From NCBI GenBank assembly GCA_009663185.1, contig VJZX01000009.1, forward strand, positions 1 to 64,000: 64,000 bases of DNA. Reading direction: 5' to 3'. Below the pieces are notes generated by a model that was not told the DNA's origin, searched no databases, and saw only the letters and a list, made by a program, of their open reading frames with translations. Both the position numbers and the translations under genes were made by a program. This stretch comes from Isoptericola halalbus (GTDB taxonomy: Bacteria > Actinomycetota > Actinomycetes > Actinomycetales > Cellulomonadaceae). Of the stretch, positions 1-64,000 are shown in pieces. The stretch's first letter is position 1. Each line of letters opens with the position of its first letter.

Positions 1-2688
1 GAACAGCCGCTCGGCGATCTGGCCGTTGGTCAAGCCCTCGGCGACGAGGTGAAGGACCTGGCGCTCGCGGTCGGTGAGCCGGTCGGTGTGCGCGTCCGGT
101 GGGCGGCGGGCGGGCGTGGCCAGGCCCGCCTCGGCGAGCAGGGCGCGGGCGCGGTCGGCGACGAGGCCGCAGCCGATGGCATCGGCGGCCTGGAGGGCGG
201 CGTCCAGGCGTGCGCGCGCACCGGCGCGGTCACCGGCGTCGAGCAAGGCCTCTCCTTCGCGAGAGAGGGCGTACGGGCGGAGATATGCGGGGCCGTCTGC
301 CTCCGCCACGGCCGACCAGGGGCCCTCGCCCAGCTCGGCCGCGAAGACGGCTGCCCAGACGGGGTGCGTGGGCCATGCCTCGTGGGCGTCGAGCGCCCGG
401 CGATAGGGCTCGGCGTCGACCTCGTCGCCGAGCGCGGCGAGGACGCGCGCGGCGGTCGCGAGCAGGGGAAGGTCGTAGGGTGCCGAGTTGCCCGGTTCCG
501 GCAGACCGACGGCCACGAGGTGCTCGAGCGCCTCGCGGGGTGCCCCGCGCAGGACGGCGAGCTCGGCGCGGGTGCGCGCGACCTGGATGCGGATCTGCTG
601 CTCGAGCGCGCCGTAGCGGTCGAACGCGGCATGGTTCTCGCGCTCGTACGCCTCTGCGCCGGCCAGGTCCCCGCGCCAGAGCGCGAGCCAGAACCGGTGC
701 ACCCGCAGGTACATCGCGAAGACGCTGTCGGTGAGCGTGGGGATCGTGCGCCCGTACCATGCGAACGCCTCGTCCCAGTGGCCGAGCGCGATCCGGGCCT
801 CGATCCCGTTGCCCTCGAGCATCACGGCAGCCCGTCGCTCCACACCGCGTCGGCGTGCGTCCTCGCTGCCGGCGTCGGCGAGGGCCAGCGCATCGCGGTA
901 GCGGCCGAGCAGGAGACGCAGGTCGGTCGCGTTGATGTAGTAGCGCACGAGCGCCGACCACTCGTCGCCCGCCAGCTCGCGGGCGCGCTCGAGGTCGTCC
1001 AGACCGCCCAGGTCACCGGCGTGCACGCGGGACGTCCCACGGATGTTCGCGGCCGTCGAGGCCACCGCGTCGTGCCCCAGCGCCGTCGCCATGCCGTAGG
1101 CCTCGTCGGCGAGCCGGGCGGCACCGGACGTGTCGCCGTCGAGCATCGCCGCCCGTGCCTGATGGACCAGCAGGGTCGCCCGGACGCCGTCGTCCCGTCC
1201 GGGGGGCACGAGCGAGAGCGCGCGGTCGAGGAGGGCCGGACCATCGTTCGACCCGGCCTGCGCGGCGATGACGGCGGCGCGACCGAGCATGCGGGCGAGC
1301 CCGCCGACGTCGTCGGGCGGCCACTCGTCGACCGCCTGGTGCGCGAGCGCGAGGGCGCGCTGCAGGCGGGTGTCGCCCCGCAGCTGGTCCGCCGTGCGGG
1401 AGAGCAGCTCATGGTGAGAGATCCCTGCGACGGTCTCGGCGTCGGGAACCTCGTGCCACAGCTCCAGCGCCCGCTCGCCCTGCTCCGCGGCGGTGGAGGT
1501 CGCCTCGGTCTCCTGCGCCGCGGTCTGCGCGGCGACCGCGGCGGCGAGCGCGCGGTCCGCCACGCGGGCGCGCCACCAGTGGTTGGCGACCTCGGCCAGG
1601 GTGCGTGCGGTCGCGGGCAGGGCCTCGTACGCCCGTGCGTAGGCCGCGTGGACGCGCGTGCGCTCGCCCGGCAGCAGCTCGCCGTACACCGCCTCCTGGA
1701 CGAGCGCGTGCCGGAACGCGTACCCGGCCTCGTCGCTCACGAGCGCGTGCGCCTCGACGGCCTCGCGTGCGGTCACCTCGAGCGCCTCCGGGTCGTCGAC
1801 GACGGCGGCGAGCACCTCGTGCGGCACGCTGACACCACCCGCCGCGACCGTGCGCAGGAACGTGCGCACGCGCGGCTCGAGCTGCTCGTAGCGCAGCAGG
1901 AGCACGTCGCGCAGCGACTCGGGCAGCGTCGAGCCGACGAAGCTCACGAGCTCCTCGACGTAGAACGGCACGCCCTCGCTGCGCTCGGCGATCCGCGCGA
2001 CGTCCACGGCGTCCAACCCGTCGCCCAGCGCACCGGCGAGCTCGCCGACCTGCGGCGTGGAGAGGCGGACGAGCTCGACGCGGGTGGCGAGGCGGCCACG
2101 CTCGAGCTCGCCGAGCAGGGGGCGCAGCGGGTGGCCGCGTCCGACGTCGTCGGACCGGTAGCTGAGCACGAGCAGCACGCGGGCGGCCGCGGGCAGCCGC
2201 GCGAGCCGGGCGACCGCCGCCCGGGTCGCGCCGTCCGCCCAGTGCAGGTCCTCGACGACGAGCAGGAGCGGCCGGCTCGACGCGACGGACGCGACGAGCT
2301 CGGTGACGACGTCGGGCAGCCGGTCCTGGCCGGCCCCGGCGCGCACCTCCACGAGGCCGGGGACGGCCGCGCCGAGCACGTCGGCGCCGGCTCCCGCGGC
2401 GGCGAGGACCTTTTCCCGGCCGAGCGCTCGCACCAGCTCCTGCACGATCCCGGCCACGGCCGCGTGGGGGAGCGGACCCGAGCCGGAGTCGACGGACCGC
2501 GCGACGACGGTGAGCACGTCGTCGCCCACGTCCGCGACGAGCTCGTCGAGCAGGCGGGTCTTGCCGATCCCCGCCTCGCCGCCGACGACGACGGTCCGCG
2601 GCACGCCGGCCCGGACATCGGCGAGAGCCCCGCGCAGGACGTCGAGCTCGCGGGAGCGGCCCACGAGGGGTGCATGGAGCGCCGGCAT
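1..2688 (-). CDS. LuxR-family transcriptional regulator with AAA ATPase domain (C-terminus cut by window edge)
   Basis: Large MalT/LAL-type ATP-dependent transcription activator; 896 codons are visible. It starts at an ATG reading MPALHAPLVGRSREL. A Walker A motif GGEAGIGKT lies at residues 36-44 and a Walker B-like LLLVVEDLHWAD near 140. A long alpha-helical, TPR-like middle follows, and the last visible residues (LTDRERQVLHLVAEGL, NGQIAERLF) are the first helices of a LuxR helix-turn-helix. Family knowledge: such proteins bind ATP and an inducer and activate target genes through the C-terminal HTH. The inducer cannot be told from sequence. The gene is divergent from hrcA with a short shared promoter region. 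Only the last few dozen residues of the HTH should be missing. Confidence 0.88.
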   Translation of the reverse strand, partial: MPALHAPLVGRSRELDVLRGALADVRAGVPRTVVVGGEAGIGKTRLLDELVADVGDDVLTVVARSVDSGSGPLPHAAVAGIVQELVRALGREKVLAAAGAGADVLGAAVPGLVEVRAGAGQDRLPDVVTELVASVASSRPLLLVVEDLHWADGATRAAVARLARLPAAARVLLVLSYRSDDVGRGHPLRPLLGELERGRLATRVELVRLSTPQVGELAGALGDGLDAVDVARIAERSEGVPFYVEELVSFVGSTLPESLRDVLLLRYEQLEPRVRTFLRTVAAGGVSVPHEVLAAVVDDPEALEVTAREAVEAHALVSDEAGYAFRHALVQEAVYGELLPGERTRVHAAYARAYEALPATARTLAEVANHWWRARVADRALAAAVAAQTAAQETEATSTAAEQGERALELWHEVPDAETVAGISHHELLSRTADQLRGDTRLQRALALAHQAVDEWPPDDVGGLARMLGRAAVIAAQAGSNDGPALLDRALSLVPPGRDDGVRATLLVHQARAAMLDGDTSGAARLADEAYGMATALGHDAVASTAANIRGTSRVHAGDLGGLDDLERARELAGDEWSALVRYYINATDLRLLLGRYRDALALADAGSEDARRRGVERRAAVMLEGNGIEARIALGHWDEAFAWYGRTIPTLTDSVFAMYLRVHRFWLALWRGDLAGAEAYERENHAAFDRYGALEQQIRIQVARTRAELAVLRGAPREALEHLVAVGLPEPGNSAPYDLPLLATAARVLAALGDEVDAEPYRRALDAHEAWPTHPVWAAVFAAELGEGPWSAVAEADGPAYLRPYALSREGEALLDAGDRAGARARLDAALQAADAIGCGLVADRARALLAEAGLATPARRPPDAHTDRLTDRERQVLHLVAEGLTNGQIAERLF

Positions 2689-2818
2689 GCCTCCATCGTG
2701 CCAGGTGGTGGCGGCCGGTGCGGGGCGCCCGGGTACCGCCGAGCCCGTCGGCGGCGGAGTCTGCGGTAGCGTCCGGTTCGCCACCGGTGGAGGACCCGGC
2801 AGGGTCGTCGCGCGTAGG

Positions 2819-2845
2819 ATGGCACTCGGAACGTACGAGTGCTAA
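2819..2845 (+). promoter_or_regulatory. CIRCE operator (HrcA binding site)
   Basis: The arms ATGGCACTC and GAGTGCTAA are separated by nine bases (GGAACGTAC), matching the CIRCE consensus TTAGCACTC-N9-GAGTGCTAA at all but the first and third positions of the left arm. It sits immediately upstream of hrcA and just after a TAGGAT -10-like hexamer (2815-2820). HrcA is therefore expected to repress its own hrcA-dnaJ transcript and release it on heat shock. Confidence 0.9.
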
Positions 2846-2869
2846 GTGCGCACGGCGGGAGGGAGGACC

Positions 2870-3910
2870 GTGAGCGAGGAACGCCGGCTCGAGGTGCTGC
2901 GGGCGATCGTCGAGGACTATGTCCAGACGCGGGAGCCTGTGGGGTCCCGCGTGCTCACGGAGCGGCACGGGCTCGGCGTCTCGCCCGCCACGATCCGCAA
3001 CGACATGGCCGCGCTCGAGGAGGCCGGGTACATCGCCCAGCCGCACACCTCGGCGGGCCGCATCCCCACCGACAAGGGATACCGGCTCTTCGTCGACCGC
3101 CTCGCCGAGGTACGCCCGCTGTCCGCGCCGCAGAAGCGGGCCATCGAGACGTTCCTGTCCGAGGGCGTCGACCTCGACGACGTCCTGGTGCGGGCGAGCA
3201 GGCTCACCGCTCAGCTCACGGGGCAGGTCGCCGTCGTGCAGTACCCCTCGCTGCGCCTGTCCGGACTGCGCCACCTCGAGCTCGTGCCCCTGGGCGACCA
3301 GCGGCTGCTCATCGTCGTCATCACCGACACCGGCCGCGTCGAGCAGCGCTTCCTCGACGCCGGCGCGGGGATCGCCGGTTCGTCGGACGGTGTGGTGCTC
3401 GACGACGCGACGCTCGGTGAGCTGCGCGCGCGGCTCAACGCGGCCGCGGCGGGCAAGCGCCTGTCGCAGCTCTCGGGCGCGTTCGCGCGGGTGGTGGAGG
3501 CCGTGGCGCCCGAGCTGCGGCACATCGTCCGCAGCGTGGCCGACCTCGTCGTCGAGACGCTCGGCGAGGAGAAGGAGGAGCGCATCGTGCTGGCGGGCAC
3601 GGCGAACCTGGCGCGCGCCGACATGCGGTTCGAGCAGGGCCTGAGCCCGGTGCTCGAGGCGCTCGAGGAGCAGGTCGTCCTTCTCGGCCTGCTGACCGAG
3701 ATGGCCGCCGACGGCGTGGCCGTGCGCATCGGGCACGAGAACCGGCTCGACGGGCTCGCCGAGACCTCCGTCGTCGCGTCCGGGTACGGCACGGACGGCG
3801 ATACAGTGGCGATCCTCGGTTCCGTCGGCCCCACCCGTATGGACTATCCAGGCACGATCGCCGCCGTTCGCGCCGTCGCCCGCTATCTGTCCCGCGTCCT
3901 GCCTGGCTGA
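2870..3910 (+). CDS. hrcA: heat-inducible transcription repressor HrcA
   Basis: 346-residue repressor of class I heat-shock genes. The N-terminal winged helix (about residues 20-75) contains [20 protein letters not shown] and the family signature [16 protein letters not shown]. The C-terminal half carries the GAF-like dimerisation part ending near [21 protein letters not shown] start it at GTG 2870 because a GGGAGGGAGG Shine-Dalgarno lies directly upstream. An in-frame GTG at 2846 abuts the CIRCE element and is less likely. It is followed 52 bp later by dnaJ, the usual actinobacterial pair. Length and motifs match the family, so the call is firm. Confidence 0.96.
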
Positions 3911-3962
3911 GCGACCGCCGGCCGACGGACACCCGACCTCGACTCCTCGCAGAGAGAGACCT

Positions 3963-5087
3963 GTGACCGACTACTACGAGATCCTCGGCGTCCCGCGGGA
4001 CGCCTCACCCGAACAGATCAAGAAGGCCTACCGCAGGCTCGCCCGTGAGCTGCACCCGGACGTCGCGGGCGGCGATGGCGAGGAGCGGTTCAAGGACGTC
4101 GCCCGTGCGTACGAGGTGCTGTCCAACCCGGAGAAGCGCCAGCAGTACGACATGGGCGTCGACCCGACGGCGCCCGGTGGTGGCGCCGGCGGCGGCTTCG
4201 GCAACGGCTTCGGTTTCCAGGACATCTTCGAGACGTTCTTCGGCGGCGGTGCGGCGCAGGCGGGGCCCGTCCCGCGTGCGCGGCGCGGGCAGGATGCGCT
4301 CGTGCGCCTCGACATCGAGCTGGCCGAAGCCGCGTTCGGCACCAAGAGCGAGATCCAGGTCGACACCGCGGTCGTGTGCGGCACGTGCGGCGGCAACGGC
4401 TGCCGGCCGGGCACGTCCGTCAAGACGTGCGAGGTGTGCCACGGCCGCGGCAACGTCCAGCGTGTGGCGCGCTCATTCCTCGGCCAGGTCATGACGACGT
4501 CGCCGTGCGCCGCGTGCCAGGGCTTCGGCACGATCATCCCGGAGCCGTGCGCCGACTGCTCGGGCGAAGGCCGGGTGCGATCGCGGCGCACGGTCACGGT
4601 CAACGTTCCGGCCGGCGTCGACACGGGCACGCGCATCAAGCTCACCGCCCAGGGCGAGGTCGGCCCGGGCGGCGGGCCCGCCGGCGACCTCTACGTCGAG
4701 ATCCGCGAGCGCCCGCACGAGGTCTTCCTGCGCCGCGGCGACGACCTGCACTGCACGCTCCCGGTGCCGATGACGGCGGCCGCGCTCGGCACGACCCTCG
4801 AGCTCGAGACGCTCGACGGGCCGCAGGAGATCGACCTGCGCCCGGGCACCCAGCCGGGCCAGATCGTCACGCTGAAGGGCCTCGGCGTCGGGCACCTGCA
4901 CTCGGGCGGCCGCGGCGACCTCAACGTCCACATCGAGGTCCAGGTGCCCGCGGGCCTCGACGAGCAGCAGACCGAGCTCCTGCGCTCGCTGGCCGTTCTC
5001 CGGGGCGAGGAACGGCCTGAGCCGCGCCTGGCCGCCGCGCACCCCGGTGTCTTCTCGCGCCTGCGGGACAAGCTGAGCGGCCGCTGA
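3963..5087 (+). CDS. dnaJ: molecular chaperone DnaJ
   Basis: 374-residue type I J-protein, co-chaperone stimulating the DnaK ATPase. The J-domain (1-70) has the HPD tripeptide at residues 31-33. A Gly/Phe-rich linker (GGGAGGGFGNGFGF) follows. Next comes the zinc-binding region with four CxxCxGxG-type repeats (CGTCGGNG, CEVCHGRG, CAACQGFG, CADCSGEG) at about residues 138-205, and the C-terminal substrate-binding domains. It starts at GTG 3963. This is the HrcA-linked copy (often DnaJ2); actinobacteria usually have another dnaJ beside dnaK-grpE, which are not in this window. It is probably co-transcribed with hrcA under CIRCE control. Confidence 0.96.
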   Translation: MTDYYEILGVPRDASPEQIKKAYRRLARELHPDVAGGDGEERFKDVARAYEVLSNPEKRQQYDMGVDPTAPGGGAGGGFGNGFGFQDIFETFFGGGAAQAGPVPRARRGQDALVRLDIELAEAAFGTKSEIQVDTAVVCGTCGGNGCRPGTSVKTCEVCHGRGNVQRVARSFLGQVMTTSPCAACQGFGTIIPEPCADCSGEGRVRSRRTVTVNVPAGVDTGTRIKLTAQGEVGPGGGPAGDLYVEIRERPHEVFLRRGDDLHCTLPVPMTAAALGTTLELETLDGPQEIDLRPGTQPGQIVTLKGLGVGHLHSGGRGDLNVHIEVQVPAGLDEQQTELLRSLAVLRGEERPEPRLAAAHPGVFSRLRDKLSGR

Positions 5088-5088
5088 C

Positions 5089-5862
5089 GTGAGCGCGCCG
5101 GTCTTCCTCGCCACCGGCGGCCTCGACGGCGTCGCGCCGGGCAGCGCCTACCTGCTCGACGGCGCGGAGGGGCGGCACGCCGGGGTGGTGCAGCGCCGAG
5201 GGCCGGGCGAGCGGGTCGACGTCGTCGACGGCACCGGCGTGCGGCTGCGCTGCCTCGTCGAGTCGGTCGGCGGCGAGGGAGTGCACCTGCGCGTCACCGA
5301 CGTCGAGCGGGAGCAGGCTCCTGCGGTCGTCCTCACGCTCGTCCAGGCGCTCGCCAAGGGCGACCGCGACGAGCTCGCGGTCGAGGCCGCGGTCGAGGTG
5401 GGGGTCGACGCGGTGGTCCCGTGGCAGGCAGAGCGGTCGATCGTCGTGTGGCGGGGCCCGCGGGCCGCGAAGTCGCACGCGCGGTGGGTCGCGACGGTGC
5501 GCGCGGCGGTCAAGCAGGCCCGGCGCGCGTGGGTGCCCACGGTCGAGCAGCCCCTGACGAGCAAGCAGCTCGCGACCCGCACCCGCGACGTCGTCGCGGC
5601 GGGGGGTGCCGTCGTCGTGCTGCACGAGGAGGCGACGACCCCGCTGGCCGGCGTCACGTTGCCGGCGCCGTCCGCCGCGGGAGAGGCGCCCGAGCTGCTG
5701 GTCGTCGTCGGGCCCGAGGGCGGGATCTCGAACGCCGAGGTCGCTCTCCTGACCGAGGCCGGGGCCGTCGCCGCGCGGCTCGGGCCGTACGTGCTGCGCA
5801 CGTCGACCGCAGGGCCGGTCGCCGTCGCGCTGCTCAGCGAGCGTCTCGGGCGCTGGGTCTGA
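5089..5862 (+). CDS. rsmE: 16S rRNA (uracil(1498)-N(3))-methyltransferase RsmE
   Basis: 257-residue SPOUT-fold methyltransferase that makes m3U1498 in 16S rRNA using SAM. Visible signatures are the N-terminal PUA-like part (HAGVVQRRGPGERVDVVDG), the central ALAKGDRDELAVEAAVEVG, and the C-terminal knot ELLVVVGPEGGISNAEVALL then ARLGPYVLRTSTAGPVAVALL. GTG 5089 begins one base after the dnaJ stop, so the two are translationally linked. Its last 14 codons (5821-5862) are duplicated at 6409-6450, which marks this 3' end as an insertion junction. Confidence 0.95.
   Translation: MSAPVFLATGGLDGVAPGSAYLLDGAEGRHAGVVQRRGPGERVDVVDGTGVRLRCLVESVGGEGVHLRVTDVEREQAPAVVLTLVQALAKGDRDELAVEAAVEVGVDAVVPWQAERSIVVWRGPRAAKSHARWVATVRAAVKQARRAWVPTVEQPLTSKQLATRTRDVVAAGGAVVVLHEEATTPLAGVTLPAPSAAGEAPELLVVVGPEGGISNAEVALLTEAGAVAARLGPYVLRTSTAGPVAVALLSERLGRWV
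5821..5862. repeat. direct repeat copy A: rsmE 3' end (att-like)
   Basis: The last 42 bp of rsmE, including its stop codon, recur at 6409-6450 with 40 of 42 bases identical and in the same orientation. This is the gene-proximal copy. Such a duplicated gene end is the usual footprint of site-specific integration into a 3' end, where the incoming element restores the gene. Confidence 0.85.
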
Positions 5863-5896
5863 GCGGGCGGGGTCGCGGCACCGTGCAACCAGCTCG

Positions 5897-5913
5897 CGGG
5901 CTCGTCGAGCCCG
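5897..5913. terminator. perfect hairpin downstream of the inserted membrane gene
   Basis: CGGGCTCG-T-CGAGCCCG is an uninterrupted 17-bp palindrome lying 10 bp beyond the stop of the minus-strand gene at 5923 and 35 bp after the rsmE stop. It could terminate both transcripts. No T-run follows, which is common in high-GC actinobacteria. Confidence 0.5.
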
Positions 5914-5922
5914 AGGCTGGGG

Positions 5923-6351
5923 TCAGGGGCGCCACGGGATGATCAAACGCCCGATGTTCTCCGGCTTCGCAAGCTCTCGCGCGAGGAGAAGCTCGGAGCC
6001 GTACACGGCGAGGAGAGCGAGCGAACCCCATCTGGGGCCCAGCGTGTCGACCGCCCACCAGACCCCGAGCGTGCTCACCGCGACAAGCAGGACTCCGACC
6101 GCGATGTGCACCCGACGTCGCGCGTCGTCGAGCCTGCGACGACGAAGCCCCCAACCGGTACGTTCGACCACCCAGACCAACGTGATGGTGACGGTCGTGG
6201 TGGAGGCCGCCGCCATCACTACGACGAAGCCGTCAAACTCCGCAAGGACACCTACCGCCGCAACTGCCACGCACATGAGCGCCGACGCAACAACGTTCTG
6301 ACGGCGTGCCCGTTCGATGCGACGGACTCGAATGCGCGTCCTGTCGTCCAA
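5923..6351 (-). CDS. hypothetical small membrane protein on the insert
   Basis: About 142 residues; I recognise no family. Four hydrophobic stretches are visible: VVASALMCVAVAAVGVLAEF, FVVVMAAASTTTVTITLVWV, HIAVGVLLVAVSTLGVWWAV and WGSLALLAVYGSELLLA. A basic stretch (GLRRRRLDDARRRV) lies between the second and third. I prefer the TTG start at 6351 because GGAGAG lies five bases upstream; an in-frame GTG at 6381 is possible. The local GC over 6121-6300 is about 64%, clearly below the flanking genes. The gene is antisense to the surrounding operon and lies between two copies of the rsmE 3' end. It therefore looks acquired. Function unknown. Confidence 0.6.
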   Translation of the reverse strand: MDDRTRIRVRRIERARRQNVVASALMCVAVAAVGVLAEFDGFVVVMAAASTTTVTITLVWVVERTGWGLRRRRLDDARRRVHIAVGVLLVAVSTLGVWWAVDTLGPRWGSLALLAVYGSELLLARELAKPENIGRLIIPWRP

Positions 6352-6408
6352 CCGCTCTCCTTCCGTATGGTGCCTCGGCACACGGCGCAGTCTCCCACCC
6401 TCTGACCC

Positions 6409-6450
6409 GCCGTCGCGCTGCTCGGCGAGCGTCTCGGGCGCTGGGCCTGA
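6409..6450. repeat. direct repeat copy B: duplicated rsmE 3' end
   Basis: Second copy of the final 14 rsmE codons, with two mismatches to copy A (Ser to Gly and Val to Ala codons) and keeping the stop codon. Homology begins exactly at a codon boundary and ends just after the stop. This copy sits upstream of the HIT gene, where the original rsmE end would have been before the insertion. Confidence 0.85.
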
Positions 6451-6497
6451 GACGCGCGGTCCTGCGCGGGGCGCACCGACGGCGGTAGCGTGGCGCC

Positions 6498-6851
6498 ATG
6501 ACGAGCTCCGAGCAGGACGACTGTCTCTTCTGCAAGATCGTGGCCGGCAGCCTCCCGGCGGACGTCGTGGCACGCACCGACCGCGTGATCGCGTTCCGGG
6601 ACATCGACCCTCAGGCGCCTGTGCACGTGCTCGTCGTGCCCAAGGAGCACCACGGCGACGTGTCGGTGCTCGCGGCGGCCGATCCGGAGCTGCTGGCCGA
6701 GGTCGTGGAGGTAGCCGACCAGGTCGCGCACGAGTTCGCCGACGGCCAGTACCGGTTCATCTTCAACAGCGGCCCGCACGCAGGTCAGAGCGTGTTCCAC
6801 GTGCACGGGCACGTCATCGCGGGCAAGCGGCTCGGGTGGACGCCGGCCTGA
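6498..6851 (+). CDS. HIT-family (histidine triad) nucleotide-binding protein
   Basis: 117-residue HINT-type purine nucleoside phosphoramidase-like protein. It has the N-terminal CLFCKIVAGSLPADVVA and the catalytic triad HVHGHVIAG near the C-terminus, and matches the family's usual length of ~110-120. It starts at ATG 6498, exactly 6 nt after a TAGCGT hexamer (6486-6491), so the mRNA is probably leaderless. The rsmE-HIT-phoH order is common in actinobacteria; the insert at 5863-6408 separates it from rsmE here. The physiological substrate is not evident. Confidence 0.93.
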   Translation: MTSSEQDDCLFCKIVAGSLPADVVARTDRVIAFRDIDPQAPVHVLVVPKEHHGDVSVLAAADPELLAEVVEVADQVAHEFADGQYRFIFNSGPHAGQSVFHVHGHVIAGKRLGWTPA

Positions 6852-6975
6852 GTGCTCAGGGCTACGCCGGCGGTGAATCCGAGTGCCGGGGGACGGACGT
6901 CCTCGATAGACTCGTGAGCAGGCCAACCCGGCCGCCAACCGTCTTGTGAAGGAGTGCATCGGCGCCAGCCGGCTC

Positions 6976-8052
6976 ATGACATCCACACCCAGCACGGAAC
7001 GCACGCAGCGTTCCGCCGAGCGTTCGACAGAGCACCGCATCGTGGTGCCCGCGCACGTGCCCATGGTCGCCCTGCTCGGCAGCCGGGACTCGGTGCTGCG
7101 GGCCGTCGAGGACGGGTTCCCCGGCGTGGACGTCCACGCCCGCGGCAACGAGATCGTCGTGAGCGGCCCGGCCGGCGACGTCGCCCTCGTGTCCCGCCTC
7201 CTCGACGAGCTGGTCGAGGTCGTCGAGTCGGGCACGCAGCTCACGCCCGACGTCGTTACGCGGTCCATCAAGATGCTCACCGCGGCGACGTCGCAGCGCC
7301 CGGCCGAGATCCTGACCTTCAACATCCTGTCAAGCCGCGGGCGCACGATCCGGCCCAAGACGATGGGGCAGAAGCGCTACGTCGACGCGATCGACGCCAA
7401 CACGATCACGTTCGGCATCGGGCCCGCCGGCACGGGCAAGACGTACCTGGCCATGGCCAAGGCCGTGCAGGCGTTGCAGTCCAAGCAGGTCAACCGGATC
7501 ATCCTCACCCGCCCGGCCGTCGAGGCGGGGGAGAAGCTCGGCTATCTGCCCGGTTCGCTGACCGAGAAGATCGACCCGTACCTGCGCCCGCTCTACGACG
7601 CGCTGCACGACATGGTCGACCCCGACTCGATCCCCAAGCTCATCGAGGCGGGGACGATCGAGGTTGCGCCCCTGGCGTTCATGCGCGGCCGCTCGTTGAA
7701 CGACTCTTTTATCATCCTTGACGAGGCGCAGAACACCTCGACGGAGCAGATGCAGATGTTCCTCACGCGTCTCGGCTTCGGCTCCAGGATGGTGATCACA
7801 GGCGACGAGACGCAGGTCGACCTGCCGGGCGGGACGACGTCGGGCCTGCGGGTCGTCGAGGACATCCTCACGGGAGTCGACGACGTCGAGTTCTGCCGCC
7901 TGACGTCGTCGGACGTCGTGCGGCACCGGCTCGTGAGCGACATCATCGACGCGTACGCGCGGTGGGACGTCACCCGCCCGCAGGGTGAACGGCGCGGCCC
8001 TCGTCGCGACGGCGACCGTCAGCGCCGGGACGAGCGAGGGGCGCGCGGGTGA
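6976..8052 (+). CDS. PhoH family ATPase
   Basis: 358 residues from ATG 6976 (an in-frame GTG at 6946 would add ten). It is a PhoH-like P-loop ATPase with Walker [16 protein letters not shown], the motif [18 protein letters not shown], and Walker [10 protein letters not shown] followed by a [12 protein letters not shown] segment. Family knowledge links PhoH/YbeZ to YbeY and rRNA maturation. Its stop overlaps the ybeY GTG start by four bases, so the two are translationally coupled. The N-terminal ~110 residues carry the small KH-like segment before the ATPase. Confidence 0.92.
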
Positions 8053-8501
8053 GCATCGAGGTCAACAACGAGACGGAGTTCGAGGTCGACGAGGCGGAGT
8101 TCGCCGCTCTCGCGCGATTCGTGCTCGACACGCTCCATGTGCACCCGCAGAGCGAGCTGTCGATCCTCTTCGTCGACACGAAGGCCATGAGCGAGCTCCA
8201 CGAGCAGTGGATGGACGAGCCCGGCCCGACCGACGTCCTGTCGTTCCCCATGGACGAGCTGCGCCCCGGCCGCGACGGCGAGGTGACACCGCCCGGCACG
8301 CTCGGCGACATCGTGCTGTGCCCCGAGGTCGCGGTCGAGCAGGCCACCGCGGCCGGCCACTCCACGACGGAGGAGCTGCTCCTGCTCACGACCCACGGGA
8401 TCCTGCACCTCCTGGGCTACGACCACGCCGAGCCGGAGGAGGAGAAGGAGATGTTCGGCCTGCAGCGCAAGCTGCTGCTCACCTTCCTCGCCGGCCGATG
8501 A
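8049..8501 (+). CDS. ybeY: endoribonuclease YbeY (16S rRNA maturation)
   Basis: 150-residue zinc-dependent single-strand endoribonuclease acting in 16S rRNA 3' end processing and ribosome quality control. The metal-binding signature [20 protein letters not shown] is intact near the C-terminus, and the conserved [15 protein letters not shown] segment precedes it. GTG 8049 lies within the phoH stop (GTGA), and its own stop overlaps the next ATG, so it is in the middle of a tightly coupled operon. Confidence 0.95.
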
Positions 8502-9829
8502 ACGCCCCCGACCCGTTGCTGGTCCTCGTCGCGCTCGTGTGCCTGGGCCTGGCCGGCATGCTCTCGGCCGGTGAGGCCGCCGTCCTGCGCGTCACACGCG
8601 CGTCGCTCGCGGACGCCCGCGCCGAGGCGGAGGCGGACGACGAGCGGCCCGAGTCGGTACGTGCGGGCCGCATCGCTCGCAACCGGCGGGCCCAGGCGCT
8701 CGCGGTCGACCCGACGTCAGCCGTCGCGTCCTTCGCGCTCGTGCGCGTGCTCGCCCAGGCGGTGGCGCTCACCTCCGCGACGCTGCTGCTGGTCGACTGG
8801 CTCGACGAGTGGTGGCGCGTGCTCGCGATCGCCGCCGTCGTCGGGCTCGTCGCGGGCATCGTGTTCGTGCGGTTCAGTCCCCGCACCCTCGGCTTCCGTC
8901 GCCCGACGCCGGTCCTGCTGGCCCTGGCCGGCCTGCTCACGGCTGTGCACCGCACAGCCGCGTGGCTCACGCTGCGTTCGGCCGCTCGCGCGCCCGACAC
9001 GACGGCGTCGGAGGACGAGCTGCGCGACTTCGCCGAGCGCGTCCGCGAGAACGAGGCCATCGAGGCCGAGGACCGGGAGCTCATCCGGTCGGTCTTCGAG
9101 CTCGGGGCGACGCTCGCACGCGAGGTCATGGTTCCCCGCACCGACATGGTCACGACCGACGTCGGCACGCCGCTGCGCAAGGTGATGCGGCTCTTCCTCA
9201 AGTCCGGGTACTCGCGCGTGCCCGTCGTCGGGGAGTCGGTCGACGACCTGCTCGGGGTCACGTATCTCAAAGACGTCGCGCGCGTGCTCGAGAACGACCC
9301 GCGGGCGGGCGGACGGCCCGTGTCGGAGGTGGCGCGGCCGGCCGTGTTCGTGCCCGAGTCCAAGCCGATCGACGACCTCCTGCGCGAGATGCAGGCCTCT
9401 CGCTCGCACATCGCGATCGTCGTCGACGAGTACGGCGGCACCGCGGGCCTCGTCACGGTCGAGGACGTGATCGAGGAGCTCGTCGGCGAGCTGACCGACG
9501 AGCACGACTTCATCCAGGTCGCCGAGCCCGAGGACCTGGGCGACGGCACGTTCCGCGTACCCGCGCGCCTGCCCGTCGACGAGCTCGGCGACCTGTTCGA
9601 CCTGCGCCTCGAGGACGACGACGTCGACACCGCGGGCGGCCTGCTCGCCAAGGCGATCGGCAAGGTTCCGCTCACCGGGTCGACGGCGGAGATCGGTGGG
9701 GTGCGCCTCGTCGCCGAGCGAGTCGAGGGCCGGCGCAAGCAGCTCGCCACGATCCTCGTGAGCAGGGCCGCACCAGATGCAGCGGACGACGCCGTCGTGC
9801 CGCCAGACCAGAAGGAAACGCAAGCATGA
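8498..9829 (+). CDS. hemolysin/CorC-type CNNM transporter with CBS domains
   Basis: 443 residues from ATG 8498, overlapping the ybeY stop (ATGA). The order is N-terminal DUF21-type membrane domain ([20 protein letters not shown] plus segments near residues 70-150), then paired CBS domains ([17 protein letters not shown] and [20 protein letters not shown]). A C-terminal CorC/HlyC transporter-associated domain follows ([14 protein letters not shown] onward). Family knowledge: CNNM/CorC proteins take part in divalent cation (Mg2+) export; the hemolysin name is historical. It sits between ybeY and era, the standard actinobacterial position. Confidence 0.92.
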
Positions 9830-10791
9830 ACAGCATCGACACCCCCGGCCACGAGGAACACCGCTCGGGCTTCGCCTGCCTCGTCGGGCGCCCCAACGTC
9901 GGCAAGTCGACGCTGACGAACGCGCTTGTGGGAGAGAAGGTCGCGATCATGTCGGCGCGGCCCCAGACGACGCGGCACACGATCCGCGGCATCGTGCATC
10001 GCGAGGACGCCCAGCTCGTGCTCGTCGACACCCCCGGCCTGCACCGCCCGCGCACGCTGCTCGGCGAGCGGCTCAACGACCTCGTCAAGGAGACCCTCGG
10101 CGAGGTCGACGTCGTCGCGTTCTGCCTGCCCGCCGACCAGAAGATCGGTCCGGGCGACCGCTTCATCATGAGCCAGCTCGCACCGCTCATGGAAGGGCGT
10201 GCCGCGGTGCCGGTGGTCGCCGTCGTGACCAAGGCCGACCTCGTGGACCGCGGGCGGCTGGCCGAGCACCTCCTCGCCGTCGAACAGCTCGCCCGCTCGG
10301 CCGACCGCGACTTCTCGGCGATCGTGCCGGTGTCGGCGCGCGACGGTTACCAGGTCGACGAGCTCGCCGACGTGCTCGTCGCGCACCTGCCCGAGGGGCC
10401 CGAGCTCTACCCGGGCGGCGAGCTCACCGACGAGCCCGAGCAGGTCATGGTCGCCGAGCTCGTGCGCGAGGCCGCGCTCGAGGGCGTACGCGAGGAGCTG
10501 CCGCACTCGCTCGCCGTCGTCGTCGAGGAGATCGTCGAGCGCGAGGGCACGGGCGACCCCGACAAGGGACGACCGCCGCTGCTCGACGTGCGCGTCAACC
10601 TGTTCGTCGAACGCGAGTCCCAGAAGGCCATCGTCATCGGCCGCGGCGGGTCGCGGCTGCGCGAGGTCGGCACCAACGCGCGCCGCGGCATCGAGCACCT
10701 CCTGGGCACGCGCGTCTACCTCGACCTGCACGTCAAGGTGGCCAAGGACTGGCAGCGGGACCCGAAGCAGCTTCAGCGGCTCGGCTTCTAG
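9826..10791 (+). CDS. era: GTPase Era
   Basis: 321-residue essential GTPase that binds the 3' end of 16S rRNA during 30S assembly. It has G1 GRPNVGKST, G3 DTPGLH and G4 TKAD, and a C-terminal KH domain with VIGRGGSRLREVG and a DLHVKVAKDWQRD ending. ATG 9826 overlaps the upstream stop (ATGA). It is the last gene of the phoH-ybeY-CBS-era block, all of which acts in or near ribosome biogenesis except the transporter. Full length and all motifs intact. Confidence 0.97.
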   Translation: MNSIDTPGHEEHRSGFACLVGRPNVGKSTLTNALVGEKVAIMSARPQTTRHTIRGIVHREDAQLVLVDTPGLHRPRTLLGERLNDLVKETLGEVDVVAFCLPADQKIGPGDRFIMSQLAPLMEGRAAVPVVAVVTKADLVDRGRLAEHLLAVEQLARSADRDFSAIVPVSARDGYQVDELADVLVAHLPEGPELYPGGELTDEPEQVMVAELVREAALEGVREELPHSLAVVVEEIVEREGTGDPDKGRPPLLDVRVNLFVERESQKAIVIGRGGSRLREVGTNARRGIEHLLGTRVYLDLHVKVAKDWQRDPKQLQRLGF

Positions 10792-10809
10792 AGAGAGGAG
10801 CATCCACCA

Positions 10810-12432
10810 GTGGTGTTCCGGACTGTCGCGACGAGCGCCGCGCTCCTGGTCGGGCTCGCGGTGGTGGGCGCCGTCGCGGGCCCGCAGTGGGACCCGGTCC
10901 CCGTGGCCGACCACCTGCGGCCCGCGACCTCCAGCACCGCGATCGGTGGCGTGGACCCCGACCTCGCCGTCGAGATCGGGCAGGTCGGCGACTACGAGGT
11001 GCGGGAGACCGTCGTGACCGTGCCGCTCGACGGCACCCAGGTCGAGGGCCTGCTGCGCCGACCGCTCGACGAGACGGGTGCGGTCCTCGCCGATCGCCCG
11101 GGTGCGGTGTTCGTGCACGGGGCCGGCACCGGTCGCTTCGTGGACGCGTTCACCGACGTCGGGACGGCGCTCGCGAGCGCCGGCGTGGTGACGTTCGTTC
11201 CCGACAAGCGGCTCGACACCTACTCCACCCGCAACCGCGACTACGTCGCCATGGCCGCGGACTACCAGCGCTCGGTCGACCTGTTGCGTGCTGTGGACGG
11301 CGTCGACCCCGAGCGCGTGGGCGTGTACGGGGAGTCCGAGGGCACGTGGATCGTGCCGGTCATGCAGGCCGAGGACCCGAGGATCGCGTTCACCGTCCTC
11401 GTGTCGGCGCCCGTGGTCCCGCCGCGCGAGCAGGCCGCGTTCGCGGTCGACAACTACCTGCGCAACACGGGCGTGCCCGAGCAGGTGTTCCGCGCGATCC
11501 CGCGCGCCGTCGGCATGCAGCTGCCGGGCGGCGGCTTCGACTACGTCGACTTCGACGTCCGGCCCTGGCTCGAGCAGCAGACGGCGCCCGTTCTCGTCGC
11601 CTACGGCACGGCCGACCCCTCCATGCCGATCGAGCAGGGCGCTCGGCAGATCATCGCGGACACCGCCGTGCGCGGCGACGACGCGCCCGTGACCGTCCGC
11701 TACTACGCGGGCGCCAACCACGGCATCAAGCAGCGCGTGGAGACCGCGACCGGCCGCGCGCTGCGCCTGCACCCCGACTTCGCCGGCGACGTCGCGACAT
11801 GGGTTCAGGGCCTGCCGGACACGGGCGACGCGGCTCCGCGCGTCGCGGGCGACAGCCCCAACCAGCTCTTCCTCGCCGCGCCCGTGCCTCAGCCGCGCTG
11901 GTGGGGCAGCGGCGACATCGTGCTCGGCGCGGTGCTCGTCGGTGCGGGTCTGATCGTGCTGGGCCCACTCCTGTGGGGCGGGCACGCGCTGGTGCGCTCG
12001 GCTGTCCGACGGCGGTCGCACGCGCCGTCGCCGCGGCTCGCGCCGGGTCTGCGGCGGGCGTTGCTCGTGCTCTCGCTCGGGGCGGTCGCCACGACCGTGG
12101 CGCTCGTGGTGTACCTGCTCGCCGTCGCGCGGCTCGCGCTGGACTACGAGCGCGACGACCTCGTGGTCCAGGGCGGGTGGGTCGGCGTGCGGCTGCTCGG
12201 CGTCGTGACCGTCGTCGCCGGGGCCGTCGTGCTGCGTCGCGTGCTGGACGCACGCGCAGTGCGCCTGGCGGCGTTCGCCGCCGACGCAGACGACGAGGGT
12301 CGCGCGCCGGGCGCGGCCCTGGTCGTCGCGCGCGGCTGGCCCGCGCACCTGACGTTCTGGTCCGCCGTGGTCGGCTCGGTGACGCTCCTGGTCACGCTCG
12401 CGTACTGGGGGGTCTACCAGCTCGGCATCTGA
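10810..12432 (+). CDS. alpha/beta hydrolase with C-terminal membrane domain
   Basis: 540 residues starting at GTG 10810 behind a GAGAGAGGAG ribosome site (GTG 10813 is equally possible). The hydrophobic N-terminus (AALLVGLAVVGAVAG) is a signal anchor. The hydrolase core has nucleophile motif YGESEG (Ser about 176), acid in TADPSMP (Asp about 269) and ANHGIK (His about 304), so a full catalytic triad. About 150 further residues hold four transmembrane segments, for example IVLGAVLVGAGLIVLGPLLW and TFWSAVVGSVTLLVTLAYW. The domain faces outside if the N-terminal anchor is an export signal. Peptidase S9/dienelactone-like hydrolases are the nearest families; substrate unknown. Confidence 0.75.
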   Translation: MVFRTVATSAALLVGLAVVGAVAGPQWDPVPVADHLRPATSSTAIGGVDPDLAVEIGQVGDYEVRETVVTVPLDGTQVEGLLRRPLDETGAVLADRPGAVFVHGAGTGRFVDAFTDVGTALASAGVVTFVPDKRLDTYSTRNRDYVAMAADYQRSVDLLRAVDGVDPERVGVYGESEGTWIVPVMQAEDPRIAFTVLVSAPVVPPREQAAFAVDNYLRNTGVPEQVFRAIPRAVGMQLPGGGFDYVDFDVRPWLEQQTAPVLVAYGTADPSMPIEQGARQIIADTAVRGDDAPVTVRYYAGANHGIKQRVETATGRALRLHPDFAGDVATWVQGLPDTGDAAPRVAGDSPNQLFLAAPVPQPRWWGSGDIVLGAVLVGAGLIVLGPLLWGGHALVRSAVRRRSHAPSPRLAPGLRRALLVLSLGAVATTVALVVYLLAVARLALDYERDDLVVQGGWVGVRLLGVVTVVAGAVVLRRVLDARAVRLAAFAADADDEGRAPGAALVVARGWPAHLTFWSAVVGSVTLLVTLAYWGVYQLGI

Positions 12433-12537
12433 CGGGCGGTGACCAACGTGGACGCGGCCGGAGCGACGAGCGCGGCGCGGATCAGGTAGAAACGATGCGG
12501 GCCGTACCGTGGCCCCCGACTCACAGGAGGCAGCAGA

Positions 12538-14364
12538 ATGAACGACCTCGCACCGACCGGCGGCCGGGACCGCGCACCCTTCGCGGGCGTGCCCGTGCGG
12601 GAGGTCGTGCGCGACGTCGTCGCCGTCATGGCGCTGCTCGTCGCGCTGCCCATGCCGTGGGACGTGACGCACCGCGGCACCGACCGGCTGGAGGTCGTGC
12701 TCGTCACGGTCCTCGCCGTCCTGACGCTCGCCGCGCCGTACGCGCTGCGCGGCGGCCTGCTGCCGTCGTCGTGGGAGCGCGTCACGACACCGAGCGCCCG
12801 GATGCTCGGCTGCGCACCGTACGCGGTGGTCGCGGTCCTGTACCTCGTGCTCGACCTCGTCCGATCGGCCGACGACGCCGGGCTCGTGGGGGGCGGGGTC
12901 GCGCTGGGACTCGCCGGGGCGGTGCTCGGCGTGGCCCCGCGGTGGCCCCACGGCCTCGAGGCGGCCGCGGGCGTCGTGGCCCTGCTCGCCCTCGTCACGC
13001 CCGTGTTCTCAGCCGTCCACGGGCACTCGGGTGCGACGATCATCGGGTCCGTGCTCCACCTAGCGCTCGTGCTCGGGGTGCTGTGGCTGACCGCGATCGC
13101 GCTGCTGAGGGCCGACGTCGTGGGCGGGATCGTGCTCGTCGGCGTGGGGGCTGCCGTCGCGCTCGAGCTCGCACTCCTCGGCGGCGGCGTGGACCGGCCG
13201 TGGTTCGAGAGCGTGCACAGCGCACGGTTCGGGCTGCTCCTGCTGCCTGTGGTCGCGGCGTTCGCGGTGCCGCGCGTCGTCGACGAGCTGCGTGCCGTGG
13301 CGGACGAGCCGTCGGACGCGCACGCCGCGCGGTGGGTCGCCGTGGCGGTCCGCACGTTCGACCTCGTGCTGCTCGTCGCGGGGTTCGTCGCGCTGGTCGC
13401 GATCGTGCGGACTGTCGCCGACGGCGTGGCCGTGAATCTCGTGCTCCGCATGGTCTTCGGCATGCTCATGGCGCTCGTGGCGGTCGTCGCCCGGCGCGCG
13501 CTCGCGCGCGACCCGCGAGGCGGGCACGTGACGGCGGTCGGTGCGGCGTGCGTGCTCATGCTGCTCGGCCTCGTGATCGTCATCGCGCGTGCCGGCGTGG
13601 GCACGCGCTCGAACCTCGAGGAGCTGCTCGTCACGTTCGCGCTGCCGGCGATGGTGCTGCTGGCACTGCTCGTGCCGCCGTCGGTGCGCGAGCTCGTCGG
13701 GGCCGACGCCGGCACCCGCCCGGTCTCGGGCGAGCAGCACGTTGCGCTGGTGGAGCCCGCCGAGGCCGAGGACGAGGGGTGGTACGACGCCCGGGTCGAG
13801 CCCGCCGGGTCATGGTGGGCGAGCGAGGACCGGAGCGAGGCCTCGGACGAGCAGCCCGGCACGCAGCAGGGTCAGCGGCCGGGCGAGCAGACGGCTGCGG
13901 CTCCGCACCAGCGGGGCGTCGCGGACGAGGCCCCGGCGTCCGCGTGGCGAGGCGCGTGGTCCCCGGCCGACGAGACGCAGGCGCTGCCTCCCGTGGAGCA
14001 GCCGTACGACGCGCAGCCGGGGTACGAGGCCCAGCCGGGGTACCAGGCGCAGCCGAGCGACGAGCCCGAGCCCGGCCCCGGAGCGCAGGCATGGCAGGAC
14101 GCGCGGCCGGCCCCCGTCGTCGAGCGGGACGTCGCCGCGACGCAGGCGCTGCCGCCCGTCGTCGACGTCCCGGGCTCGCCGTGGACCGCGGCGCAGGCGC
14201 TCGACCCCGCGACGCCGCTCGCGGACCTCGCGCTCATCGTCCAAGAGGCACCGCACCTGCGCCCTCAGGTCGCGGCCAACCCGTCGACGTACCCGGCGCT
14301 GCTCGACTGGCTCGGCGCGCTGGGCGACCCGGCGGTCGACGCCGCGCTGCGTGCGCGGCGCTGA
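12538..14364 (+). CDS. polytopic membrane protein with disordered Pro/Gln tail and variant leucine-repeat-like C-terminus
   Basis: 608 residues. Roughly the first 390 hold about ten or more hydrophobic spans (for example VVLVTVLAVLTLAAPYAL, LALVLGVLWLTAIALL, MLLGLVIVIARAGVG). A 180-residue low-complexity tail rich in Glu, Gln and Pro follows, including a near-repeat GYEAQPGYQAQP. The last ~45 residues (DLALIVQEAPHLRPQVAANP then STYPALLDWLGALGDPAVDA) resemble the variant leucine-rich module that recurs at protein ends in this group. ATG 12538 follows an AGGAGGCAG site. I know no function; nothing links it firmly to its neighbours. Confidence 0.65.
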   Translation: MNDLAPTGGRDRAPFAGVPVREVVRDVVAVMALLVALPMPWDVTHRGTDRLEVVLVTVLAVLTLAAPYALRGGLLPSSWERVTTPSARMLGCAPYAVVAVLYLVLDLVRSADDAGLVGGGVALGLAGAVLGVAPRWPHGLEAAAGVVALLALVTPVFSAVHGHSGATIIGSVLHLALVLGVLWLTAIALLRADVVGGIVLVGVGAAVALELALLGGGVDRPWFESVHSARFGLLLLPVVAAFAVPRVVDELRAVADEPSDAHAARWVAVAVRTFDLVLLVAGFVALVAIVRTVADGVAVNLVLRMVFGMLMALVAVVARRALARDPRGGHVTAVGAACVLMLLGLVIVIARAGVGTRSNLEELLVTFALPAMVLLALLVPPSVRELVGADAGTRPVSGEQHVALVEPAEAEDEGWYDARVEPAGSWWASEDRSEASDEQPGTQQGQRPGEQTAAAPHQRGVADEAPASAWRGAWSPADETQALPPVEQPYDAQPGYEAQPGYQAQPSDEPEPGPGAQAWQDARPAPVVERDVAATQALPPVVDVPGSPWTAAQALDPATPLADLALIVQEAPHLRPQVAANPSTYPALLDWLGALGDPAVDAALRARR

Positions 14365-14371
14365 CCGCCGT

Positions 14372-14429
14372 CGAGGTAGAACCGCGCTCGCCGAGGTAGA
14401 AGCGCGCTTGCCGCGGTTCTACCTCGGCG
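14372..14429. repeat. small CGAGGTAGAA repeat cluster with 13-bp inverted repeat
   Basis: Two forward copies of CGAGGTAGAA at 14372-14381 and 14392-14401 are exactly 20 bp apart. A reverse copy lies at 14417-14426. CGCCGAGGTAGAA (14389-14401) and its exact complement (14417-14429) form a 13-bp perfect stem with a 15-nt loop. It lies 8 bp after the preceding stop codon, so it could act as a terminator, but the core is shared with the larger array at 34707-34907. Confidence 0.8.
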
Positions 14430-14447
14430 CCGCGGCGTGGACGGCAA

Positions 14448-14476
14448 GGTGACCCGAGGCACGCACGGTGTACGGT
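14448..14476 (+). promoter_or_regulatory. putative leuA promoter
   Basis: GGTGAC (14448-14453) and TACGGT (14471-14476) are separated by 17 bp, fitting a housekeeping-sigma promoter with a weak -35. The GTG of the leader peptide begins 6 nt after the -10, so transcription and translation would start together. Predicted by eye. Confidence 0.5.
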
Positions 14477-14482
14477 GTCACT

Positions 14483-16394
<1,912 letters not shown>

Positions 16395-16409
16395 ACAGGC
16401 CCTCGCGAC

Positions 16410-16459
16410 GAGTTGTCAGCGGTCCGTGACCCCCTGGGGTCACGGGCCGCTGACAACTC
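16410..16459. terminator. long inverted-repeat terminator after leuA
   Basis: A 24-nt arm (16410-16433, beginning GAGTTGTCAGCGG) is the complement of 16436-16459 with a single T/C difference, which still permits a G-U pair; only two bases separate the arms. It begins 15 bp after the leuA stop and ends 50 bp before recO, so it should insulate the two genes. Confidence 0.8.
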
Positions 16460-16509
16460 CACGAGAACGCCGCGTCCGGGTTGTCGGCCGCACCTGGGAC
16501 AATGAACCC

Positions 16510-17244
16510 GTGCCCCTGTACCGAGACGACGCGATCGTGCTGCGCACCCAGAAGCTGGGCGAGGCGGATCGGATCGTCACGTTCCTGACGCGCGAGCACG
16601 GCAAGGTCCGGGCCGTGGGCCGCGGCGTGCGGCGCACGTCGTCGCGCTTCGGGGCGAGGCTCGAGCCGTTCATGGCCGTCGACGTCCAGCTCTACACGGG
16701 GCGCAACCTCGACACGGTGACGCAGGTCGAGACCATCGGCCCGTACGCGGGGAGCATCTGCGCCGACTACGGGCTCTACACCGCAGGCGCCGCGATGCTC
16801 GAGGCCGCCGACCGCCTCGTCGCGGCCGAGCACGAGCCGGCCGTGCAGCAGTACTGGCTGCTCGCGGGCGGCGTCCGTGCCCTGGCCGAGCGGGCGCACT
16901 CTCCCGGGCTCGTCCTGGACTCCTACCTGCTGCGGGCGCTCGCCGTCGCGGGTTGGGCGCCGTCGTTCACCGACTGTGCCCGGTGCGGCGAGCCCGGTCC
17001 GCACGCGGCCTTCTCGGTCGCGCAGGGCGGGGCCGTGTGCGGGCGGTGCCGCCCGCCGGGGTCGACGGCGCCCGCCCCCGAGACGTTCGAGCTCCTGGCC
17101 GCGCTGCTCGGCGGGGACTGGGAGGTCGCCGACGCCTCCGAACCACGTCACCGCAAGGAGGCCTCGGGCCTCGTCGCGGCGTACTCCCAGTACTACCTCG
17201 AGCGCACCCTGCGCTCGCTGCGGATGATCGAGAGAGAGGCCTGA
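16510..17244 (+). CDS. recO: DNA repair protein RecO
   Basis: 244-residue recombination mediator of the RecFOR pathway. The N-terminal OB fold begins with [20 protein letters not shown], and a zinc-binding cluster [10 protein letters not shown]...CGRC lies at about residues 157-180. It starts at GTG 16510, exactly 6 nt after GACAAT (16498-16503), so it is probably leaderless. The stop overlaps the uppS ATG (TGATG), the standard recO-uppS pair of actinobacteria. Confidence 0.95.
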
Positions 17245-18053
17245 TGCCGCGCCGCACCTATGCCGAGCCCTACCCGCACCCGTCGGGTGCGACGCCGCCG
17301 AGCATCCCCGCCGAGCTCGTGCCGCGGCACGTGGCGATCGTCATGGACGGCAACGGCCGGTGGGCCAACGCGCGGGGGCTGCCGCGCATCGAGGGCCACA
17401 AGCAGGGGGAGAAGTCGCTGCTCGACGTCGTCGCGGGCGCCGTGCAGATCGGCGTCAAGCACGTCTCTGCGTACGCGTTTAGCACCGAGAACTGGAAGCG
17501 GTCGCCCGACGAGGTGCGCTTCCTCATGAACTTCAACCGCGACACCATCCGCCGCCGCCGCGACGAGATGTCCTCGTGGGGGGTGCGGATCCGCTGGGCC
17601 GGGCGCCGGCCCCGGCTGTGGGGCTCGGTCGTCAAGGAGCTGCAGATCGCCGAGGAGATGACCAAGGGCAACGACCGCTGCACCCTGACGATGTGCGTCA
17701 ACTACGGCGGCCGCGCCGAGATCGCCGACGCCGCCGCGGCCATCGCGCGCGAGGTCGCCGCGGGCAGGATCAACCCCGACCGCGTCAACGAGAAGACGAT
17801 CCAGCGCTACCTCGACGAGCCGGACCTGCCCGACGTCGACCTGTTCCTGCGCTCGTCGGGCGAGCAGCGCACGTCGAACTTCATGATCTGGCAGGCGGCG
17901 TACGCCGAGATGGTGTTCCTGCCCGAGCCGTGGCCCGACGTCGACCGGCGGCACCTGTGGCGTGCGGTCGAGGAGTACGCGCGGCGAGACCGCCGCTACG
18001 GGGGCGCCGTCGACGCGGTGGCCGACGGCGAGGCGGCCGGCCAGGGCGCATGA
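17244..18053 (+). CDS. uppS: isoprenyl transferase (cis-prenyl diphosphate synthase)
   Basis: 269 residues. UppS-type cis-prenyltransferase elongating with isopentenyl diphosphate to make the C50/C55 lipid carrier for peptidoglycan. Signatures: [20 protein letters not shown] (catalytic Asp), [10 protein letters not shown], and the C-terminal [23 protein letters not shown] 17244 overlaps the recO stop. The product chain length cannot be told from sequence; actinobacterial enzymes are often decaprenyl synthases. Confidence 0.95.
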
Positions 18054-18077
18054 CGCGGGCCGGCCGCCCCGCGGCGG

Positions 18078-19139
18078 TCACTGGCCGAGCGTGTCGGCGA
18101 GGGACTCGACCAGCGCGGGCATGCCCTCGGGCCACGTGACCGACAGGGCCGTGGGCGGCGAGACCGCGGAGACCGCGACCGGGCCGACCTGCTGGACGAG
18201 GTTTCCTTCCTTCACGGCACGGAGCACCTGCAACGGCTTGCGGGACGGCAGCTCCGCGGACTCCTCCTCGGTGTACGTGTAGTTGACGATGACGTCGCTG
18301 TCGAGCTTGTCGAGCTCCTCGTAGGAGAGCGTGTAGAAGAACTCGCCGTCGTCGGGCGCGAGCTCATCAACCGCGGGCGCGATCTCCAGGCCGAGGCCCT
18401 CGAGGAACCCGGCGCGCGGGTCGGCCGAGTTGTACACGTAGACCAGCCCCTCGGAGGGCGAGTCGACCATCGCCGCGAACGTCTTGCCCTCGAACTCCGG
18501 GTGCGCGGTGGCCTCGTCCGCGAGGTACTGCTCGATGTCGGTGACGATCTGCTCGCCCGCGTCGCTGCGGCCGAGAGCGTCGGCCGTGATGGTGATGATC
18601 TCGTCCCAGTCGGTCTGCCAGGAGGCCTCGGGGTATGCGACAACCGGGGCGATCTCGCTCAGGAGGTCGTATTGCTCCTGCGTCAGGCCCGAGTACGGCG
18701 CGACGATGAGGTCGGGTGCCACGTCGACGAACTCCTCGTAGGGGACCTCCACCCCGGCCGGGGTGTCGCTGAGCACGGCCGGGTGCTCGACGCTCTCGGC
18801 GTCGTAGGCCTCCTCGACCCACGGCAGCAGGTTGCCCTCGCCGACGGTCCAGGACTGTTCGCCGACGGCCACGGGGTAGACGCCGACCGCCACGGCGGCC
18901 TCGGTGGAGCCCCAGCCCCAGGTGGCGACGCGCTCGGGCTCGGCCTCGATGACGGTCTCGCCGAAGGCGTGCTCGATCGTGATCGGGAACTCGTCGGTGG
19001 CACCGCCCTCGGCGCCGGTCGTCGGCTTGGGCGAGGCGTCGGCGGAGCCGGCCGGCTCCTCTGCGGCGCAGCCGGCCAAGGCCAGGGTGGTCGCCGCGGC
19101 GAGGCCGACGGCGGCGGTCAGAGAACGGCGAAGACGCAC
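18078..19139 (-). CDS. iron-siderophore ABC transporter substrate-binding lipoprotein
   Basis: 353 residues. The N-terminus RRSLTAAVGLAAATTLALAGC is a lipoprotein signal with the lipobox LAGC. The mature part has the FecB/BtuF-type fold with GWGSTEAAVAVGVYPVAVG and DLIVAPYSGLTQEQYDLLSEIAPVV split over the two lobes. It starts at GTG 19139 behind GAGGAG. It binds ferric siderophore outside the membrane for the permease/ATPase genes at 19298-22279. A separate transcript is likely, since 158 bp containing a DtxR/IdeR-like box separate it from the ATPase gene. Convergent with uppS. Confidence 0.9.
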   Translation of the reverse strand: MRLRRSLTAAVGLAAATTLALAGCAAEEPAGSADASPKPTTGAEGGATDEFPITIEHAFGETVIEAEPERVATWGWGSTEAAVAVGVYPVAVGEQSWTVGEGNLLPWVEEAYDAESVEHPAVLSDTPAGVEVPYEEFVDVAPDLIVAPYSGLTQEQYDLLSEIAPVVAYPEASWQTDWDEIITITADALGRSDAGEQIVTDIEQYLADEATAHPEFEGKTFAAMVDSPSEGLVYVYNSADPRAGFLEGLGLEIAPAVDELAPDDGEFFYTLSYEELDKLDSDVIVNYTYTEEESAELPSRKPLQVLRAVKEGNLVQQVGPVAVSAVSPPTALSVTWPEGMPALVESLADTLGQ

Positions 19140-19184
19140 GGGATCTCCTCGGTGGGCTCACGAGGTGTGAGGCTGGACAGGTAG

Positions 19185-19203
19185 TGAGGGAAGGCTAACC
19201 TCA
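19185..19203 (-). promoter_or_regulatory. DtxR/IdeR-like iron box before the binding-protein gene
   Basis: The 19-mer TGAGGGAAGGCTAACCTCA matches the IdeR/DmdR consensus TTAGGTTAGGCTAACCTAA at 15 of 19 positions, including the whole core AGGCTAACCT. It lies about 45 bp upstream of the binding-protein start. Iron-loaded DtxR-type repressor should shut the gene off when iron is plentiful. Confidence 0.75.
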
Positions 19204-19297
19204 CCTGTGCGCTCGTGTGGAGCCCCGTCCGGCTGCCGGACGCCGGACGGCCGGTGATCCTGCTCACAGGGTCGCCGGAGCGTCCCGCGTCGGGCTG

Positions 19298-20185
19298 CTA
19301 CCGCCCGTGCCGGTGCCGACCGACCGGCACGACGAGCGGCGTGCCTGACACCGGGTCGGGAACGACGCGCGCCTCGAGCCCGAACGCGCTCAGGACCGCG
19401 TCCTCCGTGAGCACGTGCGACGGCTCGCCCTGAGCGACGACGCGGCCAGCGCTCATGACCACCAGGTGGTCGGCGTACCGGGCGGCGAGGTTGAGCTCGT
19501 GCAGCACCATGACGACGGTGGTGCCGCGGTCGTGGTTCAGGTCGCGCAGCAGGTCGAGCAGCTCGACCTGATGGGCGACGTCGAGGTAGGTGGTCGGCTC
19601 GTCGAGGAGCACGACGTCGGTCTCCTGCGCCAGGACCATGGCGATCCAGACCCGCTGGCGCTGGCCACCCGAGAGCTCCGCGACGGGCCGGTCGGCGAGG
19701 TCGGCCACGCCCGTGGCCTCGAGCGCGCGCATCACGACGGCGTCGTCGTCGCTGCGATGCCGGCCGAACCAGCCCTGGTGCGGGTAGCGGCCGCGGCCGA
19801 CGAGCTCGGCGACGCGCACGCCGTCGGGGGCGACCGACGACTGCGGCAGCACGCCCACGACGCGGGCGAGCTCCTTGCGCGACATCGCGCTCACGTCCGT
19901 GCCGCCCAGCGTCACGCGACCCGCCTCGAGCGGGTGCAGCCGTGCCAGGCCGCGCAGCAGCGTCGACTTGCCGCACGCGTTGGGGCCCACGACGGCGGTC
20001 ACGCGACGCGCCGGCAGCTCGAGGTCCAGACCCTCGATGACGCGCCGCCCGTCATAGCCGATGCTCACGCCGTCGGCGCGCAGCGTCGCCTGGTCCGCGG
20101 ACCTGTCAGTGGCCGGCTCTCCCTGAGGCGCGCCGGCGGGTACCGATGCGGCGACCGGGGCGGAGAAGGTGCGGACGTCCGTCAT
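19298..20185 (-). CDS. iron-siderophore ABC transporter ATP-binding protein
   Basis: 295-residue FecE/FepC-type ATPase. Walker A VVGPNACGKSTLLRGLARL, Q-loop VGVLPQSS, signature LSGGQRQRVWIAMVLAQ, Walker B DVVLLDEPTTYLDV and switch HELN are all intact. An extended N-terminal ~30 residues precedes the domain. The ATG at 20185 overlaps the stop of the permease gene (ATGA), making a three-gene operon permease-permease-ATPase. Confidence 0.94.
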   Translation of the reverse strand: MTDVRTFSAPVAASVPAGAPQGEPATDRSADQATLRADGVSIGYDGRRVIEGLDLELPARRVTAVVGPNACGKSTLLRGLARLHPLEAGRVTLGGTDVSAMSRKELARVVGVLPQSSVAPDGVRVAELVGRGRYPHQGWFGRHRSDDDAVVMRALEATGVADLADRPVAELSGGQRQRVWIAMVLAQETDVVLLDEPTTYLDVAHQVELLDLLRDLNHDRGTTVVMVLHELNLAARYADHLVVMSAGRVVAQGEPSHVLTEDAVLSAFGLEARVVPDPVSGTPLVVPVGRHRHGR

Positions 20186-21243
20186 GCCTGGGACTTCCTT
20201 CCGTGGGTGGCGAGCAGCCACAGCAGGTACGGGGCACCGACGAGGCCCGTGACGATGCCGGTGGGGGCGGAGATGTCGAACAGGCCGTGCTGCCCGACCA
20301 GGTCGGCCGCGAGGACGAGGGCGGCACCCGTGACAGCCGAGGTGGTCAGCGCGGGGCCGCCGTCGTCGACGAGGCGCCGGGCGATCGCCGGTGCGACGAG
20401 CGCGACGAAGGCGAGCGGGCCGACGACGGACGTGGCGAGCGCGACCAGCCCGACGGCGAGCAGCAGCGACCCGACGCGAGCGGCGTCGACGGGCACGCCG
20501 AGGCCGCGCGCGTGGTCGTCGCCGAGGGCGAGCGGGCCCTGCCACCGCCCGACGACAGCGACTGCGGTCGCGAGCAGCGCCAGCCCTGCGGCGAACGTCG
20601 TGAGCTCGGCGCCGCGGACGTCGGCGACCGAGCCGACCGTCCACACCAGCGCCGACGCCGCCTCACGCACCTCGGCGCTCGCGAGCAGCCACGCGAGCAG
20701 CGAGGAGCACAGGTAGGCGAAGCCGACGCCCACGAGCACGGACCGGATCGGGTGCAGGCCCTGGCGCCAGGCGAAGAACCAGATGCAGAACGCGATCGTG
20801 AGCGCGCCGAGGAACGCGGCGCCCGAGACCGCCAGGCCCGTCAGGCCTGCCACGAGCAGCGCCCACACCGCGCCGAGCGACGCGCCGCTCGCGATGCCGA
20901 GGATGTCGGGGCTGGCCAGCGGGTTGCGCAGCGTGGACTGGAACAGCGCGCCGGCAAGCCCGAACGCGGCGCCGGCCAGGACCGCGGCCTCGATCCGGGG
21001 CAGGCGCAGGCGGTGCACGATGAAGGTGTCGCCCGCGTCGCCGAGGCCGACGAGCGCGAGCAGGGCGCGGCTCGGTGGCAGCGACGCGGCGCCGAGGGTC
21101 AGGGCGAGCGTCGCGAGCGCGACGAGCAGCACGGCGAGCGCGGTCAGCACGAGCGCGAGCTTGCGGCGGCGGCGGGCACGCAGGGCGGCGACGGGCGTCG
21201 GTACCGCGGACGTGGGCGTAGGCGCGCCGAGCGTCGTCGTCAT
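20182..21243 (-). CDS. iron-siderophore ABC transporter permease (FecCD family)
   Basis: 353 residues, second permease of the pair. Hydrophobic throughout, with about nine to ten membrane spans after a basic N-terminus (ALRARRRRKL). It shows FecCD features RLPRIEAAVLAGAAFGLAG and QSTLRNPLASPDILGIASGA, and the coupling region LGDDHARGLGVP. ATG 21243 lies one base after the preceding stop, so it is cotranscribed. It pairs with the product of 21245-22279 to form the membrane channel. Confidence 0.93.
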   Translation of the reverse strand: MTTTLGAPTPTSAVPTPVAALRARRRRKLALVLTALAVLLVALATLALTLGAASLPPSRALLALVGLGDAGDTFIVHRLRLPRIEAAVLAGAAFGLAGALFQSTLRNPLASPDILGIASGASLGAVWALLVAGLTGLAVSGAAFLGALTIAFCIWFFAWRQGLHPIRSVLVGVGFAYLCSSLLAWLLASAEVREAASALVWTVGSVADVRGAELTTFAAGLALLATAVAVVGRWQGPLALGDDHARGLGVPVDAARVGSLLLAVGLVALATSVVGPLAFVALVAPAIARRLVDDGGPALTTSAVTGAALVLAADLVGQHGLFDISAPTGIVTGLVGAPYLLWLLATHGRKSQA

Positions 21244-21244
21244 C

Positions 21245-22279
21245 TCACACCCCCGCCACGGTCTTGCCACGGGCCACCGCGACGAGCACCGGCGCGCCGA
21301 TGGCGGCGGCGACGACACCGGCCTCGAGCTCCGAGTGAGGCAGGATCAGGCGCCCGATCACGTCGGCGCCGAGCAGCATGACCGGGCCGAGCAGCGCCGA
21401 GAGCGCCACGACCCATCGGTAGTCAGTGCCGACCAGCCGCCGGGCCGCGTGGGGGACGGCGAGCCCGACGAGGGCGATGGGCCCGGCGAGCGCCGTCGCG
21501 GTTCCCGCGAGGATCACGATCGCGGCGCCCGCGAGCCCGCGCGTGACGCCGACGCGCTGCCCGAGCGCACGGGCGACGTCGTCGCCTAGGGCGAGCATGT
21601 TCAGCCGGTGCGCGAGCACGGCGGCGAGCGCGACGCCCACGAGCAGGAACAGCCACAGCCACGTGAGCGCGTCGAGCCCGCGGCCGGTCAGGGACCCCAC
21701 CGCCCAGAACCGGTACAGGTTGAACGCGGTCGGGTCGCGCAGGAGCACGATCGTGATGAGCGGGGTGATGAGCGCCGTCACGGTGGCGCCCACGAGCGCG
21801 AGCTTGACGGGCTGCCCGGCGCCGATCGAGAAGACGAGCACGGCCGCGAGCGCCGCACCGAGGAAGGCGAACCAGACGAAGCCGATCGGCGAGGTCACGC
21901 CCAGGAGCCACACGGCGCACACGACCGCCAGCGACGCGCCGGCGTTGAGGCCGAGAAGGCCGGGGTCGGCGATCGGGTTGCGCGTCACGCCCTGGATCAG
22001 GGTCCCCGCAATCCCGAGCGCGAGGCCTGCCGCGATGCCGATGAGCGTCCGGGGCACCCTCTGTTCGCGCACGACCTGGTGGTCGACGTCGCCGGCGACC
22101 GGGTCGGTCAGCGCCTGCCACACGGTGGCCGGGTCGAGGTCACGCACGCCGAGCACGAGACTCGCCACGGCGACGAGCGCGAGCACCGCGAGCGCGGCCA
22201 GGTAGGCGAGCAGGCGGCGTCGCGCACGTCGGGCGACGAGGTCCGCCGGGCGCGACGGACCGACGAGCGTGGCTGTCAT
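21245..22279 (-). CDS. iron-siderophore ABC transporter permease (FecCD family)
   Basis: 344 residues, first gene of the uptake operon. The FecCD signatures VPRTLIGIAAGLALGIAGTL, GVTRNPIADPGLLGLNAGAS and LGDDVARALGQRVGV are present, with about ten membrane spans. The start at ATG 22279 is 24 bp downstream of a DtxR/IdeR-like box, consistent with iron repression of the whole operon. Confidence 0.93.
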   Translation of the reverse strand: MTATLVGPSRPADLVARRARRRLLAYLAALAVLALVAVASLVLGVRDLDPATVWQALTDPVAGDVDHQVVREQRVPRTLIGIAAGLALGIAGTLIQGVTRNPIADPGLLGLNAGASLAVVCAVWLLGVTSPIGFVWFAFLGAALAAVLVFSIGAGQPVKLALVGATVTALITPLITIVLLRDPTAFNLYRFWAVGSLTGRGLDALTWLWLFLLVGVALAAVLAHRLNMLALGDDVARALGQRVGVTRGLAGAAIVILAGTATALAGPIALVGLAVPHAARRLVGTDYRWVVALSALLGPVMLLGADVIGRLILPHSELEAGVVAAAIGAPVLVAVARGKTVAGV

Positions 22280-22302
22280 GGCAGGCCGCGACCTCCACCG
22301 GG

Positions 22303-22321
22303 TGAGGTAAGCATTGCCTAA
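22303..22321 (-). promoter_or_regulatory. DtxR/IdeR-like iron box before the permease operon
   Basis: Read on the minus strand, TTAGGCAATGCTTACCTCA matches the IdeR consensus at 13 of 19 positions and keeps the outer palindrome TTAGG...CCT. It lies 24 bp upstream of the first permease start. With the box at 19185 it places both halves of the uptake system under one iron regulator. Confidence 0.65.
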
Positions 22322-22359
22322 GTCTGACATACGCCGGGAGCGCTCCGGACGGCTGCCCG

Positions 22360-22893
22360 TCAGCCGTCGGGGAGACGGACGCGTCGACGCCGGGCAGCGC
22401 GCGCACCCAGCCACCAGGCGAGCGCGACGACGCCCACGCCGAGCGCGGCGAGCGAGACCGGCGAGCCCGCGGCCAGGGCGATCGCCGCGTTGACCGCGGC
22501 CGTGCCCACGGTCGTCCAGATCGCCGCCCAGGCGGCGCACCCCACGAGCAGCGCAGCGAGGTAGCGGGGATAGGGCATGCGCAGATAGCCGGCGGCAAGA
22601 TTCACGACGGTCTGGATACCGACGGTGAAGAACGAGAGCGTGACGGTCGGCGGTCCCCACCGGTGCACGCGCTGGACCGCGGCGGCGGCACGCGGGGAGG
22701 TCAGGCGCTCGGCGATGCGCGTGCGGGCAGTCCCGCGGGCGACGCCGCGACCGGCCCAGTAGGTCGCCTGGGCGCGCACGAGCACGATGCCGAAGGCCGC
22801 GAGGTAGACGACCCAGAAGGGCACGCCGGCGATCGAGAAGACCCCGGCGTCGTCGGCAGCGGCCGTCGCGGTGAGGCTCACGTGCCTCATCAT
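22360..22893 (-). CDS. DedA-family membrane protein
   Basis: 177 residues with an N-terminal hydrophobic span (FWVVYLAAFGIVLVRAQATY), a DedA/SNARE-associated core (VQRVHRWGPPTVTLSFFTVG, VNLAAGYLRMPYPRYL) and further spans to a basic tail (ARRRRVRLP). DedA-type proteins act in lipid-carrier flipping and proton-dependent transport; the substrate here is not evident. Two adjacent ATG codons make the start uncertain by one residue. It follows the zinc operon by 37 bp and may be read through from it. Confidence 0.72.
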   Translation of the reverse strand: MMRHVSLTATAAADDAGVFSIAGVPFWVVYLAAFGIVLVRAQATYWAGRGVARGTARTRIAERLTSPRAAAAVQRVHRWGPPTVTLSFFTVGIQTVVNLAAGYLRMPYPRYLAALLVGCAAWAAIWTTVGTAAVNAAIALAAGSPVSLAALGVGVVALAWWLGARAARRRRVRLPDG

Positions 22894-22930
22894 GCCTCGC
22901 GGCCGTCGCGCCGCGGCACCCCGGTCTGCG

Positions 22931-23341
22931 TCACACCCGCTCGCGGCAGGTCGCGCAGGTGCCCCACAGCTCGATCGTGTGCTCGATGTCGTCGAACCCG
23001 TGCGTGGCCCCCACCTGGGTCGCCCACGCCTCGACGGTCGGCCCGTCGATCTCGACGGTGCGGCCGCACGACCGGCACACGAGGTGGTGGTGGTGCTCGC
23101 GCCGGGCGCAGCGGCGGTAGAGGGACTCGCCGTCCTCCGCGCGCAGCACGTCGACCTCGCCGCCGTCGGCGAGGGCCTGCAGCGTGCGGTAGACGGTCGC
23201 GAGCCCGACGCTGTCGCCGCGGCTGCGCAGCAGCTCGTGCAGCTGCTGCGCCGAGCGGAACTCGTCGGTGTCGCCGAGGACCTCGGCGACGGCGGCGCGC
23301 TGGCGCGTCATGCGGGCCGGGGCGGCGGGGGTCTCGCTCAT
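22931..23341 (-). CDS. Fur-family metal regulator, probably Zur
   Basis: 136 residues. The winged helix is at about 10-85 (RMTRQRAAVAEVLGDTDEFR, GLATVYRTLQAL). The dimerisation half has a histidine cluster REHHHHLVCRSCGRTVEIDG and a second CxxC pair (CATC) for structural zinc. Context decides between Fur and Zur: it is the last gene of the znuA-znuC-znuB operon and its ATG overlaps the znuB stop. The operon carries a Zur-type palindrome at its front, so it likely represses its own operon when zinc is sufficient. Confidence 0.88.
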   Translation of the reverse strand: MSETPAAPARMTRQRAAVAEVLGDTDEFRSAQQLHELLRSRGDSVGLATVYRTLQALADGGEVDVLRAEDGESLYRRCARREHHHHLVCRSCGRTVEIDGPTVEAWATQVGATHGFDDIEHTIELWGTCATCRERV

Positions 23342-24309
23342 TCAGGGCACTCCTCTGCGTCGCCCGCGCCGGAACGGGTGCCGGTACGCGTGCCGGCCGG
23401 TGTGGTCGCGACCTCGACGTCGTCGGGGATGTCCGGGTGCGGGTCGCCCGCCGGGCGGCGACGGATGAGCAGGGGGCGCGCGAGCGCCACCGCGGCGTAC
23501 ACGGCGATCGCCAGGACCACGATCGTGGCCCCTGGGGACACGTCGTACCAGTACGTCAGGCTGAGGCCCACGAGGCACACCGTCACGCCCACGACGGACG
23601 CGACGGTCATCGTGCGGCGGAACGAGTGCGTCACGAGCTGCCCGATCGCGACGGGCACGATCATGAGGGCGCTGACGAGCAGGAGCCCGACGACGCGCAT
23701 CGCGACCGTCACCGTGAGCGCGGCCACGACCGCGACCGCCATGTTGAGCGCCCAGACGGGCAGGCCCGACGCCGTCGCGAACTCCTCGTCGTGGCTCACC
23801 GAGAACAGCGCGGCGCGCAGCCCCAGGCCGACGAGCAGGATCACGGCGCACAGTACGACCGTGAGCAGCAGGTCGGTCGACGTGACGGTCGAGATCGAGC
23901 CGAACAGGTATGCCATGAGGTTGCTCGACGACCCGCCCGCGAGCCCGATCAGGAGCACGCCGCCCGCGATGCCGCCGTAGAACATGATCGCGAGCGCGAG
24001 GTCGCCCGACGTGCGCCCACGACGCCGCACGACCTCGATGAGCGCCGAGCCGACGACGGCGGCGACGACCGCGCCCGGTACGGCGAGCGCGTCCGCGGAC
24101 GCGAGACCCATGGTGGCGCCGATCAGCCAGCCCAGCGCCACCCCGGTCAGCGCGACGTGGCCGATGCCGTCGCCAAGCAGCGCGAGCCGGCGCTGCACCA
24201 GGTAGGTCCCGACCACGGGCGCGCTCACGCCGACGAGCAGCGCGGCGAGCAGCGCGCGCTGCATGAGGGGGTCGCCGAGCATGTAGCCCAGCTCGTCGAA
24301 GAGGATCAT
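23338..24309 (-). CDS. znuB: zinc/manganese ABC transporter permease
   Basis: 323-residue ABC-3 family permease with about eight membrane spans. It has family segments VGTYLVQRRLALLGDGIGHV and FGSISTVTSTDLLLTVV, and the MRVVGLLLVSALMIVPVA helix. A hydrophilic ~45-residue C-terminal tail follows. ATG 24309 overlaps the znuC stop and its own stop overlaps the fur-family ATG. Zinc is preferred over manganese because of the histidine-rich ZnuA, the Zur-like box and the fur-family gene in the same operon. Confidence 0.9.
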   Translation of the reverse strand: MILFDELGYMLGDPLMQRALLAALLVGVSAPVVGTYLVQRRLALLGDGIGHVALTGVALGWLIGATMGLASADALAVPGAVVAAVVGSALIEVVRRRGRTSGDLALAIMFYGGIAGGVLLIGLAGGSSSNLMAYLFGSISTVTSTDLLLTVVLCAVILLVGLGLRAALFSVSHDEEFATASGLPVWALNMAVAVVAALTVTVAMRVVGLLLVSALMIVPVAIGQLVTHSFRRTMTVASVVGVTVCLVGLSLTYWYDVSPGATIVVLAIAVYAAVALARPLLIRRRPAGDPHPDIPDDVEVATTPAGTRTGTRSGAGDAEECPE

Positions 24310-25145
24310 GAGCGGGCCTCCGTCCCGGGTGCGCCCGGCAGCGGGCCGCGCGTCAGGCGGTGCTCGTCGGCGAGGGGTCCGGGTTCGTGCGGGTGGACGT
24401 GCTCGTGCCCGACGGCGTCGTGGCCGCCGTGCGGGCGCGGGGGAGCGCCGTCGTGGACCACGCGGCCGTGCCGCAGCACGACGGCCCGTGTGACCAGCGG
24501 TGCGAGCTCGCCCAGCTCGTGCAGCACGACGAGCACGGTCAGACCGTCGCCGACGAGGCGCGTCATCGTGGCCGCGAACGCCTCCTGGCTGGGGCGGTCG
24601 ACGCCCGCGACGGGCTCGTCGAGCACGAGCAGCTCGGGCTCGCGCACCAGGGCGCGCGCGATGAGGACGCGCTGCTGCTGGCCGCCCGAGAGCTGGCTCG
24701 TCGCGTCGCCGGCCCGGTCGGCGAGGCCGACGAGGTCGAGCGCGTCCTGCACGCGGGCGCGCCAGCCGCGCGGCAGGCGCAGCCGCCGGCCGTGCAGCAG
24801 GCCGGAGGCGACGACCTCGCCCGCGGTCGAGGGCACAGTCGTGCCGGCGCTCACGCGCTGAGGCACGTATCCGACGTCGCCCCACGGCACCGTGCTGCCG
24901 AGCGGGCGGCCGAGGATGCTCACGGTCCCGGCGCTGGGCGGGAGGACGTTCACGAGGGTTCGCACCAGCGTCGACTTGCCGGACCCGTTGGCGCCGAGCA
25001 GGGCGACGACCTCACCGCGCGCGACCGTCAGGTCGACGCCACGCAAGATGTGGCTCGCCCCGAGGTGCACGTGCACGCCGCGGGCCTCGACGGCGGGCGC
25101 GGGGGCCGTCGTCGAGGCCTGCGGCGCGGTGGCGACAGAGGTCAC
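24306..25145 (-). CDS. znuC: zinc ABC transporter ATP-binding protein
   Basis: 279 residues. Walker A LLGANGSGKSTLVRTLVNVL, Q-loop GYVPQRV, signature LSGGQQQRVLIARALVREPE, Walker B LLVLDEPVAGVD and switch HELGEL. A histidine-bearing C-terminal tail (HGGHDAVGHEHVHPHEPG) is unusual for the ATPase and again fits zinc. It starts at GTG 25145, overlapping the znuA stop (GTGA). Confidence 0.92.
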   Translation of the reverse strand: MTSVATAPQASTTAPAPAVEARGVHVHLGASHILRGVDLTVARGEVVALLGANGSGKSTLVRTLVNVLPPSAGTVSILGRPLGSTVPWGDVGYVPQRVSAGTTVPSTAGEVVASGLLHGRRLRLPRGWRARVQDALDLVGLADRAGDATSQLSGGQQQRVLIARALVREPELLVLDEPVAGVDRPSQEAFAATMTRLVGDGLTVLVVLHELGELAPLVTRAVVLRHGRVVHDGAPPRPHGGHDAVGHEHVHPHEPGPLADEHRLTRGPLPGAPGTEARS

Positions 25146-26224
25146 GAACAGACCAGTCCTTCCTGCAGGGCTGCGAGGTTGGCACGCATGACCGACTCGT
25201 AGTCCCCGCCCGACGCGATCGCGTCGTCCGAGAGACCCTCGAGGGGGTCGAGCGTGGCGGTGCCGACGCCGAGGTCGTCCGCGAGCGTCTCGGCCACCTT
25301 GGGGCTCGTGAGCGTCTCGGTGAAGATCGTGTCGACGTCGTGCGAGTCGACGATAGCGCCGATCTCGCGCAGGCGGGCCGGAGACGGCTCGGCCTCGGGG
25401 TCGAGCGACGCGATGCCGACCTGCTCCAGGCCGTAGCGCTCGGCGAGGTAACCGAACGCCTCGTGGCTCGTGACGAGCGTGGCGCCGGCACACTGCTCCA
25501 GGCCCGTGGCGATCTCGTCGTCCAGCGATGTGAGGCGCTGCTCCAGCGCCTCTGCGCCGGCGGCGTAGTCGTCGGCGTGGTCGGGATCGGCTGCGGTGAG
25601 CTGCTCGGCGACCGCGTGCGCGAGGGGGATCACGCGGCTCGGGTCGAGCCAGAAGTGCGGGTCGAGCCCGCCGTGGTCGTGGCCGTCGCCCTCCTCGGCG
25701 GCGTGCTCGTCCGTGTGCTCCCCCGCGGCGTGCTCGTCCGTGTGCCCGTACCTGTGCTCGCCCGTGGCGTGCTCGCCCGTGTGCTCGTCCGTGGCGTGCT
25801 CATCCTCGTGCTCGTCCGTGTGCTCGCCGTCGGCGCTGTGCTCGACGCTGCCCGGGCTCGCCTCGAGCTCGACGACGTCGGCCGCGTCGACCACGTGCGC
25901 CGGCTGGCGCGCCTCGACAGCCTCGTCGACCGCGGGTTGGAACCCGGTGAGGTACACGACGACGTCGGCGTCACCGACGCGGCGCACCTGCGCGGGGGAG
26001 AGCTCGAGGTCGTGCGGCTCGGCCGCGGGCGGCGTGAGGTTCTCGACCGTCACGAGGTCGCCGCCGACCTGCTCGGCGACATACTGCAACGGGTAGAACG
26101 ACGCGAGCACCTGCACGCCGTCTGATGCGGAAGCGCTGCCTGGCGACGAGGCGTCGGCGCAGCCCGCGAGGGCCACGGGCAGCACGAGCAGGGGGGCGGC
26201 CAGCAGGGCGCTTCGACGTGTCAT
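25142..26224 (-). CDS. znuA: zinc ABC transporter substrate-binding lipoprotein ZnuA with long His-rich loop
   Basis: About 360 residues. Lipoprotein signal RSALLAAPLLVLPVALAGC; cluster A-I binding-protein fold with zinc-ligand segments AAEPHDLELSP, LDPHFWLDP and TSHEAFGYLAERYGLEQ. Between the first two lies a ~58-residue acidic loop with 13 histidines in GEHTDEH-type tandem repeats (25670-25845), which probably gathers zinc outside the cell. The start is uncertain: ATG 26224 is chosen as giving a normal lipoprotein signal. ATG 26233 adds three residues, and both lie inside the Zur-like box. Confidence 0.93.
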   Translation of the reverse strand: MTRRSALLAAPLLVLPVALAGCADASSPGSASASDGVQVLASFYPLQYVAEQVGGDLVTVENLTPPAAEPHDLELSPAQVRRVGDADVVVYLTGFQPAVDEAVEARQPAHVVDAADVVELEASPGSVEHSADGEHTDEHEDEHATDEHTGEHATGEHRYGHTDEHAAGEHTDEHAAEEGDGHDHGGLDPHFWLDPSRVIPLAHAVAEQLTAADPDHADDYAAGAEALEQRLTSLDDEIATGLEQCAGATLVTSHEAFGYLAERYGLEQVGIASLDPEAEPSPARLREIGAIVDSHDVDTIFTETLTSPKVAETLADDLGVGTATLDPLEGLSDDAIASGGDYESVMRANLAALQEGLVCS

Positions 26225-26238
26225 GAGAACCATTCTCA
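26224..26238 (-). promoter_or_regulatory. Zur-like operator over the znuA start
   Basis: TGAGAATGGTTCTCA (minus strand) is a perfect palindrome of 6-bp arms around TGG and resembles the actinobacterial Zur box TGAAAATGATTTTCA. It covers the possible start codons of znuA, so bound repressor would block initiation of the whole zinc operon. Confidence 0.75.
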
Positions 26239-26366
26239 GTTGAACGGCGAACCGCTGTCAAAACGCGCCGCCAGGTAGGCTGGGCGACTGGCGCCGTCCG
26301 GCGCCGACCACCACCCCCTCATGCTCCGCAGGAGCCACCTGCGGGCCCGACACCCTGGAGTGATCC

Positions 26367-27758
<1,392 letters not shown>

Positions 27759-27864
27759 GGTCGGGGGCCGAGGTCGCGCGGCGGGTGAGCCGTCGCGCCG
27801 AGGCGCGCGGGGCCGGATCTTCGTCGACCGGGTCCCGCGCGCCTGCCGCGAGGTCCGCGGTGGG

Positions 27865-28014
27865 CTACGTCCGGCTGCGGCCGAGAAGGCCCAGAACCAG
27901 GCTGACCACGAGGACGATCACGCCGATCCAGATGAGGAACTGGCCGATCTCGGTGGCGATCCCCAGGATCACGAGGACCACGCCGACCAGGATGAGGATG
28001 AGCCACGCTGGCAC
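27865..28014 (-). CDS. 49-residue hydrophobic membrane protein
   Basis: Reads GTG (28014) to TAG, starting MPAWLILILVGVVLVILGIA, then a short polar turn, then IWIGVIVLVVSLVLGLLG and RSRT. Two transmembrane helices fill almost the entire protein. An AAGGAGG ribosome-binding site lies 6 bases before the start, which is strong evidence of translation. Small two-helix proteins of this sort are common in actinobacteria, but I know no function. It is on the opposite strand to glyS and downstream of the LysR gene, from which it may be transcribed. Confidence 0.72.
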   Translation of the reverse strand: MPAWLILILVGVVLVILGIATEIGQFLIWIGVIVLVVSLVLGLLGRSRT

Positions 28015-28092
28015 GTCGACCTCCTTCGTCGTCGCGGCGCGCTGTCGCGCCGCGCTGACTCGACACTGACGCCGTTCGCGCGTGCTCGCACG

Positions 28093-29028
28093 TCAGAAGG
28101 GGTGTCGGGTGACGTGTGCGGTGCTCACCACCTGCTCGATCACGTCGGCGACCGCCGCCACGGCCGGCCGCCGGGGCGTCGACGTCGGCTCGAGGAGCAC
28201 GATCTCGCGCTCGACGACGTCGTGCAGCGCGCTCGTGCGCAGATCGTGCCCCGGGCGGATACCGCGCATGAGAGGCGTCGCGAGCGCGACCCCGAGGCCC
28301 TGCGCCACGAGCGCGAGCGTCGTCGACGTGTCGTTGACCTCGTGCGCCGGGCGCGGCTCGAACCCGGCGATGCGGCACGCACCGCGCACCGCCGCGCCGT
28401 AGTGCGTAGGCGTGGGCGGCAGGATCCACGGCAGGCCGGCCGCCTCGGCGAGGTCCATGACGTCGGGTAGGCCCGACGTCGGCGCGGACAGCAGCGCGAA
28501 CCGTTCCGTCCGCAGCGGCCGCAGGGTCGTGCCGGGGATCCGGGGGATCGGCGCGCCGGGGTAGTCGAGGCCGAGGCCCAGGTCGACGTCGCCGCGCCGC
28601 ACGGCCGCCGCGACGTCGTCGACGGTGAGCTCGTACCCGGCCAGGACGACCCCCGGGTGGGTGGCCGCGAGCCCGGACACCAGCCGGGGCAGGAGGCCGG
28701 CAGCGACTGTCGCGAACACGCCGAGCCGGACCGTGCCCGCCGCGCCCTGCGTCGCGGCACGCGCGACCTCGACGGCGGCGCGCTGGGCCGCGAGCAACGC
28801 CTCGGCGCGTCCAGCGAGCGCGAGCCCCGCCTCGGTCAGCACGACCCCGCGGCCGTGGGGACGCACGACCTCGGTGCCGACGGCGCGGGCGAGGCCGGCG
28901 AGCTGCTGCGACACGGCGCCGGTGGTGTATCCGAGGGCTCCTGCCGCGGCCGTCATCGTGCCGTGCTCGGCCAGCGCGGCGAGAGCACGCAGGCCGGACC
29001 AGGGCAGGTCGCGCGGCAGGGGTTCCAC
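28093..29028 (-). CDS. LysR-family transcriptional regulator
   Basis: 311 residues. N-terminal winged HTH (LPWSGLRALAALAEHGTMTA, GAVSQQLAGLARAVG) and the two-lobed effector domain from about residue 95 (TVRLGVFATVAAGLLPRLVS). It is divergent from the three-gene oxidase/HglS/dehydrogenase operon with 136 bp between, the classic arrangement for a LysR activator of the neighbouring pathway. The inducer is probably a lysine-pathway intermediate; this is inferred from context only. Confidence 0.9.
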   Translation of the reverse strand: MEPLPRDLPWSGLRALAALAEHGTMTAAAGALGYTTGAVSQQLAGLARAVGTEVVRPHGRGVVLTEAGLALAGRAEALLAAQRAAVEVARAATQGAAGTVRLGVFATVAAGLLPRLVSGLAATHPGVVLAGYELTVDDVAAAVRRGDVDLGLGLDYPGAPIPRIPGTTLRPLRTERFALLSAPTSGLPDVMDLAEAAGLPWILPPTPTHYGAAVRGACRIAGFEPRPAHEVNDTSTTLALVAQGLGVALATPLMRGIRPGHDLRTSALHDVVEREIVLLEPTSTPRRPAVAAVADVIEQVVSTAHVTRHPF

Positions 29029-29034
29029 GGGGCC

Positions 29035-29059
29035 AACCGTATAGCGTCACTCAACGGTT
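29035..29059. promoter_or_regulatory. candidate LysR binding site
   Basis: AACCGT-N13-ACGGTT is a 6-bp inverted repeat starting 7 bp upstream of the LysR gene start and lying between the divergent genes. It contains the T-N11-A spacing expected for LysR proteins. One site only, so the assignment is tentative. Confidence 0.45.
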
Positions 29060-29164
29060 CTGCGGACGATCCTTCGATGGTGCTCCACACTCACGGTCGG
29101 CCAGGATGAGTTGTGAGAAGGCCGGGGGCACCGGCCTACCCGTCCGTGGACGCAAGGAGGCCGA

Positions 29165-30349
29165 GTGGCGCGCAGCACGCGGCCGCTACCCGAGAGCGCC
29201 GAGGCCGTCGTCGTCGGCGGCGGCGTGATGGGGGCCTCGGTCGCGTTCCACCTCGCCGAGCACGGTGCGGACGTGCTGCTGCTCGAGGCCCACGAGCTCG
29301 CGCGGGCCAGCTCGGGCAAGCCGATCGGCGGGGTACGGGCGCAGTTCTCCGACCCCGCGAACGTCGACCTCGGCCTGCGCAGCCTCGAGCTCTTCGAGGA
29401 CTTCGCGCGCCGGCCCGGGCGCACGATCGGGCTCGAGCAGCACGGCTACCTCTTCGTGCTGCCGACCGACGACGACGTCGCGCTGTTCCGCGAGTCGGTC
29501 GCGATGCAGAACGCCCGCGGCGTCGACAGCCGCATCGTCGACGTGGCCGAGGCCTGCCGGCTCAACCCGTACCTCGACGCCTCCCGCTACGTCGCCGCGG
29601 CCTACTCCCCGCGCGACGGCTGGGCCCGGCCGCACGCCGTCGTCGACGGGTACGTGGACGCGGCCGAGCGGCTCGGCGCTCACGTGCGCACGCACGCGGC
29701 CGTGACCGCCGTCGACCCGACGCGCGACGGGTTCGCGGTCACGACAACGCGGGGGCGCACGACCACGGGCACGCTCGTGCTGTGCGCCGGCGCGTGGTCG
29801 CGCCGCGTCGGAGACATGGTGGGCCTCGACCTGCCCGTCGACCCCGTCAAGCGGCAGATCGCGATCACCGCACCGCTCGACCCGGCGCCGCCGCGCATCC
29901 CGTTCACCATCGACTTCGGCACCACGTACTACCTGCACAACGCCGACGACCCTCGCACCCTGCTGGTCGGTGTCGCCGACCCTGCCACGCCCGTCGCGCT
30001 CGACACCGCCTACGACCCCGGGTGGGAGCGCCTCCTGCGCGACGTCGCCGCCCGGGCCACCCCGGCGCTCGCGGACGCGCCGCTCACCGACGGGTGGGCC
30101 GGCCTGTACGAGATGACGCCCGACCACGACGCGCTCATCGGCGAGGCCTCCGCAGGTGCCGGGCGCGTGCTGTACGCGTGCGGCTTCTCGGGCCACGGGT
30201 TCCTCCAGGCGCCGGCCGTGGGCGAGGCCGTCGCCGACCTGTACGCGGGCCGCGCCCGCACGCCCGCCGCGCGGGGTGTCGACGTCGCCGCGTTCACCGC
30301 CGCCCGGTTCGCGACCCGCGTCCGGCGCAGAGAGGCGAACATCATCTGA
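29165..30349 (+). CDS. FAD-dependent amine/imino-acid oxidase (DAO family)
   Basis: 394 residues. An N-terminal Rossmann FAD motif VVVGGGVMGASVAFHLAEHG is followed by a DAO-fold body with CAGAWSRRVGDMVGLDLPVD and a C-terminal CGFSGHGFLQAPAVGEAVAD. It is closest by pattern to sarcosine oxidase, N-methyl amino acid oxidase and L-pipecolate oxidase. The GTG 29165 start has AAGGAGG 7 bases upstream. As first gene of an operon with an HglS-like enzyme and an ALDH7-like dehydrogenase, a pipecolate or related lysine-derived substrate is a reasonable inference, not proven. Confidence 0.85.
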   Translation: MARSTRPLPESAEAVVVGGGVMGASVAFHLAEHGADVLLLEAHELARASSGKPIGGVRAQFSDPANVDLGLRSLELFEDFARRPGRTIGLEQHGYLFVLPTDDDVALFRESVAMQNARGVDSRIVDVAEACRLNPYLDASRYVAAAYSPRDGWARPHAVVDGYVDAAERLGAHVRTHAAVTAVDPTRDGFAVTTTRGRTTTGTLVLCAGAWSRRVGDMVGLDLPVDPVKRQIAITAPLDPAPPRIPFTIDFGTTYYLHNADDPRTLLVGVADPATPVALDTAYDPGWERLLRDVAARATPALADAPLTDGWAGLYEMTPDHDALIGEASAGAGRVLYACGFSGHGFLQAPAVGEAVADLYAGRARTPAARGVDVAAFTAARFATRVRRREANII

Positions 30350-30415
30350 GTCAGGGCCGTACCCGGCCCGCACGAGAGGCGCCGGCGACGACGCCGGACC
30401 GAGGAAGGAGCAGAG

Positions 30416-31834
30416 GTGACGTTCGAGCAGACCTTGGTCGAGCCGTGGCAGCTGCGCGCCGCGTTCGCGCGGTCGCTGTCCGACATGTACGGCCGCGAGG
30501 TCCCCGCCTACACGACGTTGCTCGAGGTGTCCCACGAGGTCAACCGCGACGTCGTGGCCGCCCAGGGCGCCGACGCCGAGCGCCTGGGGTCGATCGACCG
30601 CGTGACGGCCGAGCGGCACGGGGCGATCCGCGTCGGCACGCCCGCCGAGATGAACCAGGTCGCGCGGATCTTCGGCGCGATGGGCATGCACCCGGTGGGC
30701 TTCTACGACCTGCGCGACGCGTCGAGCTCGTCCGTGCCCGTCATCTCGACCGCCTTCCGACCGATCGAGCGCGACGAGCTGGCGCGCAACCCGTTCCGCG
30801 TCTTCACCTCGATGCTCGTGCCGAGCGACCGCCGCTTCTTCAGCGCGGACCTGCAGTCCCGGCTCGAGCGCTTCTTGTCGTCGCGCACCCTGTTCGGCCC
30901 CGAGCTGCTGGCGCTCGCCGACCGCGCCGAGGCGGAGGGCGGCCTGCCCGACGACGACGCGCTCGAGTTCCTGCGCCTCGCCACGGCGGCGTTCGAGCTG
31001 TCCCGCGAACCCGTCGACCAGGCGTGGTACGGCGAGCTCGAGGCCGTCTCCGCGGTCGCGGCGGACATCGGCGGCGTCGCCTCGACGCACATCAACCACC
31101 TCACGCCGCGCGTGCTCGACGTCGACGAGCTCTACCGGCGCATGACCGACCGCGGCATCACGATGATCGACGCGATCCAGGGCCCGCCGCTGTGGGAGGG
31201 CCCTGACGTGCTGCTGCGCCAGACGTCGTTCCGTGCACTCGCCGAGCCGCGGACGTTCCGCACGCCGTCGGGGGAAATCGTGCAGGACTCGCTGCGCGTG
31301 CGCTTCGGCGAGGTCGAGGCGCGCGGCATCGCGCTCACGCGCACCGGCCGCGCCCGGTACGACGCGGCCGTCGTCGAGGTCGACCGGCGCGCTGCACGGC
31401 TCGGCGAGGCGCGGACCGAGGAGGCCCGCCAGGAGATCGCGCGCGAGGTGTGGCGCGAGACGTTCCCGACGACCGAGAGCGGCCTCGTCGAGGCCGACCT
31501 CGGCTACTTCACCTACGAGGTGTCCGACGACGGCGAGCTCTCGCGCGAGCCGATCGTCTACGAGGACTTCCTCCCGCGCTCCGCCGCGGGCATATTCCAG
31601 TCCAACCTCACCGACGAGGGGTCCAAGGACGCCTCGCAGGCCGCGGAGGAGCGCGACGCCGACTGGATGTCGGGCGCCATCGGCCGCGACCTGTTCGACC
31701 CGTTCGAGCTGTACGCGCGGCAGGTCCAGGCCTCGCTCGAGGCCGCCGCCGAGCGTCTCGGAGTGGCACCGGAGACCCTGGTGACCACGAGCCCCACCAC
31801 GATGCCCACCACGAGCCACGGAGCACAGGCATGA
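30416..31834 (+). CDS. 2-oxoadipate dioxygenase/decarboxylase (HglS, DUF1338 family)
   Basis: 472 residues. Family knowledge: HglS/YdcJ (DUF1338, vicinal oxygen chelate fold) converts 2-oxoadipate to D-2-hydroxyglutarate in lysine catabolism using Fe(II) and O2. The expected ligands are in place: His68 and Arg72 in ERHGAIRVG, His225 in STHINHLTPR, and a glutamate in RFGEVEARG (299-301). These match the known His70/Arg74/His226/Glu294 pattern within a few residues. GTG 30416 follows GGAAGGAGCAGAG. A Thr-rich tail ends where the dehydrogenase ATG begins (ATGA overlap). Confidence 0.88.
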   Translation: MTFEQTLVEPWQLRAAFARSLSDMYGREVPAYTTLLEVSHEVNRDVVAAQGADAERLGSIDRVTAERHGAIRVGTPAEMNQVARIFGAMGMHPVGFYDLRDASSSSVPVISTAFRPIERDELARNPFRVFTSMLVPSDRRFFSADLQSRLERFLSSRTLFGPELLALADRAEAEGGLPDDDALEFLRLATAAFELSREPVDQAWYGELEAVSAVAADIGGVASTHINHLTPRVLDVDELYRRMTDRGITMIDAIQGPPLWEGPDVLLRQTSFRALAEPRTFRTPSGEIVQDSLRVRFGEVEARGIALTRTGRARYDAAVVEVDRRAARLGEARTEEARQEIAREVWRETFPTTESGLVEADLGYFTYEVSDDGELSREPIVYEDFLPRSAAGIFQSNLTDEGSKDASQAAEERDADWMSGAIGRDLFDPFELYARQVQASLEAAAERLGVAPETLVTTSPTTMPTTSHGAQA

Positions 31835-33381
31835 GCACCACGACCCCGACCACGACCACCCCGCTCACCGCCGAGCTGCGCGACGCCGCGCTCGCCGCGC
31901 TCGAGCGGATCGGCGTCACCCTGCCCGGCGCTCCCGCCGACGGCGGGCTCGTCGTCGTCTCGCCCATCTCGGGCGAGGTGATGCTCACGCTGCCCGAGGC
32001 GTCCGCGTCCGAGGTCGAGGCCGCCGTCGGGCAGGCGCACGAGGCGTTCCGCACCTGGCGGTCGGTGCCCGCGCCCGTGCGCGGGCAGGTCGTCAAGCGG
32101 CTCGGCGAGCTGCTCACCGAGCACAAGGCCGACCTGGCCGAGCTCGTGACGGTCGAGGCCGGGAAGATCACGTCCGAGGCGCTCGGCGAGGTCCAGGAGA
32201 TGATCGACATCTGCGACCTCGCGGTGGGGCTGTCGCGAACGCTGGGCGGGCGGACGCTGCCGTCGGAGCGGCCCGGGCACCGGCTCATGGAGCAGTGGCA
32301 CCCGCTCGGCGTCGTCGGCGTCATCAGCGCGTTCAACTTCCCCGTCGCGGTGTGGGCGTGGAACACGGCGATCGCGCTCGTGTGCGGCGACACGGTCGTC
32401 TGGAAGCCGTCGGAGGCGACGCCGCTGACCGCGCTCGCGTCGAACACGCTGCTGCGCCGTGCGCTGGACGAGGCGGGCTTCCCCGAGGAGGTGAGCTCCG
32501 TGGTCGTCGGCGGGCGCGCCGCGGGTGAGGCGCTCGTCGCCGACCGCCGGGTCGCCCTGCTGTCCGCGACCGGCTCCGAGCGCATGGGCCAGCAGGTCGC
32601 GCCCGTCGTGGCCGGGCGCGGCGGCAGGTACCTGCTCGAGCTCGGCGGCAACAACGCGGCCGTCGTCGCGCCGTCGGCCGACCTCGACCTCGCGGTGCGG
32701 GGCATCGTGTTCGCCGCGGCCGGCACGGCCGGGCAGCGGTGCACCTCGATGCGCCGGCTCATCGTGCACTCCTCGGTCGTGGACGACGTCGTCGCACGCC
32801 TCGCGCGCGTCTACGAGGGGCTGCCCGTCGGCGACCCGCGCACCGAGGGCACGCTCGTCGGGCCGCTCGTGCACTCCGGGGCCGCGGAGGCAATGCGCGC
32901 CTCGCTCTCCGAGGCCGTCGCCGACGGAGGCACCGTCGTCGTGGGCGGGGATGCCGTCGACGTCCAGGGTGCGCCCGGTGCGGCGTACGTGCACCCGGCG
33001 ATCGTGCGGATGCCCGCCCAGACCGACGTCGTGCGGCGCGAGACCTTCGCCCCGATCCTCTACGTCATGACGTACGAGACGCTCGACGAGGCGATCGTGA
33101 TGCACAACGACGTCCCGCAGGGGCTCTCGAGCTCGATCTTCACGCTCGACGCGCGCGAGGCCGAGACGTTCCTCTCCGAGGCGGGCTCCGACTGCGGCAT
33201 CGTCAACGTCAACATCGGCACGTCGGGGGCCGAGATCGGCGGCGCGTTCGGCGGCGAGAAGTCGACCGGTGGCGGGCGCGAGTCGGGTTCGGACGCATGG
33301 AAGCAGTACATGCGCCGCGCGACCAACACCGTCAACTACTCGACGGAGCTGCCGCTCGCGCAGGGCGTGAACTTCGGCTGA
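31831..33381 (+). CDS. aldehyde dehydrogenase, ALDH7/aminoadipate-semialdehyde type
   Basis: 516 residues. NAD-binding and catalytic motifs: VVGVISAFNFPVAVWAWNTA, LELGGNNAAVV with the general-base Glu, and GTAGQRCTSMRRL with the nucleophilic Cys. FGGEKSTGGGRESGSDAWKQ near the C-terminus is the ALDH7 (antiquitin-like) signature. Family knowledge: ALDH7 members oxidise alpha-aminoadipate semialdehyde. ATG 31831 overlaps the HglS stop. With the oxidase and HglS this gives pipecolate to aminoadipate semialdehyde to aminoadipate; the aminotransferase to 2-oxoadipate would have to come from elsewhere. Confidence 0.9.
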   Translation: MSTTTPTTTTPLTAELRDAALAALERIGVTLPGAPADGGLVVVSPISGEVMLTLPEASASEVEAAVGQAHEAFRTWRSVPAPVRGQVVKRLGELLTEHKADLAELVTVEAGKITSEALGEVQEMIDICDLAVGLSRTLGGRTLPSERPGHRLMEQWHPLGVVGVISAFNFPVAVWAWNTAIALVCGDTVVWKPSEATPLTALASNTLLRRALDEAGFPEEVSSVVVGGRAAGEALVADRRVALLSATGSERMGQQVAPVVAGRGGRYLLELGGNNAAVVAPSADLDLAVRGIVFAAAGTAGQRCTSMRRLIVHSSVVDDVVARLARVYEGLPVGDPRTEGTLVGPLVHSGAAEAMRASLSEAVADGGTVVVGGDAVDVQGAPGAAYVHPAIVRMPAQTDVVRRETFAPILYVMTYETLDEAIVMHNDVPQGLSSSIFTLDAREAETFLSEAGSDCGIVNVNIGTSGAEIGGAFGGEKSTGGGRESGSDAWKQYMRRATNTVNYSTELPLAQGVNFG

Positions 33382-33452
33382 TTCTGTGCGGCCGTGCCCT
33401 CGTCCGGACGGACCTCGAAGGGGCGGGCGCGGCCGTTTGTCACAATGGGGGC

Positions 33453-34697
33453 GTGACCTCCACCCTCGAGACCGTCAGCCCGACGACGCCGCAGCCCGCC
33501 CGCGAGGCCGGTGCGGCGTCGTCGGGCACACGCGTGCTGCCGGCGCTGCAGATCGGCCCGATCACGGTGGACACGCCCGTGGTGCTCGCGCCCATGGCGG
33601 GCGTGACCAACCGCGCGTTCCGTACGCTGTGCCGCCAGGCGGGCGCGTCTCAGGGCTTCGACCCGGGGCTGTACGTGGCCGAGATGGTCACGAGCCGCGC
33701 GCTCGTCGAGCGCAACGTCGAGTCGCTGAGGATCGTGACGTTCGGCGCGGACGAGACGCCGCGCTCGGCCCAGGTCTACGGTGTCGACCCGGCGACCGTG
33801 GGCGCCGCGGTGAAGATCATCGCGGGCGAGGACCGCGCGGACCACGTGGACCTCAACTTCGGCTGCCCCGTACCCAAGGTGACGCGCAAGGGCGGCGGCT
33901 CCGCGCTGCCCTGGAAGCGTCAGCTGTTCACCGACATCGTGCGCGCGGCGGTGGTCGCCGCCGAGCCGTACGGGGTGCCCGTCACGGTCAAGATGCGCAA
34001 GGGCATCGACGACGACCACCTCACCTACCTCGAGGCCGGCCGCATCGCCGAGTCGCTCGGCGTCGCGGCGGTCGCACTGCACGCGCGCACCGCCGCCGAC
34101 TACTACTCCGGGACGGCGGACTGGTCCGCGATCGCGAGGCTCAAGGAGGCCGTCCGGTCGATCCCCGTACTGGGCAACGGGGACATCTGGTCCGCCGAGG
34201 ACGCGGTCCGCATGGTCCGCCAGACGGGCGCGGACGGCGTCGTCGTCGGCCGCGGCTGCCAGGGGCGGCCCTGGCTGTTCGCCGACCTCGCCGCCGCGTT
34301 CCACGGCTCGGACCAGAGGGTGCGGCCCGGCTTGCGGGAGGTCGCCGAGACGATCTACCGGCACGGCGAGCTGATGATCGACTACTTCGACGGCGACGAG
34401 GGCAAGGGCATGCGCGACCTGCGCAAGCACATGGCCTGGTACCTCAAGGGGTACGCGGTCGGGGGCGACGCGCGGCGCGCGCTGGCGATGGTCTCGGCCG
34501 TTGCCGAGCTGCGCGAGCTCCTCGACGCCCTCGATGCTTCTCAGCCGTACCCGGGCGAGGACGCCGAGGGGCCGCGCGGCCGGGCCGGCTCGCCCAAGCA
34601 GCCGCACCTGCCCTACGGCTGGCTCGAGTCGCGCGACCTCGACGCCGACTTCGAGGCGAGGCTGCGCGAGGCGGAGCTGAGCGTCAGCGGCGGCTGA
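33453..34697 (+). CDS. tRNA dihydrouridine synthase
   Basis: 414-residue FMN enzyme reducing uridines in tRNA D-loops; DusB-like by length and layout. Visible: VVLAPMAGVTNRAFRTLCRQ at the start of the TIM barrel, NFGCPVPKVTRKGGGSAL with the catalytic Cys, KMRKGIDDDH, ALHARTAADYYSG and GADGVVVGRGCQGRPWLF. GTG 33453 is exactly 6 nt after CACAAT (33441-33446), suggesting a leaderless message. Convergent with the alpha-glucosidase gene across the repeat/terminator region. Confidence 0.94.
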   Translation: MTSTLETVSPTTPQPAREAGAASSGTRVLPALQIGPITVDTPVVLAPMAGVTNRAFRTLCRQAGASQGFDPGLYVAEMVTSRALVERNVESLRIVTFGADETPRSAQVYGVDPATVGAAVKIIAGEDRADHVDLNFGCPVPKVTRKGGGSALPWKRQLFTDIVRAAVVAAEPYGVPVTVKMRKGIDDDHLTYLEAGRIAESLGVAAVALHARTAADYYSGTADWSAIARLKEAVRSIPVLGNGDIWSAEDAVRMVRQTGADGVVVGRGCQGRPWLFADLAAAFHGSDQRVRPGLREVAETIYRHGELMIDYFDGDEGKGMRDLRKHMAWYLKGYAVGGDARRALAMVSAVAELRELLDALDASQPYPGEDAEGPRGRAGSPKQPHLPYGWLESRDLDADFEARLREAELSVSGG

Positions 34698-34706
34698 GAC
34701 CCCCGC

Positions 34707-34907
34707 CGAGGTAGAAGCGGTGGCGCCGAGGTAGAACAGATTTCGGCGAGGTAGAACCCGTGGCGCCGAGGTAGCGGAGAATCCAGCGAGGTAGAAGGCC
34801 CGACGACGGCGGTACTGCCGTCGTCGGGCCTTCGTGCTTCTACCTCGACGAATGTCCTTCTACCTCGCCGAGCGGAGCTCTACCTCGGCGTACGCCGTCC
34901 TGCCTCG
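34707..34907. repeat. 20-bp-period array of CGAGGTAGAA, head-to-head around a terminator
   Basis: Forward cores begin at 34707, 34727, 34747, 34767 (degenerate, CGAGGTAGCG) and 34787, exactly 20 bp apart. Reverse-complement cores TTCTACCTCG begin at 34838, 34858, 34878 (one mismatch) and 34898 (two mismatches), again exactly 20 bp apart. The ten bases between cores vary. The two half-arrays face each other across the perfect hairpin at 34795-34832. The last reverse copies approach the stop of the alpha-glucosidase gene at 34918. The same core and spacing recur at 14372-14426. Confidence 0.9.
34795..34832. terminator. bidirectional terminator between convergent genes
   Basis: A 16-bp perfect stem (AAGGCCCGACGACGGC with its complement) closes a 6-nt loop GGTACT. 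It sits midway between the stops of the dus gene and the alpha-glucosidase gene and at the centre of the repeat array. Confidence 0.85.
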
Positions 34908-34917
34908 GCGCGGTTCG

Positions 34918-36681
34918 TCAGGCGCGCAGCCAGACCGTGGTGTCAGAGGGCACCTCGTCGGCGACCGGGCCCGACGCCACGAGCACCTCGACGCCGGATG
35001 GCAGAGTCACGGGCTCGGTGCCCAGGTTCGCCAGCACCACCACGTCGCGGTTGCGGAACGCGATGACGTCGGGGGAGCCGGCGTGAGCGTCGAGCCACGC
35101 CAGGCCGCCATGACCCAGTCCCTCGGCGCGGCGTGCGGCAAGTGCGGCCCGGTACATCTCGAACGTCGAGCCGGCCACGCCGTACTGCAGGTCCGCCGCG
35201 TATCGCGCGAACGACTCGGGCTGCGGCAGCCAGGTCTTGCCCGTCGGGCCGAAGCCGAAGCCCGCGGCGTCGGCGGACCAGGGGATCGGGACGCGGCAGC
35301 CGTCGCGACCCGCCTCGGCGCCCAGTGTGCGGAAGAAGGCCGGGTCCTGGCGCAGATCGGCCGGCAGCGCGGTGTGCTCGGGCAGTCCGAGCTCCTCGCC
35401 CTGGTAGACGTACGCCGATCCGGGCAGGCCGAGCATGAGCAGCGACGCGGCGCGGGCGCGGCGCAGGCCCAGCTCCTCGTCGGGCTGCGGGTCCGTGGCG
35501 AAGATGCCGTTCGGCCGCCCACCCGCGTCGGTCAGGCCGAGCCGCGACGTGTGCCGGACGACGTCGTGGTTCGACAGCACCCAGGTGGTCGGCGCGCCGA
35601 CCTCGTCGTTCGCACGGTACGACGCGGCGATCACCGAGCGCAGCGCGGCGGCGTCCCAGCCGGTCGTGAGGAACGAGAAGTTGAACGCCTGGTGCATCTC
35701 GCCGGGCCGCACGTAGCGGGCCAGGCGTGACAACGGCTCGACCCACGCCTCGGCGACGAGGCAGCGGTCGCCGTCGTACTCGGCGAGCACGCGGTGCCAG
35801 GCGCGGTAGATCTCGTGCACACCGTCCTGGTCGAACATCGGGCCGTGTCTGCCCGCGCCCGTCGAGCCGTCCTCGGGCGCGCCGGGGTCGACGGCCTCGT
35901 CGTCGGTGGTGCCGTCGACCATGGCGACGCTGCCCTCCCAGTCGGGCAGGCCGTCGGCCTTGACGAGGCCGTGCGCGACGTCGACACGGAAGCCGTCGAC
36001 GCCCTTGTCGAGCCAGAACCGCAGCACGTCCTCGAACTCGGCGCGCACCTCCGGGTGCGTCCAGTCGAGGTCGGGCTGGGACGAGTCGAACAGGTGCAGG
36101 TACCACTGCGGGCCGAGCGGTCCGTCGTCCTCGCGGGGGGCGAGGCGCGTCCACGCCGGGCCGCCGAAGATCGACTGCCAGTTGTTCGGCGCCTCATCGC
36201 CTGCCGGGCCGCGGCCGTCGCGGAAGACGTAGCGGGCACGCTCGGGCGAGCCCGCGGCCGCGGCTAGCGCAACCTGGAACCATGCGTGCTGGTCCGAGGT
36301 GTGGTTGGGCACGAGGTCGACGACGACGCGGATGCCGCGCTCGTGGGCCGCGGCGAGCATCTCGTCGACGTCCGCGAGCGTGCCGAACAGCGGGTCGACG
36401 TCGCGGTAGTCGGCGACGTCGTAGCCCGCGTCCTTCTGCGGCGAGCGGTAGAACGGCGAGAGCCAGACAGCGTCGACGCCGAGCCGGGCGAGGTGGTCGA
36501 GGCGCGCGGTGACGCCCGGGATGTCACCGATGCCGTCGCCGTCGCCGTCGGCGAACGAGCGGGGGTAGACCTGGTAGATCACGGCGTCGCGCCACCACTC
36601 GCGGGCGGCCTCGCTGCCCACGTGGACGACGGCGCCCGCCAAGGTCTCGGTGGAGGGCGCGGTCTGCTGGGTGCTCGTCAC
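34918..36681 (-). CDS. GH13 alpha-glucosidase (oligo-1,6-glucosidase type)
   Basis: 587 residues, no signal peptide, so cytoplasmic. GH13 motifs in order: WWRDAVIYQVYPRSF, VVDLVPNHTSDQHAWF, GFRVDVAHG with the nucleophile Asp, CLVAEAWVEP with the acid/base Glu, and LSNHDVVRHTSR with the third Asp. A DGDGDGIGDIPG calcium/loop motif is near the N-terminus. It hydrolyses alpha-glucosidic linkages of imported malto-/isomalto-oligosaccharides. It starts at GTG 36681; a LacI-type operator CTTGCTGCAAG lies 51 bp upstream. It is transcribed in the same direction as the LacI gene behind it. Confidence 0.92.
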   Translation of the reverse strand: MTSTQQTAPSTETLAGAVVHVGSEAAREWWRDAVIYQVYPRSFADGDGDGIGDIPGVTARLDHLARLGVDAVWLSPFYRSPQKDAGYDVADYRDVDPLFGTLADVDEMLAAAHERGIRVVVDLVPNHTSDQHAWFQVALAAAAGSPERARYVFRDGRGPAGDEAPNNWQSIFGGPAWTRLAPREDDGPLGPQWYLHLFDSSQPDLDWTHPEVRAEFEDVLRFWLDKGVDGFRVDVAHGLVKADGLPDWEGSVAMVDGTTDDEAVDPGAPEDGSTGAGRHGPMFDQDGVHEIYRAWHRVLAEYDGDRCLVAEAWVEPLSRLARYVRPGEMHQAFNFSFLTTGWDAAALRSVIAASYRANDEVGAPTTWVLSNHDVVRHTSRLGLTDAGGRPNGIFATDPQPDEELGLRRARAASLLMLGLPGSAYVYQGEELGLPEHTALPADLRQDPAFFRTLGAEAGRDGCRVPIPWSADAAGFGFGPTGKTWLPQPESFARYAADLQYGVAGSTFEMYRAALAARRAEGLGHGGLAWLDAHAGSPDVIAFRNRDVVVLANLGTEPVTLPSGVEVLVASGPVADEVPSDTTVWLRA

Positions 36682-36731
36682 GGAAGTGCTTCCTCACAGC
36701 TCGTCGGGTGATGCAGCGATCGAGTGTAAAC

Positions 36732-36742
36732 CTTGCTGCAAG
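36732..36742. promoter_or_regulatory. MalR-like operator upstream of the alpha-glucosidase gene
   Basis: CTTGCTGCAAG is a palindrome of CTTGC/GCAAG around one base. The variant GTTGCCGCAAG occurs in the malE promoter region at 37941, so both promoters probably answer to the LacI-family protein encoded between them. Confidence 0.6.
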
Positions 36743-36807
36743 CGTTTCGGCCGGGTGTCCGGCAATCGGGCCGGCGGTCTGCCCGCCGATGGCCGGACGG
36801 TGGTCTC

Positions 36808-37857
36808 TCAGTCGCGGGTGCGCGGCGCGGCGCCGGTCGAGCCGCGCACCACGAGCTCGGGTGCGAAGAGCAGCTCCGTGCGCGGGGCGCGGTCGCCGGA
36901 GATCTCGGACAGCAATGCGCTGACCGCCGCGTGGGCCATGGCCTCGACCGGTTGGCGGACCGTGGTCAGCGGCGGGTCGGTGAACGCGATGAGGGGCGCG
37001 TCGTCGTACCCGACCACGGAGACGTCGTCGGGCACGCGCAGGCCGCGCGAGCGGGCGGCCCGCACGGCGCCCAGCGCCATGAGGTCCGAGCCGCACACGA
37101 TGGCGGTGTGCCCGGACCCGATGAGCTCTGCGGCGGCGGCCTGGCCGCCCTCGAGCGTGTACAGCGTGCTCACGACGTCCGCGCGTGCCTCGTCGGCGTC
37201 CTTCACCAGTCCGTGCTCGACGAGCGCCGCCTGGAACGCGGCGACCTTGCGCCGCGCGGGTACGTACCGCTCGGGGCCGATCGCGAGGCCGATGCGCTCG
37301 TGCCCCAGCGAGACGAGGTGCCGCACGGCCAGGTCGATGCTGGCCGCGTCGTCGGGGGAGACGAACGGTGCGTCGATGCCCTCGGCGTAGCCGTTGACCA
37401 GGACGATGGGGATGCCCCGGCTGCGCAGGACCTCGTAGCGCGAGTGGTCGGCCCGCGTGTCGGCGTGCAGGCCCGAGACGAACACGATCCCGTCGACGGA
37501 GTGGTCGATGAGCGTGTCCACGTACTCGTCCTCGGTCGTGCCGCCGGGGGCCTGCGTACACAGCAGCGGCGTGTAGCCGCGCTCGGAGAGCAACGACTCG
37601 ATGGCCTGGGCGAACGCCGGGAAGACCGGGTTGTTCAGCTCCGGCACGAGCAGCCCGACGAGGCCGGCCGACCGGCCGCGCAGCGTCTGCGGGCGCTCGT
37701 AGCCCAGCACGTCGAGCGCGGCGAGCACGGCGTGCCGCGTCTCGTTCGCCACGCCCGGCTTGCCGTTGAGCACGCGCGAGACGGTGGCGGTGGAGACGCC
37801 GGCCTGCTCGGCCAGGTCGCTCAGACGGGTGCGCACCCGGTGAATTCTAGGAGACAT
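36808..37857 (-). CDS. LacI-family regulator of maltodextrin genes
   Basis: 349 residues. N-terminal HTH RLSDLAEQAGVSTATVSRVL and hinge NGKPGVANETRHAVLAAL, then the periplasmic-binding-like effector domain ending ELLFAPELVVRGSTG. It starts at ATG 37857 behind GGAGGTCCG. It lies between the alpha-glucosidase gene and the divergent binding-protein/permease operon, with matching TTGC/GCAA palindromes at both promoters. It is likely a MalR-type repressor released by maltodextrins. Confidence 0.92.
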   Translation of the reverse strand: MSPRIHRVRTRLSDLAEQAGVSTATVSRVLNGKPGVANETRHAVLAALDVLGYERPQTLRGRSAGLVGLLVPELNNPVFPAFAQAIESLLSERGYTPLLCTQAPGGTTEDEYVDTLIDHSVDGIVFVSGLHADTRADHSRYEVLRSRGIPIVLVNGYAEGIDAPFVSPDDAASIDLAVRHLVSLGHERIGLAIGPERYVPARRKVAAFQAALVEHGLVKDADEARADVVSTLYTLEGGQAAAAELIGSGHTAIVCGSDLMALGAVRAARSRGLRVPDDVSVVGYDDAPLIAFTDPPLTTVRQPVEAMAHAAVSALLSEISGDRAPRTELLFAPELVVRGSTGAAPRTRD

Positions 37858-37940
37858 CGGACCTCCTCGTCCTGGCTCGACGACGGCTGTCGTCGGCCCG
37901 AGCCCCGCATGCTTCTGCCGACTACGCGGGCCTGAAAGCG

Positions 37941-37970
37941 GTTGCCGCAAGAAGTATGCAAAGCCTTGCA
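37941..37970. promoter_or_regulatory. MalR-like operators in the divergent malE promoter
   Basis: GTTGCCGCAAG (37941-37951) and TGCAA-AGCC-TTGCA (37957-37970) are two neighbouring palindromes built from TTGC and GCAA halves; a further CTGCAAC half follows at 37977. They lie between the divergent LacI gene and binding-protein gene, close to a TACGTT -10-like hexamer at about 37988. Confidence 0.6.
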
Positions 37971-38080
37971 ATCTGGCTGCAACACGACTACGTTGTCTCC
38001 GCAGCAGGGCACGCCGACGGACTTCCTGTCCCGGTCTGGGGCAGCCGAGTGCCATCCTTCGACGAAGCTGGAGTACACCG

Positions 38081-39316
38081 ATGCGACGGAGCATCCTTCT
38101 TGCCGCCGCGCTCACCTCGACGCTCGCACTCGCCGCGTGCGGCGGCGCCGAGACGGGCGACGCCGGCGAGACCGCCGAACCCACCGAGGAGACCGGCGCC
38201 CCCGCGGCGAGCGGCTCTCTGACGGTCTGGGTCGACGAGAGCCGCGAGGCGGCGGTCACGGCTGCGGCCGAGGACTTCGAGGCGGAGACGGGCACCACCG
38301 TGGAGCTCGTCCAGAAGAACTTCGAGGACATCCGCACCGACTTCCTCGCGCAGGTGCCGACGGGCGAGGGGCCCGACATCACCGTGGGTGCCCACGACTG
38401 GCTCGGCGAGCTCACGTCGAACGGCGTGGTCGCGCCGATCGAGCTCGGCGACACCGCGGGCGACTTCGAGGAGGTCGCCGTGGCGGCCTTCACGCAGGAC
38501 GGCCAGGTCTACGGCCTGCCGTACGCGATCGAGAACATCGCGCTCATCCGCAACACGGCTCTCGCCGACGAGGCACCGGCCACGTTCGACGAGATGGTCG
38601 CCGCAGGCAAGGACGCGGGCACCAAGTACCCGTTCCTGATCCAGACCAGCGCCAAGGGCGACCCTTACATGTACTACCCGTTCCAGAGCTCGTTCGGCGC
38701 GCCCGTCTTCGAGCAGAACGACGACGGCTCGTACCGCCCGGAGCTCGCGCTCGGTGGCGAGAACGGCGAGGCTTTCGCGGCCTGGCTCGCCGAGCAGGGT
38801 GACGCGGGCACGCTGAGCACCGACATCACCTACGACATCGCGGTCGAGGCGTTCAAGAAGGGCAAGTCGCCGTTCATCGTCGGCGGTCCGTGGATGCTCG
38901 AGCAGTTCGCCGACCTCGACCTGGCGATCGACCCTGTCCCGGCGGCCGGTGACCAGCCGGCCCAGCCGTTCGTGGGCGTCCAGGGCTTCTACGTCAGTGC
39001 GCAGAGCCAGAACGCGCTGCTCGCCAACGACTTCCTCGTGAACTACCTGTCGACGCAGGAGGCCCAGGTCGCGCTGTTCGAGGCGGGCGGCCGTCCGCCG
39101 GCCCTGACCGCGGCCGCCGACGCCGTGTCGGACGACCCGGTCGTCGCGGGCTTCCGCGAGGTGGGCGCCGAGGCCGTTCCGATGCCGTCGATCCCGGAGA
39201 TGGGCTCGGTGTGGGCCTTCTGGGGGGTGACCGAGGCCAACATCGTCTCGGGCCAGGCCAAGCCGGCCGCCGCGTGGCAGAAGATGGTCGCCGACATCGA
39301 GGGCGCGCTCGGCTGA
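38081..39316 (+). CDS. maltose/maltodextrin ABC transporter substrate-binding lipoprotein
   Basis: 411 residues. Signal RRSILLAAALTSTLALAAC with lipobox LAAC; mature domain is a MalE-type binding protein (LTVWVDESREAAVTAAAEDF, GEGPDITVGAHDWLGELTSN, KKGKSPFIVGGPWMLEQF). It collects maltodextrins outside the membrane for the two permeases that follow. Its stop overlaps the next ATG (TGATG). The gene is the first of a four-gene operon ending in an intracellular GH13 enzyme. Confidence 0.92.
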   Translation: MRRSILLAAALTSTLALAACGGAETGDAGETAEPTEETGAPAASGSLTVWVDESREAAVTAAAEDFEAETGTTVELVQKNFEDIRTDFLAQVPTGEGPDITVGAHDWLGELTSNGVVAPIELGDTAGDFEEVAVAAFTQDGQVYGLPYAIENIALIRNTALADEAPATFDEMVAAGKDAGTKYPFLIQTSAKGDPYMYYPFQSSFGAPVFEQNDDGSYRPELALGGENGEAFAAWLAEQGDAGTLSTDITYDIAVEAFKKGKSPFIVGGPWMLEQFADLDLAIDPVPAAGDQPAQPFVGVQGFYVSAQSQNALLANDFLVNYLSTQEAQVALFEAGGRPPALTAAADAVSDDPVVAGFREVGAEAVPMPSIPEMGSVWAFWGVTEANIVSGQAKPAAAWQKMVADIEGALG

Positions 39317-40977
39317 TGTCGGCCGCGGACACGAACGCGAGCGCCGCCGTCGTCGCCACGGGCGACGGCGGCGGCGCCGCACCGGACACCACGCGCACGC
39401 CCAGCCCGACGGGGGCCCGTCCCGCATCGCGCTCCGGCTCGGGCTTCGGCGTCGGCTTCGTCGTCAAGCTCGTCCTCATGGCCCTCGTCGACGCGCTCGG
39501 GCTGCTCGCCCTGCTGGCGGCGTACTCCGAGCAGTCCTGGGGCATCTTCGCCGCGATGCTCGCGCTGCTCGTCGCGGCCAACTGGGTGTACTTCACGAGG
39601 CGCGCCCTCCCGCTCAAGTACCTCCTGCCGGGGCTGGCGTTCCTGCTCGTCTACCAGGTCTACGTGGTCGGCTACACCGGCTACGTCGCGTTCACCAACT
39701 ACGGCGACGGGCACAACTCGACCAAGGAGCAGGCGATCGAGGCGCTGCTCGTGCAGAACGAGCGCCGCGTCGAGGGCTCGCCCGCATCGCCGCTGACCGT
39801 CGTCGAGAGCGACGCCGGCGAGCTCGGCTTCGCCGTCGTCGACGATGCCGGCGAGGTACGTGTGGGCACGGCCGCCGAGCCGCTCGAGCCGGCGGCCGAC
39901 GCAACCGTGACCGACGGCGTCGCGACCGACGTCCCCGGCTGGACCGTGCTCGACCGCACGCGGGTGCTCGAGCGCCAGCAGGAGGTCACGACCCTGCGTG
40001 TGCCGGTCTCGGACGACCCAAAGGACGGGTCGGTCCGCACGCAGGACGCGCGCACCGGCTACGTCTTCCGGTCGGTGCTCGAGTACGACGCCGCCGCGGA
40101 CACGATGACCGACACGTCGACCGGGGTCGTCTACACACCGGGCGACGAGGGCCGCTTCGAGGCGCCGGACGGCTCCACGCTTGCCGTGGGCTGGCGCGTG
40201 ACGGTCGGGTTCGAGAACTTCACGACGGCCTTCGCCGACGCCCGCTACTCGGGCCCGTTCGCCAAGATCCTGACCTGGACCTTCGCGTTCGCGCTGCTCA
40301 GCGTCGTCACCACGTTCCTGCTCGGCATGTTCCTGGCGATCGCCTTCAACGACCCGCGCCTGCGGGGCCGCAAGATCTACCGCACGCTCATGATCCTCCC
40401 GTACGCGATGCCGGGCTTCCTCGCTGCGCTGCTGTGGGCGGGCATGCTCAACCGTGGCTACGGGTTCGTCAACCAGGTGCTCCTGGGCGGGGCCGGCATC
40501 CCGTGGCTCACCGACCCGTGGCTGGCCAAGGTGTCGCTGCTCCTGGTCAACCTGTGGCTCGGCTTCCCGTACATGTTCCTCATCTGCACGGGTGCGCTGC
40601 AGTCGCTGCCGGGCGACGTCTACGAGGCAGCGCGGATCGACGGCGCCGGCCGGTGGCGCACGTGGCGCTCGATCACGATGCCGCTGCTGCTCGTCTCGAC
40701 GGCACCGCTGCTGATCTCGAGCTTCGCCTTCAACTTCAACAACTTCACGCTGATCAAGATGTTGACGGACGGCGGCCCGCGGTTCGCCGACGCGTCGGTG
40801 CCCCTGGGTCACACGGACATCCTCATCTCGATGGTCTACAACGTCTCCGGGCTCGACGGGACCGCGCCGCGCAACTACGGCCTGGCGAGCGCCCTGTCGA
40901 TCGTGATCTTCCTCGTGGTGGGCACGATCTCGGCCGTCGCGTTCCGCCAGACCCGCAAGCTCGAGGAGCTGACCTGA
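39316..40977 (+). CDS. maltose ABC transporter permease, MalF type
   Basis: 553 residues. Several N-terminal spans (VVKLVLMALVDALGLLALLA, WGIFAAMLALLVAANWVYF) precede a large extracytoplasmic loop (about residues 130-290), a known MalF feature. The permease core follows with the EAA loop EAARIDGAGRWRTWRSITMP. Together with the next gene it forms the maltodextrin channel. The first ~45 residues are Ala/Gly-rich and probably disordered. Confidence 0.92.
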   Translation: MSAADTNASAAVVATGDGGGAAPDTTRTPSPTGARPASRSGSGFGVGFVVKLVLMALVDALGLLALLAAYSEQSWGIFAAMLALLVAANWVYFTRRALPLKYLLPGLAFLLVYQVYVVGYTGYVAFTNYGDGHNSTKEQAIEALLVQNERRVEGSPASPLTVVESDAGELGFAVVDDAGEVRVGTAAEPLEPAADATVTDGVATDVPGWTVLDRTRVLERQQEVTTLRVPVSDDPKDGSVRTQDARTGYVFRSVLEYDAAADTMTDTSTGVVYTPGDEGRFEAPDGSTLAVGWRVTVGFENFTTAFADARYSGPFAKILTWTFAFALLSVVTTFLLGMFLAIAFNDPRLRGRKIYRTLMILPYAMPGFLAALLWAGMLNRGYGFVNQVLLGGAGIPWLTDPWLAKVSLLLVNLWLGFPYMFLICTGALQSLPGDVYEAARIDGAGRWRTWRSITMPLLLVSTAPLLISSFAFNFNNFTLIKMLTDGGPRFADASVPLGHTDILISMVYNVSGLDGTAPRNYGLASALSIVIFLVVGTISAVAFRQTRKLEELT

Positions 40978-40978
40978 G

Positions 40979-41866
40979 ATGACGACGACGCAACCTGACC
41001 TCCAGCGCCGCTCGCGCCTGCCTGCCGGGAGCTGGGTCCGCGAGCTCGGCTGGCGGCACCTCGTCGGCGTGGCCGCCGTGGTGTTCGCCGTGCTGCCGAT
41101 CGTCTACGTGGTCTCGGCGTCGCTGTCGCCGAGCGGCACGCTCACGGGCTCCAACGCGCTGTTCAGCTCCACGAGCGGCGCCAACTACGCCGAGCTGGGC
41201 GACACGCGGTTCTGGACGTGGATGGCCAACACCCTGCAGATCGGGATCGTCACGGCCGTGGGCACGGTGCTCATGGGAGCCGCGGCGGCGTACGCGTTCT
41301 CCCGGTTCCGGGTCGCCGGACGGCGGGCCGGGCTCACGGCGCTGCTCATCATCCAGATGTTCCCGCAGATGCTCGCGTTCGTGGCGATCTTCCTGCTGCT
41401 CATCTCGCTGGGCAACGTCGTGCCGGTGCTCGGCCTCAACTCGAAGCTCAGCCTCATCGCCGTCTACCTCGGCGGCGCGCTGGGCGTGAACACGTTCCTC
41501 ATGTACGGGTTCTTCAACACGATCCCGCGCGAGCTCGACGAGGCGGCCAAGATCGACGGCGCCACGCACGCCCAGATCTACTGGACGATCATCCTGCGGC
41601 TCGTCTCGCCGATCCTCGCCGTCGTGGCGCTGCTGAGCTTCATCGGCACGTTCGGCGAGTTCATCATCGCGCGCGTGCTGCTGCAGTCGGAGTCCAACTG
41701 GACGCTGGCCGTGGGCCTGTACGGCTGGGTGTCGTCGCTGCTCGAGGCCAACTGGGGCCTGTTCGCGGCGGGCGCCGTCATCTCGGCGGTCCCCGTGCTG
41801 GCGCTGTTCCTGTTCCTGCAGAAGTACATCGTCGGCGGGCTCACCGCGGGCTCGGTGAAGGGCTGA
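40979..41866 (+). CDS. maltose ABC transporter permease, MalG type
   Basis: 295 residues, six membrane spans, and the EAA loop ELDEAAKIDGATHAQIYWTI. The C-terminal helix runs into KYIVGGLTAGSVKG, typical of MalG. ATG 40979 begins one base after the malF stop. No ATP-binding subunit follows; a shared MsiK-type ATPase from elsewhere in the genome is the usual actinobacterial solution. Confidence 0.93.
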   Translation: MTTTQPDLQRRSRLPAGSWVRELGWRHLVGVAAVVFAVLPIVYVVSASLSPSGTLTGSNALFSSTSGANYAELGDTRFWTWMANTLQIGIVTAVGTVLMGAAAAYAFSRFRVAGRRAGLTALLIIQMFPQMLAFVAIFLLLISLGNVVPVLGLNSKLSLIAVYLGGALGVNTFLMYGFFNTIPRELDEAAKIDGATHAQIYWTIILRLVSPILAVVALLSFIGTFGEFIIARVLLQSESNWTLAVGLYGWVSSLLEANWGLFAAGAVISAVPVLALFLFLQKYIVGGLTAGSVKG

Positions 41867-41867
41867 G

Positions 41868-43745
41868 ATGCTCGAACGACACCTGCTCGACGTCGCGCAC
41901 CACGACGGCTCGCCCGTCCACGTCCCCGAGGGCGCGCCGACCCTCGGGGACGCGGTCGGAGTCCGCGTCCGCGTGCCGAGGGCGTCCGGCGTGCGTGACG
42001 TCTGGCTGCGCACGGTGCGCGACGGCGAGCCGCGGCTCGTCCGCGCCCGCCGCGACGGCGGGGACTCCCGCGAGGACTGGTACGCCGCCGACGTCGTCGT
42101 GCACAACCCGGTCACGGCGTACCGGTTCTTCCTCGACGTCCCGGGCGGGTACCGGTGGCTCGACGGGCGCGGCATCCACGACCGCGAGGTGCCCGACGCC
42201 GGCAGCTTCCGGCTGACCACGCACACGCCGGCGCCGGCGTGGCTCGGCGAGGGGCTCGTCTACCAGGTGTTCCCGGACCGGTTCGCGCGTTCGGCGGCGG
42301 CGGACGCGCGGCCCGTCCCGGACTGGGCGGTAACCGCGGCCTGGGACGACGAGCCGCTCGGGGCGGGACAGCAGCACGTCGGGACGCAGCTGTTCGGCGG
42401 CGACCTGCCCGGGATCGTCGAGCACCTCGGCCACCTCGAGGCGCTCGGCGTGCGCACGCTCTACCTCACGCCCGTCTTCCCGGGCCGGTCCAACCACCGC
42501 TACGACGCCTCGACGTTCGACCACGTGGACCCGCTGCTCGGCGGCGACGAGGCGTACGCGGACCTCGCCCGGGCCGTGCGCGCACGCGGGATGCGACTCA
42601 TGGGCGACATCACGACCAACCACACCGGTGACGGCCACGACTGGTTCGTCCGGGCGGTCGCCGACCCGTCGTCGCCCGAGCGCGGCATGTACCTGTGGGC
42701 CGAGTCGGGTGGCACCGACGTGGCGTTGCAGGACGACGGGCTCGCCTACGCGTCCTGGCTCGGCCACGGCTCGCTGCCCAAGCTCGACTGGGGCTCGCCA
42801 GAGACGTGGCGGCGGATGGTCGGCGGGGACGAAGCGGTGATCGCCCGCTGGCTGTGCGACCCGTTCGGCCTCGACGGGTGGCGGGTCGACGTCGCGAACA
42901 TGACCGGCCGGTGGGGCAGCGAGGACCGCACGCACGCCGTCGCGCGCGCCCTGCGGGAGCGCATCACCCGCGAGCGGCCCGGCGCCGCGCTGGTCGCCGA
43001 GCACTTCCACGACGCGTCGGCGGACCTTGTGGGCGACGGCTGGCACGCCAACATGAACTACACCGGCTTCACGCGCCCGGCGTGGTCGTGGCTCGCGGCC
43101 GAGGACTCGGGCGTGCCGTACCTCGGCCTCCCCGTGACCGTGCCGCGCAGACCGGCCGCCGCCATGGTCGCCACGATGCGCGAGTTCGCCTCGGCCGTGC
43201 CGTGGCAGGTCACCGTGCGGCAGTGGAGCATGCTCGGCTCGCACGACACCGCGCGGCTGCGGTCGATCGTGGGCTCGCGCGAGATGGTCGAGGTCGCCGC
43301 CGCGCTGCTGTTCACCTACCCCGGCACGCCCGTCGTCTTCGCGGGCGACGAGGTCGGCGCGACCGGCCTCGACGGCGAGCACGCCCGCACGACCATGGCG
43401 TGGGACCAAGCCGCGCGCGGCGGGCCGCGCTGGGACGCCGCCACGCTGTCGGCGTACCAGCGGCTGTCGCGGCTGCGGTCGTCGTCGCGCGCGCTGCGCG
43501 ACGGCGGGCTGCGGTGGGCGGTCGTGGCCGACGACGCCGTCGCCTACCTGCGTGAGACGCCCGACGAGCGTGTGCTCGTCGTCCTCGCGCGGGCACCGTG
43601 GTCCGGTGCCCGCCTGCCGCGACACCTGCTGGCCGCGGGCGCGCGACCCGAGCTCCTGCACGGGACGGTCGGCCTGGAGGTGTCCGGCGACGGCCTCGTC
43701 GTCGTGGGCGACGGCCCGGGCGTGGGCGTCTACCGCCTCGCCTGA
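41868..43745 (+). CDS. GH13 cyclomaltodextrinase/neopullulanase-type glycosidase
   Basis: 625 residues, no signal peptide. An N-terminal beta-domain like CBM34 (about 1-120, RVRVPRASGVRDVWLRTVRD) is followed by the GH13 barrel: GLVYQVFPDRFARS, GDITTNHTGDGHDW, nucleophile Asp341 in GWRVDVANM, acid/base Glu378 in LVAEHF, and SHDTAR with Asp460. This domain order is that of cyclomaltodextrinases, maltogenic amylases and neopullulanases that cut imported maltodextrins. ATG 41868 follows one base after the malG stop, so it is operonic. Confidence 0.9.
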   Translation: MLERHLLDVAHHDGSPVHVPEGAPTLGDAVGVRVRVPRASGVRDVWLRTVRDGEPRLVRARRDGGDSREDWYAADVVVHNPVTAYRFFLDVPGGYRWLDGRGIHDREVPDAGSFRLTTHTPAPAWLGEGLVYQVFPDRFARSAAADARPVPDWAVTAAWDDEPLGAGQQHVGTQLFGGDLPGIVEHLGHLEALGVRTLYLTPVFPGRSNHRYDASTFDHVDPLLGGDEAYADLARAVRARGMRLMGDITTNHTGDGHDWFVRAVADPSSPERGMYLWAESGGTDVALQDDGLAYASWLGHGSLPKLDWGSPETWRRMVGGDEAVIARWLCDPFGLDGWRVDVANMTGRWGSEDRTHAVARALRERITRERPGAALVAEHFHDASADLVGDGWHANMNYTGFTRPAWSWLAAEDSGVPYLGLPVTVPRRPAAAMVATMREFASAVPWQVTVRQWSMLGSHDTARLRSIVGSREMVEVAAALLFTYPGTPVVFAGDEVGATGLDGEHARTTMAWDQAARGGPRWDAATLSAYQRLSRLRSSSRALRDGGLRWAVVADDAVAYLRETPDERVLVVLARAPWSGARLPRHLLAAGARPELLHGTVGLEVSGDGLVVVGDGPGVGVYRLA

Positions 43746-43780
43746 CCGGCCTCCGTCGCGTCGGCGGCTAGGGTCGGTGC

Positions 43781-44533
43781 GTGGCCCTCGAACGCATCGC
43801 CGTCATCTCCGACGTCCACGGCAACCTGACCGCGCTCGAGGCGGTGCTCGCCGACGCCGCGGCACGCGGGATCGAGCATGTGATCAACCTCGGCGACGAC
43901 GTCGGCAAGGGCCCGCGGGGGAGCGCCGTCGTCGACCTCACCACCGAGACGTGCGAGGTCAACGTGCGCGGCAACTGGGACGACTTCCTGCCCAGGTGGT
44001 CCGAGGAGACCGTCGCGGAGATGGTCTGGTGGCGCGACGAGCTGCGACCGGACCAGCGAGATGCGCTGCTCACCCGCCCGCTCAGCCACGACCTGCTGGT
44101 CAGCGGGCGCCGGATCCGGCTGTTCCACGCCTCGGCGACGAGCGTCCACACCCGGGTGCACTTCCACCACACGCCCGAGGAGTTCGCGGGCATGTTCGCG
44201 ACGACGGACCTCACCGGCCCCAGGCCGGAGCCCACGATGGTCGGCTACGGCGACATCCACGACGTCTACGTCGAGACCTATCGTGGCCGCACCCTGTTCA
44301 ACGTCGGCAGCGTGGGCAACCCGCTCGACGAGCCGACGCCGAGCTACGCGATCCTCGAGGGGGTCATGGGCTCGCCCGACGCCGGCCCGTTCGGCCTGCA
44401 GCTCGTGCGCGTCCCGTACGACGTCGAGGCGGAGCTCACCGTCGCGCGCGACCTGGGCATGCCGCAGTACGAGGTCTGGGAGACGGAACTGCGCACCGGC
44501 CTCTACCGAGGGCTGCAGACCGCGTCGGTGTGA
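43781..44533 (+). CDS. metallophosphoesterase
   Basis: 250-residue calcineurin-like phosphoesterase of the YfcE/MJ0936 type. Metal ligands: ISDVHGNLTALEAV, NLGDDVGKGPRG, the NVRGNWDD motif, and GYGDIHDVYV with NVGSVGNPLDEPTPSYAIL at the C-terminal side. GTG 43781 is exactly 6 nt after TAGGGT (43769-43774), so it is probably leaderless. Substrate unknown; small phosphodiesters are typical. Confidence 0.88.
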   Translation: MALERIAVISDVHGNLTALEAVLADAAARGIEHVINLGDDVGKGPRGSAVVDLTTETCEVNVRGNWDDFLPRWSEETVAEMVWWRDELRPDQRDALLTRPLSHDLLVSGRRIRLFHASATSVHTRVHFHHTPEEFAGMFATTDLTGPRPEPTMVGYGDIHDVYVETYRGRTLFNVGSVGNPLDEPTPSYAILEGVMGSPDAGPFGLQLVRVPYDVEAELTVARDLGMPQYEVWETELRTGLYRGLQTASV

Positions 44534-44546
44534 GCGCGGATGGGCG

Positions 44547-45062
44547 TCAGGCGCCGGGCTCCGGCTCGTGGTCGAGGTGCCGGCAGCTGTCGGCCACCGA
44601 CCCGGTGGGGTCCAGCCGGTGCAGGATCGCCTCGCCGATCTCGGCCAGCTGGTCGATCTGCTCGCCGCTCAACGCGTCGATGACGTGATGCCGGACCGTA
44701 CGGACGTGCCCGGGGGCCGCCTGGACCATCTTCTGCCATCCGGCCTCGGTCAGACGCGCGTTGGTCGAGCGGGCGTCCGACGGGCATGGCATGCGCTCGA
44801 CGAGCCCGCGGTCCTCGAGACGGCGCACGACGTGCGACAGGCGGGGGAGCGTCGCGCTGGTCCGCCGGGCCACCTCGCTCATCCTCAGGGTCCGGTCGTC
44901 CGCGTCCGCGAGGATCGCCAGCACGTAGTACTCGAAGTGGGTGAGGCCCGAGTCGCGGCGCAGCTGCGCGTCCAGGACTCCGGGGAGCCGCTCGAGCACC
45001 GCGACGAGCCGCACCCACGCGCGCAACTGCGTACCGTCGAGCCAGGGCACGTCGTCGGTCAC
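44547..45062 (-). CDS. MarR-family transcriptional regulator
   Basis: 171 residues with winged HTH: THFEYYVLAILADADDRTLR, SEVARRTSATLPRLSHVVRR, LEDRGLVERMPCPSDARST. Divergent from a DoxX gene with a 105-bp shared promoter that holds a perfect palindrome, so it probably represses DoxX and itself. It starts at GTG 45062 with a weak GAGG upstream. A Cys in PCPSDAR replaces the more usual DPxDxR wording but lies in the same wing position. Confidence 0.87.
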   Translation of the reverse strand: MTDDVPWLDGTQLRAWVRLVAVLERLPGVLDAQLRRDSGLTHFEYYVLAILADADDRTLRMSEVARRTSATLPRLSHVVRRLEDRGLVERMPCPSDARSTNARLTEAGWQKMVQAAPGHVRTVRHHVIDALSGEQIDQLAEIGEAILHRLDPTGSVADSCRHLDHEPEPGA

Positions 45063-45117
45063 GGCACACGCATCCTCGGGCAACAGTTGTGGGTTCAACA
45101 TCTGCGGGTTACGGTCA

Positions 45118-45135
45118 CGGTTGTCGCAACAACCG
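45118..45135. promoter_or_regulatory. candidate MarR operator between MarR and DoxX genes
   Basis: CGGTTGT-CGCA-ACAACCG is a perfect 7-bp-arm inverted repeat, 33 bp upstream of the DoxX ATG. A related ACAGTTGT half lies at about 45083. Confidence 0.55.
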
Positions 45136-45167
45136 ACCGTCACCGTACACCCGATCGAGAGGCAGCC

Positions 45168-45608
45168 ATGATGACCTTCCCCGCCGCAGCCCGTGACCTC
45201 GCCCTCCTCCTTGCCCGCGTCGCGATCGGCGTCGTGTTCATCGCCCACGGCTGGCAGAAGCTCTTCGTCAACGGCATCGACGGCACGGCCGGCTTCTTCG
45301 GCCAGGTGGGTATCCCCGCTCCCGGCGCCGCGGCCTGGTTCGCCGCGCTCGCCGAGCTCCTGGGCGGAGTCGCCCTGATCCTGGGGCTGGCGCTGCCCGT
45401 GGCCGGTGCGCTGCTGATCGCGACCATGATCGGGGCGTTCGTGTTCGTCCACGCCGGTTCGGGCCTCTTCGTCGACCAGGGCGGCTTCGAGCTCGTCCTG
45501 ACCCTCGCGGCGGGCGTGCTGATCCTCGTCGTCGTGGGCGCGGGTCGCTACAGCGTCGACCACCTGATCGTCTCCCGCCGTCGTGCCGGCGTGATCGCGG
45601 CCGCCTGA
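45168..45608 (+). CDS. DoxX family membrane protein
   Basis: 146 residues, four membrane spans (LLLARVAIGVVFIAHGWQKL, AAWFAALAELLGGVALILGL, ALLIATMIGAFVFVHAGSGL, LVLTLAAGVLILVVVGAG). HGWQKL and ELLGG are DoxX landmarks. DoxX proteins are small redox-linked membrane proteins, often induced by thiol or quinone stress through MarR regulators, which suits the divergent neighbour. Two ATG codons in a row (45168, 45171). Confidence 0.88.
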   Translation: MMTFPAAARDLALLLARVAIGVVFIAHGWQKLFVNGIDGTAGFFGQVGIPAPGAAAWFAALAELLGGVALILGLALPVAGALLIATMIGAFVFVHAGSGLFVDQGGFELVLTLAAGVLILVVVGAGRYSVDHLIVSRRRAGVIAAA

Positions 45609-45671
45609 CGCTTCGGGGCCTCGGCGCCCTGCTCGAGTCCCGGCGTCGGACCGGCTGACTACGCTGAGCCC

Positions 45672-47003
45672 GTGCAGACCTTCGAGCAGGGCGCCTTCGA
45701 CCCCACGGTGGTCGGGACCGTCCCGCGTCCCGCCCACGGCGAGGAGGGCATGGCGTCGTACACCGACGCCGACACCGAGCGCTGGGCGGCCGAGCCGCCC
45801 AAGTCCAAGGCACGCACCCCGTTCGAGCGCGACCGCGCGCGCGTGGTCCACTCCTCGGGGCTGCGGCGGCTCGGCGCCAAGACGCAGGTCCTCGGCCCGG
45901 GCAGCGACGACTTCGTGCGCACCCGGCTCACGCACTCGCTCGAGGTCGCCCAGGTCGGCCGCGAGATGGGGCGCGCGCTCGGCTGCGACCCCGACCTCGT
46001 CGACACCGCGTGCCTCACGCACGACCTCGGCCATCCGCCCTTCGGCCACAACGGCGAGCGGGCGCTCGCGGACCTCGCAAGCGGCATCGGCGGCTTCGAG
46101 GGCAACGCGCAGACGCTGCGCCTGCTCACCAGGCTCGAGCCCAAGGTCTTCGCCGACGACGGCACGCCGCGCGGGCTCAACCTCACCCGGGCGAGCCTCG
46201 ACGCGTCGGTCAAGTACCCGTGGGCGTTCGACGAGGGCCCGCTGCGCCCCGACGGCCGCCCCACGCACAAGTTCGGCGTCTACACCGACGACGCGCCCGT
46301 CTTCGCCTGGCTGCGCCAGGGCGCGCCGCGTGGCGTGCGGTGCATGGAGGCGCAGGTCATGGACCTCGCCGACGACATCAGCTACTCCGTGCACGACGTC
46401 GAGGACGCCGTCGTGGGCGGGCGGCTGGACCTGCGCGTGGTCGACGACCCGGACGAGCGTGCCCGCGTCGTCGAGCACGTCCGTTCCTGGTACGGCGACT
46501 GGCACGAGCCCGACGCGCTCGACGCCGCGCTGTGCCGCCTGCGTGACACGGGCTACCTCGTCACCGACTTCGACGGGTCGCGGCGCGCGCTCGCCCGGCT
46601 CAAGGACGCCACGAGCCAGCTCATCGGACGCTTCAGCGGGTCGGCCCAGGACGCGACGCGCGAGGTCTACGGCGACGGGCCGCTGACGCGGTACTCGGCC
46701 CGGCTCGTCGTGCCGCCGGAGACGGCCGACGAGATCCTCGCGCTCAAGGGCGTGGCCGTCACCTACGTCATGGCGCCGCGTGAGTCCGAGCCGGTCTACC
46801 AGGCGCAGCGGGACATCCTCGCCGACCTGGTCGAGATCCTCGCCGACCGTGCGCCCGTCGCGCTCGAGCCTCCCTTCGCCGCAGACTGGCGAACGGCCGT
46901 CGACGACGTCGCGCGGCTGCGGGTGGTCGTCGACCAGGTGGCGTCGCTGACCGACGTCTCGGCCATGCAGCTGCACGCCCGGCTGGTGCGCCCGGGCGCC
47001 TGA
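45672..47003 (+). CDS. dgt: deoxyguanosinetriphosphate triphosphohydrolase-like protein
   Basis: 443-residue HD-domain dNTPase releasing triphosphate from dNTPs. Metal-binding HD motif: RTRLTHSLEVAQVGREMGRA, then LTHDLGHPPFGHNGERAL, and the later MDLADDISYSVHDVEDAV. GTG 45672 follows TACGCT (45660-45665) by 6 nt, so it is probably leaderless. It lies 1.4 kb before dnaG, a conserved actinobacterial pairing interrupted here by a VOC protein and an AraC regulator. Confidence 0.93.
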   Translation: MQTFEQGAFDPTVVGTVPRPAHGEEGMASYTDADTERWAAEPPKSKARTPFERDRARVVHSSGLRRLGAKTQVLGPGSDDFVRTRLTHSLEVAQVGREMGRALGCDPDLVDTACLTHDLGHPPFGHNGERALADLASGIGGFEGNAQTLRLLTRLEPKVFADDGTPRGLNLTRASLDASVKYPWAFDEGPLRPDGRPTHKFGVYTDDAPVFAWLRQGAPRGVRCMEAQVMDLADDISYSVHDVEDAVVGGRLDLRVVDDPDERARVVEHVRSWYGDWHEPDALDAALCRLRDTGYLVTDFDGSRRALARLKDATSQLIGRFSGSAQDATREVYGDGPLTRYSARLVVPPETADEILALKGVAVTYVMAPRESEPVYQAQRDILADLVEILADRAPVALEPPFAADWRTAVDDVARLRVVVDQVASLTDVSAMQLHARLVRPGA

Positions 47004-47006
47004 CCG

Positions 47007-47465
47007 TCACCCCTCCGCGCGCGTGGCCAGCCACGCGTCGCTCGCGCGCTGGACGTCCTCCGCGGTCACGTGGCCGGCGATCGTGACGAAGTACCAGCGG
47101 TGACCGAACGGGCATCGCACGGCCGCCTGCCGGAAGCCCTCGAACCAGGCGGCCGGCTCCTGCAGGTTCGACGCACCCGCGGCGACCGCACGGGCGTGAG
47201 CCGCGTCGGCGTCCTCGACCGGGATCGTGAACGACGCGTGCGTCGGCTCGCCGGGGACGGGTGCGACCGAGTCCGGCGGGAACGCCTCCGCGACGGTGAA
47301 CGTCGACGTGCCCGCGGCCGAGACGAGGCGCAGGTCCGAGTGGATCACGGTCTCGCCCGCCGTGACGACGTCGACCAGCTCGGCGCCGAGCGCCTCGGTG
47401 TAGAACGCGATGGCCTCACGGGCGCCGGCGACGGTGATGTTGGGGTGCAGCGCGGACTGCTCCAT
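47007..47465 (-). CDS. VOC-family (glyoxalase/bleomycin-resistance-like) protein
   Basis: 152 residues of PhnB-like VOC fold: HPNITVAGAREAIAFYTEAL, ELVDVVTAGETVIHSDLRLV, HASFTIPVEDADAAHARAVA, and FRQAAVRCPFGHRWYFVTIA. ATG 47465 is preceded by GAGGAGA. It is divergent from the AraC-type regulator next door and the two may form a functional pair. The ligand is not evident. Confidence 0.85.
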   Translation of the reverse strand: MEQSALHPNITVAGAREAIAFYTEALGAELVDVVTAGETVIHSDLRLVSAAGTSTFTVAEAFPPDSVAPVPGEPTHASFTIPVEDADAAHARAVAAGASNLQEPAAWFEGFRQAAVRCPFGHRWYFVTIAGHVTAEDVQRASDAWLATRAEG

Positions 47466-47535
47466 GGCTGTCTCCTCTCGGTGCGGTCGATACGTCTCGA
47501 TCCTGGGGTCGACGCCGGAGCGGGGTCTTGGAAGA

Positions 47536-48429
47536 ATGCGACAGGTGTTCGAACACATGGGAGCTGCGCGGGCAACACCGACTGCGAGCACGCGCGGCAT
47601 CGTGGACCCCGCGGCGGCGGGGGGCGCGTTCGAGCTGGTGCGCCTGCCCACGGCTCCCGATCTCTCCGATTTCGTCGAACGGCACTGGATCGTGCGCTGG
47701 GACCTGCCGGCCGGCACCGAGTTCACGCAGGTCGTCATCCCGCACCCCAACGCCAACGTCGTGGCCGAGGTCGACGGCTTCGCGGCGCACGGGATCCCGG
47801 CGGGCCTGTTCGAGCGGACGCTGCGCGGACGGGGAGCGGTCGTCGGCACCAAGCTGCGACCCGGGGCGCTGCGCGCGCTCCTGTCCCATCCCGACGCCGT
47901 CCGGCCCGGGGTCGTCGTGCCGGCGACGGCGGTGCTCGGTCCGGGCGTCACGGCGGCCGGGCGAACGGCCGTCGCCGCGGCCCGGGAGGGCGCGGACGGC
48001 GAGGCGGTCGATGCCGTCACGCCGCTCCTGCGGGCTGCGGCCGTACGCGCTCGCTCGCCGCGCGCGGTCGACGCCCTACCGCGGGTCGCGGACGTCCTGG
48101 CGGCTGTGGTCGACGGCGCGCTCGGGCCGTCCGCCACGGTCGGCGATCTCGCCACGCTCGCCGGCAGCTCGACGCGCTCGCTGCAGCGGCTCTTCGCCCA
48201 CTGGGTCGGGGTGAGCCCCAAGTGGGTCCTGCAGCGCCACCGCGTGCACCTCGCCGCCGACCTGCTCGCGGCGGACCCGACGAGGGACCTCGCCGAGCTG
48301 GCCACCGCCGTCGGGTACTACGACCAGGCGCACCTCGGGACGGACTTCGCCCGCGTGGTCGGCGCGACGCCCGCGACGTTCGCGCGGCGGTGCGCGCGCT
48401 CGCGCGAGGCCCTGCTCGCGCGGGCCTAG
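47536..48429 (+). CDS. AraC-family transcriptional regulator
   Basis: About 297 residues. An N-terminal DUF6597-like sensing part (LVRLPTAPDLSDFVERHWIV, VVIPHPNANVVAEVDGF) precedes a C-terminal double HTH (VGDLATLAGSSTRSLQRLFA, LAELATAVGYYDQAHLGTDF, VVGATPATFARR). Start uncertain: ATG 47536 or ATG 47557. The palindrome GTGTTCGAACAC (47545-47556) directly before the second suggests an operator and a start at 47557. Its stop lies within the -10 hexamer of dnaG. Confidence 0.85.
   Translation: MRQVFEHMGAARATPTASTRGIVDPAAAGGAFELVRLPTAPDLSDFVERHWIVRWDLPAGTEFTQVVIPHPNANVVAEVDGFAAHGIPAGLFERTLRGRGAVVGTKLRPGALRALLSHPDAVRPGVVVPATAVLGPGVTAAGRTAVAAAREGADGEAVDAVTPLLRAAAVRARSPRAVDALPRVADVLAAVVDGALGPSATVGDLATLAGSSTRSLQRLFAHWVGVSPKWVLQRHRVHLAADLLAADPTRDLAELATAVGYYDQAHLGTDFARVVGATPATFARRCARSREALLARA
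47545..47556. promoter_or_regulatory. perfect 12-bp palindrome at the AraC/VOC divergent promoter
   Basis: GTGTTCGAACAC is fully self-complementary and lies 80 bp upstream of the VOC start, at or near the start of the AraC gene. Likely an autoregulatory site; unproven. Confidence 0.4.
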
Positions 48430-48438
48430 ACTCGCCCC

Positions 48439-50385
48439 GTGGCAGGCCTGATCAAGCGCGACGACGTGGACGCGGTCCGCGACCGCGCGCGGATCGAGGA
48501 GATCGTCTCGGCGCACGTCACGCTCAAGCCCGCCGGCGTCGGCTCTCTCAAGGGCCTGTGCCCGTTCCACGACGAGCGCACGCCGTCGTTCCACGTGCGG
48601 CCAGCTGTGGGCCGGTGGCACTGCTTCGGCTGCGGCGAGGGCGGCGACGTCATCTCGTTCGTGCAGAAGATCGACGGGATGAGCTTCACCGACGCCGTCG
48701 AGCACCTCGCCGATCGGGTCGGCGTCGAGCTGCGCTACGAGGACTCGCGCACCGGTGCGGCGACCGGTCGTGGGCCGCGCGAGGAGCCGGGCCGTCGCCA
48801 GCGGCTGATCGAGGCGCACCGCGTGGCGGCCGAGTTCTACTCCGGGCAGCTCTTCGGTCCCGGCGCGCAGGCCGCCCGGGCGTTCCTCGCCGAGCGCAGC
48901 TTCGACCGGTCCGACGCCGAGCGGTTCGGCGTCGGCTACGCGCCCACGGGCTGGGACGCGCTGATGCGGCACCTGCAGGGCCGGGGGTTCACGCAGGCCG
49001 AGCTCGTCGCCTCAGGCCTCGTGAGCCAAGGGCAGCGCGGGATCTACGACCGGTTCCGCGGGCGCCTCGTGTGGCCCATCCGCGACGTCACGGGTGCCGT
49101 CATCGGCTTCGGCGCGCGCCGGCTGTACGAGGAGGACCAGGGCCCCAAGTACCTCAATACGCCCGAGACGACCCTGTACAAGAAGGCGCAGGTGCTCTAC
49201 GGGATCGACCTCGCCAAGCGCGCGATCGCGCAGCAGAAGCGCGTCGTCATCGTCGAGGGCTACACCGACGTCATGGCGGCCCACCTGTCGGGCGTCGAGA
49301 CGGCCGTCGCGACGTGCGGCACGGCGTTCGGCGGCGACCACGCCAAGGTCGTGCGCCGGCTGCTCGGCGACACGACGGCGGGCGGCGGGCTGCAGCTCGC
49401 GTCGGGCGCCTCGCTCGGGGGCGAGGTCATCTTCACGTTCGACGGCGACGCCGCGGGTCAGAAGGCCGCCGTCCGCGCGTTCGGCGAGGACCAGCGGTTC
49501 CACGCCCAGACGTTCGTGGCCGTCGAGCCGGGCGGCATGGACCCGTGCGACCTGCGCATGGCCCGCGGGCCGGAGGCGGTGCGCGCGCTCGTGGACGGCC
49601 GCGTGCCGCTGTTCGAGTTCGTCATCCGCACGACACTGCGGCAGTTCGACCTCGACACGGTCGAGGGGCGGGTCGGCGCGCTGCGGTCGGCCGCCCCGCT
49701 CGTGGCCGGGATCCGCGACCGCTCGATGCAGCTCGGCTACGCGCGCTCGCTCGCGCGGTGGATCGGCCTGGACACCGACGAGGTGCGCCGGGAGGTCGGC
49801 CGCGCGGCGTCGGCATCCGGGCCGGCCACCCGGCGACCCGAGCGGCGGCCCGAGGTCGACGCGGCTCAGGGACCGGCGTCGGGCATGAGCACACCGGTGC
49901 TCGCGATGCCGGACCCGCGCGACCCCGTGGCACGCGTCGAGCGGCAGGCGCTCGTCGTGGCGCTGCAGTACCCGCAGCACGTGCCCGCGGCGTTCGACGA
50001 CCTCGGCGAGGACGCGTTCGGCGTGCCCGCGTGGAGGGCCGTGCACGCGGCGATCCGGGCCGCGGGCGGCGCCGGCACCGGGCGGACGCTCGGCGGCGGC
50101 GCCTGGGTCGAGGCGGTCGCGGAGCAGGCGCCCGAGGCGGTGGCCCCGCTCGTGACCGAGATGTCCGTCGCGCCGGTGCCCGAGGATCGTGAGGAGGTCA
50201 TCGGCGCTTACGTGGCCGACGTCGTGCGCGCCCTCGCGGACCTGGGGCTCACCCGCCGCATCGCCGACGCCAAGAGCCGGCTCCAGCGGCTCGACCCTGC
50301 GGCCGACCCGGATGTCTACCGGACGGCGTTCGAGCACCTGCTGGCGATCGAGGCCGAGCGGCGCCGGCTGCGCGAGAGCGCGTGA
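48439..50385 (+). CDS. dnaG: DNA primase
   Basis: 648-residue replicative primase. N-terminal CHC2 zinc finger (GLCPFHDERTPSFHVRPAVG then WHCFGCGEGGDVISFVQ), catalytic core with the RFRGRLVWPIRDVTGAVIGF segment, Toprim motifs IVEGYTDVMAAH and FTFDGDAAGQKAA, and a C-terminal helicase-binding part after a Pro/Arg-rich linker. GTG 48439 stands 6 nt after TAGACT (48427-48432), so it is probably leaderless. Complete and typical for actinobacteria. Confidence 0.97.
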   Translation: MAGLIKRDDVDAVRDRARIEEIVSAHVTLKPAGVGSLKGLCPFHDERTPSFHVRPAVGRWHCFGCGEGGDVISFVQKIDGMSFTDAVEHLADRVGVELRYEDSRTGAATGRGPREEPGRRQRLIEAHRVAAEFYSGQLFGPGAQAARAFLAERSFDRSDAERFGVGYAPTGWDALMRHLQGRGFTQAELVASGLVSQGQRGIYDRFRGRLVWPIRDVTGAVIGFGARRLYEEDQGPKYLNTPETTLYKKAQVLYGIDLAKRAIAQQKRVVIVEGYTDVMAAHLSGVETAVATCGTAFGGDHAKVVRRLLGDTTAGGGLQLASGASLGGEVIFTFDGDAAGQKAAVRAFGEDQRFHAQTFVAVEPGGMDPCDLRMARGPEAVRALVDGRVPLFEFVIRTTLRQFDLDTVEGRVGALRSAAPLVAGIRDRSMQLGYARSLARWIGLDTDEVRREVGRAASASGPATRRPERRPEVDAAQGPASGMSTPVLAMPDPRDPVARVERQALVVALQYPQHVPAAFDDLGEDAFGVPAWRAVHAAIRAAGGAGTGRTLGGGAWVEAVAEQAPEAVAPLVTEMSVAPVPEDREEVIGAYVADVVRALADLGLTRRIADAKSRLQRLDPAADPDVYRTAFEHLLAIEAERRRLRESA

Positions 50386-50388
50386 GGC

Positions 50389-51858
50389 TCAGGCCTCCTG
50401 GCGCTCGGCGGTCCCGGCGCGCAGGGCCGCGCGCCGCTCGCGTGCCGCGGCGCGGTCCGCGGGCATGAGCGTCGCCCACACGAGCAGAGCCGCGGCGCAC
50501 GAGGAGATCACGATGAACACGATGTGCATCGCGGTCATGAGACCCGGTCCCTCGGGGGTCCCGTCCGCGGCGAGCGTCGTGTGCGCGTTGACGATCGCGC
50601 CGCACACCGCGACGCCGACGGCCGAGCCCAGCGAGCGGGCGAACATGTTCGTCCCGGTCACCGCGCCGCGCTCGGTGAACCGCGCCGAGGACTGCGCCGC
50701 GATGAGCGTCGGCACCGCCGTCAGGCCCATGCCGACCCCGACGACGAAGCACAGCGCCGCGACCCCGACGATCGGCGACTCGGGCCCGAGCAGCAGTGCG
50801 AGCGACGTACCGGTCAGCACGACCGTCGCCCCGATCGTCGCGGTCAGGCGAAAGCCGATGCGCAGGTACAGGCGCCCGGCGTTCGACGCCGACAGCGGCC
50901 ACCCGAGCGTCAGGGCGGCGAGCGCGAAGCCCGCCACGAGCGGCCCGAAGCCGAGCACGCCCTGCGCGTAGATCGGGATGTAGGTCGCCAGCCCCAGCAC
51001 GATGACGCCGACGAGCAGGGACACGGTCGTCGAGGTGCCCACCACGCGCCGGCGCAGGATCGTCACGTCGAGGATCGGGTGCGGGGTGCGCCGGGACCGG
51101 GCGAAGAAGGACGCGAGCAGCAGCGCCGCCACGCCGAAGATGCCGATCGATGCGGGGGAGTCCCACGCCCACGTCGAGCCGCTCTCGAGCAGGCCGAGCA
51201 GCAGCAGCGTGCTGCCGCCGGCGAGGAGCACGGCGCCCGCGTAGTCGACGGGCTCGCGCTCGCCGTCGAGCGCCGACTCGTGATACCGCCGCAGGAGCAT
51301 CCATGCCGCCGCGACGCACAGCGGGACGTTGATGAAGAAGATCCAGCGCCACGAGACGAACTCGGAGAACACGCCGCCGAGCGTCGGTCCGACGACGGAC
51401 GAGATCGCCCACACCGAGGCCAGGTAGCCCTGCGTCTTCGCGCGCTCCTCGATCGTGTAGATGTCCGAGACGATCGTCAGCGACACGGGCATGACGGCGC
51501 CCGCGCCGAGGCCCTGCAGCACCCGGCCCGCGATCAGCGCCGACATCGACCACGCGAACCCGCACAGCACCGATCCGACGAAGAACAGCCCGACACCCAC
51601 GAGCATGAGGCGCTTGCGGCCGAAGATGTCGGCGAGCCGCCCGTACAGCGGGGTGCTCACGGCCTGGGCGAGCAGGTAGGTCGAGAACAGCCACGGCACC
51701 TGGTCGAAGCCGCCGAGGTCGCGGGTGATGACGGCCGACGCGGTCGCGATGATCGTCGCGTCGAGCGCGACGAGCGCCGTCGCGAGCATGAGCGAGAGCA
51801 GGATGGGGCCGCGCTCGGAGCGCAGGCCGACGGCGGACGGCGCGGTCGCAGTGGGCAC
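50389..51858 (-). CDS. MFS drug exporter, DHA2 (EmrB/QacA) family
   Basis: 489 residues with about 14 membrane spans. Motifs: LVALDATIIATASAVITRDL in TM1, LYGRLADIFGRKRLMLVGVG (motif A), GRVLQGLGAGAVMPVSLTIV (motif B/C region), GPTLGGVFSEFVSWRWIFFI. Proton-driven multidrug efflux. It starts at GTG 51858 (MPTATAPSAVGLRSERGPIL); no upstream regulator is adjacent. Divergent from the DUF6153-like gene and convergent with dnaG (3-bp gap). Confidence 0.92.
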   Translation of the reverse strand: MPTATAPSAVGLRSERGPILLSLMLATALVALDATIIATASAVITRDLGGFDQVPWLFSTYLLAQAVSTPLYGRLADIFGRKRLMLVGVGLFFVGSVLCGFAWSMSALIAGRVLQGLGAGAVMPVSLTIVSDIYTIEERAKTQGYLASVWAISSVVGPTLGGVFSEFVSWRWIFFINVPLCVAAAWMLLRRYHESALDGEREPVDYAGAVLLAGGSTLLLLGLLESGSTWAWDSPASIGIFGVAALLLASFFARSRRTPHPILDVTILRRRVVGTSTTVSLLVGVIVLGLATYIPIYAQGVLGFGPLVAGFALAALTLGWPLSASNAGRLYLRIGFRLTATIGATVVLTGTSLALLLGPESPIVGVAALCFVVGVGMGLTAVPTLIAAQSSARFTERGAVTGTNMFARSLGSAVGVAVCGAIVNAHTTLAADGTPEGPGLMTAMHIVFIVISSCAAALLVWATLMPADRAAARERRAALRAGTAERQEA

Positions 51859-51959
51859 GTCAACGACAAGCCGTCGGTGACCGGTGCGTATTCCCGCGGG
51901 CGCGCTCCGAGACTCAGCAGCGGGTCCGCGACCCCAGGTACACATACGCTGGAGGCACC

Positions 51960-52400
51960 ATGCACGCGATCGCGCCCCTGAGAACCCTGACCGCCGCCGC
52001 GCGGCGCGGGCTGGGCGGTGCCGTGCTGGTTGCCGTGCTCGTGCTCGGCGTGGTCGCGATGCACGCGATGAGCGGCTCGGTGAGTCACCACGGCGCCGTC
52101 GGAACGGGCGCACGGAGCAGCGTCGAGCATGTCCACGCCCACGCCGGCGCGGTCGCCACGCTCACCGGGCACGAGACGGCCCCGGCGGCTCCGCCCGCGT
52201 GCGACGCCGAATGCACCCAGGAGCTCATGACGGCGATGTGCCTCATGGTGCTTGTCTCGCTCGTCACGCTCCTCGGGCCGAGCCGGAGGGCCTCCGCCGT
52301 CGTGCGCGCAGCACTCTCGAGCGTGCTCGCCGTGGCCGGGCCGCGCAGTCGTGCCCGGACGGCTCCCTCTCTGCACGCCCTGGGGATCCTGCGCACGTAG
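51960..52400 (+). CDS. DUF6153-like membrane protein
   Basis: 146 residues. One N-terminal span (LGGAVLVAVLVLGVVAMHAM) and one C-terminal span (AMCLMVLVSLVTLLG) flank an outside segment rich in His with two Cys (HAHAGAVATLTGHE, CDAECTQEL). This resembles the DUF6153 family, often found beside DUF305 genes as here. ATG 51960 has GGAGG 4 bases upstream and a TACGCT -10-like hexamer at 51945. His/Cys/Met content suggests metal (possibly copper) contact; function unproven. Confidence 0.68.
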   Translation: MHAIAPLRTLTAAARRGLGGAVLVAVLVLGVVAMHAMSGSVSHHGAVGTGARSSVEHVHAHAGAVATLTGHETAPAAPPACDAECTQELMTAMCLMVLVSLVTLLGPSRRASAVVRAALSSVLAVAGPRSRARTAPSLHALGILRT

Positions 52401-52488
52401 ACAGGGACGCCGACGCCGCACGGCGTCGCGCTCACCCGCGGGCCGCCGGCCCGCGCGTCCCACCCTGCGTACGAGAGGTTTCCGAGAG

Positions 52489-53085
52489 ATGAAGCGTTGT
52501 GTCCTGCCCGGACTGATCGTGTCCGTGGCGCTCGGCCTGGCGGCGTGCTCCTCCCCTCCGGAGGACACCGGCCCGGGCGACAACATGCCCATGATGTCGA
52601 GCCCGGCGTCGCCCGGGGCGGCGGCTGACAGCCGGTTCAGCCCCGCCGACGTCATGTTCGCGCAGATGATGATCCCGCACCACGAGCAGGCGATCGAGAT
52701 GTCCGACATCGTCCTGGCCGCCGAGGGTATCGACCCGGGCGTCGCGGAGCTCGCCGAACAGATCAAGGCGGCGCAGCAGCCCGAGATCGACCAGATGAAC
52801 GAGTGGCTCGACGAGTGGGGCGCCGGCGGCTCGATGCCCGGCCACGGGTCGATGGACGGGATGATGAGCGAGGGCGACCTGCAGGCGCTCGCGGACGCCG
52901 ACGGCGCCGAGGCGAGCCGGCTGTTCCTCGAGCAGATGATCGTCCACCACGAGGGCGCGATCGTCATGGCCGAGGGCGAGGTGGCCGCCGGCCGCCACGA
53001 GGGGGCCGTCGCGATGGCGGACGAGATCATCGAGGTCCAGAAGGACGAGATCGAGCGCATGCGCGAGATGCTCGAGTCGATGTGA
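52489..53085 (+). CDS. DUF305 family lipoprotein
   Basis: 198 residues. Lipoprotein signal LPGLIVSVALGLAAC; two DUF305 repeats of a ferritin-like helical fold, marked by FAQMMIPHHEQAIEMSDIVL and FLEQMIVHHEGAIVMAEGEV, with a Met/His-rich link (GSMPGHGSMDGMMSEG). Family members are extracytoplasmic and are frequently associated with copper handling. It follows the DUF6153-like gene by 88 bp, probably one transcript. ATG 52489 has GAGAG before it. Confidence 0.88.
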   Translation: MKRCVLPGLIVSVALGLAACSSPPEDTGPGDNMPMMSSPASPGAAADSRFSPADVMFAQMMIPHHEQAIEMSDIVLAAEGIDPGVAELAEQIKAAQQPEIDQMNEWLDEWGAGGSMPGHGSMDGMMSEGDLQALADADGAEASRLFLEQMIVHHEGAIVMAEGEVAAGRHEGAVAMADEIIEVQKDEIERMREMLESM

Positions 53086-53088
53086 CGC

Positions 53089-53118
53089 GGTGGTGCGCCG
53101 GGGGACCGGCGCACCACC
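53089..53118. terminator. bidirectional terminator between DUF305 and the secreted hydrolase genes
   Basis: GGTGGTGCGCC (53089-53099) is the perfect complement of 53108-53118, with an 8-nt loop, 3 bp after the DUF305 stop and 37 bp from the opposing stop. Confidence 0.75.
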
Positions 53119-53154
53119 CGTCGTCGATGCCGTGCTTCTGCCGCCCTCGCGAAC

Positions 53155-55896
53155 TCAGTCGTCGACCGCGACGGTCACCGGCTCCGCGGCCAGGAGCGGC
53201 GCGACCGTCACGCTGTCGATGTTGGGTGCGAACGCCGCCGTGTTGCCGAGACGCAGCGGCGCGTCTCCGGTCGTCAGCGTGACCGGGACCGTGCGCTCCC
53301 AGAAGCTGTTCCACGCGAAGGTGTACCGGAAGTGCGTCCTGCCCACGGGGACCTGATGGTCGCCCTCGCGGATCTGTAGCTCACGGTCGACGACCTGCGG
53401 GTTGTAGTCGTGCCGGCCGGACAGCTCGGCGTTGGAGTAGCGCACGACCACGTCGTAGACGCCGGGCCGGTCGAACCCCTGGCCGCGAGGAATCTGCAGG
53501 TAGTTCTGCTCCCCGTTGCCGAGCCACTCGACCACGGCGCCGCCCGAGGCGTTCGTCCCCGTGCTGGCCGCCTTGGTGGCGACGACGGCGGTTCCGTGCA
53601 GCTCGGCGTCCTCGGCCTCGATCGTCGTCGCCGCCTCGTCCGCCTGGGGCGTCCGCGTGACGGTCACGTCGCCCACCGCGCTGCCGCCGGCGGACTGGAG
53701 CTCCACCTCGTTGATCCCCTCGGCGAGGTGGACCCGCGCCGTCGAGACCCAGCCGCCCTCGGACGGCGTCGTGAAGGTCGTGACGTCGCGGCCGTTGATC
53801 GCCAGCGTGAGGTCGGACGCGGCGCCGGTACGGTGATGGACGGCGACGTCGTGGTACCCGGACTCCATCGCGTTGGCGTAAAGCTCCGCGCGCTGGCCGT
53901 CGCCCGCCATCCTGGCGAAGCCGCGGGACGACGGGTCGGTCCAGCCCAGGGTGGCTCCGCCGACCAGTCGCATCGTCGACGCCGGATAGACGGTCGGCTC
54001 GCCGTCGGTGACGTCCGTGAGAACGAACTTGTCGAGCGTGATGTCGGCGTTGGGCAGCAGGGTCGTCCCGTCGGCGCTGGCACGCAGGGACAGGACGTGC
54101 TCACCGGCCGTGAGGTCGACCGTCACCTCGGCGCTCCCGCGGTACTGCCAGCGATGCGTCGCGGTCAGCGCCAGGTCGGCGGTGTACTGGACGGTCTGGC
54201 CGAGTGCACCGTCGACGAAGAGGGCATGACGGCCCGGGACGCCCGGAGTCCCTCCGATCACCTGGAACCGGTACGTGCCGTCGCGCGGGACCGTGACGGT
54301 CCAGTCGGCCCGCGAGTCCACCTTGTTGAACGAGCCCACGTCGCGTCCGTGGGAGGCGAGGAACTTCCACCCACCGTTCGACGTCGGGTCCTGGGTATAG
54401 GTCTGGGCGCCGGTGAGCACCGTCTCCTCGGCCTCGATCGCCGTCGACCAGACGTCCGTCGGCGTGACCTCGCGGTTCTGGCTGGGGGTCACGATGACCT
54501 GGTAGGCGGCGTACCGGTCGTAGGTCGGCACGTCGAGGGTGAGGGCGCCGTCCTTCACCTTCGCACCGTCGATCGCCAGCACGACCGGCGGCGTGTGCTG
54601 GAGCCCCTGGGCGCCGGTGAGCGTGATCTCACGGACCTCCACGTCGACCGTCCTGTCGGAGATCGACGGCGCGAGGCCGGTCAGCTCCAGCCGGACGTCC
54701 TTGTCTGTCCCGCCGAACAGGACCATCGCTCGCCGGTTCTCCGCGTCGAGCGCGCCGATGCCCTGGAGCGTGTCGACCGTGTCGGGGTGCGGGGGCGTGA
54801 CCTTCACCGTCTGGCTCCCGGCAAGGTCGCCGTAGGACTTGAACAGCCACCAGCCGCCGTTGGCGCCGCCCGGGCGGGCGCTGTTGTCCGAGAAGTTGCC
54901 GGCGTAGTTCCAGTACGCCGTCTGCGAGTCGACCTTGGTGTCCTCGAACATGGAGAACCACTGGATGAGCTGCCCGGGGACGCCCATGTCGCGCAGCATC
55001 CCGTACTCGGTGATGTTGACGTGGATCGGGTTCACTCCGAGCTCACGCTCGAGGCCACGGTAGGCGGCAAGGTGCGATCGGTAGGTCGCGAGGTTGTTGA
55101 TGCCCAGCTCGTGCCAGATGAAGACGTCAGGAAGGACGTCGTGCTGCTTGGCGTAGGTGAGGAAGTCCTGCGAGCGGTCAAGGTGCCAGCGCGCGTCCCC
55201 GGGACCACCGATCCGTGCGGTCGGCAGCCCGTGGCGTGCGTAGACCTCCTGGATCTTGTCGTGGACCGCCTTCCAGTCGGCGAGGAAGGTGTCCCGCATC
55301 GTCGACCAGTTCTGGTACCAGATGCCGTCCGGTTCGTTGAACGGGATGAACAGGTACTTCTCGGGGTGGTCCGACTGCGTCGCGACCGCCTCGACCATCA
55401 GCTCGACGACCTCGAGGTAGTCCCACACGCCGTTGGGCTCGTCGGTATAGGTCCCGGTGGTCTGGTCGTAGGTGCGGACGTCGCCGACCCGGGTGCCGCG
55501 ATGGTACGGCCAGTCGGGGTAGTGGTCCTGGATGTAGATCGCCAGCTCCTGGCCGTGCTTGGCGAAGAAGCCGTCCTCGATCTTGAGGATGTCTCCGCTG
55601 GGGTGCTGCGTCCCGAACGGTGGCTTCTGCGAGGAGTTAGTGATGTGGGCGCCGTCGATGAGGGCCTGCGTCGGCGCACCCTCGTCGCCGAATCCGTAGA
55701 GCGTCCCGGACGCTCCGCCGCGGAACGCTCCGGTGGTGGTGGCGAAGTCGACCTTCAGCACGTCCGGATCCTCGGCCGCGGTGGCCGGGAGAGTGCTGGT
55801 CAAGCCTGTGATCCCGACCGCGACGACGACGGCGGCCGCCGCCATGGTGCGTGGACGCTGACGCCGGTGATCTGCGCTTTCACGTTGTGCCTGCAC
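53155..55896 (-). CDS. secreted clan GH-A glycoside hydrolase with CBM6/35-like modules
   Basis: 913 residues. Signal peptide to about residue 41 (TMAAAAVVVAVGITGLTSTL, cut near ATA-AED). The catalytic domain (45-460) has an acid/base motif FIPFNEPDG (Glu188) and a nucleophile motif NITEYG (Glu297), the spacing and wording of GH39/GH51/GH79-like TIM barrels. Two stretches begin like CBM6/35 modules (TAIEAEETVLTGAQTYT near 485, TTIEAEDAELHGTAVVATKA near 750), with a further beta-rich part between. Exact family and substrate unclear; the GH36 neighbour suggests a galactose-containing polymer. Divergent from its LacI regulator. Confidence 0.82.
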   Translation of the reverse strand: MQAQRESADHRRQRPRTMAAAAVVVAVGITGLTSTLPATAAEDPDVLKVDFATTTGAFRGGASGTLYGFGDEGAPTQALIDGAHITNSSQKPPFGTQHPSGDILKIEDGFFAKHGQELAIYIQDHYPDWPYHRGTRVGDVRTYDQTTGTYTDEPNGVWDYLEVVELMVEAVATQSDHPEKYLFIPFNEPDGIWYQNWSTMRDTFLADWKAVHDKIQEVYARHGLPTARIGGPGDARWHLDRSQDFLTYAKQHDVLPDVFIWHELGINNLATYRSHLAAYRGLERELGVNPIHVNITEYGMLRDMGVPGQLIQWFSMFEDTKVDSQTAYWNYAGNFSDNSARPGGANGGWWLFKSYGDLAGSQTVKVTPPHPDTVDTLQGIGALDAENRRAMVLFGGTDKDVRLELTGLAPSISDRTVDVEVREITLTGAQGLQHTPPVVLAIDGAKVKDGALTLDVPTYDRYAAYQVIVTPSQNREVTPTDVWSTAIEAEETVLTGAQTYTQDPTSNGGWKFLASHGRDVGSFNKVDSRADWTVTVPRDGTYRFQVIGGTPGVPGRHALFVDGALGQTVQYTADLALTATHRWQYRGSAEVTVDLTAGEHVLSLRASADGTTLLPNADITLDKFVLTDVTDGEPTVYPASTMRLVGGATLGWTDPSSRGFARMAGDGQRAELYANAMESGYHDVAVHHRTGAASDLTLAINGRDVTTFTTPSEGGWVSTARVHLAEGINEVELQSAGGSAVGDVTVTRTPQADEAATTIEAEDAELHGTAVVATKAASTGTNASGGAVVEWLGNGEQNYLQIPRGQGFDRPGVYDVVVRYSNAELSGRHDYNPQVVDRELQIREGDHQVPVGRTHFRYTFAWNSFWERTVPVTLTTGDAPLRLGNTAAFAPNIDSVTVAPLLAAEPVTVAVDD

Positions 55897-55955
55897 GCGC
55901 TACTCCTTCGTAGGTGGACGGAAGCGACGGCGACAACGCCGGCCGCATGCTGGGA

Positions 55956-55974
55956 CCTATGAAAGCGCTGATCG
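55956..55974. promoter_or_regulatory. LacI-type operator in the hydrolase/LacI divergent promoter
   Basis: CCTATGAAAGCGCTGATCG lies 60 bp upstream of the secreted hydrolase start. It shares 12 contiguous bases (CCTATGAAAGCG) plus GATC with a site upstream of the GH36 gene at 57131-57149. The GAAAGCGCT core is half of a typical LacI palindrome. Confidence 0.65.
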
Positions 55975-56018
55975 CTGATGACCACAAGCCCGTGCCCTCA
56001 GCCGCGTACGCTGGCCGC

Positions 56019-57041
56019 GTGAGCTCATCTCCTCGTGTGAAGCCGCCTGTCATCGCCGACGTCGCCCGTGCGGCCGGCGTCAGCGTGCCCACCGTGTCGC
56101 GGGTGCTCAACGGATCTGTCCCCGTCAGCGCGGAGCGGCGGGCCCGGGTGCTCGCCGCGATCAAGGCGTTGGGGTTCCGCCCCAACGGAGCTGCTCGCTC
56201 GCTGGCGCAGCGCGGCGGCTCGATGATCGCCGTGTTCGCCGGCAACACCACCCGCTACGGGTACGCCTCGACCATCCAGGGCATCGAGGAGGCCGCGCGC
56301 CAGTCCGGTTACATGGTCTTCATTTCGGTGGTGGAGACGCCCGACGCCGCGACGGTCGAGCGGGCCGTCGACCACGCCCTGAGCCAGCCGATGGCGGGTG
56401 CGATCGTGCTCGAGTTCGACCCGCCCGGCGTGGCGGCGCTCGCCGGGATGCCGCCCTGGCTACCGGCGGTCGCCGCGGCGTCAGGCGGCTCGTCGGGCGA
56501 GGCGATCTCGCACGCGTACATGGACGACCGGTACGCCGCCGCCCAGGCCACGCGCTATCTGCTCGACCTCGGCCACCGGACCGTGCATCACGTGGCGATC
56601 CCGTCCGCAGGGACGGAGAGCGCGCGCCTCCTCGGCTGGCAGGACGCGCTTCGCAGCGCGGGGGTTGCCGTGCCGCCGGTGATCCGCGCCGACTGGAGCC
56701 CGATGTCCGGCTACGACGCCGGCGCGTCGTTGGCCAGGGACCCGTCCGTGACCGCCGTCCTAGCCGGGAACGACGAGCTCGCCATGGGCGTCATGAAGGC
56801 GCTGAACGATCACGGCAGGCGGGTTCCCGAAGACGTGAGCGTGGTGGGCTTCGACGACCACCCGCTGAGCCAGCTGTGGGTGCCCGCGCTCACGACCGTC
56901 CGGCAGGACTTCGTCGGTCTCGGGCACCAGGTCTTCGGCCTGCTCGCCGGCCAGCTCGCTTCCGGCGAGGCGCGCCCGTCGGTCCGCATGATCCCCGACC
57001 TGATCGTGCGCGGGTCGACCGGCCGCGCGCCGTCCGCCTGA
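56019..57041 (+). CDS. LacI-family regulator of the galactoside-type locus
   Basis: 340 residues: HTH VIADVARAAGVSVPTVSRVL, hinge NGSVPVSAERRARVLAAIKA, and an effector domain ending MIPDLIVRGSTGR. GTG 56019 is 6 nt after TACGCT (56007-56012), so it is probably leaderless; upstream ATGs overlap the operator and are unlikely starts. It is flanked by the two hydrolase genes whose promoters share the operator, so it should repress both. Inducer probably an oligosaccharide released by the secreted hydrolase. Confidence 0.9.
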   Translation: MSSSPRVKPPVIADVARAAGVSVPTVSRVLNGSVPVSAERRARVLAAIKALGFRPNGAARSLAQRGGSMIAVFAGNTTRYGYASTIQGIEEAARQSGYMVFISVVETPDAATVERAVDHALSQPMAGAIVLEFDPPGVAALAGMPPWLPAVAAASGGSSGEAISHAYMDDRYAAAQATRYLLDLGHRTVHHVAIPSAGTESARLLGWQDALRSAGVAVPPVIRADWSPMSGYDAGASLARDPSVTAVLAGNDELAMGVMKALNDHGRRVPEDVSVVGFDDHPLSQLWVPALTTVRQDFVGLGHQVFGLLAGQLASGEARPSVRMIPDLIVRGSTGRAPSA

Positions 57042-57130
57042 GCCCACGAGCCGCAGACGGCCAACCCGTCGTCTGAAACCGGGCATCACCCTTCGGCCTC
57101 ACCACCGCGGCAGAGACTTGCCATCTTCAA

Positions 57131-57149
57131 TGATCGACGCTTTCATAGG
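57131..57149. promoter_or_regulatory. LacI-type operator upstream of the GH36 gene
   Basis: TGATCGACGCTTTCATAGG is the reverse complement of the site at 55956 with two internal changes. It ends 43 bp before the preferred ATG (57193). If translation began at an upstream in-frame codon (57118 or 57130) the operator would be coding, which argues for the later start. Confidence 0.65.
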
Positions 57150-57192
57150 ACGGTCGCACCGCGCGACGACGAGCGACGGGACTGGGGCGAGG

Positions 57193-59313
57193 ATGCCGGA
57201 ACAGTGGGACCACCCGACGGGTCACGTGGAGTGGGGCGACGGGAACCTCCGCCTCCGCCTCGCGTGGTCGGCCGACAGCCCCGTGCTCGCCCACGTCGTC
57301 GACGCCCCCCGCACCGGTGACGCGCGGGCCGTCCAGCCGCTCGTGGAGATCCTCGCGGTGGGCCACGGACATCACCGCGCGAACCTGAGGAACACGGCGA
57401 CCGCCGTCGGAGCCAGGCTGCGGTACGCCGGGCACGGCTGGTCGGAGGAGGCCGGTTGGCGCACGCTGCGTGTCCGCCAGCGCGACGCCGTCACCGGGCT
57501 CGAGACGGAGTCGGTCCTGCGTGCGCGTCCCGGGCGTGCGGCGGTGCAGTCCAGCACCACCGTCCGCAACGGCGGCGCCGCTTCGATCCACCTGCAGGCG
57601 GTCTCCTCGCTCACGCTGGCCGACCCGGTCGGCGCACGTCCGCTCGAGGACGTGACGTCGATCGAAGGCGCGAACGAGTGGTTGGGGGAGTGGCGGTGGT
57701 CGAGCCAACTGCTGCGCAGCCAGGACGGTTTGCCGAACGTCGGCCTGGCGACGCACCAGCGCCAGGACGCGCGCGGCGCACGGGCCGTCGTGAGCCGTGG
57801 AACGTGGTCGTCGGGCGAGCGGGCCCCCTGTGGAGTGGTCGCAGCGGCGCGCGGCGAGGCGAGCCTGGCATGGCAGGTGGAGCACGCCGGGGGGTGGCGT
57901 GCGGAGCTGGGCGAGCGCCTCGGTCTGGATGGCAGCAGCGTGCTCGTCCTCGGCCTTCTCGGACCGACCGACAACGACCACGGGTGGCTGCACACCCTGG
58001 ACCCCGGGGACAAGTTCACGTCCGTCCCGGTGTCGGTCGCCTGGGCGTCGTCGGGCTGGCAGGCGGCGGTGGCCGAGCTGACGCACCACCGCCGGGCGCT
58101 GCGAGCGCCGTCCCGGGCGGGCCGGGCAGTCGTGTTCAACGACTACATGAACACGCTCATGGGCGACCCGACGACGGCGCGGCTCCTTCCGCTCGTCGCG
58201 GCGGCGGCCCGCGCGGGCGCCGACTACTTCTGCGTCGACGCCGGCTGGTACGACGACGGCGGTGACTGGTGGGACTCGGTCGGGGAGTGGCAGCCGTCGC
58301 GGACCCGGTTCCCCGACGGCGGCATCGACCGGGTGCTGGACGCGATCCGCGCCGCGGGGATGGTTCCCGGCCTGTGGCTCGAGCCGGAGGTCGTGGGGGT
58401 ACGCAGCCCGCTCGCCGACCAGCTGCCGCACGACGCGTTCCTCCAGCGCAACGGCGTCCGGATCGTCGAGCACGACCGGTACCTCCTCGACCTGCGCCAC
58501 GACCAGGCGCGCAAGCACCTCGACGGTGTCGTCGACCGGCTCGTCGAGGACCACTGCGTCGGGTACCTCAAGCTGGACTACAACGTCACGCCCGGGCCGG
58601 GCACGGACCGGGACGCCGACAGCGTCGGCGACGGCCTGCTGCGGCACGCACGCGCGTACCTGGACTGGCTCGACCGGGTTCTGGAACGTCACCCGCGTCT
58701 CGTCGTGGAGAACTGCGCCTCGGGTGCCATGCGAGCGGACTACTCGTTGCTGGCCCGCGCGGAGCTGCAGTCGACCTCCGACCAGCAGGAGCCCCTGCGG
58801 TACCCGCCGGTTGCCGCCGGCGCGCTCGTCGGGATGCTTCCCGAGCAGGCGGGCAACTGGGCATACCCGCAGGCCACGATGTCGGACGAGGAGATCGCGT
58901 TCACCATGGTGACCGGGCTCGCCGGGCGCCTGTACCTCTCCGGCCGGCTGGACCTGATGACCGACGCCCAGCTCGGGCTCGTGGCCGAGGGTGTGCAGCT
59001 CGCGCGCGAGTGGGACGACGCCGGTCTGCACGCCGTGCCGGTGTGGCCGCTCGGCCTGCCCGGCTGGGACGACCCGTGGATCGCCGTCGGGCGATCGACC
59101 GCCACCGAGACCCTTGTCGCCGTGTGGTGGCGAGGGCACGGCGACCCTGAGGCGACGGTCGACGTGCCGGCCGGCGACGTCGAGATCGTCTATCCCCGTA
59201 CGCGCACCGCCGGGCTGTCGGTGCACGCCGAGAATGCCGCGGTGCGGGTGCGTGCGACAACCGGCGAACCCGCGGCACGTGTGCTGCGGATCCGTCACGA
59301 CAGCGCGCGGTAG
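57193..59313 (+). CDS. GH36 alpha-galactosidase-like enzyme
   Basis: 706 residues, no signal peptide, so intracellular. GH36 features: an N-terminal beta-supersandwich domain (to about 300), then the barrel with VFNDYMNTLMGDPTTARLLP, CVDAGWYDD, and PGLWLEPEVVGVRSPLADQL. The nucleophile is Asp462 in YLKLDYN, CASGAMRADYSLL follows, and the acid/base is Asp530 in STSDQQEPLRYP. It hydrolyses alpha-galactosides, or a related sugar, imported by the ABC system downstream. ATG 57193 is chosen to leave the operator noncoding; its ribosome site is weak. Confidence 0.87.
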   Translation: MPEQWDHPTGHVEWGDGNLRLRLAWSADSPVLAHVVDAPRTGDARAVQPLVEILAVGHGHHRANLRNTATAVGARLRYAGHGWSEEAGWRTLRVRQRDAVTGLETESVLRARPGRAAVQSSTTVRNGGAASIHLQAVSSLTLADPVGARPLEDVTSIEGANEWLGEWRWSSQLLRSQDGLPNVGLATHQRQDARGARAVVSRGTWSSGERAPCGVVAAARGEASLAWQVEHAGGWRAELGERLGLDGSSVLVLGLLGPTDNDHGWLHTLDPGDKFTSVPVSVAWASSGWQAAVAELTHHRRALRAPSRAGRAVVFNDYMNTLMGDPTTARLLPLVAAAARAGADYFCVDAGWYDDGGDWWDSVGEWQPSRTRFPDGGIDRVLDAIRAAGMVPGLWLEPEVVGVRSPLADQLPHDAFLQRNGVRIVEHDRYLLDLRHDQARKHLDGVVDRLVEDHCVGYLKLDYNVTPGPGTDRDADSVGDGLLRHARAYLDWLDRVLERHPRLVVENCASGAMRADYSLLARAELQSTSDQQEPLRYPPVAAGALVGMLPEQAGNWAYPQATMSDEEIAFTMVTGLAGRLYLSGRLDLMTDAQLGLVAEGVQLAREWDDAGLHAVPVWPLGLPGWDDPWIAVGRSTATETLVAVWWRGHGDPEATVDVPAGDVEIVYPRTRTAGLSVHAENAAVRVRATTGEPAARVLRIRHDSAR

Positions 59314-59393
59314 GGGCTGTGCACCGCGCCTGAGCTGCCGTCTCAAACTGACCGGCGTCACCGATGACGCCGGCCGAGCTCCGAGGAGTCGAC

Positions 59394-60719
59394 ATGAAGA
59401 AGTATCTGACCGCCGCCGCGGCCGTCGCGGCGACCGCTCTGGTCCTGACCGCCTGCAGCGACCCCACCGCAGGCGGGGGTTCACAGCCCTGGGATGCCGA
59501 GTCCGCGGCCGAATGGCCCCAGCAGACCGCGGACCTGTCGGGCACGACGCTGACCATCTGGGCCGCGCAGAACTCCACCACTGTGCCGGAGGCCGTCGTG
59601 GGGGCGTTCGAGGAAGCGACCGGCGCCCAGGTCGACGTCGTCACCATCCCGGACCCGTACGAGCAGGGGGTGCAGACGAAGGTCGCCACCGGTGACAAGC
59701 CGGACCTGGCGTTCTGGCAGCCGACGGCGTCCATGCTGACGGCGCTGAACGCCCCGGCCAACCTGCAGCCGCTCGACGACGCCCCGTGGCTCGACGCGTA
59801 CAGCCCCGACGTCCGCGACATCACCGGGATCCTCGACGGCACGCGGTACGCCGCGCTCATCACCAGCCCGGCCGTCGAGGGCGTGTACTACAACAAGGAG
59901 GTCTTCGCCGAGCACGGGATCACCGAGACCCCGACCGACTGGGCGAGCTTCGTCGAGCTCGCTCGCACGCTCGAGTCCGAGGGGCAGACGCCGTTCTTCG
60001 AGATGGCCGGCGACCGCTGGGCGACCCAGTGGTGGGTCCAGGTGCAGCTCGCCGACGCTGCCGCGGACGGCCTGTGGGACCGCGTCAACGCCGGTGAGGA
60101 GAGGTTCACCGACCCGACGATCCTCGAGGCGATCAAGAGCTACAAGGCGCTGGTCGACGACGGTCTGTTCAACGAGGACATCAAGACGGCGACCTTCGAG
60201 GACCAGGCCGACGCGCTGCTCGCCGGCGACGCCGCGATGGTCGTCCAGGTGAACTCCTTCTTCGGCCAGCTGCAGGCCAAGGCCGACACCGCCGAGCTGA
60301 ACGAGATGATCGGGTTCTTCCCGATCTCGCCGAGCGGCAACGTCGGGACGTTCATCCCCGACCAGTCGAACGCTCTGGTGGCCTTCAAGAGCGGAGACGA
60401 GAGCCGGGAGCGGGCGGCCCGTCAGCTGCTGTCGTTCTGGCTGGGCGACGGGTACGCGGACTTCGTCGCCGACCGCGACACGGTGTCCCTCCAGACCGAG
60501 GTCCCGAGCCCTGACACGGTGCCGCAGGCGCTGCTCGACGTGCACGCGTCCCTGGCCGACTCCGTCGGCTCGATGCAGGCCCTCGCCGTGGCGAACCCGG
60601 ACCTCTACATCTACCTCGCCGACATGATCCAGGGGACGACCACCCCCGAGGAGGTGGCCCGGCAGACGCAGGACCACTTCGCCCAGCTCGCACGCGCGCA
60701 GGGCGTCGAGGGCTTCTAG
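59394..60719 (+). CDS. sugar ABC transporter substrate-binding lipoprotein
   Basis: 441 residues. Signal KKYLTAAAAVAATALVLTAC with lipobox LTAC; family 1 binding-protein fold (LTIWAAQNSTTVPEAVVGAF, GDKPDLAFWQPTASMLTALN, LLAGDAAMVVQVNSFF). GAGGAG lies 6 bases before ATG 59394. First gene of a three-gene importer behind the GH36 gene; the sugar is inferred to be an alpha-galactoside or the oligosaccharide released by the secreted hydrolase. Confidence 0.92.
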   Translation: MKKYLTAAAAVAATALVLTACSDPTAGGGSQPWDAESAAEWPQQTADLSGTTLTIWAAQNSTTVPEAVVGAFEEATGAQVDVVTIPDPYEQGVQTKVATGDKPDLAFWQPTASMLTALNAPANLQPLDDAPWLDAYSPDVRDITGILDGTRYAALITSPAVEGVYYNKEVFAEHGITETPTDWASFVELARTLESEGQTPFFEMAGDRWATQWWVQVQLADAAADGLWDRVNAGEERFTDPTILEAIKSYKALVDDGLFNEDIKTATFEDQADALLAGDAAMVVQVNSFFGQLQAKADTAELNEMIGFFPISPSGNVGTFIPDQSNALVAFKSGDESRERAARQLLSFWLGDGYADFVADRDTVSLQTEVPSPDTVPQALLDVHASLADSVGSMQALAVANPDLYIYLADMIQGTTTPEEVARQTQDHFAQLARAQGVEGF

Positions 60720-60747
60720 CCGCCCCCGGCGACCGAAGGAACGCTCC

Positions 60748-61692
60748 ATGACCGCGACCATCACCACCGACCGGCGCCCCACGGCCGGCGGCCGTGCGCC
60801 GGCGACCACCGGGCCGAGACGCGACCGCATCAGGAAGAACCACCCGGCATGGTTCCTGGTGCCTGCGTTCGCCGTGCTCGGCGTCTTCTTCTTCGTGCCC
60901 ACGATCTTCAACTTCGTGTACGCCCTGACCGACTGGTCGAGCTTCAAGAGCGAGATCGGGTTCGTCGGTCTGCGCAACGTCCGGGACCTGATCACGAGCG
61001 GGACGCTGCTCGGGTCCCTGCGCATCACCCTGGTCTACGCCGTTCTCGTGGCCCTCTTCCAGAACCTCTTCGGCCTGCTCCTGGCGCTCCTCCTCGAGCG
61101 CGACACCCGGATCAACCGGTTCGCCCGCGTCATGTTCTTCGTCCCGGTGATCATGTCGGCGCTGGCCGTCGGGTACGTGTTCCAGGCGATGCTCAAGCCC
61201 GACGGCGCCGTCAACGGCATTCTCGGCACGGTCCTCGGCCGCGACCTCACGATCCCGTGGCTCGGGGACACGACGTGGACCCTGCTCGTCGTCGCGCTCG
61301 TGCACTCCTGGAAGTGGATGGGCCTGTCGATGCTCATCTACCTCGCCGGGCTGAAGACGATCAACGAGGACGTGCTCGAGGCCGCGCGCCTCGACGGCGC
61401 GTCGGCGTGGCGGACCTTCCGGGACATCCGGTTCCCCCTCCTGGCGCCGGCCGTGACGTTCAACGTGGCGACCGCGCTGCTCGGCTCGATGAACGGGTTC
61501 GACGTCGTCCAGGCCACGACCGCCGGCGGACCGGCGCGGTCCACCGAGCTGCTGAACATCTTCATCTTCCGGACCTTCGGGCAGGGCCTGTTCGCCCAGG
61601 CGACCACGATGAGCCTCGTCCTGTTCCTCGTGGTCGTGGCACTCGCCTTTCCCGTGATCCGGACGCTCCGCAAGCGGGAGGAAGTGCTGTGA
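60748..61692 (+). CDS. sugar ABC transporter permease (MalF/UgpA type)
   Basis: 314 residues, six spans (AWFLVPAFAVLGVFFFVPTI to MSLVLFLVVVALAFPVI). The EAA loop is NEDVLEAARLDGASAWRTFR. ATG 60748 follows GAAGGAACG. Its stop overlaps the next GTG (GTGA), so the two permeases are coupled. Confidence 0.93.
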   Translation: MTATITTDRRPTAGGRAPATTGPRRDRIRKNHPAWFLVPAFAVLGVFFFVPTIFNFVYALTDWSSFKSEIGFVGLRNVRDLITSGTLLGSLRITLVYAVLVALFQNLFGLLLALLLERDTRINRFARVMFFVPVIMSALAVGYVFQAMLKPDGAVNGILGTVLGRDLTIPWLGDTTWTLLVVALVHSWKWMGLSMLIYLAGLKTINEDVLEAARLDGASAWRTFRDIRFPLLAPAVTFNVATALLGSMNGFDVVQATTAGGPARSTELLNIFIFRTFGQGLFAQATTMSLVLFLVVVALAFPVIRTLRKREEVL

Positions 61693-62564
61693 CCGCCATC
61701 GTTCAGCAGACCACGACGACGCGACGGCGGGCGCCGGGCCGCCGGCACGGCCTGTGGACGGCCGCGCAGCCGGTCGTCGCGCTGGCCGCGGTCGTCCTGC
61801 TCGTCGGGATGCCGCTGTGGATCGTCGTCGTCACGGCCGGCAAGACCCAGGCCGAGGCACTCAACCCCAACCTCGCCCTGCCCAGCACCTGGCAGCTCGC
61901 GGAGAACTTCTCCGCCGTGTGGCAGCAGGGACGGGTCCCCGCCGGGTTCTTCGGCTCGCTGCTCGTCATGGTCCCGGCCGTGCTCGGCGTGCTCGTGCTC
62001 GGCTCGCTCGCCTCGTGGGTCCTGGCCCGACGTACCAGCCGGACGTTCGCCATGCTCTACGCGCTGGCGATCAGCGGCATCGTGCTGCCGCCCGCCGTGG
62101 TGACGATCGTGCTCCTGCTGCGCCAGCTCGGCCTGGCCGGCACCGGCGTGGGCATGATCGGCGTCTACATGGGCATGTACATGTCCACGGTGATCTTCTT
62201 CGTGACGGGCTTCATCCGGACGATCCCGCACGAGCTCGAGGAAGCCGCCCGGGTCGACGGCGCCAGCCCCTTGCGGGTCTTCCGCACCGTCATCCTGCCG
62301 CTGCTGGCCCCGGTGCTCTCGACCGCGACGATCCTCATCTGCCTGTACGTGTGGAACGACGTGTTCTACGCCTTCTTCGTCGTCGGCGGACGGCTCGACA
62401 CCCTGCCGCTCAACCTGTTCCAGGTCGCCAGCGCTGGGCTCTATCTCGACAACTGGCACCTGATCTTCGCCTATGTGGTCCTCATGAGCCTGCCGCTGCT
62501 GGTGGTGTTCGTCGTCGCGCAGCGCAAGATCATCGCGGGCATCACGTCGGGCGCCGTCAAGTGA
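61689..62564 (+). CDS. sugar ABC transporter permease (MalG/UgpE type)
   Basis: 291 residues, six spans, EAA loop IPHELEEAARVDGASPLRVF, and a MalG-like C-terminus VAQRKIIAGITSGAVK. As in the maltodextrin locus no ATPase gene follows; the next gene is convergent (6-bp gap). Confidence 0.93.
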   Translation: MTAIVQQTTTTRRRAPGRRHGLWTAAQPVVALAAVVLLVGMPLWIVVVTAGKTQAEALNPNLALPSTWQLAENFSAVWQQGRVPAGFFGSLLVMVPAVLGVLVLGSLASWVLARRTSRTFAMLYALAISGIVLPPAVVTIVLLLRQLGLAGTGVGMIGVYMGMYMSTVIFFVTGFIRTIPHELEEAARVDGASPLRVFRTVILPLLAPVLSTATILICLYVWNDVFYAFFVVGGRLDTLPLNLFQVASAGLYLDNWHLIFAYVVLMSLPLLVVFVVAQRKIIAGITSGAVK

Positions 62565-62570
62565 CGGTGA

Positions 62571-62999
62571 TCATCGCGAGAGCCCCGCGAGCTCGTCGCT
62601 CGCCCGCTCCCGCACGAGCGACAGCACCGCGGCGGCCGTGTCGCGGTCGGCCTGCGGGATGTCGCCCCACAGGCGATCGGTGATGTCGACGACCTGCCGC
62701 TGGATGCCGTCGACGAAGTCCCGCCCGTCGGTCGTGAGGGTGAGGCCCCCGGCACCTTCGTCGACGAGGCCGGCCGTCGTCAGCGGTTCGACAGCCCTCG
62801 CCGCCGCCTCGGACGGCGTGATCTTCAGCGTCGCCGCGACGACCTCTGTGGACGGGGCCGGCGAGTGCCGGATCGTGGCGAGTGCGACCCACTGCGGCTC
62901 GCTCACCCCGCTACCCGCCAGGAGCCGCTCGAGGATCGCGTTGAGCGTCTTCTCCGTCTGCCCGATGAGGCGCGTGCCGAACGGGATTTCCTGGTTCAT
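62571..62999 (-). CDS. MarR/winged-helix-like transcriptional regulator
   Basis: 142 residues. HTH-like middle: EPQWVALATIRHSPAPSTEV, LKITPSEAAARAVEPLTTAG, VDEGAGGLTLTTDGRDFV. The fold is MarR-like though the wing is poorer than usual. ATG 62999 sits 31 nt downstream of a good promoter: minus-strand TTGTTG (63059-63054), 17 bp, TATAGT (63036-63031). Divergent from a second MarR gene, with two palindromes between, so each may control the pair. Confidence 0.8.
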   Translation of the reverse strand: MNQEIPFGTRLIGQTEKTLNAILERLLAGSGVSEPQWVALATIRHSPAPSTEVVAATLKITPSEAAARAVEPLTTAGLVDEGAGGLTLTTDGRDFVDGIQRQVVDITDRLWGDIPQADRDTAAAVLSLVRERASDELAGLSR

Positions 63000-63017
63000 G
63001 AGTGTGCTCCTCGAATC

Positions 63018-63057
63018 GTTGGTGACGCCAACTATACAAATCGTTGGTCCCACCAAC
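63018..63057. promoter_or_regulatory. pair of MarR-type operators in a divergent promoter
   Basis: GTTGGTGACGCCAAC (63018-63032) and GTTGGTCCCACCAAC (63043-63057) are two palindromes with the same AATC lead-in, 25 bp centre to centre. They overlap the -35 and -10 of the minus-strand gene and lie just before the TAGGCT -10 (63064-63069) of the plus-strand gene. Confidence 0.75.
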
Positions 63058-63076
63058 AAGTGCTAGGCTCGATCGC

Positions 63077-63514
63077 ATGGAACGCACCGACGACTCGGCG
63101 CCCGTACGTGTCGCCGAGCTGGCCACCTGGCAGATCAGCCGCCTGCACCGGCACGCGCACCAGCTGCTCGCGGATCGCCTCGCGGCCGCCGGCTTCCGCG
63201 GCTACGACTACCGACTCCTGGCGGCGCTCGAGGAGGACGGGCCTGCCAGTCAGGTCGCGCTCGGTCAGCGCGCAGGCCTGGACCGCAGCGACGTCGCCAC
63301 CACGGTCGACCGGTTGGCAGCGCGAGGCCTCGTTCGTCGCTCGCCGCACCCGACCGACGGGCGGCAGAAGATCGTCGAGCTCACACCTGACGGCGCAACC
63401 GAGCTCGAGTCGCTGACGGTGGTCGTCCGCGAGGTCCAGGACGAGCTGCTCGCGCCGCTCGCCCCCTCGGACCGTGCCGAGTTCCTGCGGCTGGTGGCCG
63501 CGCTCCTGGCCTGA
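63077..63514 (+). CDS. MarR-family transcriptional regulator
   Basis: 145 residues with a full MarR winged HTH: FRGYDYRLLAALEEDGPASQ, VALGQRAGLDRSDVATTVDR, and LAARGLVRRSPHPTDGRQK, the wing with the DGR motif. ATG 63077 is 7 nt after TAGGCT, so nearly leaderless. Divergent from the other MarR-like gene across the paired operators. No obvious target enzyme survives downstream, where only broken genes are seen. Confidence 0.9.
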   Translation: MERTDDSAPVRVAELATWQISRLHRHAHQLLADRLAAAGFRGYDYRLLAALEEDGPASQVALGQRAGLDRSDVATTVDRLAARGLVRRSPHPTDGRQKIVELTPDGATELESLTVVVREVQDELLAPLAPSDRAEFLRLVAALLA

Positions 63515-63574
63515 CCCGCGGGCTCACGGGCTCGGCCTCATCGTCGAGGTCGCGATCCTCACAGTCAGCCGTGT

Positions 63575-63800
63575 CGCGGTCGACGTCCACCGGCTCGGCT
63601 CTTCCGTCGACGACGACGACGTCGCGGGTCGTCCCGAGGCTGAGACGCGCCCGGTCGTCCGCCAGCATGTTGCGGCCCGTGACCGAGGCGCGCGGCGTCG
63701 AGACGAGGAAGGCTGTGCCGTCCCAGAGGTAGGAGAGCGGGATGAGGTGGACCCCACCTGGGGAGCCTGCCGTGGCGACCCAGAGATCGTCGCCTACCCG
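63575..63800 (-). pseudogene. PPOX-family (pyridoxamine phosphate oxidase-like) fragment
   Basis: Minus-strand frame reads GRVGDDLWVATAGSPGGVHL, IPLSYLWDGTAFLVSTPRAS, VTGRNMLADDRARLSLGTTR, DVVVVDGRAEPVDVD. This is the N-terminal half of a split-barrel PPOX domain. There is no start codon in a sensible position, the first strands are missing, and after DVD the frame runs without homology into the MarR gene. It therefore looks like a decayed or truncated gene. It directly abuts the VOC remnant. Confidence 0.55.
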
Positions 63801-64000
63801 TCCGGGTCCGTGAAGGATCCGGCATAGCCACGGATCGTGATCCGATGGGACCCGGTCCCGTCAGGGGAGACGCCGGCGTCCTTGGCAAGGGCACGGTGCC
63901 TGTACAGCGCCAGCTTCACGGGATCCGAGCCGGCCGCGAACTCGACGTATGTGCGCCCGAAGCTCTTTGCCACCGCAAACACCCGTGGTCCACGTAGAAC
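63794..64000 (-). pseudogene. VOC-family protein, C-terminal part, truncated (runs off window)
   Basis: The minus frame entering from the window edge reads VFAVAKSFGRTYVEFAAGSD, PVKLALYRHRALAKDAGVSP, DGTGSHRITIRGYAGSFTDP, DG and stop. The ending FTDPDG is where VOC proteins normally continue with a few more residues (F-W-E). The stop comes exactly where the PPOX fragment begins, so the last residues appear to have been lost at a junction. The rest lies outside the window, so it could also be a working gene with a shortened end. Confidence 0.5.

What the first reader, a model, noticed from the sequence alone, without database searches (positions are those of the whole stretch)
34707..34907. 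Head-to-head array of a 20-bp-period repeat around a terminator
Five forward cores CGAGGTAGAA (34707, 34727, 34747, 34767, 34787) and four reverse cores (34838, 34858, 34878, 34898) each repeat at exactly 20 bp, about two helical turns, with ten variable bases between. Cores decay outward on the reverse side. The arms face a 16-bp perfect hairpin. Exact phasing with variable spacers argues for selection on core spacing, such as cooperative binding of a protein along one face of DNA, rather than simple slippage, which would copy the spacers too. Alternatives are a REP/MITE-like element or a specialised transcription barrier between convergent genes.
Basis: seen in the sequence. Interest (0 to 1): 0.75.

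Follow-up and report, generated by a model that had tools for sequence, protein, structure and literature searches.

The report
Species-dialect repeat arrays at gene ends
At many gene ends this actinobacterium carries evenly spaced copies of a short DNA word facing each other; related species keep such arrays at the same gene ends but spell the end of the word in their own way, as if tracking an unknown protein that reads it.

Summary
The array is real and belongs to a genome-wide family. CGAGGTAGAA occurs 179 times in this genome (reversed control 3), and as a pair at 20-bp period 50 times (control 0). Arms face each other at gene ends: of 56 intergenic runs 27 lie between convergent genes and 3 between divergent ones. 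In relatives the octamer CGAG[G/A]TAG is kept, while the next 2-4 bases (the dialect) and the period (16-22 bp) change by lineage. Positions are conserved: gene ends with arrays here have orthologues with arrays in 14 of 21 (G141) and 9 of 20 (G110) sites, against 6 of 80 and 1 of 85 control gene ends followed by a gap; a sister without detected arrays, G132, has 0 of 17. In this genus spacers stay variable while the dialect is shared, mirrored spacers do not pair, and REP transposases are absent. Best reading: binding arrays for an unidentified, co-evolving sequence-specific factor, most likely a DNA-binding protein forming a two-way barrier where transcription ends. The pattern is shown; factor and function are inferred. 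Seven text searches found no description.

The parts
34707..34796 (+). forward arm: five cores at 20-bp period (34707, 34727, 34747, 34767 degenerate, 34787), 9 nt after the dus stop codon
34794..34833 (.). central GC-rich hairpin, probable intrinsic terminator; hairpin-only borders exist in sisters G072 and G042
34838..34907 (-). reverse arm: four cores at 20-bp period (34838, 34858 exact; 34878 one change; 34898 two changes), 10 nt before the stop of the right-hand gene
33453..34697 (+). left convergent neighbour, dus (tRNA-dihydrouridine synthase)
34918..36681 (-). right convergent neighbour, alpha-glucosidase-like
14372..14426 (.). second array of the family in the window: forward cores at 14372 and 14392, reverse core at 14417, 7 nt after a stop codon, between codirectional genes

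Best explanation
The element is an array of binding sites for an unidentified sequence-specific factor, most likely a DNA-binding protein. The site is the octamer CGAG[G/A]TAG plus a species-specific dialect of 2-4 bases (AA here). Copies are bound side by side on each flank of a gene-end zone, in mirror orientation, so that RNA polymerase arriving from either side first meets sites in the same orientation. The bound array would act as a two-way fail-safe block or insulator where transcription ends, often beside a hairpin terminator. Arrays grow by tandem duplication; spacers then drift while cores are kept by selection; when the factor changes its preference, sites across the genome follow, which gives the dialects. 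Shown: the genome-wide family, gene-end placement, positional conservation, dialects, and (in this genus) variable spacers and no pairing between spacers of the two arms. Inferred: that a factor exists, that it reads DNA rather than RNA, the selection, and the barrier role.
For: Core 93 + 86 copies against 2 + 1 control. Context of 56 intergenic runs: 27 convergent against 46 of 213 background gaps, 3 divergent against 44 of 213. Orthologous gene ends carry arrays at 14 of 21 sites in G141 and 9 of 20 in G110, against 6 of 167 and 1 of 170 of all sampled gene ends, 6 of 80 and 1 of 85 ends followed by a gap (p 5e-8, 5e-7), and 6 of 28 and 0 of 32 convergent ends (p 2e-3, 5e-5). At these shared places the dialect differs by species; in G141 its three bases hold 1.9, 1.7 and 1.6 bits while positions 12-17 hold 0.1-0.4: copying whole units between loci should homogenise spacers too. 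In G000 mirrored spacers pair no more than chance (66 of 150, shuffled 65.4) and 0 of 3 doubly changed core pairs are compensated. Gaps across the centre lie within 1 bp of a multiple of 10 in 15 of 19 arrays (chosen after seeing the data). G132, with no pair found genome-wide, has 0 of 17.
Against: No factor was identified. Periods of 16 and 22 bp do not suit one fixed helical face. Dialect uniformity is weaker in G000 (1.1, 1.2, 0.9 bits) and G110 (1.2, 0.5, 1.4), and in g8 genomes the spacer itself holds a conserved GGT block (G118 up to 2.0 bits, 9 units; G134 1.5, 21 units), so 'variable spacer' does not hold for the whole family. In g8 the halves of the palindromic form match more than chance (27 of 56 against 12.3), as hairpins or copied palindromic subfamilies would. 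Two dialects can occur in one genome (G110). G145 keeps two or more octamers at only 4 of 22 sites. The stop-codon side is automatic for the 27 convergent runs; between codirectional genes only 15 of 26 runs are in sense. No expression or binding data; gene calls are home-made.
Confidence: 0.5

Rival explanations
1. RNA-level element: the cores are read as CGAGGUAGNNN repeats in the 3' untranslated RNA and bound by a protein that sets the 3' end or mRNA stability.
For: Cores often follow stop codons closely: for the 42 runs with a gene 3' end upstream the distance is -8 to 60 nt, and in 8 of the 42 the core's own TAG is the stop codon. Between codirectional genes sense runs outnumber antisense ones, 15 to 11.
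Against: 27 of those 42 are convergent, where the sense side is automatic. Two-sided arrays also occur between codirectional genes, where one arm is antisense (for example window 14372-14426). The gap across the centre is stepped in tens of bp (15 of 19), which RNA binding does not predict.
Confidence: 0.2
2. Selfish or passive extragenic repeat (REP/MITE-like) that spreads and is tolerated at gene ends; dialects are successive waves of amplification.
For: High copy number, sporadic amplification between species, mostly extragenic location, tandem growth, relics of a second dialect in G110.
Against: No Y1 (RAYT) transposase in 14 genomes, while 5 of 14 control genomes ring. The same gene ends are occupied in different dialects, which new insertions would have to repeat, unless a few ends are hot spots. 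No match in viral contigs or plasmids, each searched with this genome's dialect only.
Confidence: 0.17
3. Ordinary intrinsic terminators: the cores are only stem sequence of long hairpins.
For: Innermost facing cores fold into hairpins in most of the 24 rows; g8 palindromes keep matching halves.
Against: Outer spacers do not pair (66 of 150 against 65.4 by chance) and core changes are not compensated (11 one-sided, 3 two-sided and unmatched). Stem pairing alone explains neither the shared octamer nor fixed steps. G072 and G042 have hairpin-like borders without cores.
Confidence: 0.06
4. DNA-uptake tag like the dialects of Neisseriaceae: copies accumulate because tagged DNA is taken up and recombined.
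For: Species-wide dialects of a short word, inverted pairs suggestive of terminators, a stop codon inside the word: all described for DUS (PMC3630211, passages seen). In nearly every family genome CGAGGTAGAR exceeds its reversed control, also where no arrays were found (G132 26/32 against 7/10), which I cannot explain.
Against: That excess is no larger in array-rich G141 (30/30 against 7/7, whose arrays use another dialect) than in G132. Tandem arrays at a fixed period are not in the DUS passages that I saw. Competence genes were not tested.
Confidence: 0.05

Closest known systems
GTAG-tagged repetitive extragenic palindromes and BIMEs (PMC3733652: abstract, outline and a term search; PMC2817692: listing only)
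   Same: High-copy, extragenic, mainly downstream of genes and between convergent or unidirectional ORFs, units often close in opposite orientation; the octamer contains GTAG
   Different: The single unit is not a hairpin in G000 or G110; no RAYT in 14 genomes; tandem arrays at a fixed period; dialects at conserved sites. The main text of PMC3733652 has no occurrence of Actinobacteria, Cellulomonas, Isoptericola, Xylanimonas, Sanguibacter or GAGGTAG
DNA uptake sequence dialects of Neisseriaceae (PMC3630211, passages)
   Same: Short word with a constant part and a species-specific part, conserved within a species, often in inverted pairs
   Different: Here tandem arrays at a fixed period at gene ends; no receptor or uptake role known
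Protein-bound terminator boxes (TTF-I Sal boxes, Reb1), Tus-Ter, iterons and ParR-type centromere arrays (all recalled, from no call)
   Same: Tandem oriented sites, or sites facing a process to be stopped
   Different: As recalled, those sit at one or a few loci; this family lies at many gene ends, and its dialect and period differ between species; its binder is unknown

Membership tests
REP/GTAG repeats | unit is a 20-40 bp palindrome with an unpaired GTAG foot | tested here: not met
   20-nt units read from GTAG fold more weakly than shuffled in G000 (77 units, -1.64 against -2.42) and G110 (20 units, -2.01 against -3.08), slightly more strongly in G141 (50 units, -4.42 against -3.79)
REP/GTAG repeats | RAYT transposase (Y1_Tnp, PF01797) in the genome | tested here: not met
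   0 of 14 genomes (7 rich in the CGAGGTAGAR core and 7 others); 5 of 14 control genomes ring
REP/GTAG repeats | extragenic, downstream of ORFs | tested here: met
   56 of 73 runs intergenic, 3 of the 56 between divergent genes
DNA uptake sequence | short word with species dialects | tested here: met
DNA uptake sequence | excess spread over the genome including coding regions | tested here: inconclusive
   CGAGGTAGAR exceeds its reversed control in nearly all 150 family genomes, with or without arrays; coding and intergenic copies were not separated genome-wide
DNA uptake sequence | uptake receptor and competence | not tested
   no search for such genes was made
intrinsic terminator | hairpin at the gene end | tested here: met
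   innermost facing cores and centre fold; spacers of the outer arms do not pair; U-tracts were not scored
Rfam RNA families | match to a curated family | tested here: not met
   one chance-level hit, 17.8 bits against a cut-off of 62, in window 34600-35000
protein-binding site array | a cognate binding protein | not testable with these tools

The most novel reading that the evidence does not exclude
A previously undescribed, family-wide system in which one re-specifying DNA-binding protein occupies arrays at dozens of gene ends and serves as a general two-way transcription barrier or chromosome insulator; each species runs its own dialect of the same code, and some species (perhaps G132) have lost the whole system.
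Probability: 0.4. Interest if true: 0.9.

Novelty: new variant of a known kind. Interest (0 to 1): 0.77.

Why it matters
If right, a group of GC-rich bacteria insulates gene ends with protein arrays besides RNA hairpins, and the recognition word is rewritten in parallel at many sites between sister species. That is a natural experiment on how a regulator and its whole set of sites co-evolve, with close relatives that seem to have lost the system as controls. It also shows that such families must be sought by dialect: an exact-core search found nothing in 15 sister genomes of the genus, while a dialect-tolerant one found dense arrays in seven of them.

Tried and rejected
RAYT/REP mobilisation: no Y1_Tnp in 14 genomes. 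Phage or plasmid carriage: no match in viral contigs (a pattern of this dialect) or plasmids (this array). Known RNA: none. Exact dialect outside the family: of 394 genomes in the class sample only G000 matched; other dialects were not sought there, and Luteimicrobium L036 has a related-looking CGAAGTAGTAC / CGAGGTATACC hairpin. Literature: two searches for the core string gave 31 and 28 papers, of which 20 each were listed and none looked relevant by title (not read); five topic searches gave 0, 1, 7 (6 listed), 0 and 0 papers, none relevant by listing. Subscription journals are mostly missing from that library. A Rho loading site (the antisense strand is YC-rich) was set aside by reasoning only: it would not need a fixed word.

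Rows dropped. L115 (core repeats inside a predicted gene) is included but left out. In one search, 56 of 70 forward pairs of G118, G134 and G098 were used; 14 of the 33 from G098 (four-core and short forms) were left out, and G011, G043 and G087 were not used. The 108 hits became 80 fetched regions: convergent pairs were merged, and G110 L095 and L098, G145 L098 and five G132 hits (L098, L103, L105, L107, L112) were not fetched. Two long regions (L280, L305) were scored whole; they also pass within their first 400 nt. In one search three L113 rows and two L120 rows were dropped by hand. In one search only 9 of the 17 g8 genomes were read, because the script took plus-strand matches on both flanks only.

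Full report
The observation. The array lies where stated, between two convergent genes. Five forward and four reverse cores step by exactly 20 bp on either side of a hairpin; four forward and two reverse cores are exact. In the window the octamer CGAGGTAG occurs 23 times against 1.43 expected. In the genome (G000, 4.1 Mb, 110 contigs) CGAGGTAGAA occurs 93 + 86 times against 2 + 1 for the reversed pattern, and two copies at a 20-bp step 25 + 25 times against 0.

What the family looks like here. I fetched 40 stretches around listed hits and added the window. The places came from a list cut at its first 100 and from the pair list, so this is a part of the family. Neighbouring same-strand cores with at most one change step by 20 bp in 85 and by 21 bp in 11 of 107 pairs closer than 100 bp (L115, a coding repeat at 21 bp, is among them); plus-then-minus steps number 27 against 1 minus-then-plus. 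With home-made gene calls, 73 runs of exact cores were placed and 56 were intergenic: 27 between convergent, 26 between codirectional and 3 between divergent genes, against 46, 123 and 44 of 213 gaps in the same loci (p 1e-4 for convergent, 4e-3 for divergent). The two arms of one array count as two runs and the background loci were chosen for their arrays, so these p values are rough. For 42 of the 56 runs the gene on the upstream side (in core orientation) ends there, at -8 to 60 nt; this is automatic for the 27 convergent runs, and holds for 15 of 26 codirectional ones. In 8 of the 42 (distance -8) the TAG inside the core is the stop codon. The extended core is CGSCGAGGTAGAAS (134 exact cores).

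Spacers. Adjacent spacers resemble each other slightly more than spacers of different arrays (5.05 against 4.38 of 10, 43 pairs, p 0.003). Sister genomes hold arrays with near-identical units (L248, 12 octamers; L251, 9; exact 20-bp steps). So arrays seem to grow by tandem duplication and spacers drift afterwards. Mirrored spacers of the two arms pair no more than chance (15 spacer pairs, 66 of 150 Watson-Crick pairs, shuffled 65.4). Of 39 mirrored core pairs 14 hold a variant: 11 on one side only, and the 3 on both sides are not compensated (small numbers). The gap across the centre is within 1 bp of a multiple of 10 in 15 of 19 arrays, p 1.5e-5, a test chosen after seeing the data.

Relatives. 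An exact search finds this dialect's pair in 14 of 150 family genomes, G000 included, and in none of the other 393 of the class sample. The core CGAGGTAGAR is strongly raised in several g8 genomes, in G011 and in one g7 genome, G087; it also exceeds its reversed control moderately in nearly all others. A dialect-tolerant search (GAGGTAG, 8-15 bases, GAGGTAG) finds at least one match in 102 of 150 genomes, many of them single and some clearly coding, and more than 25 on each strand in seven of the 15 other genomes of the genus. The period differs in the loci read: 20 in G098 and G011, mostly 21 in G118, 20-21 in G134, 19-20 in G043, 16 in G087, 19 in G096 and 20 in most G042 places, 22 in G137. 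In g8 a palindromic dimer exists whose halves agree more than chance (27 of 56 against 12.3), and in the few g8 units measured the spacer holds a conserved GGT block. One g8 site was sought in 17 genomes; the nine that my script could read all show cores there, with different unit numbers and dialects, CGAGGTAGTA in G124 among them.

The same border in sister species. Dus was found in 18 genomes of the genus. Ten keep the glucosidase-like neighbour, judged by eye from its conserved 3'-end sequence: G000, G145, G132, G149, G110, G084, G137, G072, G042, G103. Seven of the ten carry cores: CGAGGTAGAA in G000, CGAGATAGAGAA in G145, CGAGATAGAG in G149, CGAGGTAGTYC in G110, CGAGGTAGTGG in G084, CGAGATAGAGAGG in G137, and a single core in G103. 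G132, G072 and G042 have none. G544, with another neighbour, also has cores there. The dus flank of G094 holds the same 76-base stretch as that of Isoptericola sediminis L012, so the genus is probably Isoptericola or one that includes it; the window's own species is unknown, and the closest named dus is that of Antribacter gilvus at 91%.

Positional conservation, with controls. Fragments of 32 array-bearing gene ends were sought in four sisters, and 80 regions were read. Two or more exact CGAG[G/A]TAG octamers occur at 14 of 21 sites in G141, 9 of 20 in G110, 4 of 22 in G145 and 0 of 17 in G132; at least one at 16, 10, 10 and 2. The control is gene ends in ten 20-kb stretches each of G141 and G110: 6 of 167 and 1 of 170 over all ends; 6 of 80 and 1 of 85 over ends followed by a gap of 50 nt or more (p 5e-8, 5e-7); 6 of 28 and 0 of 32 over convergent ends (p 2e-3, 5e-5). 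The sites are therefore shared by descent, or strong hot spots. G141 writes them as CGAGGTAGCGC: the three bases after the octamer hold 1.9, 1.7 and 1.6 bits and positions 12-17 hold 0.1-0.4 (81 units). G000 (143 units: 1.1, 1.2, 0.9) and G110 (39 units: 1.2, 0.5, 1.4) are less uniform, and G110 also holds CGAGATAGAG arrays. G132 has one site (L326) with a lone octamer beside degenerate ones, perhaps a remnant.

Mechanism. A shared dialect beside variable spacers argues, in this genus, against copying of whole units between loci as its cause and for recognition of a word of about 11 bases by something that changes between species. Lack of pairing between outer spacers argues against a purely structural role. 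The stepped gap across the centre favours DNA over RNA; the varied period argues against one fixed helical face. Location at gene ends, mirror symmetry and rarity at divergent promoters fit a two-way barrier or insulator at transcription ends. The factor is not identified, and the DNA-or-RNA question is open.

Known families. REP/GTAG repeats share the location and the GTAG tetramer, but the single unit is no hairpin in two of three genomes tested and RAYTs are absent. DUS dialects share the dialect behaviour but, in what I saw, not the arrays. I file it under neither.

Noticed in passing
L017, L025, L228, L229 downstream of dus: A different shared inverted repeat at gene ends in two other genera and in G543 and G544, with a common central stretch (CCCGAAGTGGAGCGCC...GGCGCGTGAACGCG or its complement).
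   Followed up: no
L012, L239, L243 downstream of dus: Another shared gene-end hairpin (TTGTGGGCATGAAATYYGC... and its complement) in Isoptericola sediminis, G058 and G094; G058 is rich in arrays elsewhere.
   Followed up: no
G000 C20:60597-61450, C21:33674-34252, C27:21928-22750, C29:31695-33614; G118:C4:189842-190551; G049:C1:671636-672202: Facing arms 0.5-1.9 kb apart, in the G000 cases looked at with one or more predicted genes between them; whether this is a cassette-like arrangement is open.
   Followed up: partly
L115 1994-4495 (G000:C27, about 38.68-38.80 kb): The core repeats at a 21-bp step inside a predicted gene, so it would be translated as a seven-residue repeat.
   Followed up: no
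L325 and L327 (G132): The sister without detected arrays seems to end these genes with TAG (CGCGATAG, GCGCGGTAG), possibly relics of lost cores (by eye).
   Followed up: no
L280, L284 (G110); L303, L315 (G145): Arrays or single cores in a second dialect, as if two coexist or an old one lingers.
   Followed up: no
G098 chromosome, 2.09-3.28 Mb: The 33 facing pairs listed leave a 1.2-Mb gap; whether it is the terminus region was not checked.
   Followed up: no
150 family genomes: CGAGGTAGAR exceeds its reversed control also in genomes without arrays (for example G132 26/32 against 7/10); unexplained, perhaps codon use.
   Followed up: no
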